Shown here: one piece after another, positions 1 to 37,116 of the stretch
How the letters are laid out: the number at the start of each line of letters is the position of its first letter
Numbering within the stretch: position 1 is the first letter of the stretch
DNA from: Candidatus Omnitrophota bacterium
GTDB taxonomy: Bacteria > Omnitrophota > Gorgyraeia > Zapsychrales > JAHFFX01
Reading direction: 5' to 3'
Length of the DNA: 37,116 nucleotides
Assembly: GCA_023247705.1 (NCBI GenBank)
Contig: JAHFFY010000016.1
Span: 1 to 37,116, forward strand
Translations under genes and position numbers: made by a program
The notes under the pieces: generated by a model
Database searches by the model: none
The model's input: the letters and a program-made list of their open reading frames with translations, nothing else
What the model was told of the DNA's origin: nothing

Positions 1-47
1 GGTATTAATGGTTCTATGATTGCCCATTGCTCGTCTTTAAGATCCAT
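1..47 (-). CDS. IS5-family-like transposase, N-terminal 15 codons only
   Basis: The minus strand carries a near-perfect ribosome binding site AGGAGGTGAG (51-60) followed by ATG at 45-47. The translation begins MDLKDEQWAIIEPLIP and runs off the window edge. This start matches the N-terminus typical of IS5-group (DUF4096-type) transposases, whose proteins open with a 'LTDEQWxxIEPLLP'-like motif. Only the first 15 or so residues are visible, so no catalytic DDE residues can be checked. The insertion-sequence end should lie between about 60 and 115, close to where the neighbouring membrane-protein frame stops. The family call rests on a short motif and is therefore tentative. Confidence 0.6.
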   Translation of the reverse strand, partial: MDLKDEQWAIIEPLI

Positions 48-99
48 AAGCTCACCTCCTAGAAATATTTTATCGGAGATGAACTTCGTTAAAAGTTAT

Positions 100-522
100 T
101 TATGAGATAAATTCTAATATCCAAATCCCATGATTTCCCTTAAATTGCGGGATAAAGTCAAATTTACTGAGAGAACTTGTAATCTTTTCATGAATGGTAA
201 CCACTTCATCCATGGAAAAATAAATAAAGGCAAGGCCGCTGATCTTAAAAAAAATTTTGTCGGCGAAAATTGTAAAATTTCGTAAACGGCTTACCAATAA
301 GAAGACCAAACCGACACCCAATAATTGTATCGAGGAAAACCAGGTGGGAATATTTGCTTCCCCGTCCAGGTCAAATAATATTTTAATATGCCAGGAAGGA
401 TTCCCCGCATAGGTGCTACCAAGATAAATCAGAACGAGAAAAAGTTCGCTGACGATCAACCAACCAATCAGCCGTTCCACTTCCTCGCGAGCCGATTTCT
501 TTTTAACGGAAATTGAATTCAT
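100..522 (-). CDS. Membrane protein, probably 3'-truncated
   Basis: About 140 residues with a charged N-terminus and three hydrophobic segments (roughly residues 20-40, 60-80 and 88-105), followed by YFSMDEVVTIHEKI, an acidic/His motif seen in a family of small uncharacterised multi-pass proteins. I chose ATG 522 over the TTG at 546 because GGAA lies 8 bases upstream and the TTG has no ribosome binding site. The frame stops soon after a GNHGIWILEF stretch, where relatives as I recall them continue into more membrane helices. The stop lies about 50 bases from the start of a transposase gene, so the 3' end was probably replaced by an insertion sequence. Function unknown. Confidence 0.6.
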   Translation of the reverse strand: MNSISVKKKSAREEVERLIGWLIVSELFLVLIYLGSTYAGNPSWHIKILFDLDGEANIPTWFSSIQLLGVGLVFLLVSRLRNFTIFADKIFFKISGLAFIYFSMDEVVTIHEKITSSLSKFDFIPQFKGNHGIWILEFIS

Positions 523-572
523 ATCGGAAATTCCAGATTCACCCAATTGGCCGTGGATTTATGGATAAAGTA

Positions 573-617
573 AAAAGGGGCACACTTATTTCTTGAGAAA
601 GAGGTCTGCCCCCTTTT
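573..617. repeat. Inverted repeat / bidirectional terminator-like hairpin
   Basis: AAAAGGGGCA (573-582) pairs with TGCCCCCTTTT (607-617), with one bulged base, enclosing a 24-base loop. Both ends are A/T runs, so it could end transcription on either strand or be a degenerate REP-type repeat. It lies in the otherwise gene-free stretch 547-794, where I see nothing else. Confidence 0.5.
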
Positions 618-794
618 CGCCTCCTTTTTCCTTCGAAATGAATGTCCTATTTTTGATTAACTCTTTCGATTTTTTCAATGAGATATGCTACAAATTTTTT
701 ATTTTGATTTGGTTTAAAAATGGCAAAGGCAAATCGTGCAGAATTTTTATAGAAAAATGATATATACTCCTCTTTAACCAAAAGCATTCCGAAG

Positions 795-1106
795 CTAGTC
801 CATTAGAATAACGATCGGTAATTCAATATATAACAAAAAAGATCGATGATGATCAATTATGGAAAGTAAAACAAGGCTGGCTACGAAAAACCAACCCACG
901 TTAGACCATTCTTCTTGGTTTGCCTTCCCCATCATATGTTTTGGGTCAAGATCCTCATACTTATATTCCGTCACATTCTCAGAGAAAAAACTTTTGTAGT
1001 CATAGATAACTTTATCTTCGAAAGTTCTGATTTTTGTTTTCCCAAAACCTTCTAATAAAAATTTTGTTCTCGTTCCATGATTTTTATTCCGACTAATGAT
1101 AAACAA
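795..1106 (-). CDS. Small hypothetical protein with C-terminal membrane segment
   Basis: A 103-residue frame beginning with TTG at 1104-1106, six bases after the stop of the spermidine-synthase-like gene, so it is probably translated from the same transcript. Residues 18-60 (around KIRTFEDKVIYDYKSFFSENV) look like a small beta-rich, PH-like module. A hydrophobic segment follows (about residues 70-100) after the WSNVGW motif. The TTG start and the lack of a clear ribosome binding site make the exact start uncertain. I do not recognise the family. Confidence 0.45.
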   Translation of the reverse strand: MFIISRNKNHGTRTKFLLEGFGKTKIRTFEDKVIYDYKSFFSENVTEYKYEDLDPKHMMGKANQEEWSNVGWFFVASLVLLSIIDHHRSFLLYIELPIVILMD

Positions 1107-1112
1107 TTCTGT

Positions 1113-3176
1113 TCAACGTAATTTTCTAACCCCGAAATAAAACGACAACGCGTACATCGCGATGGCCAATAAATAGAGGAAACTGAACCCGGTCTGCATG
1201 GAAAAATATTCACACGCACCACCCACGATTCCTCCCAGCAGATTAAAAGCAAAAATACCGGTGACATCCTTCGTCTTCTTAAACAAAGCGGCAAAAATCA
1301 TCCCCGCGAAAAACATCGGCAATGCCAAAATCAACGACGCTAGAAAGAAACCGGCGCCCCGGTTAAAGGCCAAATAGAGATCGGGTTTAATCAACCAATT
1401 TAAGAGAATGGCCGCAAACAAACCGAAATAAATGGGCTTCACATTTTGAACCTTCCATCGTTCCACAACGATATTGGCCAACAGAATCATGACCAAGATT
1501 GAAACAATCACAATGGAACTCACGACCCATGTGGATCCGAATAACAGCGCGAAACGGGTGATGCTGACGGTTTCAAGCAACAGGAACCCGGCCCCCAGAA
1601 AAAAGAAAGGCGCGTTAAAGCGCTGCCAGGGACGTTCAATGGCATTGCCGATGCACACCAGCGCAAAGAAAAGAACGATGGCCAAGACCGTTAAATAATG
1701 CCGGGGAATTCCGCGCTTAAGGAGATACAAATAAGGCCAATCATCGGAAATCAGCTTTGTGTCGGAAAATCCCTCTTCGAAAACAAAATCCCCGCCGGAA
1801 GGGAGCTTCAGGTCTTTCACCATTTCTCCGGCAAGAAAAATAACGGTATCCCCCGGATTGTACGTGGTCGCTCTGACCGCCTTGACCTGATCACCGAAAT
1901 TTGCCTTTAACCCGGCGTATAATTTTTCTTCGACCCATTTTTTAAAACCTAAATAGGTCAGCGACACCAATCCGTTGGGTTTAAGCCGTTTTTTGATATC
2001 CGCAAAACTTTCTTTGGTATAAATAAAATTATCCAGGCGCACGCTCGAGAATTGAGAAAGAACACGGTGGGCGTCCAGATAACCGAAGGTGATGAGATCA
2101 TATTTTTTGTCTGTCTTTCTGATGAATGAGCGCGCGTCATCCACGGTGACTTTGACCTTATCGGAACGATAGGGTTTTTCCCTATGCAGAGATCTGCCTA
2201 GCGTCGCGATAAACGGATCAATTTCGATGGCATCTATCTCTTCGGCCCCTCGTCTGAGCGCCGCGGCGACGTCATTTCCGGAGCCCGCCCCCAGGACGAG
2301 AACTTTTTTGGCGTTCACGATGGAATACGGAAATTCGTATATCTCTTTATAACGTTTTAATTCCGGCGCTTTCAGCAGACGTTCATCACTTAAGTTATAG
2401 GCATTTTGCAGTTGAGTATTATTAATGGAAATACGAAAATCCTGAGGGACCTGATTCGCTGTTGCCCACAGGGGTGTAATGGAGACTTTATGATAAGGAG
2501 ACCAATAGAATTCTTTATTGGCGATGCCAACGATGTAGATCGTCAGAAATAAAATAAAGCTATGTAAAAGAATCCGCCGGATGGAAAATCTGACAAACCA
2601 TAACGCGGCTCCCATCCCCCAGAAAAACCACCACACCGGATAGGTCATTAAATACGAGAGATACGAAAACGTCAATACCCCGACAAGACTTCCAAATATA
2701 TTGATCGAATAGGCCAACAATGGATTTTGAAATGACTTTAAAGAGACTCCCAGCTTTTGTCCAAGCGTAACAAAAAGCATGGTACTGAAAATAAACACGA
2801 CCGTTATGCTAAATAGAAAATTTATTCCATATTCCGAATAGAAACCTCTGAGGATCTCATCCTGGATCTGGTTGGCTGTGACCGGGACATAACTGAATCC
2901 AACCACAAATAAAGTCAAGACAAACACCAGAACTGAAAAAAGATTCATCAGGTCAAAATTCAATTCGGATAGCAGGCAACCGATCCCGAGTCCTAAAAAA
3001 CACGATATTAAAACGATGTTAGTAAAGAAAGCCAGGATTTGAATATTCGAGGGAATCCAACGAATCAGTAGCACTTCAAAAAACAAGGCCAAAAAACTGA
3101 TCAAAAATAGTTCGAATATATTTTTGATCAAATTTTTTCTGTCTGACAGTTTGTGTGTGTCGCGATTATTGGTCAT
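1113..3176 (-). CDS. Membrane-bound spermidine-synthase-like protein
   Basis: A 687-residue protein with about seven membrane segments in residues 15-220, a soluble Rossmann-type domain, and a second membrane block from about 505 to the end. The soluble part has the S-adenosyl-nucleotide-binding motif GAGSGND (residues 296-302) and the acidic AIEIDP (around 315-321), followed by DDARSFIR and YDLITFGYLDAH, typical of the polyamine aminopropyltransferase superfamily. Large membrane-embedded members of this family are widespread but rarely characterised, and making spermidine should not be assumed. The start is supported by AAGGA 9-10 bases upstream of ATG 3176. A terminator lies between it and the upstream DUF347 gene, so it may have its own promoter. 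Confidence 0.8.
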   Translation of the reverse strand: MTNNRDTHKLSDRKNLIKNIFELFLISFLALFFEVLLIRWIPSNIQILAFFTNIVLISCFLGLGIGCLLSELNFDLMNLFSVLVFVLTLFVVGFSYVPVTANQIQDEILRGFYSEYGINFLFSITVVFIFSTMLFVTLGQKLGVSLKSFQNPLLAYSINIFGSLVGVLTFSYLSYLMTYPVWWFFWGMGAALWFVRFSIRRILLHSFILFLTIYIVGIANKEFYWSPYHKVSITPLWATANQVPQDFRISINNTQLQNAYNLSDERLLKAPELKRYKEIYEFPYSIVNAKKVLVLGAGSGNDVAAALRRGAEEIDAIEIDPFIATLGRSLHREKPYRSDKVKVTVDDARSFIRKTDKKYDLITFGYLDAHRVLSQFSSVRLDNFIYTKESFADIKKRLKPNGLVSLTYLGFKKWVEEKLYAGLKANFGDQVKAVRATTYNPGDTVIFLAGEMVKDLKLPSGGDFVFEEGFSDTKLISDDWPYLYLLKRGIPRHYLTVLAIVLFFALVCIGNAIERPWQRFNAPFFFLGAGFLLLETVSITRFALLFGSTWVVSSIVIVSILVMILLANIVVERWKVQNVKPIYFGLFAAILLNWLIKPDLYLAFNRGAGFFLASLILALPMFFAGMIFAALFKKTKDVTGIFAFNLLGGIVGGACEYFSMQTGFSFLYLLAIAMYALSFYFGVRKLR

Positions 3177-3207
3177 GGGAGGGTTCCTTTTTGATATGTT
3201 CTATTTA

Positions 3208-3229
3208 ATAAAAAACCGACTAAAATCGG
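3208..3229 (-). terminator. Rho-independent terminator after the DUF347 genes
   Basis: On the minus strand CCGA-TTTTAG-TCGG (stem bases at 3216-3219 and 3226-3229) is followed by a run of T residues. It lies about 40 bases beyond the stop of the DUF347 C-terminal half. Confidence 0.7.
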
Positions 3230-3269
3230 GTTCGGCCACCAATGATGTAGTCCACTGTTTTCAAAATCG

Positions 3270-3671
3270 CTACGTCCCTGCTGGGTCGGCCAGCCACCGC
3301 TGTTTCTCTAACTTAGTCTCTTGGACAATCGCAAAAATTAAAATGATACAAAAAAAGATTGAAGAACCCACCGTCCCCAGGTTAATGCCTCCTTTGATAA
3401 CTGGTTTAGTGAGAAAATCACCAAACGTGGCGCCAAAAGGTCTGGTTAAAACAAAGGCCAGCCAAAACAGTAAGACACGAGAAACTTTTGTAAAATAATG
3501 TAACAAAACAATCATGATCAGCAACCCGGATATTAAAATCGCACTGTGAACAAATCCAAGCCCCAAGCTGTCGGCAAGAAAATCTCCGGCCGCTGTTCCT
3601 AATGTGTTGGCCATCAAGAAGGCTATCCAATAAAAGATTTCCACGGATGGTTTCTCAAATATATTCGACAT
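3270..3671 (-). CDS. DUF347/COG4705 membrane protein, C-terminal half
   Basis: 133 residues with four membrane segments. Two copies of the family signature are visible: YWIAFLMANTLGTAAGDFLAD near residue 14 and FWLAFVLTRPFGATFGDFLT near 69. COG4705 proteins normally have four such repeats in one chain of about 250 residues; this frame holds repeats three and four. It overlaps the frame carrying repeats one and two by 17 bases, and its ATG (3669-3671) lies inside that gene. Either the protein is made as two translationally coupled halves, or the gene has a one-base frameshift, or the ribosome shifts frame here. The C-terminus ends in a short hydrophilic tail just before a terminator. Substrate unknown. 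Confidence 0.75.
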   Translation of the reverse strand: MSNIFEKPSVEIFYWIAFLMANTLGTAAGDFLADSLGLGFVHSAILISGLLIMIVLLHYFTKVSRVLLFWLAFVLTRPFGATFGDFLTKPVIKGGINLGTVGSSIFFCIILIFAIVQETKLEKQRWLADPAGT

Positions 3672-4038
3672 TGATCGATTTTTCTTTTCTATACCAAACC
3701 ACCAGAGAGATCACTAGCAATGCTGTCAAGATCACAGAACCCCAAGTGTAACCCAGTTTCAATGTCCGGTCTATGAAGTCGGATATCGCCGTACCCGCTA
3801 TCGCTGTCGCAGTAAAGGTGAGCCAATAAGCCAACGGATGATAGCCTTTCAAAAGAAGTTTAATCACAAGAAATAGGAGAAATAAAATCATGAATATCAG
3901 AATCGTTTCTCCATAACCCAAATTAAAGGTCATTGAAAACATATCTGCCCCGGTTTCTCCCAATGTTGTCGAGGCTATTTTAATGACCCAATATAAAAAG
4001 ATAATATGCGGAACTCTATTTTTTAAATTTGCGTTCAT
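3655..4038 (-). CDS. DUF347/COG4705 membrane protein, N-terminal half
   Basis: 127 residues, four membrane segments, with the first two family repeats: YWVIKIASTTLGETGADMFS near residue 16 and YWLTFTATAIAGTAISDFID near residue 71. It ends EKSINVEYI then TGA. A full-length homologue would continue directly into the FEKPSVEIFYW sequence found in the overlapping +1 frame. The sequence at the junction on the coding strand is TAT-ATT-TGA-G, which resembles the release-factor-2 +1 shift site (TAT-CTT-TGA-C) but lacks an obvious upstream Shine-Dalgarno stimulator. Start ATG 4038; AAGGA lies rather far upstream. Confidence 0.75.
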   Translation of the reverse strand: MNANLKNRVPHIIFLYWVIKIASTTLGETGADMFSMTFNLGYGETILIFMILFLLFLVIKLLLKGYHPLAYWLTFTATAIAGTAISDFIDRTLKLGYTWGSVILTALLVISLVVWYRKEKSINVEYI

Positions 4039-4195
4039 CTCTGTCTGCGATCCTTTCTTGGATCATCCATTCGGACGTGGCGTTTTGTCTCGCAGCCGTA
4101 GGAATGAAAAATTATACTCTAATCTTTTCCCTCGAGCAAGCTGAGTTATCCGAAAATCAGGGGATTATTAGAGACAAGCATTATTTCATATTGCC

Positions 4196-4317
4196 AGGAC
4201 TTTCGCGTTTGGCGATCTGCTTCGTTGCTACCTCCGGTGCTCGCTCAACGTACTTCTGTGTACATATCGCTTCGCTCCTCGGCAGCGCCTCGCATCTCAT
4301 CCAAACGCGAAAGTCCT
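4196..4317. mobile_element. 122-bp MITE-like palindromic element with 17-bp terminal inverted repeats
   Basis: AGGACTTTCGCGTTTGG (4196-4212) is exactly repeated in inverse at 4301-4317. The interior is an imperfect palindrome centred near GTAC-6-GTAC (around 4249-4262), rich in CGCTCG/CGAGCG-like blocks. It fills the gap 4039-4345, which has no credible gene; the open plus-strand frame across it lacks coding character. The form is that of a small non-autonomous mobile element or a long REP-like repeat. Confidence 0.65.
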
Positions 4318-4345
4318 AATTGTTTAATGTTGCTCCTTATTTTAA

Positions 4346-4573
4346 TTATTCATTTCCATTTAAACACGTGCATACCGGGCCACTCAGAATGTTCCATTTA
4401 AACTCGTACCCTGCAAATCCTTGCTCGGTGCATTGTTGGTGACACTGCTTAGCGCGTGACTCCGATTCAGCGTTTTTCTTTATGGAAAAATGAATAAGAT
4501 AGCCGATGACCGGGACAAAGATGATGAAAACAATGAGTGTACGCCATACGCCGCTGTCCTTTTCCTGAGCCAT
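4346..4573 (-). CDS. Small membrane-anchored cysteine-rich protein
   Basis: 75 residues: a short cytoplasmic head, one membrane helix (about residues 11-30), and an exported tail with four cysteines arranged as CHQQC then CTC near the C-terminus. The spacing suggests two disulfides or a metal site. The start is well supported by AAGGATGG a few bases upstream of ATG 4573. It sits 20 bases downstream of the ABM-domain gene and could be co-transcribed with it. I do not recognise the family. Confidence 0.6.
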   Translation of the reverse strand: MAQEKDSGVWRTLIVFIIFVPVIGYLIHFSIKKNAESESRAKQCHQQCTEQGFAGYEFKWNILSGPVCTCLNGNE

Positions 4574-4593
4574 AATCCATCCTTTCTTATTGG

Positions 4594-4932
4594 TTACGCC
4601 GCTTTCTCGGCGACGTGGTCAATGTACACCACTTCATACAGATGCGGATCAATCCGTTTGGTCAGTTGATAGGCTTCCTGCATATGCTTTTGGGCGTCGG
4701 GGTTTTTAAGCATGGCCGCAAAATCTTCACGGCTGCGCCATTGGGCATAATTGACGACCTTGGAACCGTCCAAAGACCGGTGGATATTGGCCGAAATAAA
4801 GCCGGGAAATTTGTTCATGGTCTCTTCGGTCGCTTTGACCAAAAGGTCGATCAATTTTTCCTGATTTGGCGGATCAACTTCAAAGACATTAATCAGCGTC
4901 ACCAGCGGCTTCTTTTTGGATATGACGGTCAC
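4594..4932 (-). CDS. Antibiotic biosynthesis monooxygenase (ABM) domain protein
   Basis: 112 residues with the small ferredoxin-like ABM fold: a beta strand VTLINVFEVDP near the start, a helix EKLIDLLVKATEETMN, the PGFISANIHRSLDGSKVVNYAQW core, and the terminal YEVVYID strand. ABM proteins range from heme-degrading and quinol monooxygenases to proteins of unknown role; the sequence alone does not choose between them. The start is GTG 4930-4932, overlapping the upstream PhnB-like gene's stop (GTGA overlap) with GAGGAAAG upstream, so translation is coupled. The pairing suggests a detoxification or small-molecule-modification role. Confidence 0.75.
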   Translation of the reverse strand: MTVISKKKPLVTLINVFEVDPPNQEKLIDLLVKATEETMNKFPGFISANIHRSLDGSKVVNYAQWRSREDFAAMLKNPDAQKHMQEAYQLTKRIDPHLYEVVYIDHVAEKAA

Positions 4933-5399
4933 GATCTCTTTCCTCTAGGTTCTTGCGGTTTTTTAGTTTTTTTATTTTTTTGCCCGGGTTTATCCAGATT
5001 AAACATCCATTTCATTCCGAACTGGTCGGTGAGCATGCCGAAACGCAGCGCCCAGAATGTTTCCTGCAGCGGCATCTCAATCGTTCCCTTCTGGCCGAAC
5101 GCTTTAAAAAGCTTTTCGCTTTCCTGAACGTTATCGCACTGAATGGAGATAAAAAAATTATTCCCCTGCTGAATGGGGATGTGCGGCTGCGTGTCCGAGG
5201 CCATTAAAACCACGTCTCCGTTCGAGAGCCTGGCATGCATGATCCAGTCCCGGGCTTCTTTGGGAAAATTCGAACAGCCGCCCGGCATATCGGCGTAAGG
5301 CACCAGATGAAGTTCACCACCTATACATTTCTTATAAAACTCCATGGCTTGCCGACAATTGCCTTGAAAAATTAAATACGTATTCATACTTCTCATCAT
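4929..5399 (-). CDS. PhnB-like VOC (glyoxalase superfamily) protein
   Basis: 156 residues beginning MNTYLIFQGNCRQAMEFYKK, the usual PhnB/3-demethylubiquinone-methyltransferase-like start, followed by ADMPG, HARLSNGDVVLMASD and the ALRFGMLTDQFGMKWMFN C-terminal motif of this family. Members form metal-binding VOC folds of largely unknown substrate. The tail (from about residue 140) is a lysine-rich extension. AAAGGAG precedes the first ATGs; any of 5399, 5396 or 5387 could be used. A TATAAT-like box lies at 5454-5459 on the same strand. The downstream ABM gene overlaps it by four bases. Confidence 0.8.
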   Translation of the reverse strand: MMRSMNTYLIFQGNCRQAMEFYKKCIGGELHLVPYADMPGGCSNFPKEARDWIMHARLSNGDVVLMASDTQPHIPIQQGNNFFISIQCDNVQESEKLFKAFGQKGTIEMPLQETFWALRFGMLTDQFGMKWMFNLDKPGQKNKKTKKPQEPRGKRS

Positions 5400-5506
5400 T
5401 GGCTCCTTTCAACTCTTTGCTGATCATATCTGACCCGATCGATTTCGGTTCAAATTATAGCAAAAAGACGGATGATATTTTAAAAAGAATAACAGATCTT
5501 TTTCTC

Positions 5507-6034
5507 TTAACGTAATGATCGCGCATGAAAACCAATCGAAATTTTAGGCTTTTCCTCTTCTTTCATCAACCGGCGGATCGCTTCGAAAACGATCTGAAAC
5601 TGCGCGTCGTAATTTTTCTCCAATTCATTTAATTTCTTTGCCAACTTTTTATGCGTTGATAAAATCTCTCTCAGATGAACAAAAGCTCGCATGATGGAAA
5701 TATTCACTTCAATCGCGCGATGACTGCGCAGGACACTCGAACGCATGGCCACCCCTTGTTCGGTGAATGCATCTGGCAAATACTTCGCATGCTGACCTTG
5801 TTCTAAGGTACCCAAATGGCACCTTAAGAAATTGTATTCTTTTGTGGTAAGCTCCAGGATAAAATCAGACGGAAAACGCGTCCGGTTTCTTTTCACCGCT
5901 CTTTTCAGTTGTTTGGTTTCCACGCCATAGAGTGTGGCCAAATCAAAATCCAACATGACCTTCTTACCACGCAGTAAAAATATTTTTTGTTTAATATAGT
6001 CTAGGGTGACAATCGAAACTCTGGCTGCAGGCAT
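5507..6034 (-). CDS. ORF6N-domain DNA-binding protein (copy 1)
   Basis: 175 residues. Residues 8-70 match the ORF6N domain (KIFLLRGKKVMLDFDLATLYGV, LKRAVKRNRTRFPSDFILELT). Then come FTEQGVAM, AIEVNISIMRAFVHLRE and a C-terminal coiled-coil ending IRRLMKEEEKPKISIGFHA. ORF6N proteins are relatives of phage antirepressors and Bro proteins. The AGGGG ribosome binding site lies 8-9 bases upstream of ATG 6034, inside a hairpin. A palindrome occupies codons for NFLRCHLGTLE (5801-5830). The protein is homologous over its length to the product at 15126-15638, but the palindromic segment differs. It is probably a DNA-binding regulator; target unknown. Confidence 0.85.
   Translation of the reverse strand: MPAARVSIVTLDYIKQKIFLLRGKKVMLDFDLATLYGVETKQLKRAVKRNRTRFPSDFILELTTKEYNFLRCHLGTLEQGQHAKYLPDAFTEQGVAMRSSVLRSHRAIEVNISIMRAFVHLREILSTHKKLAKKLNELEKNYDAQFQIVFEAIRRLMKEEEKPKISIGFHARSLR
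5801..5830. repeat. Palindrome inside ORF6N gene copy 1
   Basis: TTCTAAGGTACCC (5801-5813) pairs imperfectly with GGCACCTTAAGAA (5818-5830): eleven pairs with one bulge and one mismatch that is a G-U pair in RNA. Its centre falls on the His codon of RCHLG, the same codon position as the palindrome in copy 2. Confidence 0.6.
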
Positions 6035-6040
6035 AAAAAA

Positions 6041-6074
6041 ATCCCCTTTCGTTTCATCAAACTCGTGAGGGGAT
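6041..6074 (-). promoter_or_regulatory. Leader hairpin sequestering the ribosome binding site of ORF6N copy 1
   Basis: On the minus strand ATCCCCT pairs with AGGGGAT across a 20-base loop, followed by seven T residues and the ATG. The AGGGG arm is also the only ribosome binding site. The structure can act either as a transcription terminator/attenuator or as a translation block. Confidence 0.55.
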
Positions 6075-6100
6075 AAAAGTGGAAGCGATTCTCGAGGGAT

Positions 6101-6128
6101 ATCTTATCCGATTGCGGAATTTTGTCAA
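6101..6128 (-). promoter_or_regulatory. Sigma-70-type promoter for ORF6N copy 1
   Basis: TTGACA (6123-6128) and TAAGAT (6101-6106) with a 16-base spacer, read on the minus strand. It would give a leader of about 60 bases including the hairpin at 6041-6074. Confidence 0.55.
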
Positions 6129-6156
6129 GCAGGCCGGAACGCAAACATCGATCGCT

Positions 6157-6219
6157 CTAATCTACGCGGTTAGAATGATTGATCGTTCCATCATCGTATT
6201 TAATCATCAATTGTTTCAT
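6157..6219 (-). CDS. Possible 20-residue peptide or gene remnant
   Basis: AAAGGAG is placed ideally (5 bases) before ATG 6217-6219. The frame reads MKQLMIKYDDGT and stops after 20 codons. It begins 18 bases after the stop of the exported protein gene at 6238. The opening resembles that of a longer protein, so this may be the 5' stump of a gene replaced by the ORF6N region, or a genuine small peptide. Confidence 0.3.
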   Translation of the reverse strand: MKQLMIKYDDGTINHSNRVD

Positions 6220-6237
6220 CGATTCTCCTTTCTTAGA

Positions 6238-7716
6238 TTAATCCTTTTTCTCAACTCCTGGACATTTCCCCTGCACCTCTTCGCTCCCTTTCCCCTCCCT
6301 CTCCAACACCTGACCGATCAACGGCGGCGGGGATCCGGGGATCGGGGACTGCGACCAGGTTTTGGGATAGACAAAGGTTTCGCCGATGAACAAACGCTCC
6401 TCAGGTTTGTCCGAGAGAAAATTGCCGGTGATCACGATCCGGATGCGATCGGTTTTATATTCCGCTGGCGCCATGAGACTGCGTTCGATTTTGAGCGTCG
6501 CGGTGTTGAAACCTGGCTTGAGACGGACGGGAATTTGTTTATCGTGGCTTGGGGAACTTGGATCGAGATAAGTGCCGGCCGCAAGTTCGGCGAAACGGGA
6601 GCCTTGGGGATCGTAAATATAATCGACCGCAAGCTCCAGGAGATCGTTGGTTTCGTTGGCAATGCGCACTTGACGGATCCGTCCGTAACCGAAACCGGTG
6701 CCCGGGTCGGTTTCCGGGAAGGCGGCCCCGGAGAGAACATGACGCCAGGATTTTTCATACGGAAAAACCCTCTTGGCCAGATCAGGAAGAAACGCATATC
6801 CTTTTTTCCGGTACATGGTGATTTCAATCGCATCCGAAGTAAAACAATCCGGCGCGTCGCCGGTTGCGCTCATCGCGATCACCGCCTTGTGTTGTCCGGC
6901 ATAGAGCTGGGCCGGAACAAATCCCGTGAACGGAACATACGCACCGTCACGCAAAAGCCCGGCCTGCAGATTCGCCCAATCTTCGCCTTGCGGGTCGTAA
7001 TTGTATTCGACTTCAATATTCCAAGAATCATCTGCTTCGTTTAAGACTTTTAATCCCAGAAGCTGATTATTGCCGACAGTAACGGTCTGCACGTAGCGGT
7101 CTGCATGATTGGACTCCGCCTCCGGCGGATTAATGATTTCGCCGGTGTCGGCGCTAAAATCCAATTGACGTCCGTCGATTAAGGTAATCCCAAAAACCGT
7201 TAAGCCATTCTCAAAACGAAACCCGCGATACTCCCGGATGACCGAGTAATGCGAGATCGATCGCGTCACATTCCCTGGATCGCCGGCTAAATCCAAATTG
7301 GAATACCGCTTTAACCACTTGTCATTCTTATAAAACTCCATCGCCAGATCATCGGAGGAGGCCTCAGTGCCCCGGGCCCACACGCCGGGCCGGACCACAT
7401 CAATTCCGTCGTCGGCCGGTTCAAGATAAAGATGCGCAGCATACCAGGGATATTTTGCAATCAGGACATCTTTTTTCTTTCCCACCTTGAAAATCCTCGT
7501 CTCACCTTCCGTGCCCCAACCCTTCGCTGGGACCGATTTGGCGTAGTACCCGCCGCCGAAACTGATTTCGATGTGAAGGACATTAGGCCCTTGGGAATCC
7601 GCGTGCGTTATCATCGGATTGATCAAAGAGATCATGGCCGACAAGGCACAGAACAAAACGTTTCTTGACATAACAATAGCCATCTTCGCTTCCAAAAGCA
7701 GCATGAATTTTTTCAT
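6238..7716 (-). CDS. Exported protein of unknown function with a duplicated domain
   Basis: 492 residues. The start at 7716 is chosen because TAGGAG lies 7 bases upstream; a signal sequence follows, with a hydrophobic stretch ending THADS near residue 40. Two homologous blocks are visible, about residues 209-323 and 347-454. Each has a beta-strand run with the motif NE..D....V.Y.YDPQG, then an A-x-L-x-AG turn, a PGF/AGQ-type strand and a TSD.I.I or KTD.I.I strand, and ends in a F..YEKSW or FVYPKTW motif. The pattern suggests two tandem beta-sandwich domains in the periplasm or at the cell surface. The N-terminal 150 residues are different and unrecognised. The C-terminal tail is proline-rich. 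No catalytic motif is evident. Confidence 0.75.
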   Translation of the reverse strand: MKKFMLLLEAKMAIVMSRNVLFCALSAMISLINPMITHADSQGPNVLHIEISFGGGYYAKSVPAKGWGTEGETRIFKVGKKKDVLIAKYPWYAAHLYLEPADDGIDVVRPGVWARGTEASSDDLAMEFYKNDKWLKRYSNLDLAGDPGNVTRSISHYSVIREYRGFRFENGLTVFGITLIDGRQLDFSADTGEIINPPEAESNHADRYVQTVTVGNNQLLGLKVLNEADDSWNIEVEYNYDPQGEDWANLQAGLLRDGAYVPFTGFVPAQLYAGQHKAVIAMSATGDAPDCFTSDAIEITMYRKKGYAFLPDLAKRVFPYEKSWRHVLSGAAFPETDPGTGFGYGRIRQVRIANETNDLLELAVDYIYDPQGSRFAELAAGTYLDPSSPSHDKQIPVRLKPGFNTATLKIERSLMAPAEYKTDRIRIVITGNFLSDKPEERLFIGETFVYPKTWSQSPIPGSPPPLIGQVLEREGKGSEEVQGKCPGVEKKD

Positions 7717-7733
7717 CACCAAACTCCTAATAT

Positions 7734-7767
7734 CGTATTGAATACGAACGCTGTTCAGTATAAACAA
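7734..7767 (-). promoter_or_regulatory. Promoter with overlapping palindrome, for the exported protein gene
   Basis: TTGTTT (7762-7767) and TATTCA (7739-7744) are 17 bases apart on the minus strand. The -10 box lies inside the 13-base palindrome CGTATTGAATACG (7734-7746), a plausible operator. Confidence 0.4.
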
Positions 7768-7817
7768 TCGTCTGTTAAAAATAAAGGAAATTTCAAATCA
7801 TAAACGAGATCCAAAAA

Positions 7818-7846
7818 TTGACCTTTTCTTGATTTGTCTTTATTCT
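7818..7846 (+). promoter_or_regulatory. Sigma-70-type promoter for the nuoJ-N operon
   Basis: TTGACC (7818-7823) and TATTCT (7841-7846) are separated by exactly 17 bases. This leaves a leader of about 80 bases before nuoJ and supports separate transcription of this half of complex I. Confidence 0.6.
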
Positions 7847-7935
7847 CTTCCTTTACTACCATTAATTAATTTCATTAATAAATATACTTCTTGTTCGAAA
7901 TTATTATAAAATATCCTCTATTAAGGATAATGAAT

Positions 7936-8481
7936 ATGATTTCTTTTTTCTTTTACTTGTTCGCGACAATTTTAATTCTGGCAAGTCTGGCCGTGGTCCT
8001 TGCCCGTAATCCTCTTTATAATGTCTTGTCTTTGGTCGTTGTCATCTTCTGCTTGTCTTCTCTGTTCATTCTTCTTGAGGCCTTCTTTGTCGGGGTCATT
8101 CTGCTGCTGGTGTACGCGGGCGCGGTCATGATCTTTTTCCTTTTTGTCGTGATGTGCTTGAATCTGAACGGGCAGACATTGAACGCGCTCCAGCAAAGTC
8201 GTTTCCGCTTGCTGGAATGTCTGATCGGGGTTCTATTTTTATCCGAATTTTCGTTCGCCATCAAAAGTTTCCTGACCGCACCGGCGATGCCGGCGTCTTC
8301 AATCCGGGGGACCATTGAAACCGTGGGCAAAATCCTCTTTACGGACTATCTGCTTCCCTTTGAATTGACCTCCTTTCTTTTGCTCATTACGATTTTCGGG
8401 ATTGTTGCTTTGGCGAAAGGGGCATTGAGTACCGGGGTGGATGATCCTGTTGAAACGAAACCAATCGGAGGGAGTCAATGA
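7936..8481 (+). CDS. nuoJ: NADH-quinone oxidoreductase subunit J
   Basis: About 181 residues with five membrane helices, the standard size and layout for NuoJ. The conserved GVILLLVYAGAVMIFFLFVVM stretch, which includes the pi-bulge helix, is present near residues 52-72. The subunit belongs to the membrane proton-pumping arm of complex I. AAGGA at 7923-7927 is 8 bases from ATG 7936, so I chose that over ATG 7930 or the TTG at 7891. It opens a tightly packed operon nuoJKLMN plus a ferredoxin-NADP reductase; its stop overlaps the nuoK start (ATGA). Confidence 0.93.
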   Translation: MISFFFYLFATILILASLAVVLARNPLYNVLSLVVVIFCLSSLFILLEAFFVGVILLLVYAGAVMIFFLFVVMCLNLNGQTLNALQQSRFRLLECLIGVLFLSEFSFAIKSFLTAPAMPASSIRGTIETVGKILFTDYLLPFELTSFLLLITIFGIVALAKGALSTGVDDPVETKPIGGSQ

Positions 8482-8780
8482 TCGGGCTGGGGCATTATCT
8501 TCTGTTAAGCGGATTTCTTTTTTCCGTGGGGGTGATCGGGATCACGATCAACCGCAACGTGCTCAAAATCCTTCTTTCCTTAGAACTTCTTTTAGCGGCG
8601 TCCAACCTTTCCTTCGTTGCCTTCTCCCGCTTTAATGGCGATTACGCGGGACAATTGATCGTGTTCTTTGTGATTCTCGTCGCGGCGGCCGAGGTGGCCA
8701 TTGGACTGGCGATTGTGGTGTTGATGTACCGTCATTTTTCAACACTCCAGGCCGATCAACTAAAGGATCTGAAATGGTAA
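8478..8780 (+). CDS. nuoK: NADH-quinone oxidoreductase subunit K
   Basis: 100 residues and three membrane helices, the usual NuoK length. The conserved glutamates sit in LLSLELLLAASNLSFVAF (helix 2) and VAAAEVAIGLAIVVLMYR (helix 3), part of the proton path along the membrane arm. GGAGGGAG lies just upstream of the ATG, which overlaps the nuoJ stop. Its own 3' end overlaps the nuoL start. Confidence 0.95.
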   Translation: MIGLGHYLLLSGFLFSVGVIGITINRNVLKILLSLELLLAASNLSFVAFSRFNGDYAGQLIVFFVILVAAAEVAIGLAIVVLMYRHFSTLQADQLKDLKW

Positions 8781-10624
8781 ACCCTCTCTTGGCTTGGATC
8801 GCTTTTTTTGCACCGTTGACCGCCTGCGTCCTCATCACGCTTTTTTTCCTGCGCTCCAAGACGTTGAGTTCTCTGGTTGCAATCGCTGGCATCCTGATTT
8901 CTTTTGCCTGCACCGTTTTACTGGCCGCCCAAATCTTTCAAACGCATCCCGCAACCGAATTCCAACAATCCTTTCCTTGGATTCAGTTTGACGGCTTGAC
9001 CATTGATTTCGGTGTCCTGATCAATCCTCTGGCGATCATGATGCTGTTGGTCGTCACCGGCGTTGGAAGCGCCATTTTTATTTATTCCCGGGGATATATG
9101 GCTGAAGACCCCGGCATGCCACGCTTCTTCGCTTACTTGAGCCTGTTCGCGTTCTCCATGATCGGAATCGTTCTGGCCAATAATTTTATTCAGCTCTTCA
9201 TGTTTTGGGAGCTGGTGGGATTGAGTTCATATCTGCTGATCGGTTTCTGGTACGAAAAACCCTCCGCCGCGGACGCCGGGGTCAAGGCGTTTGTGGTCAA
9301 CCGGGTCGCGGATTTCGGATTTTTGTGCGGGATCATTTTTCTGTGGAGCATTTCCGATATCGGGGCCGGACGGAGTTTTCTCTTTACAGATTTGATGGGG
9401 GTTGTTTCCCGATTGGATCCTCATGGGCTGACGGCCATCGCCCTTTTAATTTTTTGCGGGGTCGTCGGGAAATCCGCTCAGGTGCCCCTGCATGTCTGGC
9501 TGCCGGATGCCATGGAAGGTCCGACGCCGGTCAGTGCCTTGATCCACGCGGCAACGATGGTGGCCGCGGGGATTTATTTGCTGGCCCGCACGTTTTTTAT
9601 CTTTGAACCGTTGACAAGTGCACTCACGGTGATTGCGTATACGGGTGCCATCACGGCATTCCTGGCGGCCACCCTCGCGATCGTTGAAAATGATATTAAA
9701 AGAATCCTCGCCTATTCCACCCTCAGCCAATTGGGATTGATGGTCATGGCCTTGGGGTTAGGCGGACCGCTTCAGGGGATGTATCATTTAACCACGCATG
9801 CCTTTTTCAAAGCGCTGCTCTTTCTGGGCGCGGGCAGTGTCATTTACGCGCTGCATCACGAACAAAATATCTGGGAGATGCAGGGACTTTTAAAACAAAT
9901 GCCGGTCACGGGCTGGACTTTTTTGATCGGGACTTTAGCTTTGTGCGGCGTTTTTCCGTTGAGCGGCTTTTGGAGTAAAGATGAAATCCTCGCTTTGGCG
10001 GCAGAAAAAAATTCGCTTCTTTATGGCATCGCAACAGCGACCAGCGCTTTAACCGCTTTTTATATGGGACGTCTTTTCTGGACGGCATTTGGGGGCAACG
10101 GGGTCAAAGACCATCACGGCCACGCCGCCCATGAGTCTCCGGCGGTGATGACCATGCCTTTGATCTTTCTGGCAATCCTCTCCGTTGCGGGAGGGTTCAT
10201 CGGGATTCCCCATTTCCTCTCCCCTCAAGAAAAACCAGCTCCCTTGCACATCATGGTCGCTTTGATTTCGTCGGGAATTGCAATTCTAGGATTAACCATT
10301 TCATACGCGATGTATCACAAACGCCCCGCCCGCGACCCTTTAGAAATAATGCTCGGGCCGATTTATCCTCTTTTAAAAAATAAATACTATTTCGATGTGG
10401 TCTACGGCTGGTATGTCGACCGCGTGCAGCAAAACGCCGCGATCCTTTTAGAGTGGATGGAAAAAACGTTTATCGTCCGCTTAGGCGTTCACGGCGTCAG
10501 TAATGCAGCGAGAACCGGCGGGGATATCCTGCGACGATTGCAAACCGGGTTGGTGCAATTCTACGCCCTGGTTTTTGTTTTGGGCGTTATCTGTTTATTT
10601 TATATTATGGTCAATAATCTATGA
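8774..10624 (+). CDS. nuoL: NADH-quinone oxidoreductase subunit L
   Basis: 616 residues, an antiporter-like subunit with about 16 helices. The conserved MFWELVGLSSYLLIGFW motif contains the helix-5 glutamate, and GKSAQVPLHVWLPDAMEGPT and SALIHAATMVAAGIY cover the lysine/histidine channel motifs. The C-terminal segment (YGWYVDRVQQNAA onward) corresponds to the lateral helix and final anchoring helix. A His-rich stretch (KDHHGHAAHE) near residue 440 lies in a loop. It overlaps nuoK and nuoM by a few bases. Confidence 0.95.
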   Translation: MVNPLLAWIAFFAPLTACVLITLFFLRSKTLSSLVAIAGILISFACTVLLAAQIFQTHPATEFQQSFPWIQFDGLTIDFGVLINPLAIMMLLVVTGVGSAIFIYSRGYMAEDPGMPRFFAYLSLFAFSMIGIVLANNFIQLFMFWELVGLSSYLLIGFWYEKPSAADAGVKAFVVNRVADFGFLCGIIFLWSISDIGAGRSFLFTDLMGVVSRLDPHGLTAIALLIFCGVVGKSAQVPLHVWLPDAMEGPTPVSALIHAATMVAAGIYLLARTFFIFEPLTSALTVIAYTGAITAFLAATLAIVENDIKRILAYSTLSQLGLMVMALGLGGPLQGMYHLTTHAFFKALLFLGAGSVIYALHHEQNIWEMQGLLKQMPVTGWTFLIGTLALCGVFPLSGFWSKDEILALAAEKNSLLYGIATATSALTAFYMGRLFWTAFGGNGVKDHHGHAAHESPAVMTMPLIFLAILSVAGGFIGIPHFLSPQEKPAPLHIMVALISSGIAILGLTISYAMYHKRPARDPLEIMLGPIYPLLKNKYYFDVVYGWYVDRVQQNAAILLEWMEKTFIVRLGVHGVSNAARTGGDILRRLQTGLVQFYALVFVLGVICLFYIMVNNL

Positions 10625-12168
10625 CGGTCCCCCATATTCTTTCCTGGATCCTTTTATCGCCTTTGGCGGCCTTAAGCATTATTTTCTGGATGCCGTCGAA
10701 TAACGTTCCTTTAATCCGCAGGATCGCGAACATCGGCGTTGGGTTGCCGTTTCTTTTATCCCTCTGGGTCTTTTTTAACTATGACTACACCTCAGGTGGA
10801 TTTCAATTTGAGGAACAAATTCCCTGGGTCGTGCCGTTGGGTATTTCTTATCATTTAGGCATCGATGGGATCAATGGAGTGATGATCCTGCTTCTGGGGT
10901 TCGGGTCCTTCGCTGGGGTTCTCGTGTCTCAGAATATTCAAGAGCGGGTCAAACGATATTATATCCTGCTCTTGTTGATCGTCATCGGCACCTATGGCGC
11001 TTTCCTCTCCGTGGATATTTTCTTTTTCTATTTTTTCCATGAGGTCGCGGCGATTCCAACGTTTCTTCTCATCGCTCTTTGGGGATCCGACCGTCGCGAA
11101 TATGCTGCCATGAAACTGACGCTGTATTTAACGGCCGGAGCAACCTTAGCGCTGGTCGGGCTATTGAGTCTATATCATGCCGTCGGGCTCGAGTCATTTG
11201 ATTTGATCCAGATCCAAAAATATTTGGTCGGTCATCCTTTGCCCGTTGAAGTGCAGCATTGGATCTTTCCGCTGATTGTCGTTGGGTTCGGGGTCACATT
11301 GACGCTGTGGCCTTTTTATACCTGGGCGCCCGTTGGATACGCCTGCGCCCCAACGGCGGTGAGTATGCTCCATGCCGGGGTACTGAAAAAATTGGGCGCC
11401 TACGCGATCCTGCGCTTCGCGGTCCAATTGATGCCTGATGCCGCCGAAACCTGGATGCCGATCGTCGCCACCCTGGCGGTCTTCAATATTCTTTATTGCG
11501 GATTGATCGCGCTGATCCAACGAGACCTAAAATATATTTTAGGATACTCCAGTTGCAGCCACATGGGCTACATCCTGCTCGGACTGGCGTGCCTGAATGT
11601 CATCGGTCTCAACGGGGTCGTCTTTTTGATGTTTGCCCACGGAATCATGGCCTGTCTCGGATTTGCCTTGACCGGATTTCTGGCTGAACAAACGCAGACC
11701 CGTCATCTCGATGAGCTGGGCGGACTGCTGAAACGGTTGCCTTTTATCGGCACCTGTTTTGCCATGATGGCGTTGGCCTCGGCGGGGGTACCGGGATTCG
11801 GCAATTTTGTCGCGGAGATCATGGTCCTGTTGGGTGCCTGGGACCATTACCGCTGGCAGACCGTCGCAGCGGTCTTGGGAATTGTGTTCACGGCCGTTTA
11901 TATGCTCAAGGCAATCCGGCTTGGTTTTCAAGGGCCGATTCAACCGCGTTGGACGCAATTGACGGACGTGCAAACATTTTCCGAAAAACTCCCCTATATT
12001 GTCCTGCTGACGGCGTTAATCGCCGCGGGATGTTTTCCATCGTTAATTTTAAAAAGAATCGAATCAGGAACAAAACCTAATTTTAAAAACACCTTGAATG
12101 AAGTCTCATTCGCAAAACAGGAACCCAATAAAGCCGATCGGCCGATGTCCATGGCCTCGATCCGCTGA
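10621..12168 (+). CDS. nuoM: NADH-quinone oxidoreductase subunit M
   Basis: 515 residues, antiporter-like membrane subunit. Family features include YHLGIDGINGVMILLLGF, FFHEVAAIPTFLLIALWG (helix-5 acidic residue), and the PFYTWAPVGYACAPTAVSMLHAGVLKKLGAY motif with its conserved lysines. In many NuoM proteins the channel-loop motif reads 'LPDAHVEAPTAGSV'; here it reads APVGYACAPTAVS, a noticeable variation. The C-terminus has an extra hydrophilic tail of about 40 residues. ATG overlaps the nuoL stop; a 21-base gap precedes nuoN. Confidence 0.93.
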   Translation: MTVPHILSWILLSPLAALSIIFWMPSNNVPLIRRIANIGVGLPFLLSLWVFFNYDYTSGGFQFEEQIPWVVPLGISYHLGIDGINGVMILLLGFGSFAGVLVSQNIQERVKRYYILLLLIVIGTYGAFLSVDIFFFYFFHEVAAIPTFLLIALWGSDRREYAAMKLTLYLTAGATLALVGLLSLYHAVGLESFDLIQIQKYLVGHPLPVEVQHWIFPLIVVGFGVTLTLWPFYTWAPVGYACAPTAVSMLHAGVLKKLGAYAILRFAVQLMPDAAETWMPIVATLAVFNILYCGLIALIQRDLKYILGYSSCSHMGYILLGLACLNVIGLNGVVFLMFAHGIMACLGFALTGFLAEQTQTRHLDELGGLLKRLPFIGTCFAMMALASAGVPGFGNFVAEIMVLLGAWDHYRWQTVAAVLGIVFTAVYMLKAIRLGFQGPIQPRWTQLTDVQTFSEKLPYIVLLTALIAAGCFPSLILKRIESGTKPNFKNTLNEVSFAKQEPNKADRPMSMASIR

Positions 12169-12189
12169 GGATATATTTAGAAAAAAAAT

Positions 12190-13635
12190 ATGTTTCCTAT
12201 CATTCACTGGAATTTAATTTCGCTCGAACTCCTGATCACAGTCACCTTGGTCGGGCTGATTGTCCTGGATATTTTGCTCCCCCCAGAAACAGGGAAAGAC
12301 TGGACAGGCCTGATCAGTTTTACAGCACTTTTGATCATGATCGGATTCTGGTCGACCCAACGAAACCTCTCCGGAGAAACAATGGGCGGGATGTTTATCA
12401 TGGATTCCCTGGCCTGGTTCTTCAAAGGATTCTTCTTGCTGGCCATGGTCTTCGTGTTTCCGATGACACGGCAATTCTTAAAATCGCTACCGAAATGGCG
12501 AAACGAATTTTATTTTCTGCTGTGGTTGGCGCTGCTGGGGATGTGTCTCGTTGCGTCTTCGGGGGATTTTCTGATGCTTTTTATCTCAATCGAGATCCTG
12601 ACGATTTCTCTGTATGTCATGACCGCTTATCTTAAAAGCGATCATCATTCGCTGGAAGCGGGTATGAAATATTTGATCTTAGGGGCCCTGGCCTCCGGAT
12701 TTCTTCTTTACGGCATCAGTTTTCTCTACGGTGTAACACATTCCACTGGTTTTGCGGTGATCCAGGGCTATGCCGCCACCCACGCGATGAATCCGACGAT
12801 CTTGTTTGGACTCGTTCTCATCTTCGCGGCGATTGGATTCAAGATCGCCTCAGTTCCTTTTCACCTTTGGGTCCCTGACGTCTATCAAGGGGCACCGACC
12901 CCGGTGACGGCTCTTTTGTCCGTTGGATCAAAGGCCGCCGGATTTGTGATCCTGATTCGTCTTTTCTTCGGGGTGTTTGCCTCCTGGCATCCTCAATGGA
13001 GCAGTGTCTTCGCGCCGCTCGCCGCGTTGACCATGTGCTACGGAAACTTAGGGGCGTTGTTTCAAACCAATATCAAAAGATTGTTCGGGTACTCGAGCAT
13101 CGGACACGCCGGTTATCTCTTGATGGGGGCGGCGGCCGGATCGATCCTGGGCGCGTCGGCAATCAATTTCTATTTATTGGGATATCTTTTTACGAACCTC
13201 GCAGCGTTTCTAGTCATTGTTTTATTTTTTGTTACCAACAAAAGCGATGAAATCAACGATTACGCCGGGCTGGCAACACGCTCTCCTCTTTTGGCCGGTG
13301 TTCTTCTTTTGGCACTGGTCTCATTGGCGGGGGTGCCGCCGCTCGTCGGCTTTTTCGGGAAATTTACGCTGCTGATGGCGACCGTCCAAAGCGGTTTGCT
13401 GTGGCTGGCCCTCATCGCAGCGGTGAACGTCATTATCTCTCTTTATTACTATCTGATAGTTGTCAAACGTCTCTATGTGGATCCGCCTCGAGTGAATTCG
13501 CCGATCCCGATTTCTTCATCAATGCGCTTCATCCTTTGGATGGCCGTTGCCGGAATCGTCGGGATTGGGATCATTCAGGGGCCATTCCTGGAAGCGGCGA
13601 TGACAGCGGCAAAAGGAATGTGCTTTCTTCCATAG
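12190..13635 (+). CDS. nuoN: NADH-quinone oxidoreductase subunit N
   Basis: 481 residues, the third antiporter-like subunit. Recognisable stretches are MLFISIEILTISLYVMTAYLK with the key glutamate, IGFKIASVPFHLWVPDVYQGAPTPVTA with the lysine and the conserved PDVY.GAPTP, and NIKRLFGYSSIGHAGYLLMG. Together with NuoL and NuoM it pumps protons. It is followed 11 bases later by a ferredoxin-NADP reductase gene, which is not a standard complex I partner. Confidence 0.95.
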   Translation: MFPIIHWNLISLELLITVTLVGLIVLDILLPPETGKDWTGLISFTALLIMIGFWSTQRNLSGETMGGMFIMDSLAWFFKGFFLLAMVFVFPMTRQFLKSLPKWRNEFYFLLWLALLGMCLVASSGDFLMLFISIEILTISLYVMTAYLKSDHHSLEAGMKYLILGALASGFLLYGISFLYGVTHSTGFAVIQGYAATHAMNPTILFGLVLIFAAIGFKIASVPFHLWVPDVYQGAPTPVTALLSVGSKAAGFVILIRLFFGVFASWHPQWSSVFAPLAALTMCYGNLGALFQTNIKRLFGYSSIGHAGYLLMGAAAGSILGASAINFYLLGYLFTNLAAFLVIVLFFVTNKSDEINDYAGLATRSPLLAGVLLLALVSLAGVPPLVGFFGKFTLLMATVQSGLLWLALIAAVNVIISLYYYLIVVKRLYVDPPRVNSPIPISSSMRFILWMAVAGIVGIGIIQGPFLEAAMTAAKGMCFLP

Positions 13636-13646
13636 GAGAACTTTTT

Positions 13647-15023
13647 ATGACTAATCCACTCGGTTCACAACAACGGCCGTTACGCGCCGCGATGATCGGC
13701 AGCGGTCCCAGCGGATTTTACGCCGCTGAAAATTTATTACATACCAAAGACATGCAAGTACAGGTAGACATGTTCGAGAAACTTCCGGCCCCCTTTGGCC
13801 TCGTGCGCTATGGCGTCGCCCCGGATCATCCCAAGATCAAAAACGTGACGAAGATTTATGAAAAAGTTGCCGAACAAAAAGGATTTCAGTTTTTAGGGAA
13901 TGTCGAAGTCGGGCGGAATATCTCGGTCGATGAATTGCGCCAATTTTATGATGTGATTATCTTCGCGACTGGCGCGGAAAAGGACCGCAAGCTCGGGATT
14001 CTGGGAGAAGATCTACCCGGGTGCCACACCGCGACGGAATTTGTGGGCTGGTATAACGGGCATCCGGATTTCCGGGAAGAAATTTTTGATTTATCGCAAC
14101 CGATTGTTGCGATTATCGGACAAGGCAATGTCGCGCTGGATGTCGCAAGGATTTTAGGCAAATCCGTTGATGAATTAAAAAATACCGATATCGCCCGCCA
14201 TGCGCTCGAAGCCCTGGCGGAAAGCAAGGTCAAAGAAATCCATATCTTCGGTCGGCGCGGGCCGGCCCAGGCCGCGTTTACACCCGTTGAAATCCGTGAG
14301 TTTGCCGAATTCGCCGATTGCAATTGCATCGTCAAACCTCAGGATCTGGAACTCAACGAATCCAGCCGCAAAGAGCTGGAAGACCCGGACAATGCCGTGC
14401 GCAAAAAGAATTACGAAATCCTCCTTCAGCTCTCCCAAAAAAAGCATGAGCCCAAAAAAAGACAGATCATTTTTCATTTCCTGAAAAGCCCGGTTGAAAT
14501 TTGCGGCGCGAAGCATTTGGACAAAATTATTTTTGAAAAAAACATCCTGGTGGGTAACCCCGGTGAGCAGAAAGCCCGGGGATCGGGAGAGCGCGAAGAG
14601 ATCCGTTGCGATCTTCTTTTTAAAAGTGTCGGTTACCGCGGTATTCCGATCAAAGGCCTTCCCTTTCATGATCAATGGGGCATCATCCCGAATCAGCACG
14701 GCCGTGTGGCGGACTCGGAACAGATCTATTCGGGACTTTACGCGGTGGGCTGGATCAAACGCGGTCCGACGGGTGTCATCGGCACCAACAAACCCGATGC
14801 TGAAGAAACCGTCAAGATGATAATGGAAGATCTTCCTCATCTAAGGCCCTGCAAAACTCCGGACACCGAGGCCTTAAAAAAACTACTCCAACGCTATGAA
14901 ATCCGTGTCGTCAGCTTCGCGGACTGGAAAAAAATCGACGCCGCGGAAATCGAACGCGGGAAAGAATCCGGAAAGCCCAGGGAAAAATTTGTGAAGGTGT
15001 CGGGGATGTTGGGGGCGATTTAA
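13647..15023 (+). CDS. fprA: Ferredoxin-NADP+ reductase, adrenodoxin-reductase/FprA type
   Basis: 458 residues. An N-terminal FAD-binding motif AMIGSGPSGFYAAENLL (about 15-31) precedes LPAPFGLVRYGVAPDHPKIK, a hallmark of this family. The NADPH-binding motif IIGQGNVALDVARIL is at 156-170, IFGRRGPAQAAFTPVEIRE follows, and the C-terminal FAD contact is GWIKRGPTGVIGTNKPDA. AGGAG at 13634-13638 supports ATG 13647; the long in-frame extension upstream lies inside nuoN and is not coding. The enzyme passes electrons between NADPH and ferredoxin. Being last in the nuoJ-N operon suggests a functional link between complex I and a ferredoxin or NADPH pool. Confidence 0.9.
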   Translation: MTNPLGSQQRPLRAAMIGSGPSGFYAAENLLHTKDMQVQVDMFEKLPAPFGLVRYGVAPDHPKIKNVTKIYEKVAEQKGFQFLGNVEVGRNISVDELRQFYDVIIFATGAEKDRKLGILGEDLPGCHTATEFVGWYNGHPDFREEIFDLSQPIVAIIGQGNVALDVARILGKSVDELKNTDIARHALEALAESKVKEIHIFGRRGPAQAAFTPVEIREFAEFADCNCIVKPQDLELNESSRKELEDPDNAVRKKNYEILLQLSQKKHEPKKRQIIFHFLKSPVEICGAKHLDKIIFEKNILVGNPGEQKARGSGEREEIRCDLLFKSVGYRGIPIKGLPFHDQWGIIPNQHGRVADSEQIYSGLYAVGWIKRGPTGVIGTNKPDAEETVKMIMEDLPHLRPCKTPDTEALKKLLQRYEIRVVSFADWKKIDAAEIERGKESGKPREKFVKVSGMLGAI

Positions 15024-15037
15024 AGAGAATCCTCCTC

Positions 15038-15094
15038 CTTTGTCAAACCCGTTTTTAATCGTTGATCCCTCTATACTTTAAAGGAAATCAACTA
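15038..15094 (+). repeat. 57-bp inverted repeat, left copy, flanking ORF6N gene 2
   Basis: This 57-base block, starting CTTTGTCAAA and ending AAATCAACTA, recurs in inverse orientation at 15767-15823 with about six mismatches. It contains an internal GTTGAT...ATCAAC inverted repeat, and TGACAAAGG (15097-15105) just beyond it mirrors its own outer end CCTTTGTCA. It starts 15 bases after the ferredoxin-NADP reductase stop. Confidence 0.8.
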
Positions 15095-15125
15095 ACTGAC
15101 AAAGGACGAGCATCCCTAACAGCTC

Positions 15126-15638
15126 CTATTTAGAATGAAATCCAATAGACACTTTGGGCTTTCCTTCCTCTCTCATCAATTGTCGGATCGCGTCAAAAAC
15201 CACACTGAATCGATGTTCATATTTCTTCTCGAGTTCTTCAATCTTGCGCGCTAAATTCTTATGACTGGCCAAAATCGTTCTTAACTTCGTAAATGTCCTC
15301 ATAATCTGGATATTAACCTCGATCGCGCGATCACTGTTGAGAACGCTCGAGAGCATTGCCACTCCATCCTGTGTGAAGACATACGATCTTTTTCTTAAGC
15401 CCATTCTGTCCTGATTGGAAGTCGCACAATGCGACTTCCAATTTTCAAACTCCTTCTCGGTCATTTGAAACATAAAATCCGATGGAAACCTTTTAAGATT
15501 CCGTTTGACCTGTTCATTCAACCGTTTCGTCGGGACGCGATACAATTGCGCCAGATCACGGTCGACCATCACCTTTAAGCCTCTCATTAATATTATTCTT
15601 GATTCGATGCGTTCCCGTGGAATTAATCTCGTGGACAT
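15126..15638 (-). CDS. ORF6N-domain DNA-binding protein (copy 2)
   Basis: 170 residues from ATG 15638, chosen because AAGGG lies 7 bases upstream and homology to copy 1 begins here; the longer frame to 15746 runs over the promoter. The ORF6N domain occupies residues 8-70 (ILMRGLKVMVDRDLAQLYRV, LKRFPSDFMFQMTEKEF), followed by VFTQDGVAMLSSVL, AIEVNIQIMRTFTKLR, a coiled coil and the ending KPKVSIGFHSK. Codons for NWKSHCATSN are a 13-bp-arm perfect palindrome. The gene sits between inverted 57-bp repeats in the junction where the two nuo blocks converge. ORF6N proteins are usually linked to phages and mobile elements; no transposase or recombinase is present in the cassette. Confidence 0.85.
   Translation of the reverse strand: MSTRLIPRERIESRIILMRGLKVMVDRDLAQLYRVPTKRLNEQVKRNLKRFPSDFMFQMTEKEFENWKSHCATSNQDRMGLRKRSYVFTQDGVAMLSSVLNSDRAIEVNIQIMRTFTKLRTILASHKNLARKIEELEKKYEHRFSVVFDAIRQLMREEGKPKVSIGFHSK
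15414..15442. repeat. Perfect palindrome inside ORF6N gene copy 2
   Basis: ATTGGAAGTCGCA (15414-15426), a 3-base loop, then the exact inverse (15430-15442). The 13-base arms are identical to those of the hairpin at 15850-15882. Confidence 0.85.
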
Positions 15639-15717
15639 AGTTTTCCCTTTCTTAAAATAGTTAAAGTTGATTGTAAGGAAAACCGAATGTTTTGGGGAAG
15701 GATTTGTATAGCGTTTA

Positions 15718-15746
15718 AGAATAAAGAAGAATGTAAAATTTGTCAA
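15718..15746 (-). promoter_or_regulatory. Sigma-70-type promoter for ORF6N copy 2
   Basis: On the minus strand TTGACA (15741-15746) and TATTCT (15718-15723) are 17 bases apart. It lies inside the inverted-repeat-bounded cassette, so the cassette carries its own promoter. Confidence 0.65.
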
Positions 15747-15766
15747 TATGAAAACTTAAGCAGGAC

Positions 15767-15823
15767 TAGTTGATTTCCTTCAAAATATAGAGGGATCAAC
15801 TATTAAAAACTAGTTTGACAAAG
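15767..15823 (-). repeat. 57-bp inverted repeat, right copy, flanking ORF6N gene 2
   Basis: Inverse of the block at 15038-15094 with about 90% identity. This copy has a cleaner internal stem, TAGTTGAT/ATCAACTA. No target-site duplication is apparent next to either outer end. Confidence 0.8.
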
Positions 15824-15849
15824 TACTAGAACCAATTACCACAAACCAA

Positions 15850-15882
15850 AAATTGGAAGTCGCATTTTGCGACTTCCAATTT
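15850..15882 (-). terminator. Hairpin downstream of nuoI sharing its arms with ORF6N gene 2
   Basis: A perfect stem with 15-base arms (15850-15864 and 15868-15882) and a 3-base loop. On the minus strand its 3' arm runs directly into a short T run, so it can act as the terminator of the nuoA-I operon. Thirteen bases of each arm are identical to the palindrome coded inside the ORF6N gene 430 bases away. Confidence 0.7.
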
Positions 15883-15910
15883 CTATATTTCCCAACACCA
15901 AAATATATAT

Positions 15911-16513
15911 TTAACCGTCCATCAACCTCGTCTTGTCATAAATCATACTCTCGCGGGAATACGCGGCGATGTCGAGTTTGCCGGTATCCATGCGGATGGC
16001 GTCCTCCGGGCAGACTTCCACACAGAAACCGCAGTAAACGCATTTTCCAAGATCGAGGATGAACTCGGCAGGATATTTTTCGATGTTGGGATCGGGGTGT
16101 TCGGCGGCGGTGATTTCAATACAGCGCGCCGGGCAAACGGTTTCGCACATCATGCAGGCCACACATCTAGGAGACCCGTCTTCGCGTTTCATCAGGCGGT
16201 GGCGCGTTCGTAAGCGTTTGGCCAAAGGCCGCGGTTGTTCCGGATATTGATACGTGACCGCAGCCGGAATATCTTTATACAGGCCGAAAAGGTGTAGGAT
16301 ATGCAATCCTAAATTGCGAAAGAAATGTTTCGAGGTCAGCGCGATACCGCTGACAACCGTCGGGATATAAGTTTTTTCCCACCAGGTCAGTTCGCGGCGG
16401 TTGCTTTGTTTCCAGGCGCGCTTCATCTGAGCGACCCGCAAAAGCGCAAACGGTCCTTTGACCTCGAAATATTTTTCCAGATTATTGCGACGTTGTTTAG
16501 TTGGATTTTCCAT
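15911..16513 (-). CDS. nuoI: NADH-quinone oxidoreductase subunit I
   Basis: 200 residues with two 4Fe-4S motifs: CVACMMCETVCP (Cys 117, 120, 123, 127) and CVYCGFCVEVCP (Cys 158, 161, 164, 168), the N6a/N6b clusters that carry electrons toward N2. The N-terminal 80 residues include the amphipathic part that rests on the membrane next to NuoH. It is last in the nuoA-I block, separated by four bases from nuoH and followed by a strong hairpin. In most nuo operons nuoJ would come next; here it is 8 kb away on the other strand. Confidence 0.95.
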   Translation of the reverse strand: MENPTKQRRNNLEKYFEVKGPFALLRVAQMKRAWKQSNRRELTWWEKTYIPTVVSGIALTSKHFFRNLGLHILHLFGLYKDIPAAVTYQYPEQPRPLAKRLRTRHRLMKREDGSPRCVACMMCETVCPARCIEITAAEHPDPNIEKYPAEFILDLGKCVYCGFCVEVCPEDAIRMDTGKLDIAAYSRESMIYDKTRLMDG

Positions 16514-16517
16514 AAAT

Positions 16518-17597
16518 TTACTTTAGTAAAACTAAGACAACTGCCGTAAGGGCAATGTTCAATAAAGAAGCCGGAAGCAAAGTCTTCCACCCTAAATCCA
16601 TCAGCTGGTCATAACGAAAGCGTGGCAACGTCCAGCGGACAGCCATGAGGATCCAGATAAAGAGACTCACTTTGACAAAGAACGACAACACGCCTAAGAT
16701 CGTGACCGGCAAATTGGAAAGGACGATCTGCGCCCCCCACGGAAAATGAAACCCGTCCGGATGCAAATACGGCACCTGCCATCCGCCGAGAAACAACGTG
16801 GTCATCAACGCCGCGACCAACACCGTTTCAACCAAATCCGCCAAAAAAAACATCCCGAATTTCATCCCGCTATATTCCACAAAATACCCGATAATCTCGG
16901 ATTCCCCTTCGGGAAGATCGAAAGGCGTACGCTTGGTTTCCGCGGTCGCCGCCGTCAAAAACAAAATAAACGCCAATGGCTGTACAAAAATGCCCCATTC
17001 AGGAAGCCAGCCGTTTAGAAGATAATCTCCCTGGGCGCGGACCAAGAGCTGCAGATCAAGAGTATTAAAGACCATAATGACGCCCATGATGGCGGCCCCC
17101 ATCGTGATTTCATACGCAATCATCTGCGAAGATCCCCGCAGGCCACCGAGAAACGCATAATTATTATTGGAGGAAAAACCCCCCAGCACCACCCCATAAA
17201 CGCCCATCGACATCATCGCAAAGATAAAAAGCAGCGCGATATTTATATTGGCTGCCTGCAGTTCAATGACACGATCACCAATAATGAGCCGGTCTCCGAT
17301 CGGGATCGCCGCGAAACCGATCAAGGCAAACACAACCGACAGATACGGAGCGAGATTAAACAAAAATTTATTGGCCCCCTGCGGCATGAATTCTTCTTTA
17401 CTGAGCATCTTCAAAACATCCGCGATGGCATGAAAAAGCCCCATCGCCTTGAAGCCAAAAATCTTCGCGCGATTGGCGCCGATCCGGTCCTGCATCACCG
17501 CACTTTGCTTGCGCTCGACCCAAGTCAAAAGCCCGGCGAGGCTAAACATGATCAGAATGACGCTCGAACTCAATATGAATTTGATGATGATATCCAT
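16518..17597 (-). CDS. nuoH: NADH-quinone oxidoreductase subunit H
   Basis: 359 residues and eight membrane helices. Conserved features include WVERKQSAVMQDRIGANRA near residue 26, ADVLKMLSKEEFMP, the quinone-site loop ETKRTPFDLPEGESEIIGYFVEYSGMKFG near 215-245, and the late RWTLPRFRYDQLMDLGWK motif. NuoH joins the hydrophilic arm to the pump and forms much of the quinone chamber. It is closely packed between nuoG and nuoI. Confidence 0.95.
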   Translation of the reverse strand: MDIIIKFILSSSVILIMFSLAGLLTWVERKQSAVMQDRIGANRAKIFGFKAMGLFHAIADVLKMLSKEEFMPQGANKFLFNLAPYLSVVFALIGFAAIPIGDRLIIGDRVIELQAANINIALLFIFAMMSMGVYGVVLGGFSSNNNYAFLGGLRGSSQMIAYEITMGAAIMGVIMVFNTLDLQLLVRAQGDYLLNGWLPEWGIFVQPLAFILFLTAATAETKRTPFDLPEGESEIIGYFVEYSGMKFGMFFLADLVETVLVAALMTTLFLGGWQVPYLHPDGFHFPWGAQIVLSNLPVTILGVLSFFVKVSLFIWILMAVRWTLPRFRYDQLMDLGWKTLLPASLLNIALTAVVLVLLK

Positions 17598-17601
17598 TCG
17601 A

Positions 17602-19191
17602 TTATTTCTTTAAAACCATCCCTTGGTCAACAATTTTTTCATAGGTCATTTCGGAAAATGCGCCAACGGATTGCGCGATGTCTTTAAAAATCGCATCCGC
17701 CCCGCGGTAGGAGAAAGGATTTCCCAATTTTTCCGACAACAAGGCTACGATCTCCCAATCGGCCTTGGCCTCACCTAAAGGCAAAAATGCCGGCCAGATC
17801 CGTTGGACCCGCTGCTGACAATTTGTAAAAGTTCCGTCTTTTTCCGCGTAAACCGCCGCCGGTAAAACCACGTGAGCATAACTGCCGGTTTCATTGATAT
17901 TGCTTCCCTGCCACACGAAAAGTTTGACCTTTGTCGAAATTTGTTCAACAGTCTCTTTCCCGAACAATTTAACGAGGTCATGACCGAACACATATAAAAC
18001 GTCGAGTTCGCCCTGTTTGGCTTTTTGAATGATGGACTGGGAATCGGTGCCGTTGGGTTGAATGATCGTTTGCGCGCCGGCGGTGTTGGGATTTTTGTCG
18101 GCTTTGATAAGAAAATCGTCGCTGTCGCCTGTTGGCTGGGGCACGCGGTAATCGATCTGAGAAACTTTTAAAGTGTCTTTGAAAAATTTCCGGATGATAA
18201 AAAGATCTTCATTGGTCAATTGGGCTGAGGCGATGACACCGATCCGATCCGACTTTCCCGAATCCTTAAGCGGTTGGATCGTTTGGGCGATCAAATCAAT
18301 CGCCTTGTCCAGCGCCATGAGTTCATCTTTGCGCTGGGCGTATAAAACGCGGTGGTCATCAATGAAATGATAATTATAACGGCCTTCATCGCAGATCCAA
18401 TACTGATTGACTTCCGGATTCAAGCGGGGCTTCAGGCGCATCGCGCGTTCGACCTTTTGGGTCCGCGGACGGGATTTGTCCCAATGGATTTCGATATTGC
18501 ATCCCATGCTGCAGCCCGGGCAAACGGATTTGGTCTGGCCCAGATACCACACCCGGCACTTGAAACGAAAATCCTTGTCCGTCAAAGCGCCCACCGGACA
18601 AATGTCGACGACATTTCCGGAATATTTATTATCCAACTGCTTGCCCGGAACAAGATCCAGTTCCGAATGATCGCCACGATTAAAGACGCCGAATTCGTTG
18701 GTCTTGGTGATTTTGTCCGAAAAACGCACGCAACGCGTGCAAAGGATACAACGTTCCTGATCGAGCATGACGGTCGGGCCGATTGAAAAGGCCTTCTTAT
18801 GTTTTTTGATTTTGACATCCACCAGACGGCTGTTGTATTGTCCGTGTTCCATGTAATAATCTTGGAGCTTGCACTCGCCGGCCTGGTCACACACCGGACA
18901 GTCCACCGGATGGTTCACCAGCAAAAATTCCAATACGGATTTACGGGCTTCGAGGGTTTTGGGCGAATTGGTTTTGACGACCATCCCATTCGCTACGGGC
19001 GTGTAACAGGCGATCTGGAGTTTCGGCTGCTTTTCGATTTCAACCATGCAGATCCGGCAATTGCCGGCGACCGGCAATGCCGGATGATAACAATACCACG
19101 GAATATTGATCCCTAATTTTTCGGCGGCTTGGATGACGGTTGTTCCCGCCGGGACTTCGATTTCTTTTCCATCAATGGTTAGTTTTGGCAT
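17602..19191 (-). CDS. nuoG: NADH-quinone oxidoreductase subunit G (short form)
   Basis: 529 residues. All N-terminal cofactor ligands are present: 2Fe-2S Cys 34, 45, 48, 62; the His-Cys 4Fe-4S site His 94, Cys 98, 101, 107; a further 4Fe-4S site Cys 148, 151, 154, 198; and the extra cluster Cys 224, 227, 231, 267, as in NuoG with an N7-type cluster. The molybdopterin-oxidoreductase-like C-terminal part is shortened compared with the 700-900 residues of the E. coli or Thermus proteins. A candidate motif FVWQGSNINETGSYAHVVLPAA remains. Three bases separate it from nuoF. Confidence 0.93.
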   Translation of the reverse strand: MPKLTIDGKEIEVPAGTTVIQAAEKLGINIPWYCYHPALPVAGNCRICMVEIEKQPKLQIACYTPVANGMVVKTNSPKTLEARKSVLEFLLVNHPVDCPVCDQAGECKLQDYYMEHGQYNSRLVDVKIKKHKKAFSIGPTVMLDQERCILCTRCVRFSDKITKTNEFGVFNRGDHSELDLVPGKQLDNKYSGNVVDICPVGALTDKDFRFKCRVWYLGQTKSVCPGCSMGCNIEIHWDKSRPRTQKVERAMRLKPRLNPEVNQYWICDEGRYNYHFIDDHRVLYAQRKDELMALDKAIDLIAQTIQPLKDSGKSDRIGVIASAQLTNEDLFIIRKFFKDTLKVSQIDYRVPQPTGDSDDFLIKADKNPNTAGAQTIIQPNGTDSQSIIQKAKQGELDVLYVFGHDLVKLFGKETVEQISTKVKLFVWQGSNINETGSYAHVVLPAAVYAEKDGTFTNCQQRVQRIWPAFLPLGEAKADWEIVALLSEKLGNPFSYRGADAIFKDIAQSVGAFSEMTYEKIVDQGMVLKK

Positions 19192-19193
19192 AT

Positions 19194-20480
19194 TTATCTC
19201 GCACTCTCTTGCAGATTCAAAAGAAGGTCACACTTTCCTTGGCTGACATGATATTCAAATTCACTGCGGAATTTCTGGACATAACTCCCGACCGACATCG
19301 TCACCGCATCACCGAACGCACAAATCGTGTTGCCACCGATATTGCCGACGATTCCAGGCAAATTGGCCACATCATGTTTCCGTCCTTCACCGTGATAAAT
19401 CCGTTTGACGTTGCGATACACCCAGCCGCTGCCCTCACGGCACGGCGAACATTGTCCGCAGGACTCATGCGCGAAAAACCGCGCGGCAATCATCGCGGCC
19501 CAGACCATGCAGGTCGTCTCATCCATGACGATAATACCGCCTGATCCAGCCATCGATCCGACGGCTTTGAGAGAATCAAAATCCATTTTGACATCGATCT
19601 CATTGGCAGTCAGGATCGAGGCCGATATCCCGCCGGGCACAACGGCCTTCAATTGATGACCGTCCCGGATGCCGCCGGCATGTTCGTAAATAATCTCGCG
19701 TAACATCGTTCCCAAAGGCAATTCGTAAATCCCCGGCTTTTTCACATGACCGCTGACACAAAAAATCCGGTTGCCGCCGTTTCTTTCACAGCCTAATTTC
19801 GCGTACCATTCGGCACCGTTTAAAATAATCGGGGGAACACAAGACACCGTTTCCACATTATTTATGACGGTGGGACATCCGAACAATCCCACCACCGCCG
19901 GAAACGGGGGTTTGAGCCGAGGAAATCCTTTTTTGCCTTCCAGCGATTCCAGGAGCGCGGTTTCCTCGCCACAGATATACGCGCCCGCCCCCTGATGGAC
20001 GATGATCTCAAGATCAAACGAAGTCCCCATGATCCCTTTTCCTAAAAATCCTTTTTGCTTCGCTTCTTCGATCGCGCCGTGCACCCGTTCAATCGATTTT
20101 AAATATTCTCCGCGGATATACACATACGCCTTGTGGCTGCCGATGGCGAAACAGGTGACAATGATCCCCTCGAGCAACGCGTGCGGATCCTGTTCAAGGA
20201 TATATTTATCTTTGAAAGTGCCCGGTTCTCCTTCGTCGGCATTGATGACTAAATATTTTGGCTTGGGATTAGACTGAGGGATGAAACTCCACTTGGTTCC
20301 CGTCGCAAATCCCGCGCCGCCCAAGCCGCGCAGATTGGATTTTTTGATCTCATCGATGACTTGCGCAGGCGTCATCTGCGTCAGTGCCTTGCGGGCACCC
20401 TCATAGCCCTTATCGCGCAGATAAAAATCAAGACGATGAGAATCGGATTGGTTAAAATGTCTCGTTAAGATCTTTTGCAT
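19194..20480 (-). CDS. nuoF: NADH-quinone oxidoreductase subunit F
   Basis: 428 residues. FMN/NADH-binding stretches are GRGGAGFATGTKWSF-like (RGLGGAGFATGTKWSF, 51-66), NADEGEPGTFKD (80-91) and GAGAYICGEETALLESLEG (164-182). The N3 4Fe-4S ligands are Cys 341, 344, 347 (ESCGQCSPCREGSGW) and Cys 387. This is the NADH-oxidising subunit, so the enzyme has a full NADH module and is not one of the truncated, ferredoxin-only 11-subunit complexes. Confidence 0.95.
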   Translation of the reverse strand: MQKILTRHFNQSDSHRLDFYLRDKGYEGARKALTQMTPAQVIDEIKKSNLRGLGGAGFATGTKWSFIPQSNPKPKYLVINADEGEPGTFKDKYILEQDPHALLEGIIVTCFAIGSHKAYVYIRGEYLKSIERVHGAIEEAKQKGFLGKGIMGTSFDLEIIVHQGAGAYICGEETALLESLEGKKGFPRLKPPFPAVVGLFGCPTVINNVETVSCVPPIILNGAEWYAKLGCERNGGNRIFCVSGHVKKPGIYELPLGTMLREIIYEHAGGIRDGHQLKAVVPGGISASILTANEIDVKMDFDSLKAVGSMAGSGGIIVMDETTCMVWAAMIAARFFAHESCGQCSPCREGSGWVYRNVKRIYHGEGRKHDVANLPGIVGNIGGNTICAFGDAVTMSVGSYVQKFRSEFEYHVSQGKCDLLLNLQESAR

Positions 20481-20495
20481 AATGGTTTTGTCTGG

Positions 20496-20957
20496 TTAAC
20501 GGTTCTGATCGATCAACTCATCGATTTTCTTTTTATTTAAAAGCCCTTTATATTCTTCATTGCACTGCATCATCGGCGCAATCTCGCACGCCCCGAGACA
20601 TTCAACGACATTCAGGCTGAATTTCCCGTCGGCCGTTGTTTCGCCGGGCTTGATTCCTAATCGCTGTTGAAAGTGCGTGATGATCTCTTCGGCTCCCAGC
20701 AGAGCGCACGACGTTGTCTGGCAGACCGAAAAATGACATTTGCCCTGGGGTTTCTGACGGAACAGATGATAAAACGAAACGACCTCATGGACATGCACAA
20801 CAGGAATCCCCAAATAGTCCGCGATCTCTTTTTCGGATTCTGAGGAAATGATCCCCCTTTTCTCCTGAACAAAATGCAGGATCGGCAGCAGCGCCGCTTG
20901 TTTGCGTTCGTACTGGCTGGTGATCTTGTCTATTTCCGAAATAAATTCTTTCATCAA
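20496..20957 (-). CDS. nuoE: NADH-quinone oxidoreductase subunit E
   Basis: 153 residues with a thioredoxin-like 2Fe-2S domain. Ligands are Cys 79 and 84 (CQTTSC) and Cys 120 and 124 (CLGAC), as in the N1a cluster of complex I. The N-terminal four-helix bundle (LLPILHFVQEKRGIIS) has the usual form. A 76-base non-coding gap separates it from nuoD, where I see no clear signal. Confidence 0.95.
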   Translation of the reverse strand: MMKEFISEIDKITSQYERKQAALLPILHFVQEKRGIISSESEKEIADYLGIPVVHVHEVVSFYHLFRQKPQGKCHFSVCQTTSCALLGAEEIITHFQQRLGIKPGETTADGKFSLNVVECLGACEIAPMMQCNEEYKGLLNKKKIDELIDQNR

Positions 20958-21033
20958 ACGAATAAACTCCCTACGTCCCCCCCACCCTTACTCTCCCCAC
21001 AAGGATGGTCCCACTCCTATGAATAACAAATAA

Positions 21034-22359
21034 TTATCTGTCCAACTCCCCGGCGATCATATTGACCGAACCAAAGGTCGGAATCAGATCCGCCATCATA
21101 TCCCCGACCAAACATTTCGGGAGTGCCGCCATGATCGGAAAACACGGCGGATGAACCCGCACCCGCCAGGGGTGATCGCCCCCGTCACTGACGATGTAAA
21201 ATCCGAGTTCGCCGTTGGCGCCTTCCACCGGGAAATAAGCTTCTCCCACGGGAGGACGAATCCCGTGGCCGTACATCACGAGTTTAAAATGATTCATCAA
21301 TCCTTCAATATTCCCGTAAGTGTCTTCTTTCGCCGGAAGGACGACATCTTTTTTGTTCGCGCTGATCCCAGCGTAATATTTTTTCGTGCTTCCCTGAAGC
21401 GTGGGATCCAGATCGACCTGATCTTCAATCAACCCTTCGGTCTCGCCCATTTTGGCCTTGTCCACCATTTTTGCGGCTGAAATAACTTCTCCGGTTAAAT
21501 TTCCGGCGATCGGCCCATCCGGAATCTGCTGGAGACATTGCTCAACGATCCTCAGGCTTTGTTCCATCTCTTCCATCCGGACAAAATAACGGTCGAGGTT
21601 GTCGCCCTTGGTCCCGGTCGGGACTTCAAAGGTCAAACGATCATAGATTAAATAGGGATTCGCTTTACGGACGTCGTAAGAAACCCCCGTGGATCTTAGA
21701 AATGGACCGGTAATCCCGTAAGCGATGGCATCTTCGGCGGAAATGGTTCCAATATCTTTCACGCGATCGAAAAAAATCCGGTTACGGGTCAGCAACTTGT
21801 CCGACTCGATCAAAACTTTGCGTACCTCCGCGATCTTTTGGAAAGCCTTATCGGCAAAATCCGGCGTCAAATCCGCCTTGACCCCGCCGATGCGAACATA
21901 CGAAATGGTTAAACGGGCACCGGTGATTTCTTCCACCAACTCATACAAATATTCACGGGCCTTGATCATATAAAGGAACGCCGACATCGCCCCCAATTCC
22001 ATGGCGGAAGCGCCCAGACAGGTCAGATGATCGGTGACACGAGAAATTTCACTCATGATGACGCGGATATATTTCGCGCGTTCCGGGATATCGATGCCCA
22101 AAAGTTTTTCGACCGTCAACGCAAAGCCGACATTGTTGATCAACGGCGAAACATAATTCAACCGGTCCGTGTAGGGAAAACACTGCGCGTACATCACAGT
22201 CTCGCACATCTTCTCAAAGGCCCGATGGAGATACCCGATTTCGACATCAACGCCTTTGATCTTCTCTCCTTCCAATTCCATAATCAGCCGGATGACTCCG
22301 TGCATCGCCGGATGGGAAGGGCCTACATTCAATAACATCGAACGTGTTTCGGTCGTCAT
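21034..22359 (-). CDS. nuoD: NADH-quinone oxidoreductase subunit D
   Basis: 441 residues. The quinone-site motif GPSHPAMHGVIRL is at the N-terminus, followed by YLHRAFEKMCE, YTDRLNYVSPL, and GPFLRSTGVSYDVRK. The typical C-terminal GELGFYIVSDGGDHPWRVRVHPPCFPIMAAL is present. Between about residues 285 and 360 there is a longer, charged segment (KMVDKAKMGETEG onward) before the conserved EGLMNHFKLVMYGHGI helix; most NuoD proteins are some 35-40 residues shorter here. NuoC and NuoD are separate genes, as outside the enterobacteria. Confidence 0.95.
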   Translation of the reverse strand: MTTETRSMLLNVGPSHPAMHGVIRLIMELEGEKIKGVDVEIGYLHRAFEKMCETVMYAQCFPYTDRLNYVSPLINNVGFALTVEKLLGIDIPERAKYIRVIMSEISRVTDHLTCLGASAMELGAMSAFLYMIKAREYLYELVEEITGARLTISYVRIGGVKADLTPDFADKAFQKIAEVRKVLIESDKLLTRNRIFFDRVKDIGTISAEDAIAYGITGPFLRSTGVSYDVRKANPYLIYDRLTFEVPTGTKGDNLDRYFVRMEEMEQSLRIVEQCLQQIPDGPIAGNLTGEVISAAKMVDKAKMGETEGLIEDQVDLDPTLQGSTKKYYAGISANKKDVVLPAKEDTYGNIEGLMNHFKLVMYGHGIRPPVGEAYFPVEGANGELGFYIVSDGGDHPWRVRVHPPCFPIMAALPKCLVGDMMADLIPTFGSVNMIAGELDR

Positions 22360-22373
22360 TGTTCTTTACCTGA

Positions 22374-22868
22374 TTAAATAGCTGGTCCGATCAATGGCTG
22401 GCGTTTGTTAAACGGATAATCTTTGCGCAGCGCGTGCCCTTTAAATTCTTCATACATCAAGATGCGTTTTAAATTCGGATGTCCTTTGAAGCGGATGCCG
22501 AACATATCCCACACTTCCCGCTCATACCAGTTCGCGGAAGGCCACAAGTCACTGAGCGTATCAATCTCGGGATTTTCTTCGCCGACCGGGACCTTTAAGC
22601 GCAGACGGTGATTATGTTTCAGGGAATAAAAATGCGAAACGACTTCAAAGCGAGAATCTTTCTTGATTTTCCCGCCGGCAAAATTCAGATAATCGACTGC
22701 CGTCAAATCCATGAGGACATTAAAATCCAACTCCGGTGTTTCTTTTAAAAATTTGACCACGGTCCGTAAAGCGCCCGGACGGATCACCACGGTTTCATCC
22801 CCGCGAAAGGCGTGGGTTTCGATGATTTCGATTGAAAATTTTTCCTGAATTCTCTGTAAGGGAGTCAT
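22374..22868 (-). CDS. nuoC: NADH-quinone oxidoreductase subunit C
   Basis: 164 residues. The diagnostic C-terminal block WYEREVWDMFGIRFKGHP followed by LKRILMYEEF and HALRKDYPFNKRQP is intact. NuoC has no cofactor and supports NuoD and NuoI in the connecting module. Its start overlaps the nuoB stop by four bases, so translation is coupled. Confidence 0.95.
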   Translation of the reverse strand: MTPLQRIQEKFSIEIIETHAFRGDETVVIRPGALRTVVKFLKETPELDFNVLMDLTAVDYLNFAGGKIKKDSRFEVVSHFYSLKHNHRLRLKVPVGEENPEIDTLSDLWPSANWYEREVWDMFGIRFKGHPNLKRILMYEEFKGHALRKDYPFNKRQPLIGPAI

Positions 22869-23431
22869 GACGACGATTCTTTTTCTCGGATATGTTCCTG
22901 AATGGAATAACCTTGCTGCAAATAGGCGGGCCGTCCGATTTTTGTTCGCGGATCGTAAAGCGTTCTCGATTGCTCTCCCCGCTGGATCTTCTCCTGGAGT
23001 TTCATCAAACCATCCAGCACATTTTCCGGACGCGGAGGACAGCCGGGAATATAAATGTCAACGGGAATGATCGTATCAATCCCCATCACGGTCGCGTAGT
23101 TATCATAAAAACCTCCGGTGCAGGTGCAAACACCAAAGGCCACCACCCATTTCGGTTCACACATCTGGTCGTGAACGGTTTTCAAGACCGGGGCCATTTT
23201 TTGGCTGATGGTTCCCACGACAAATAAAACATCCGACTGTCGCGGTGAAAAACGCGGGAACCCCGCCCCGAAGCGGTCCACGTCATAGTGACCGGCCGCC
23301 GTTGACATATACTCCATCCCGCAACAGGCCGTGACAAACGGATATTGAAAAATAGAATATTTGCGCGCCCAACCCAAAGCGTCGCTTAGTTTCGAAGTAA
23401 AAAAGTTAGCTGCGGAACTCATGAAAGACAT
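22865..23431 (-). CDS. nuoB: NADH-quinone oxidoreductase subunit B
   Basis: 188 residues. The N2 cluster ligands are the tandem cysteines Cys 36-37 (ACCGMEYMS), Cys 102 (GVCTCTGGF) and Cys 131 (PGCPPRPENVLDGL). N2 is the last iron-sulfur cluster before quinone. The C-terminus has a longer hydrophilic tail of about 40 residues. A 103-base gap with a long hairpin and tandem repeats separates it from nuoA, which is unusual in this otherwise compact block. Confidence 0.95.
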   Translation of the reverse strand: MSFMSSAANFFTSKLSDALGWARKYSIFQYPFVTACCGMEYMSTAAGHYDVDRFGAGFPRFSPRQSDVLFVVGTISQKMAPVLKTVHDQMCEPKWVVAFGVCTCTGGFYDNYATVMGIDTIIPVDIYIPGCPPRPENVLDGLMKLQEKIQRGEQSRTLYDPRTKIGRPAYLQQGYSIQEHIREKESSS

Positions 23432-23458
23432 TTTTAATCCTTAATCTAAAATTGGTTT

Positions 23459-23516
23459 CCAGTCACAGCGTCACCGGTGACGTGTGACTGGTGATTGGTG
23501 ATTGGTGATTGGTGAC
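23459..23516. repeat. Hairpin plus 7-bp tandem repeats between nuoA and nuoB
   Basis: CCAGTCACA (23459-23467) pairs with TGTGACTGG (23483-23491), enclosing the perfect 12-base palindrome GTCACCGGTGAC (23470-23481). Three TGGTGAT units and a TGGTGAC follow directly to 23515. It sits inside the operon, where it could slow transcription or protect mRNA ends. Confidence 0.7.
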
Positions 23517-23534
23517 TTTACCAGCACTTAAAAT

Positions 23535-23888
23535 CTACTCCCACTCCAACGCGCCTTTTTTCCAGACGTAACAAAACCCCAACACCACAAACCCCATAAA
23601 AACCGCCATCTCGGCTAAACCGAACAGCCCCAACTCCCGGAACATGACCGCCCAGGGATAAAGGAAAACCATCTCAACATCGAAGATAATAAAAAGCATC
23701 GCAACAATATGAAAATGAACGGAAGCTTGCCCATGCGGGGAAGACATCGCTTCCTTGCCGCATTCAAAAGGTTTCGATTTTGCAGCGCTGGGGACTTTGG
23801 GACTGAGAAGCTTTGGGACCGTCAACAAGAATGCCGCGAGGGCCAAGGCGAATAAGAAAGCAAATATAATTGCAAGATATTCTAACAT
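23535..23888 (-). CDS. nuoA: NADH-quinone oxidoreductase subunit A
   Basis: 117 residues and three membrane helices. The motif KPFECGKEAMSSPHGQASVHFHIVAMLFIIFDVEMVFLYPW covers the loop cysteine and the conserved acidic residues of helix 2. It begins the nuoABCDEFGHI block, 70 bases after pntB, with GAAGG near the start codon. No strong promoter is visible in that gap, so transcription may read through from pntB. Confidence 0.95.
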   Translation of the reverse strand: MLEYLAIIFAFLFALALAAFLLTVPKLLSPKVPSAAKSKPFECGKEAMSSPHGQASVHFHIVAMLFIIFDVEMVFLYPWAVMFRELGLFGLAEMAVFMGFVVLGFCYVWKKGALEWE

Positions 23889-23958
23889 TTGATCGAGCCT
23901 TCAATTAAAAAATTCTTAAACAGACATCCTCTGATTGATGAATCCCTTCAACGATTCC

Positions 23959-25341
23959 TTAGACCAACGCCGATTTAAATTCCGCCACCAGCCCCTGCAG
24001 AGACTGTTTGGCATCGCCGAAAACCATCAGCGTATTTTCATTGTAAAACAGTTCGTTCTCCACACCGGCAAAACCGGGGGCCATCGAACGCTTCAGGACA
24101 AACACCGTCTTGGCTTTATAAACTTCGATGATCGGCATGCCGTAAATCGGACTGGTCTTGTCGTGCTCGGCCGCCGGATTCACGACATCGTTGGCCCCGA
24201 TCACAATCGCCACATCCACCGTGTCCAGCATCGGATTGATCTCTTCCATCTCGATCAACTGGTCATAGGAGATGTTCGCTTCGGCCAATAAAACATTCAT
24301 ATGGCCGGGCATGCGTCCGGCCACCGGATGGATGGCAAAACGCACTTCGCAGCCGTTCTTTTCCAGAAATTCGCTCAATTCCCTGACGGCGTGCTGAGCT
24401 TGTGCCACAGCTAATCCATAACCAGGAACAACCACGACGGATTTTGCCGCCTCCAGAATCAGATACGCATCTTCGAGAGAAATCGATTTCGCTTCCTTTT
24501 TTTCAGCGCTTCCTTTTTTCTTCACCTCGGCCGCGAAGCCTCCGAACAAGACATTGGTCAACGACCGGTTCATGGCCTTGCACATGATGATACTTAATAT
24601 AATCCCGTTGGCTCCAACCAGCGCGCCGACAACGATCAGGACCGTATTGTGAATCACAAAACCCGTGGTGCACGCGACCAACCCCGAATAACTGTTCAAG
24701 ACAGAAATAACAACCGGCATATCCGCCCCGCCGATGGGAATGACCAGAAAAACCCCAAAGACAAACGACAAGATCAGAATCGTCAAGAAAACCGGATAAC
24801 TGCCCAAGGGATTACTGATGAATAAAACCCCGCCGATCAAAAGCGCGATTAAGATTCCAATATTTAAAAATTGCATACCGGGAAATTTAATGGATTTCCC
24901 GGGAATGCGTTCACTTAATTTCCCCCAGGCAATACAACTTCCGGTGAACGTCACGCCTCCAATTAAAATGGAAAGAAATATCGAAACAGTAATAATCGGA
25001 TCTGTGGTCGGATGATTGTGATACGCGGACCAGTCCACCAGCAGACTGGCCAACCCTCCAAATCCGTGCAGCAAGGCAATCGTCTCCGGCATTTGAGTCA
25101 TGGCCGCGCGGTAGGCGGTAAAAATCCCGGCGGACGCCCCCAGGAATATCCCGAGAAGAATCCATTGATACGAAAGAATCCCTTTACTGAATAACGTCAC
25201 AACCACCGCCAGCAGCATGCCGACCATGGAAAGGAAATTTCCTTTCCGGGCCGTGACCGGGGAACCCAGCATTTTCAGCCCGAAGGCAAAAAGAATACAG
25301 CTGATAATATAGGTAAAATTGATAATAAGGGTGACATCCAT
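23959..25341 (-). CDS. pntB: NAD(P) transhydrogenase beta subunit
   Basis: 460 residues. About eight to nine membrane helices are followed, from about residue 290, by the soluble NADP-binding domain with VVVPGYGLAVAQAQHAVREL, HPVAGRMPGHMNVLLAEA, GANDVVNPAA and MAPGFAGVENELF. The enzyme moves hydride between NADH and NADP+ using the proton gradient. The small transmembrane alpha subunit is three bases upstream. The NAD-binding alpha subunit is not in the window, so the local set is incomplete. It lies immediately upstream of nuoA on the same strand. Confidence 0.95.
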   Translation of the reverse strand: MDVTLIINFTYIISCILFAFGLKMLGSPVTARKGNFLSMVGMLLAVVVTLFSKGILSYQWILLGIFLGASAGIFTAYRAAMTQMPETIALLHGFGGLASLLVDWSAYHNHPTTDPIITVSIFLSILIGGVTFTGSCIAWGKLSERIPGKSIKFPGMQFLNIGILIALLIGGVLFISNPLGSYPVFLTILILSFVFGVFLVIPIGGADMPVVISVLNSYSGLVACTTGFVIHNTVLIVVGALVGANGIILSIIMCKAMNRSLTNVLFGGFAAEVKKKGSAEKKEAKSISLEDAYLILEAAKSVVVVPGYGLAVAQAQHAVRELSEFLEKNGCEVRFAIHPVAGRMPGHMNVLLAEANISYDQLIEMEEINPMLDTVDVAIVIGANDVVNPAAEHDKTSPIYGMPIIEVYKAKTVFVLKRSMAPGFAGVENELFYNENTLMVFGDAKQSLQGLVAEFKSALV

Positions 25342-25344
25342 CGT

Positions 25345-25626
25345 TTATACTTTTTTCTTAAACATCTTTAACATTTTTTCAGTGATCAAATATCCGCCGA
25401 CCACATTATAGGTGGCCAGGGCAACGGCGGCTGTGCCCAGAAAAATGGAAAAGCCGCTGTCCACATCCGATCCTGCGGCGATCAACGCGCCGACGAGCGT
25501 GATCCCCGAAATCGCATTGGCCTCCGACATGAGCGGTGTATGAAGTAACGGTGGCACGCGGGAGATCATCACAAATCCCAAAAAGACCGAAAGCGCCAAA
25601 ATCATCAATAAATACATCAGATCCAT
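25345..25626 (-). CDS. pntAb: NAD(P) transhydrogenase alpha subunit, transmembrane part
   Basis: 93 residues, three membrane helices, with the family sequences RVPPLLHTPLMSEANAISGI and the YNVVGGYLITEKMLKMF ending. In three-subunit transhydrogenases this protein supplies the alpha-type helices of the proton channel. AAAGGA lies 6 bases upstream of ATG 25626. The gene normally upstream, pntAa (NAD-binding domain), is replaced here by a DUF502 membrane protein gene. Confidence 0.92.
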   Translation of the reverse strand: MDLMYLLMILALSVFLGFVMISRVPPLLHTPLMSEANAISGITLVGALIAAGSDVDSGFSIFLGTAAVALATYNVVGGYLITEKMLKMFKKKV

Positions 25627-25647
25627 ATCCGTTCCTTTAATTAAAAT

Positions 25648-26256
25648 TCAGATTTTTATTTCTTTCGGGGAAATAATCCCCGCGGAAACAACTGTTTTTA
25701 ATGTTTCTTCAATCGACCATCCCGGGTCGACGGTTGAGGAAAGTTTCACCACAAAAAGAAAACCGTGGGCTGGTGTCGGGGCTGCCGGAATGATATTAAA
25801 TGAATATTCCTCCTGAGATTTCTGATTAATCACCGGACTCACCACGAACGAAGGAAACATCGGACCCTCTTTCTTGATAGGAACGAACACGGCTTTTTTA
25901 AAGGCGTGTGTCTCTTGATTAACCGTCCAAAGACCTTGAGCGAATTGTTTACCAACAGCATAAATGGTGTTGATCAACGGAATCCGTTGCGTAAACCCTT
26001 CAATGAATTTCAGAAACTGATGACCGATGATATTGCTGACAATGATTCCAATCAAATAAAGAGAAATTAAAAGCAAAACAATGCCTAATCCCGGGATCTG
26101 ATGGATCTCAACAAATTTGTCCAAGAATTTCATGATCTTTCGATCAATTAAAATGTAAAAGAGCTGAATCGTAAACGCACATAATAAAAGAGGTATAATC
26201 GCCAGCAGGCCTCTTAAAATATGATTACGGATATGTGTCATAACATTTTTAATCAT
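25648..26256 (-). CDS. DUF502 family membrane protein
   Basis: 202 residues. Two membrane helices near the N-terminus (about 12-33 and 52-75) precede a soluble domain with the family motifs GHQFLKFIEGFTQRIPLINTIYAVGKQFAQ and APTPAHGFLFVV. DUF502 (COG2928) proteins are widespread and poorly characterised; the plant relatives are linked to stress signalling. It sits 21 bases upstream of pntAb on the same strand, so it may be the first gene of a long pnt-nuo transcript. A TATAAT box lies at 26299-26304 on the same strand but no good -35 box is apparent. Confidence 0.85.
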   Translation of the reverse strand: MIKNVMTHIRNHILRGLLAIIPLLLCAFTIQLFYILIDRKIMKFLDKFVEIHQIPGLGIVLLLISLYLIGIIVSNIIGHQFLKFIEGFTQRIPLINTIYAVGKQFAQGLWTVNQETHAFKKAVFVPIKKEGPMFPSFVVSPVINQKSQEEYSFNIIPAAPTPAHGFLFVVKLSSTVDPGWSIEETLKTVVSAGIISPKEIKI

Positions 26257-26410
26257 CGGCTTAGCCTGATCAACTCAAACCTCTCCAGTAACTTTTTAAT
26301 TATAGTACAGGAGTAAAAAACAAATGAATTTATTTGATATATTTTATTAAGATTAAACAAGATAAAGATTCAAGACAAGTCAAGAAAAAGTCAATTTTCC
26401 AGAGGGGATT

Positions 26411-27112
26411 TTAGGTGTCGATACTCAAACGGTACCCAACACCTGGTTCGGTGAGAATGTAGATGGGCCGGTTGGGATCGGATTCGATTTTATTGCGCAG
26501 ATTACTGACCATCACCCGTAAAAGATGGGCCACGCCTTCGAAATCTTCGGTTTTATTCCAAACCTCTTTCAACAACTCTTTGTGGGTGACGACCCTCCCC
26601 GCGTTCAAGACCAAGAGCTTCAGGATATTATATTCGATCGGCGTCAAATGGACCTGACGTCCTTTGACCAGCACAACCCGCTTGCCGATATCGATGGACA
26701 ATTTTCCAACGGTAAAGATCGTCTCGTTGCTTTCCGGCAGGAGTCGTCGGATCACGGCCCGGATGCGGGCGAGCATTTCGCCGACTTTAAAAGGTTTCGT
26801 CAGATAATCATCGGCTCCGGCATCGAGGGCGGCGATTTTATCCGATTCGCTTTCCCGCACCGACAAAATGATAATGGGAATTTTGGATCGCTCCCGGATC
26901 CGCTGAACGACTTTGGTTCCATCCATGTCCGGCAATCCCAAATCCAGAATGATGACATCCGGATACGAATAAATGGCGAGCTTCAGGGCCTCTGTCCCAT
27001 CCTCTGCCTCATAGACGCTGTAGCCATGCGAGACCAGGGTGGCTTTGAGGAAACGTCTGATCGCTTTCTCATCATCCACAATAAGGACCCGCAGGCTCTG
27101 GTCATTTCCCAT
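26411..27112 (-). CDS. OmpR-family response regulator, KdpE-like
   Basis: 233 residues. The receiver domain has acidic residues at 13-14, phospho-acceptor Asp 57 in VIILDLGLPDMDG, Ser 84, and Lys 106 in DDYLTKPFK. The C-terminal winged helix includes VHLTPIEYNILKLLVLNAGRVVTHKELLKEVW and the KdpE-like ending YILTEPGVGYRL. Its start overlaps the sensor kinase gene by 11 bases. There is no kdpFABC potassium pump nearby, so the regulated genes are unknown. Confidence 0.9.
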   Translation of the reverse strand: MGNDQSLRVLIVDDEKAIRRFLKATLVSHGYSVYEAEDGTEALKLAIYSYPDVIILDLGLPDMDGTKVVQRIRERSKIPIIILSVRESESDKIAALDAGADDYLTKPFKVGEMLARIRAVIRRLLPESNETIFTVGKLSIDIGKRVVLVKGRQVHLTPIEYNILKLLVLNAGRVVTHKELLKEVWNKTEDFEGVAHLLRVMVSNLRNKIESDPNRPIYILTEPGVGYRLSIDT

Positions 27113-28622
27113 CGGTTTTACTCTCTTTCCCGACTAAGGGCAAAATCACCGACACCGTCACCCCTTTTTGCGGATTATTTTCGGCAAAAATCTCTCCGCC
27201 GTGCGCCTCCGCGATCCCTTTACAAATGGAAAGCCCCAGCCCCGTCCCGCTGATCTGACGGGGTTTGACCGCCCGGTAAAATTTATCAAAAATCCTCAGC
27301 AAATCATCCTTCGGAATTCCGATCCCTTCGTCTTGGACACTGATTTTAATTTGATCCTGGAGACATTCCGCTTTAATGGTGATCGTGGTCTCCGGCTGGG
27401 AATATTTGACCGCGTTGTCGACCAAATTGATAAAAATCCGCATCATTAACACAAAATCCATCGGGACTTCCGGAAAATCTTCGGGGATGTGAATCAGAAT
27501 ATTTCTTTTTTCAATCCCGTCTTTCAGTGGTTGCAACGAAGCGCCGATCACATCTCTGAGTTCGCAAGGTTCGATATGAATCTTCAAGGCCTTGGCTTCC
27601 AAACGCGTCATATCAAGGAGATTACTCACCAGCCGGTTCAGGTGATCCGAATCTTCATAGGCTGTGGCCAAAAGTTCTTCCCGCGTTTGTTGATCCAAAG
27701 ACGAGAAATCATGCAACAGCGTATCCAAAACCCCCATGATCGACACCAGCGGGGTTCTTAAATCATGGGAAATCGAATTCAACAACGCCGTCTGAAGTTT
27801 TTCGGTTTCGCGCAGGAGTTCAAGCTGGAGGGAAACATCCGCCAACTTGGTCCGTTGGATCGCGATCGCCGCCTGATTCGCCAACATGCTTAACAGATAA
27901 TTCTCCTTGGGATCACAGGCCGTATGGTCTTCTTTAAACAAAATTCCCAACACCCCAAACGTTCCTTGCGATGTTTTAAGCGGCAGATACTGCGACTTGG
28001 ATTCGTAAAAAACCCGCGTGCACAATCCGGCGGGCTGCCCATGCTCGAAGACCCATGCGGCGATCGTTCGTTCAGATTCGGGCAGTGGAAAGCCGGGATC
28101 AAAGCTGACCAAATCAAGTTTATGATCCTCCAACAAAAAAATAGCGACATAACAATCAAAAATTTTTCCGACATTCATCCGGATAATCCGCAATACATCT
28201 TGAAAAGAATCGGACGTCGCCAAATCTTTGCTTAAATCGCAAAGCATCGTGGCCTGGATTTCCCGGTCGCTGGCTTTCATCGCCTGTTGCCTGGTTTTGG
28301 AGGCGAGTGTACTGACCAGTAAACCGACCACCAGAAATCCGATGAGAATAAACGCGGATTGAAGATCAAAACCCGCCAGCGATGCATTCGGAGGCATAAA
28401 AAAACATTTAAACGCGAAAACGCTCAGGACCGAACTTAAGACCGCCGGCCCCCGGCCCCATCGCACAGCGATCATCACGACAAAGAGCAAATAAAACATA
28501 TCCAGGTTCATGGGACCGAAGACGCTCCTCACGAACAAGCCAAAACAAGTGACCAGCGCAATCACGGCCACACTCTTGAGATAGGGAAAAATTTGAGCGG
28601 AAATTAATTTCGACTGGTTCAA
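27102..28622 (-). CDS. Sensor histidine kinase, KdpD-like without the KdpD/USP N-terminus
   Basis: 506 residues: a four-helix DUF4118-type membrane domain (about 15-108), a linker helix, a GAF-like domain (about 125-258), then HisKA with phospho-accepting His 286 (LLNSISHDLRTPLVSIMG) and a HATPase domain with NLVDNAVKYS, DEGIGIPKDDLLRIFDKFYR and GTGLGLSICKGI. Full KdpD has an additional 400-residue cytoplasmic KdpD and universal-stress domain at the N-terminus; that part is absent. The arrangement resembles the many orphan KdpD-type kinases that do not regulate potassium transport. It is in an operon with the downstream response regulator. Confidence 0.9.
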   Translation of the reverse strand: MNQSKLISAQIFPYLKSVAVIALVTCFGLFVRSVFGPMNLDMFYLLFVVMIAVRWGRGPAVLSSVLSVFAFKCFFMPPNASLAGFDLQSAFILIGFLVVGLLVSTLASKTRQQAMKASDREIQATMLCDLSKDLATSDSFQDVLRIIRMNVGKIFDCYVAIFLLEDHKLDLVSFDPGFPLPESERTIAAWVFEHGQPAGLCTRVFYESKSQYLPLKTSQGTFGVLGILFKEDHTACDPKENYLLSMLANQAAIAIQRTKLADVSLQLELLRETEKLQTALLNSISHDLRTPLVSIMGVLDTLLHDFSSLDQQTREELLATAYEDSDHLNRLVSNLLDMTRLEAKALKIHIEPCELRDVIGASLQPLKDGIEKRNILIHIPEDFPEVPMDFVLMMRIFINLVDNAVKYSQPETTITIKAECLQDQIKISVQDEGIGIPKDDLLRIFDKFYRAVKPRQISGTGLGLSICKGIAEAHGGEIFAENNPQKGVTVSVILPLVGKESKTDGK

Positions 28623-28681
28623 AGCGCAAATTCCTTCATGATCAGTTCAGGTTCTATCAAAAGTCATCATTAATACAAAAA

Positions 28682-28714
28682 TAAAAAAGCATGGATCAAA
28701 ATTCGGGTCCATGC
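28682..28714 (-). terminator. Rho-independent terminator
   Basis: GCATGGA (28689-28695) pairs with TCCATGC (28708-28714), and on the minus strand the stem is followed by a T-rich run. It lies about 75 bases beyond the stop of the exported-protein gene at 28788 and separates it from the kinase gene. Confidence 0.8.
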
Positions 28715-28787
28715 CTTCTATTTTATATAAAGATTTTGCCTATTTGTCCATGTTAAAATTTTAAGACGCGTTCGCTAACAAACCACC

Positions 28788-29453
28788 TTATTCATTATTA
28801 AAACTCCCATCACTTTTATAATTTTGATGAACGACACCTCTGGGAAAGTCATTGGCGCCCAAAAGAAATGTTTTGACCTGTCCCGCAAGGCTTTGTTCAA
28901 TCTGGTCCGTCCGGAGATCTTTCCAGACTTGCCGAAATTTTGGTTGGGACCATATAGTTTGCTCTTGAATGAGCCACTTCGCATAATCAAAATTATAGAG
29001 ATTGCCTAAGGCAAAAAGGGCGTCATCTGTTGTGGCGATCCCCAAGCCATCGATCACCCATTGGTCTTTCGTTTTCATCAAGACGACCCGTTGGATGGTC
29101 TCTCCTTTCTCATGAACAACGACATATTCCAGTCTGAAAAATTGCAGTTTAAGCTTTTCATGATCTTCTCTCAAAAGGATATTGGATTTGCGTTCACGGA
29201 CTTTGCCGAACTTTTGATAGATCTGAGACAAGGCTGATTCAAAGCCGGCGAAATCTTCGTTCGTCTTAAAACGGGATGAAGTTAAATCTTTATAAATTGT
29301 TTTAAAGTCCTGCTGGCTGCATAATTCAAAAAAACGCTGAATGAATACCTGGCTGGACTCATACAATGGTTCCGGAGGATCTGAAAATACGCGAGGACTC
29401 GGGAGAACCAAGGCCATCACGATCATGGTGGTTAAAATAAATGATTTTCTCAT
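28788..29453 (-). CDS. Exported protein of unknown function
   Basis: 221 residues from ATG 29453, where MRKSFILTTMIVMALVLPSPRVFS forms a good signal peptide; the open frame continues upstream but overlaps the DoxX gene. The mature part has a helix-rich start (SSQVFIQRFFELCSQQDFKTIYKDL) and alternating strands ending VLMKTKDQWVIDGLGI, a pattern suggestive of an NTF2-like/DUF4019-type fold. No catalytic motif is visible. It lies 44 bases after the DoxX stop and before a terminator, so the two probably form an operon. Confidence 0.65.
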   Translation of the reverse strand: MRKSFILTTMIVMALVLPSPRVFSDPPEPLYESSQVFIQRFFELCSQQDFKTIYKDLTSSRFKTNEDFAGFESALSQIYQKFGKVRERKSNILLREDHEKLKLQFFRLEYVVVHEKGETIQRVVLMKTKDQWVIDGLGIATTDDALFALGNLYNFDYAKWLIQEQTIWSQPKFRQVWKDLRTDQIEQSLAGQVKTFLLGANDFPRGVVHQNYKSDGSFNNE

Positions 29454-29497
29454 TGAGGATATCTCTTTCTCTCTTCGGTGAACTTGGGGAGCAATTC

Positions 29498-29941
29498 CTA
29501 TTTGCGTTTTCCGAACATGATCCTGTCTAACGAAATAAATCCCGGCCCCAAAACCAATAAGAGAACGGCGATCCCCCAATAGACCAAGGCGGGCTCGTAG
29601 GACAGGCCTCCCTTAAGATTCACGAAGGGATCATGCCGCACGATCATATGCATGTGGACGGCGACCGACATCGTGCACAACAGGCCGAAGGAAAAAAGCG
29701 GCGTCAAAAATCCGAACGCCCAGGCAAAACCTCCCCCGAATTCCGAGATTGCGGCCAATAGCTGAAAAAAACCGGGAATATTCGACTCGGGACCAGCCCA
29801 GGCAAACGGGGTCTGGATTTTTCCCCATCCATGATGGATAAACGCGATGCCCGCAATCAGACGCAGCACCAATAATGCGACCGACGCACCGGCTGAGTGA
29901 GACACAGGTTGCCAAAAAGATTTTAAATTTGCTTTGCTCAT
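29498..29941 (-). CDS. DoxX family membrane protein
   Basis: 147 residues from ATG 29941, preceded by AAAGGAG at a 5-base distance. Four membrane helices with the DoxX signatures LLVLRLIAGIAFIHHGWGKI, FFQLLAAISEFGGGFAWAFGFLTPL and the final LLLVLGPGFISLDRIM. DoxX-type proteins act in quinone- or thiol-linked redox processes in membranes, but this branch is not assigned. The conserved histidines in HMHMIVRHDPF might bind a cofactor. The window upstream (29978-30082) carries no gene. Confidence 0.85.
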   Translation of the reverse strand: MSKANLKSFWQPVSHSAGASVALLVLRLIAGIAFIHHGWGKIQTPFAWAGPESNIPGFFQLLAAISEFGGGFAWAFGFLTPLFSFGLLCTMSVAVHMHMIVRHDPFVNLKGGLSYEPALVYWGIAVLLLVLGPGFISLDRIMFGKRK

Positions 29942-30082
29942 TTGGCTCCTTTCCATCAGGCCTTTTTTTCCTGACATGCGGACGTCATTATCTCATAAAA
30001 ACCGGCCGACGGAGAACATTCTTTTTTAAAAAATAAACCGTCGCGTACACCCGGTTCAACCGGATGAAAATGGGAGTGCTGT

Positions 30083-31114
30083 TTAATCCATTCGCCTCGC
30101 GTGGTCATGCTGCAGCAATAAATTATTCAAATAAATATCCGTTCCCACATCAGGACGATTTCCATGGGCAATAAACACATCCGCCAGATAACGGTCGTAT
30201 TTATCCGAACGGCTGGAGCGCACGATCAACGTCTGCGCTTCCTTAATATAGGCCTGCACAAAGGTCTTCGCGGCCTGGCCTTCTTTGGTGTTCAGCTCCG
30301 GACAATCCAGCCCGCGCAACCGAAGCGTCTCGCGGTGCCACTGGCCGAACCCTAAACTGAATCGCACCTTGAGCGTATCGCCGTCGATCACCTTCTCCAC
30401 GATCGCGGAATAGGTGTAAAGGTCTTGGGCGCCGCGTTTGCTTTCGAAGAGTTTGAATTTGTCTTCGGTCGGGCGCGATTCGACGATCGTTTGATCGCTG
30501 AAGCGCGCTTGCTGGACGGAAGTGATTTCCTGGAAATTTCCAAAACCTAAATCGAGATAAAATTCGGGTTCGTCGGCGGAGGCAACATTCGGGCGTTTGA
30601 CGATGCGGTAGGTGTAGGGCGTGCCGCGTTGGGGGGTTAAAAGTTGACTCTGAGTTCGTAGTTCTGGGCTCTTCGCTCTTGGAGCGTCAGCCGGTTGTTC
30701 GTCCTGGATCCGCGCGGCGAGTTCGTCGGCAGTCCAGGCGTGGCGGAAGGCGGCTTTTTCGAGTTGAGCACGTTTTTTATCATCGGAGACAGCAATAAGT
30801 TTTCGAAAATGGCTCCAGCTGAATTGTCGGCGGCCGCCGACAATTGGCGGGCGAGGATAAACCTTGACGAACTGAACACACCGGTGCAGATTGCTCAAAT
30901 CCACCTTAAGATCTTTCGCTAAGCGCTGAACGACCTCGGTCCCATACTCGGCGCGGTCGGCGTTTTTCAAAATATCCGCCTGAATGAGCTTCCCCGTCTC
31001 CCAGTACGTCCTCACCCGCTCCTCTTCAATCCGCCGCTGTCCTTCCACGAGCGCTTCGCGAACGCGTTTGAGAAGGGTTAGGTAGGTGTCGGATTTGATT
31101 GAAGATTTTGGCAT
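30083..31114 (-). CDS. DUF1016 N-terminal domain fused to a staphylococcal-nuclease domain
   Basis: 343 residues. Residues 10-140 match the YhcG/DUF1016 N-terminal helical domain (ALVEGQRRIEEERVRTYWETGKLI, FSWSHFRKLIAV). Residues 235-335 are a thermonuclease domain, KVIDGDTLKVRF through LNNLL. Active-site equivalents are retained: Asp 244, the Arg pair 265/267, Asp 270, Glu 273 (LRLRGLDCPEL) and Arg 308 (KYDRYLADV). Most DUF1016 proteins instead end in a PD-(D/E)xK nuclease domain. The joint (about 145-165) is low-complexity. It follows directly on the stop of an AT-rich membrane-protein gene, hinting at a two-gene unit. No signal peptide, so the nuclease is probably intracellular. Confidence 0.85.
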   Translation of the reverse strand: MPKSSIKSDTYLTLLKRVREALVEGQRRIEEERVRTYWETGKLIQADILKNADRAEYGTEVVQRLAKDLKVDLSNLHRCVQFVKVYPRPPIVGGRRQFSWSHFRKLIAVSDDKKRAQLEKAAFRHAWTADELAARIQDEQPADAPRAKSPELRTQSQLLTPQRGTPYTYRIVKRPNVASADEPEFYLDLGFGNFQEITSVQQARFSDQTIVESRPTEDKFKLFESKRGAQDLYTYSAIVEKVIDGDTLKVRFSLGFGQWHRETLRLRGLDCPELNTKEGQAAKTFVQAYIKEAQTLIVRSSRSDKYDRYLADVFIAHGNRPDVGTDIYLNNLLLQHDHARRMD

Positions 31115-31804
31115 TTATTGTTGTTTTATAGGAATCAACTTCTCCAAGCCAAATGCTAATATTACGCCGATGGTAGCCCATAAGATATTTAGAATATTTC
31201 CGATTAGAAAAACATGATGAGAAGACATTCTATCTATTGATTTAGCAAATTGTTGCCAAGTAACAGCGACTTTGGTAGTAATCCAAAAGACAATAAACTC
31301 AGGTCGTCGAATTACTAACGCAAAAAAATACACCATAAGTTCTAAAGTTCCCAATAAATTTACAAATGAATACGCATCTTTAATCTTTCTCTCCCCACTT
31401 GATAAATAACGCCACAACAATTTATTAATCCAGTGATTTAGATAACCTCCCACAAGAACAGATATAAATATTCCAAACCATATTTGATCCAATAGAGAAT
31501 TATTTTTATTTGCTAGGGTAAAAAATCCTTGGATATAAAAATTCCTTCCTACAATAATTAAAAAAACCATAATGCTAACTAAATATATCCGATAAACTGT
31601 TTCCTTTTCAAAAGAACCAAACCCTAAATTATGTTTTCTAGCGGTAAACCATGCAACAATGCAATGCACAAACAGGACTAAAGACGGCATCAACAAAATA
31701 AAAGCTGCACCATTTTCCATATTAATACTAAAATGAAATTTATAGTACAGCCAATAAAAAGACCAATACAAGATTAAGGAAAATAATTGTTCAATAAGTT
31801 TCAT
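31115..31804 (-). CDS. Polytopic membrane protein of unknown function
   Basis: 229 residues with about six to seven hydrophobic helices and few charges. The coding sequence is visibly more AT-rich than the DUF1016-nuclease gene that follows with no gap. No family motif is recognised. Position and base composition suggest acquisition from elsewhere; a role beside the nuclease is possible but unproven. Confidence 0.6.
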   Translation of the reverse strand: MKLIEQLFSLILYWSFYWLYYKFHFSINMENGAAFILLMPSLVLFVHCIVAWFTARKHNLGFGSFEKETVYRIYLVSIMVFLIIVGRNFYIQGFFTLANKNNSLLDQIWFGIFISVLVGGYLNHWINKLLWRYLSSGERKIKDAYSFVNLLGTLELMVYFFALVIRRPEFIVFWITTKVAVTWQQFAKSIDRMSSHHVFLIGNILNILWATIGVILAFGLEKLIPIKQQ

Positions 31805-32034
31805 TTAATGCCCTTTTACGACTCTGTTTTATTACGATATGATAAACGAGACCAAATTCCATTTTTTCTTAGTACTTAAATTATTTTAAAATATCTCATA
31901 GCCTGTGTAATAAATTGTCGTTTAGACTCAGAACACAAATTTTTACGGCCATTACCTTGCCTATTCCCCTTAACAAACTGTCCCTTCAAAATGTGCCCCA
32001 TTATCCCCCCCGCCCACCGCTTTTGTCAACCCTT

Positions 32035-32199
32035 TCAAGCCGATCTTCTTCGCGATCGGTTCTGCAAAATCTTGATTTGCTCTCTGGTTAAATCTTCTTG
32101 CTCTGATTTCTCATAAGGAAACAGCATATATATTTTTTCATCTCGAGTATACACGTAATAAATGACCCTTAATCCACCCCTTTTGCCTCTCCCTTTCCC
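32035..32199 (-). pseudogene. RelE/HigB-type toxin, C-terminal fragment
   Basis: Reading the minus strand from 32199 gives GKGRGKRGGLRVIYYVYT, then YMLFPYEKSEQEDLT and a stop at 32035-32037. This is the C-terminal half of RelE-family toxins (GK-GG-RVIYY, then 'YxKxEQEDLTxEQ'). An in-frame TAG lies immediately upstream at 32200-32202 and the N-terminal half is missing. No antitoxin frame is seen next to it, so it is a decayed remnant. The rest of 31805-32302 is gene-free. Confidence 0.75.
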
Positions 32200-32245
32200 C
32201 TAGACCACACCCCTTAAGGGTGTCGGGGTTCGAAAAACTTCTAAA

Positions 32246-32283
32246 AAAACAAACGATGTGAACATTTTCACATCGTTTGTTTT
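32246..32283. terminator. Strong hairpin terminator
   Basis: Perfect 17-base arms (32246-32262 and 32267-32283) around a 4-base loop, flanked by A and T runs. Being symmetrical it can stop transcription on both strands, and it lies 19 bases beyond the stop of the small peptide gene. Confidence 0.9.
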
Positions 32284-32302
32284 AAAACCTCCAAGGATAA
32301 AA

Positions 32303-32416
32303 TTATTCCCCGCCTTCAGAAGCGATAGCTGATGAACCCATAAAAAACGGAGCCGTCATTGTTCCAACAGCTAGTAATACTAAACTCAACATAAGAATAA
32401 CAAAAAATTTCTGCAT
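32303..32416 (-). CDS. 37-residue exported or membrane peptide
   Basis: ATG at 32414-32416 is preceded by the very strong ribosome binding site GGAGGGGAG. The peptide begins MQKFFVILMLSLVLLAVG, continues as one hydrophobic helix, and ends SSAIASEGGE. The TTGACA/TATTTT promoter is about 60 bases upstream, and a perfect hairpin terminator closes the gene. The three strong signals around so short a frame argue that it is a real, highly expressed gene. The product could be a small single-span membrane protein or a cleaved signal-peptide-like peptide. The longer open frame to 32650 contains the promoter and is rejected. It lies divergently from the porin gene. Confidence 0.7.
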   Translation of the reverse strand: MQKFFVILMLSLVLLAVGTMTAPFFMGSSAIASEGGE

Positions 32417-32473
32417 TCTCCTCCCCTCCTTTCCTCCATCGACATTCTTCGGATATAAAAATGATTTGTTTTT

Positions 32474-32502
32474 AAAATAACATATGGTCTTTACCTTGTC
32501 AA
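32474..32502 (-). promoter_or_regulatory. Strong sigma-70-type promoter for the 37-residue peptide gene
   Basis: On the minus strand TTGACA (32497-32502) and TATTTT (32474-32479) are exactly 17 bases apart. Confidence 0.7.
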
Positions 32503-32659
32503 CAGACTGATCAAAAGGACTTGGGCCCTTAGAAGGAACGAAATTTCCATTTTTGATCCCGGAAAAATTTTTAATCTTTTCGTTGCGAAAATTTTTTTTT
32601 AAATTAAGATGAATTTGTATATCAAAATTATAAATTAATCCTTTAAACAAGGAGCATAA

Positions 32660-34078
32660 ATGCGCTTATTAAAAATCGCTACGGTTGTCTCTGGATTTTT
32701 ATTTTTACCGCGACTTCTTTTTGCCGATGCCAATTACGATAGTCAACTGGACCAATTAAAACAAAAAACCGAAGATCAAGAAACGCTCATCCAACAGCAA
32801 CAGAAGACCATTGAGTACCTCATGAACCGTATGACGGACATCGAGCAAAAATTAGATCAACAAGTTCCCTCCCCACTCCCTGCTGCTCAAACAGCCCAGC
32901 CCAATCAACGCCTCAACCTCACGACGGGAGAATACTCGAGTCTTCCCGGTAACGAATCTCCCAAAAGTGTTTTAGAAAACCCCTGGTGGAAAAATATTGT
33001 ACTCAGCGGATATGGCGCCGCTGGCTTTCTGTGGACCGGGGGAAGATCCGTAAGGCAGCATGGCGGCTTTTTAAACTATGAGGCCTCGATCAATGTGGAT
33101 GCCAAGGTATGGGAGGATGTCCATTATTTTCATGAAATCAGCACGGTTCCAATCGGCGATATGGGAACGAGATCTGTGGGCACCAATCAGGTGTATGTTC
33201 AATTTCAGGATGTGATGAAAACCCTTTTTAATGAGGAAGGTACGGGCATCGGGGCGAAGATCGGCCGTATGGATATTCCATTTGGAGAAGAGTATTTAAC
33301 TCAGCACGTCATAGATAATCCGCTCATTTCGTTCTCCGCAGCCTGGCCCTGGTTCTGGGATGAAGGGCTGGAAATTTATAACTCACAAAATAAAATCAAA
33401 TGGATCGCCGCCGTTATGGATGGCGACACTGATCGCTCTTTTGATAGCACCAATGATAAAGCTGTCATTTTAAAGCTGTATGGTAACCCAACGGAAAAGT
33501 TATATTTAAGTGGAAGCTTTATGCGTAACGGAAAAACCAGCGAGTCAGCCATGCTGTTAGGCTACAGTTATTTGATGCCGGTTGGTTCGGAAGGGTTCTC
33601 TTCTTTAGGAACGAGTCCATCCAGCGAAGTTAGTCCTTATCTTTATGAAGCCGACGCCCAATATCAATTCGGCGAAGATAGATATCTGAAAGGTCAAATC
33701 GGTTATGTGTGGCTTAATGATAAAAACGAAGAGTTTGACCGGGATATTTATTATTTTCAACTGGAACCCAAGTGGAACCTTGGGCCCCGATTTGACAACA
33801 AATGGGCTATCGTGGGACGATTCAGCGGTGTTGGCACTTTCAATGATCATAAAGGATATCTCTTCAGCGGCCCCATTGATACCGGGGGAGATTTTGGTTT
33901 TGATACAAGCGAGCTGTACCGCTACGCCCTGGGCTTAAATTTTTATCCCAATCCACATACTTTGATCAAAATGGAATATTCAGTCGATGATTTCCACCTG
34001 ATTGATCATTCTCCTAAAGGAGAAGCGGGAACCAAGGGGCGCAATCTCGTTGGAATTATCACGGCGGTAAAATTTTAA
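32660..34078 (+). CDS. Outer-membrane porin-like beta-barrel with coiled-coil N-terminus
   Basis: 472 residues. A signal peptide ends near ADANYD (about residue 22). A coiled coil follows (DQLKQKTEDQETLIQQQQKT through about residue 68), then a proline/alanine linker and a barrel of alternating aromatic strands, for example VLSGYGAAGFLWTGG, KIGRMDIPFGEEYL and YRYALGLNFYPNPHTLIKMEYS. The last residue of the final strand is Phe (ITAVKF), a hallmark of outer-membrane barrels. AAGGAG lies 6 bases before ATG. It heads a plus-strand run with a membrane protein and a copper protein, so it may admit a substrate for that system. Substrate not predictable. Confidence 0.8.
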   Translation: MRLLKIATVVSGFLFLPRLLFADANYDSQLDQLKQKTEDQETLIQQQQKTIEYLMNRMTDIEQKLDQQVPSPLPAAQTAQPNQRLNLTTGEYSSLPGNESPKSVLENPWWKNIVLSGYGAAGFLWTGGRSVRQHGGFLNYEASINVDAKVWEDVHYFHEISTVPIGDMGTRSVGTNQVYVQFQDVMKTLFNEEGTGIGAKIGRMDIPFGEEYLTQHVIDNPLISFSAAWPWFWDEGLEIYNSQNKIKWIAAVMDGDTDRSFDSTNDKAVILKLYGNPTEKLYLSGSFMRNGKTSESAMLLGYSYLMPVGSEGFSSLGTSPSSEVSPYLYEADAQYQFGEDRYLKGQIGYVWLNDKNEEFDRDIYYFQLEPKWNLGPRFDNKWAIVGRFSGVGTFNDHKGYLFSGPIDTGGDFGFDTSELYRYALGLNFYPNPHTLIKMEYSVDDFHLIDHSPKGEAGTKGRNLVGIITAVKF

Positions 34079-34080
34079 CC

Positions 34081-34473
34081 ATGACCGCTTCTTTTCGTCC
34101 CTTCTTCTGGTTCTGGATCGGCAGCATCATTTTTATCTGGATCGATATTTTCATCGGACATTTGGGTGGACACCTGCAGAACGCTTTGATGTGGATTCCA
34201 CTTTTGGTTTTACCCCTGGCGGCCTTAAGCGGGACGGTTATTGTCGCGCAAGGTTCTCAAAAACTTAATGGGGTATTTTTAAAATGGTCATCCTGGCTTT
34301 TGATTTTAACCGGACTGCTCGGCGGATATCTGCATGGTTATGCGGTGTTTGAGGAACTTCATGGTTCTATCCAATGGGAAATTTTAGTCCGGATGATCCG
34401 TTATCCTCCTGTTTTGGCGCCTTTAGGCGTAACGGGGTTGGGAATTCTGGGACTTATTCTTCAATCAAGATAA
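34081..34473 (+). CDS. Four-helix membrane protein with conserved-looking histidines
   Basis: 130 residues and four membrane helices (about 8-26, 36-55, 68-88, 108-128). Histidines in or next to helices (FIGHLGGHLQNALMW and GGYLHGYAVFEELHG) could ligate a metal or heme. It begins 3 bases after the porin stop and ends 25 bases before the blue-copper protein gene, so it is clearly part of that operon. I do not recognise the family. A role as a membrane partner of the copper protein is inferred from context only. Confidence 0.7.
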   Translation: MTASFRPFFWFWIGSIIFIWIDIFIGHLGGHLQNALMWIPLLVLPLAALSGTVIVAQGSQKLNGVFLKWSSWLLILTGLLGGYLHGYAVFEELHGSIQWEILVRMIRYPPVLAPLGVTGLGILGLILQSR

Positions 34474-34497
34474 ATAAATTTCATAGGACGTGCATTC

Positions 34498-35226
34498 ATG
34501 AAGATAAAGATGGTCCGGAGGAATTTGTTTTTTACTATTTTGATTGTTCTCATTTTTATTTTGATACCCCCTCGTATCCACGCAGAGGTTCAGGATATCG
34601 TTATTAAGGGAACAGTCAAAATTTACGATACCAAAGGACAGCTTAAAAATAATCATAGCGATGTTGTTATCTTTCTCGATGAGATCGAAAACCCTCCGGC
34701 TCATATGCCTGCCCCCGAGAAAAACCCGGTCATCACTCAAATCAATAAGCGTTTTATTCCGAATGTCCTGCCGGTTTTGGTTGGGACCACCGTGGAATTC
34801 CCCAACGAAGATACGGTTTATCATAATGTTTTTTCGCTCTCGAAGGTCAAACCGTTTGATCTCGGGATTTATCCGCAAGGAAGCCAAAAGACGGTCACCT
34901 TTGATAAACCCGGTCTCGTGAAAATCTATTGTAATATCCATCCCCAGATGCTTGCTTACATCCTGGTTTTAGCCAATCCTTATTTCACGATCACCGATGC
35001 CGATGGACATTTTGAAATCCATAATGTTCCCGAAGGAAAAACCGTCATTCGAACGTGGTACCCTCGGGCTAAAAAATATCCGGAACAGAAAATTGTGGTG
35101 CCCCGCGAAGGGATCGGAGACGTTCATCTGTCGATTCTAGAAAATGTGACTCTTCAAATTCAAGAAGAAATCATCACCGTTGACCACCCAAATAAATGGG
35201 GTCAGGATTATCCGGCCAAATATTAA
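34498..35226 (+). CDS. Periplasmic cupredoxin-domain protein (methylamine-utilisation-like)
   Basis: 242 residues with a signal peptide (VLIFILIPPRIHA, cleavage near residue 29). The cupredoxin domain carries a full type 1 copper site: His 109 (TVYHNVFS), Cys 145, His 148 and Met 151 (YCNIHPQM). From about residue 158 a carboxypeptidase-regulatory-like module follows (FTITDADGHFEIHNVPEGK). Such proteins are often annotated as methylamine utilisation proteins and often sit next to GGDEF/EAL sensor genes, as here. It probably acts as a periplasmic electron carrier or copper-sensing protein. The stop is directly followed by the ATG of the sensor gene. Confidence 0.85.
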   Translation: MKIKMVRRNLFFTILIVLIFILIPPRIHAEVQDIVIKGTVKIYDTKGQLKNNHSDVVIFLDEIENPPAHMPAPEKNPVITQINKRFIPNVLPVLVGTTVEFPNEDTVYHNVFSLSKVKPFDLGIYPQGSQKTVTFDKPGLVKIYCNIHPQMLAYILVLANPYFTITDADGHFEIHNVPEGKTVIRTWYPRAKKYPEQKIVVPREGIGDVHLSILENVTLQIQEEIITVDHPNKWGQDYPAKY

Positions 35227-36300
35227 ATGAAAATACCACTTAAACTAAGTCAAAAACTCTACATCGGGATATGTCTCATTATTGCTTTGATCATGCTGTC
35301 TATCCTGTCGGTGGGGCATTTTTCCATCATTCAAGCAATCGAAGAAAAGACCGAAAAAAATCTTTTAAAAGCTAAAGAAATTTTTATTTTTTTCCAACAG
35401 AGCCGATTTAGAGATCTTTTAACCTCCGGAAAGATTGTCGCCGAAATTCCTTACTTGCGCAGTGTTATGACCACTCCCGAGATTGATCACGCAACGATTT
35501 TGGATACCGCGCAGAGTACTCAAAAAATCATTAAAAGCGATCTGATGATGCTCGCTGATAATCAAGGGAAACTGCTTGCCTCAATCACCGAACCCGAGCG
35601 TTCGGGGGATATGATGCTGCAAGAGCCAGGCTTTACCCAGACACTGAAAGGAGAAAATTACTGGGGGATATGGGTCAGGCCGTCCGGGATTTATCAGGTG
35701 GTGGGAACGCCGATGGTGTTTGGGGAAGAAGTCATGGGGGCTGTTTTGATCGGCTATGAAATCAACAGCGAGGTTCTTGACAAACTGGCGCGGATGACCA
35801 ATTGCGCGGTGGCTTTGATCAGTCCCAATAAAGTTATTTCCTCCTCGGGGATTTCCATGGATACCATCAAAAGGTGGACCGCTTCCATAAAGCATCATCC
35901 TTATGAACAATTTGTCAAAAGCGGGACCTCCGATGTTGATCTGCTTGCCAGCATCCCATTGATGGAAAATGGGCATTCGGGATTTTTCATCCTGGCTGAT
36001 TCTTTGAATCAAGAATTGTCCTTTTTTAATCAGTTACAGACCAAATTCTTGCTGGTGGGGCTAGCTATTCTGATGATGGCACTGGCTTTAGGGATCCTTT
36101 ATTCCCAGACAATCACCCGACCGGTTGAAGAACTCGTCGAGGCAACCAAACGAATCGCTCAAGGAGATCTTTCTTCGCAGGTGCCAATTGATTCCAATGA
36201 TGAAATAGGCCAGCTGGCGATATCTTTTAATCATATGGCGGATAAGCTTAAAAAACAACTTTTTCTAAAGAATATGTCGATAAGATTATTGCCAGTATGA
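35227..36300 (+). CDS. Membrane sensor (periplasmic domain plus HAMP), N-terminal part of a frameshifted signalling protein
   Basis: 357 residues: a helix at about 11-33, a periplasmic sensor region of CACHE/double-PAS type (about 35-270, including GIWVRPSGIYQVVGTPMVFG and GAVLIGYEI), a second helix (about 275-297) and a HAMP domain (ITRPVEELVEATKRIAQGDL). The frame then reads LFLKNMSIRLLPV and stops. In the -1 frame the sequence reads TFSKEYVDKIIASM and runs into PAS domains, which is the expected continuation. One extra T in the five-T run at 36260-36264 would restore a single reading frame. The original protein is therefore HAMP-PAS-PAS-GGDEF. Confidence 0.8.
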   Translation: MKIPLKLSQKLYIGICLIIALIMLSILSVGHFSIIQAIEEKTEKNLLKAKEIFIFFQQSRFRDLLTSGKIVAEIPYLRSVMTTPEIDHATILDTAQSTQKIIKSDLMMLADNQGKLLASITEPERSGDMMLQEPGFTQTLKGENYWGIWVRPSGIYQVVGTPMVFGEEVMGAVLIGYEINSEVLDKLARMTNCAVALISPNKVISSSGISMDTIKRWTASIKHHPYEQFVKSGTSDVDLLASIPLMENGHSGFFILADSLNQELSFFNQLQTKFLLVGLAILMMALALGILYSQTITRPVEELVEATKRIAQGDLSSQVPIDSNDEIGQLAISFNHMADKLKKQLFLKNMSIRLLPV

Positions 36301-37116
36301 TCAATAGCGTGGTTGTCTTGTCTAACGATCGCAGAATTCGAATGGTCAATCTTTCCACGCTTCAGCTGACAGGTTACCGGGAAGAGGAGCTCGTTGGTCA
36401 ACCGATAACAGTTTTATTGGCGCAGGATCATATGTCGAATAGACCGGATGAAGAAATAGTCTTTAATAATATTTTTGAAGAGCAATTTGTTTCTAAAGAT
36501 GGAAAAAAAATTTCAGTTTTGTTCTCCGCTTCTCTCATTAAGACGAAAGAAGGCCAGAACCAGGGCATTGTTTGCGTTGCGCAGGATATCACGATCCTCA
36601 AACAGGCTGAAGGAGCGCTTCGTCTAAGTGAAGAGCGTTATGCCCTGGCAGCCTCGGGGGCCAATGACGGTTTGTGGGATTGGAATTTGAAAAAAAATAA
36701 AATTTATTTTTCTCCTCGATGGAAATCTATGCTGGGATATAGCAACGTAGAAATCGGGGAGGATCCGCAAGAATGGTTTAATCGGATTCACCCTGAAGAT
36801 ATTAGTCGCGTTCGGCGTTCTCTTGAATCTCTTGAGAATGATATCACCCAGTCTCTTTTGGAAGTGGAATACCAAATTTTGCACAAAAATGGAAATTATC
36901 TGTGGGGACTCACCCGAGGAATTGCCGTCAGAAATGGCACAGGAATCTGTCGGATGGTCGGCTCGCAAACCGATATTACCCAAAGGAAACAATATGAAGA
37001 ACAACTCCGTTACGATGCCTTGCACGACAAACTCACCGGCCTTCCCAACCGGACACTGTTATTGGATCGTCTAAGCCACTTGATCGAACGCAGCAAACGG
37101 CATTCCGACTATTTAT
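36264..37116 (+). CDS. PAS-PAS-GGDEF part of the signalling protein (runs off the window)
   Basis: The frame is open from 36264 to the window end. The first PAS domain begins around SMINSVVVLSNDRRIRMVN and ends at GIVCVAQDIT. The second, PAS_3-like, runs from ERYALAASGANDGLWDWN to GSQTDITQRK. It then enters a GGDEF start, LHDKLTGLPNRTLLLDRL. The GGDEF active site and any EAL domain lie outside. An internal ATG at 36297 lacks a good ribosome binding site, so independent translation is doubtful. The output is predicted to be c-di-GMP synthesis and/or breakdown. Confidence 0.8.

Follow-up and report, generated by a model that had tools for sequence, protein, structure and literature searches.

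A DUF1016–staphylococcal nuclease fusion encoded by dispersed solitary genes: a candidate DNA-aimed nuclease of the mobilome or defence type

The window analysed in this work, a stretch of 37,116 nucleotides from a Candidatus Omnitrophota bacterium, bears a gene (30083..31114, (−)) that joins a DUF1016_N domain to a staphylococcal-type nuclease. The gene belongs to a family of dispersed solo genes placed among unrelated neighbours, where the unit comprises approximately the ORF and a little flank. Because of its anatomy, its accessory mobile habit and the variability of its N-terminal domains, our best guess, to which we give an even chance, is that the product acts as a solitary, horizontally exchanged DNA nuclease of the mobilome/defence type that finds its targets through its own DNA-binding domain. 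Annotations of the widespread DUF1016 proteins go no further than unknown or putative nuclease, and the dispersal of one-gene copies across genomes and phyla raises the question of whether they serve host defence or their own spread.

Results

Domain structure and active site of the fusion protein

The fusion ORF, defined by the ORF list and the Pfam scan, starts with ATG and encodes 343 aa. In Pfam it matched PF17761 (DUF1016_N) with an E of 5.7e-20 (72.3 bits at a gathering score of 32.8) and, over aa 263-325, PF00565 (SNase) with an E of 2e-5 (25.5 bits at a cut-off of 21); beyond these two, no Pfam family was found in the protein at E 0.1. Thus, the fusion proposed earlier from the letters alone was confirmed, both domains lying above the Pfam cut-offs in one ORF. 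The DUF1016_N domain (aa 16-138; 30701..31069, (−)), delimited by PF17761 and fold comparison, is predicted to be a helical, ParB/Noc/KorB-like DNA-binding domain. It is followed by a middle beta domain without a Pfam name (about aa 166-226; 30437..30619, (−)), recognised from the secondary structure of the model and bearing conserved RG..Y.Y and D-GF motifs, and by the staphylococcal nuclease domain (aa 229-343; 30086..30430, (−)), on which Pfam, phmmer, the model and the alignment agree.

With phmmer, aa 232-315 matched thermonuclease structures (E 1.4e-6), and a structural model built from 27 relatives (mean pLDDT 87.7) comprised the helical N-domain, the middle beta domain and a full nuclease barrel. 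The predicted nuclease domain was superimposed on staphylococcal nuclease 1snd with a Z of 14.1 (98 residues, 1.9 A). For the middle domain, in which G164, D188, G190 and F191 are conserved in 103 of the 104 alignment rows, structure comparison gave weak matches at best (Z about 3).

The residues D246, R265, D270, E273 and R308, which we take to correspond to Asp21, Arg35, Asp40, Glu43 and Arg87 of staphylococcal nuclease, are conserved in 102, 102, 87, 101 and 101 rows, and the five are intact together in 84 of the 104 rows, the mis-cut row L149 and the outlier L105 being scored as misses in these counts. The near-invariance of these positions and the fold predicted to be complete bear out the claim that the nuclease has kept its catalytic residues. 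Nonetheless, D270 is replaced by N in 15 of the 104 rows and is not kept in the two Leptospira proteins described below, which counts against the defence reading. Mean identity between copies is 0.30 in the N-domain vs. 0.48 in the nuclease. Several models of PDC-S02, a defence candidate in PADLOC, matched the DUF1016 part of the fusion (best E 1.7e-23).

Distribution of the family

The fusion is far beyond chance: the search for further DUF1016-SNase fusions, suggested by the sequence-only reading, gave matches in 48 of the 92 genomes of the same order or class, with up to 16 per genome, among the matches listed, which include fragments and single-domain hits along with whole copies. A second copy in the window's own genome is 32% identical to the first and lies downstream of a Fic gene. 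The best 80 named loci come from Omnitrophota (54), Verrucomicrobiota (23), Thermodesulfobacteriota (1) and Latescibacterota (1), one having no phylum, and in nearly all of them one open frame matches the query in the DUF1016 part and on into the nuclease. The Omnitrophota-order set comprised 81 loci, two of which (L070, L078) had no called copy, while the short L094 (<300 aa) was excluded, such that the tree contained 78 rows from this order and 26 other rows.

Among plasmids, the fusion matched 147 records, and in 13 the match spans 80% or more of the query. All of the best 20 plasmid matches listed are from Leptospira, where the annotation reads DUF1016 N-terminal domain-containing protein; alignment of two of these proteins showed that D244, D246, T247, R265, E273 and R308 are kept and D270 is not, and both stay below the cut-off of the Pfam SNase model. 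None of the 122 matching phage records covers 80% of the fusion, and the best 80 viral-contig loci match from aa 219 onward only, i.e., in the nuclease part. The lack of a full-length copy in these phage records and viral-contig loci also counts against the defence reading.

The N-terminal domain as a possible ParB/Noc-like fold

A separate model of aa 1-228 (mean pLDDT 84.7) was compared with the PDB using Foldseek; the 27 top-ranked rows were without exception ParB, Noc, Spo0J or SopB structures, with a best E of 9e-3. After realignment, the first 14 rows were all ParB, Noc, Spo0J or KorB with Z from 10.1 to 6.5, the top match being Noc (Z 10.1, 98 residues, 2.5 A); the first unrelated row had a Z of 6.0, and helical folds score high in general. 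Noc also came up when the PDB was searched with a profile, matching aa 65-144 with an E of 0.35, which is not significant. By sequence, no solved structure matched DUF1016_N at E <0.02 with the fusion profile or at E <0.11 with the classical profile, ParB and Noc were not met in the PDB by the classical YhcG profile, and the Pfam scan at E 0.1 returned no ParB family that would indicate an N-terminal ParB/CTPase domain.

The N-domains of the fusion and of classical YhcG are clearly related (profile-profile probability 99.7%, E 1.6e-25), the classical alignment being based on 18 of 20 relatives fetched. As to the classical C-terminal part, PF06250 (PD-(D/E)XK) was absent from the fusion at E 0.1, and the profile alignment of aa 1-228 covered the N-domain only. 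A 2005 study reported no confident match of the YhcG N-domain to known structures (PMC1189080), and our literature search, which missed most subscription journals, found no paper that brings DUF1016 and ParB together.

Taken together, the ParB-like N-domain, predicted from the model of one family, is a good lead, short of proving homology, and would be in keeping with docking on DNA. The predicted ParB/Noc-like fold offers a testable guess for DUF1016 N-domains, namely that they may bind particular DNA. Since the same putative docking domain sits on a second, unrelated nuclease fold, the N-domain is suggested to be the aiming part.

The adjoining membrane ORF

Next to the fusion lies an AT-rich ORF for a 229-aa membrane protein (31115..31804, (−)), in which simple hydropathy counting indicates about four hydrophobic segments and for which no Pfam match was obtained. 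Its TAA immediately precedes the ATG of the fusion, and its G+C content is 30% vs. 54% in the fusion. The sequence-only reading was therefore right in pointing to an adjoining membrane protein of different composition, and co-transcription of the two genes is plausible.

That reading had further proposed a two-gene, plausibly antiphage module of nuclease and membrane component; in a model of this kind, the nuclease would be held at the envelope by the membrane protein. The stop-to-start abutment favours this model, as do membrane ORFs with weak similarity in the vicinity of a single further copy, L042 (genome G032), the only such case in the first 41 fusion loci. These ORFs (2040-2495 and 2640-3146) share short stretches with the membrane ORF of the window (BLASTP E 4e-5 and 5e-5 in single comparisons); however, they lie 634 and 1,234 bp upstream of the copy with another gene between. 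Tabulating the membrane protein beside other fusions revealed no clear second pair in the sample: a recognisable relative stood directly beside none of the 78 other copies examined in the same-order (Omnitrophota) genomes, so that the partner is missing beside all other copies among the 79 loci. Moreover, the protein was recognisable in 4 of the 92 genomes (in three of them at weak scores) and matched none of 72,556 plasmid records, and the sharp G+C gap likewise argues against a module. Nor were membrane proteins enriched upstream of the fusion, since at least three hydrophobic segments were found in 3 of 53 same-strand upstream neighbours vs. 63 of 574 other genes (p 0.35). Because the protein is rare, the L042 ORFs are non-adjacent and upstream membrane genes are not enriched, the pair is not a conserved module. 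We rejected the two-gene model on the neighbour tables, the rarity of the protein and this lack of enrichment; it is the least likely of all the readings weighed here, with hardly any chance of being right. The AT-rich membrane gene is best regarded as a local neighbour, not a conserved partner.

As a separate observation, the membrane ORF of the window and the L042 ORFs have in common a short motif, PxFIxxW...W, followed by LIGN or LVGN, and perhaps represent an undescribed small membrane family. Among the matches listed there is also a 31% match to a membrane protein in a genome devoid of the fusion (G010).

Genomic neighbourhood of the copies

Further upstream, the window contains a truncated remnant of a RelE toxin (32038..32199, (−)), of which 54 aa of the C-terminal half are readable without a proper start. 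It matched profile positions 51-96 of the 120 in PF06296 (E 2.5e-5), with 24.9 bits at a cut-off of 27. The RelE fragment reported earlier is thus a real piece, but truncated and below the cut-off. Inspection by eye also revealed a near-perfect inverted repeat at about 32244-32284, just downstream of a small ORF (32303-32650, (−)), which is probably the terminator of that ORF.

For the copies as a whole, 65 of 73 upstream and 68 of 74 downstream genes were scanned, short doubtful ones being left out, and no neighbour family recurred more than three times on either side. The commonest Pfam families were Fic, HTH_3 and HTH_31 (3 each) upstream and Peptidase_S24 (3) downstream. Toxin-antitoxin families upstream comprised Fic (3), HipA (2), MqsA (2) and PIN (2 of 65); AbiEi was found twice downstream, and ORF6N and ResIII were also met beside copies. 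Of the defence or mobile setting claimed earlier, an accessory, mobilome-type setting is supported by the Fic, HipA, MqsA, PIN, AbiEi and ResIII neighbours and the PDC-S02 match. Many copies, however, stand not in defence islands but next to genes of basic metabolism and translation, namely housekeeping genes such as those for enolase, glyceraldehyde-3-phosphate dehydrogenase and class I tRNA synthetase, and PdxA is also met; we count this against the defence reading. The number of distinct PADLOC families was 108 for the 65 upstream and 126 for the 68 downstream genes vs. 47 for 62 genes more than 4 kb away; because these are redundant model counts and not protein counts, the difference is a mere hint of a defence-like neighbourhood.

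The same neighbours bear on the possibility of a toxin-like nuclease of the toxin-antitoxin or abortive-infection type, in which the N-domain would sense a signal and the target would be the cell's own DNA or RNA. The Fic, HipA, MqsA, PIN and AbiEi genes and the RelE remnant next door are in line with this, yet no small antitoxin-like partner gene recurs, and many copies are solo genes with housekeeping neighbours. Hence, a toxin-like function seems improbable, and less likely than either a defence-type or a homing-like one (see below).

An impression from the first 41 loci that the copies have a special orientation to the upstream gene was dropped, as strand and spacing turned out to be like those of other genes: the upstream neighbour is on the same strand for 58 of 75 copies vs. 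505 of 599 other genes, and the downstream neighbour for 67 of 74 copies vs. 483 of 586 other genes. At L051, L054 and L057, TTGACA...TAAAAT/TAGAAT-like boxes just ahead of the copies reach, as judged by eye, to about 10 bases or less from the ATG, which suggests a putative gene-borne promoter and a leaderless mRNA. Directly upstream of the copy at L049, a 207-aa ORF (7006-7629) without a Pfam match shows a weak match to the nuclease part (27.5 bits) and is possibly a decayed tandem copy; downstream of the same copy, about 180 bp of intergenic sequence (5621-5808) are repeated elsewhere in G011, G055 and G074.

Dispersal, decay and selection

When genome labels were placed on the tree, 63 changes were required, vs. 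a minimum of 31 and 66.8 for shuffled labels; since the number is close to the shuffled value, the copies within one genome, which are not one another's nearest relatives, come close to what a random draw from the family would give. The tree row nearest to the window protein is one from G022, a genome of another family of the same order (60% identity). Copy pairs with 74-81% DNA identity (L072/L079, L043/L049 and, within one genome, L029/L033) often share the gene only. In a comparison of 10 kb around the window gene with five related genomes, 7 of the 11 DNA matches fell inside the fusion gene, all of them to G004 and G009, two genomes of another family, and the other four were 29-99 bp pieces of a response-regulator gene.

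Recent dispersal within a genome was clearest in the Opitutia genome NC_groundwater_1783 (G092), where L170, L172 and L174 (contigs of 141, 297 and 221 kb, respectively) have in common a unit of about 1.13 kb that is 87-94% identical and has unrelated flanks. Upstream, the unit extends about 90-140 bp beyond the start codon; downstream, it reaches a few bases past the stop. A second Opitutaceae genome contains a similar pair of copies (85%). L059, L066 and L083, 87-90% identical and from two genera, have the upstream gene in common (single-strand binding protein in L059) and not the downstream one. When L069 (G074:C47) was compared with L063, L067 and L073, its upstream flank was as in L063, and its gene and downstream flank as in L073; this mosaic would fit recombination among the dispersed copies, or else a join made in assembly.

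Decay was seen at a site between two genes, presumably DTD-like and TatD-like, where G012 has a whole copy and G015 approximately the last 46 bp only. At a second site, beside a long gene that we assume to be AsmA-like, a copy is present in G055 and probably in G011, while G074 has another ORF there (DinD-like by our assumption) and its own copy elsewhere; the G042 and G059 sequence retrieved for this site contained no copy. Thus, sites without an intact copy were recorded in G015, G074, G042 and G059, none of them clean or precise. No precise empty site was found for L064, L049 or L072, where a decayed remnant, a complex rearrangement or a site with other genes was seen. As all genomes are draft metagenome bins, some joins may be assembly errors.

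The copies do not behave as an insertion sequence or transposon: the unit contains no transposase, repeats were not seen by eye at the ends of the three young Opitutia copies, and of the k-mers common to six or more copies none was conspicuous apart from A/T-rich words. Hairpins were found upstream of 12 of 74 copies vs. 70 of 529 control genes (p 0.47; in Verrucomicrobiota, 1 of 21 vs. 10 of 153), and GGGACAC-type repeats upstream of 5 of 74 copies vs. 16 of 529, which was not convincing. G092 does contain a hairpin repeat, GCGCGTTRGGGACAACGCGC, with 25 exact sites and 34 at up to one mismatch in about 3.6 Mb. Two young copies have it upstream, at distances of 26 bp and about 145 bp; the third has none within 1.6 kb. 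This placement is unlikely by chance, though it was noticed post hoc, and there is no general enrichment in hairpins.

The copies are under purifying selection and the protein is kept intact. In 13 close pairs dN/dS was 0.105-0.336, and in the three within-genome Opitutia pairs 0.356-0.445, so that all 16 pairs stay below 0.45. Such selection would be expected also of a housekeeping nuclease for repair, recombination or DNA uptake, and one study lists YhcG with predicted DNA-metabolism nucleases (PMC1189080). Against this, among the matches listed the fusion is absent from 44 of the 92 relatives, including both other genomes of the same family, and it is dispersed, decaying and horizontally moved. 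We therefore consider a housekeeping role quite unlikely, well behind the defence-type and homing-like explanations.

Dispersal can be explained at least as well by a selfish homing-like gene as by the defence-type nuclease that we prefer. In the homing-like case, the N-domain would pick a chromosomal site, the nuclease would cut it, and repair would copy the gene in without any gain to the host. A single-gene unit lacking terminal repeats and a shared flank motif, the patchy multi-copy distribution with decay (G015 vs. G012) and the recent dispersal in Opitutia fit this well. However, none of the sites examined was a clean empty one with its target intact, and the sites differ wholly even for copies 77-81% identical, unlike in site-faithful homing. 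Furthermore, the SNase fold is not known to be sequence-specific, and dN/dS below 0.45 in every pair argues against a purely selfish gene, as it could also mean host benefit. On balance, homing has perhaps one chance in a handful. Somewhat less probable still is a transposase-less one-gene chromosomal element whose ParB-like domain would aim the nuclease such that the cut promotes copying of the gene to new places, some copies later becoming defence nucleases; if true, whole bacterial groups would carry up to a dozen diverged copies of it per genome.

Discussion

In this work, we described a family of DUF1016-SNase fusions for which a DNA-aimed nuclease of the mobilome/defence type remains the preferred reading. 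According to this model, the ParB/Noc/KorB-type N-terminal domain would dock the protein on particular DNA sequences, and the SNase domain, expected to be Ca2+-dependent by family, would cut DNA at or near them. Because the N-domains differ much more between copies than the nuclease domains do, targets may vary from copy to copy. Most likely, the nuclease would serve to cut incoming or competing DNA of phages, plasmids or other mobile elements, so that each gene might act as a one-gene factor of defence or inter-element competition. In the literature search, outside which most subscription journals lie, neither 'staphylococcal nuclease' together with DUF1016 nor 'SNase domain' together with 'anti-phage defense' was found.

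The fusion may be compared with several known systems. SNIPE-type nucleases carry a membrane part within the same protein, and their nuclease is GIY-YIG. They recall the idea of a nuclease at the membrane that goes with the two-gene module, whereas for the fusion a membrane partner is not conserved. Free-standing homing endonuclease genes, e.g., those of T4-like phages, are one-gene mobile nucleases lying between unrelated genes; the fusion resembles them in this habit and differs in its nuclease fold. With staphylococcal thermonuclease (PF00565) it shares the fold and the catalytic residues, adding an N-terminal DNA-binding-like domain and the middle domain. The likeness to ParB, Noc and KorB lies in the predicted fold of aa 28-145, despite an identity of 10-19%, the lack of any ParB family in Pfam and the fused nuclease. 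YhcG/DUF1016 (PF17761 and PF06250) has a homologous N-domain and is likewise found in accessory, mobile contexts, being described in three papers as cargo of RAGE and integrative conjugative elements (PMC4316617, PMC6300072, PMC13231603). Unlike YhcG, the fusion bears the middle beta domain and a staphylococcal-type nuclease in place of the C-terminal PD-(D/E)XK domain, and in Omnitrophota it is present in many dispersed copies per genome.
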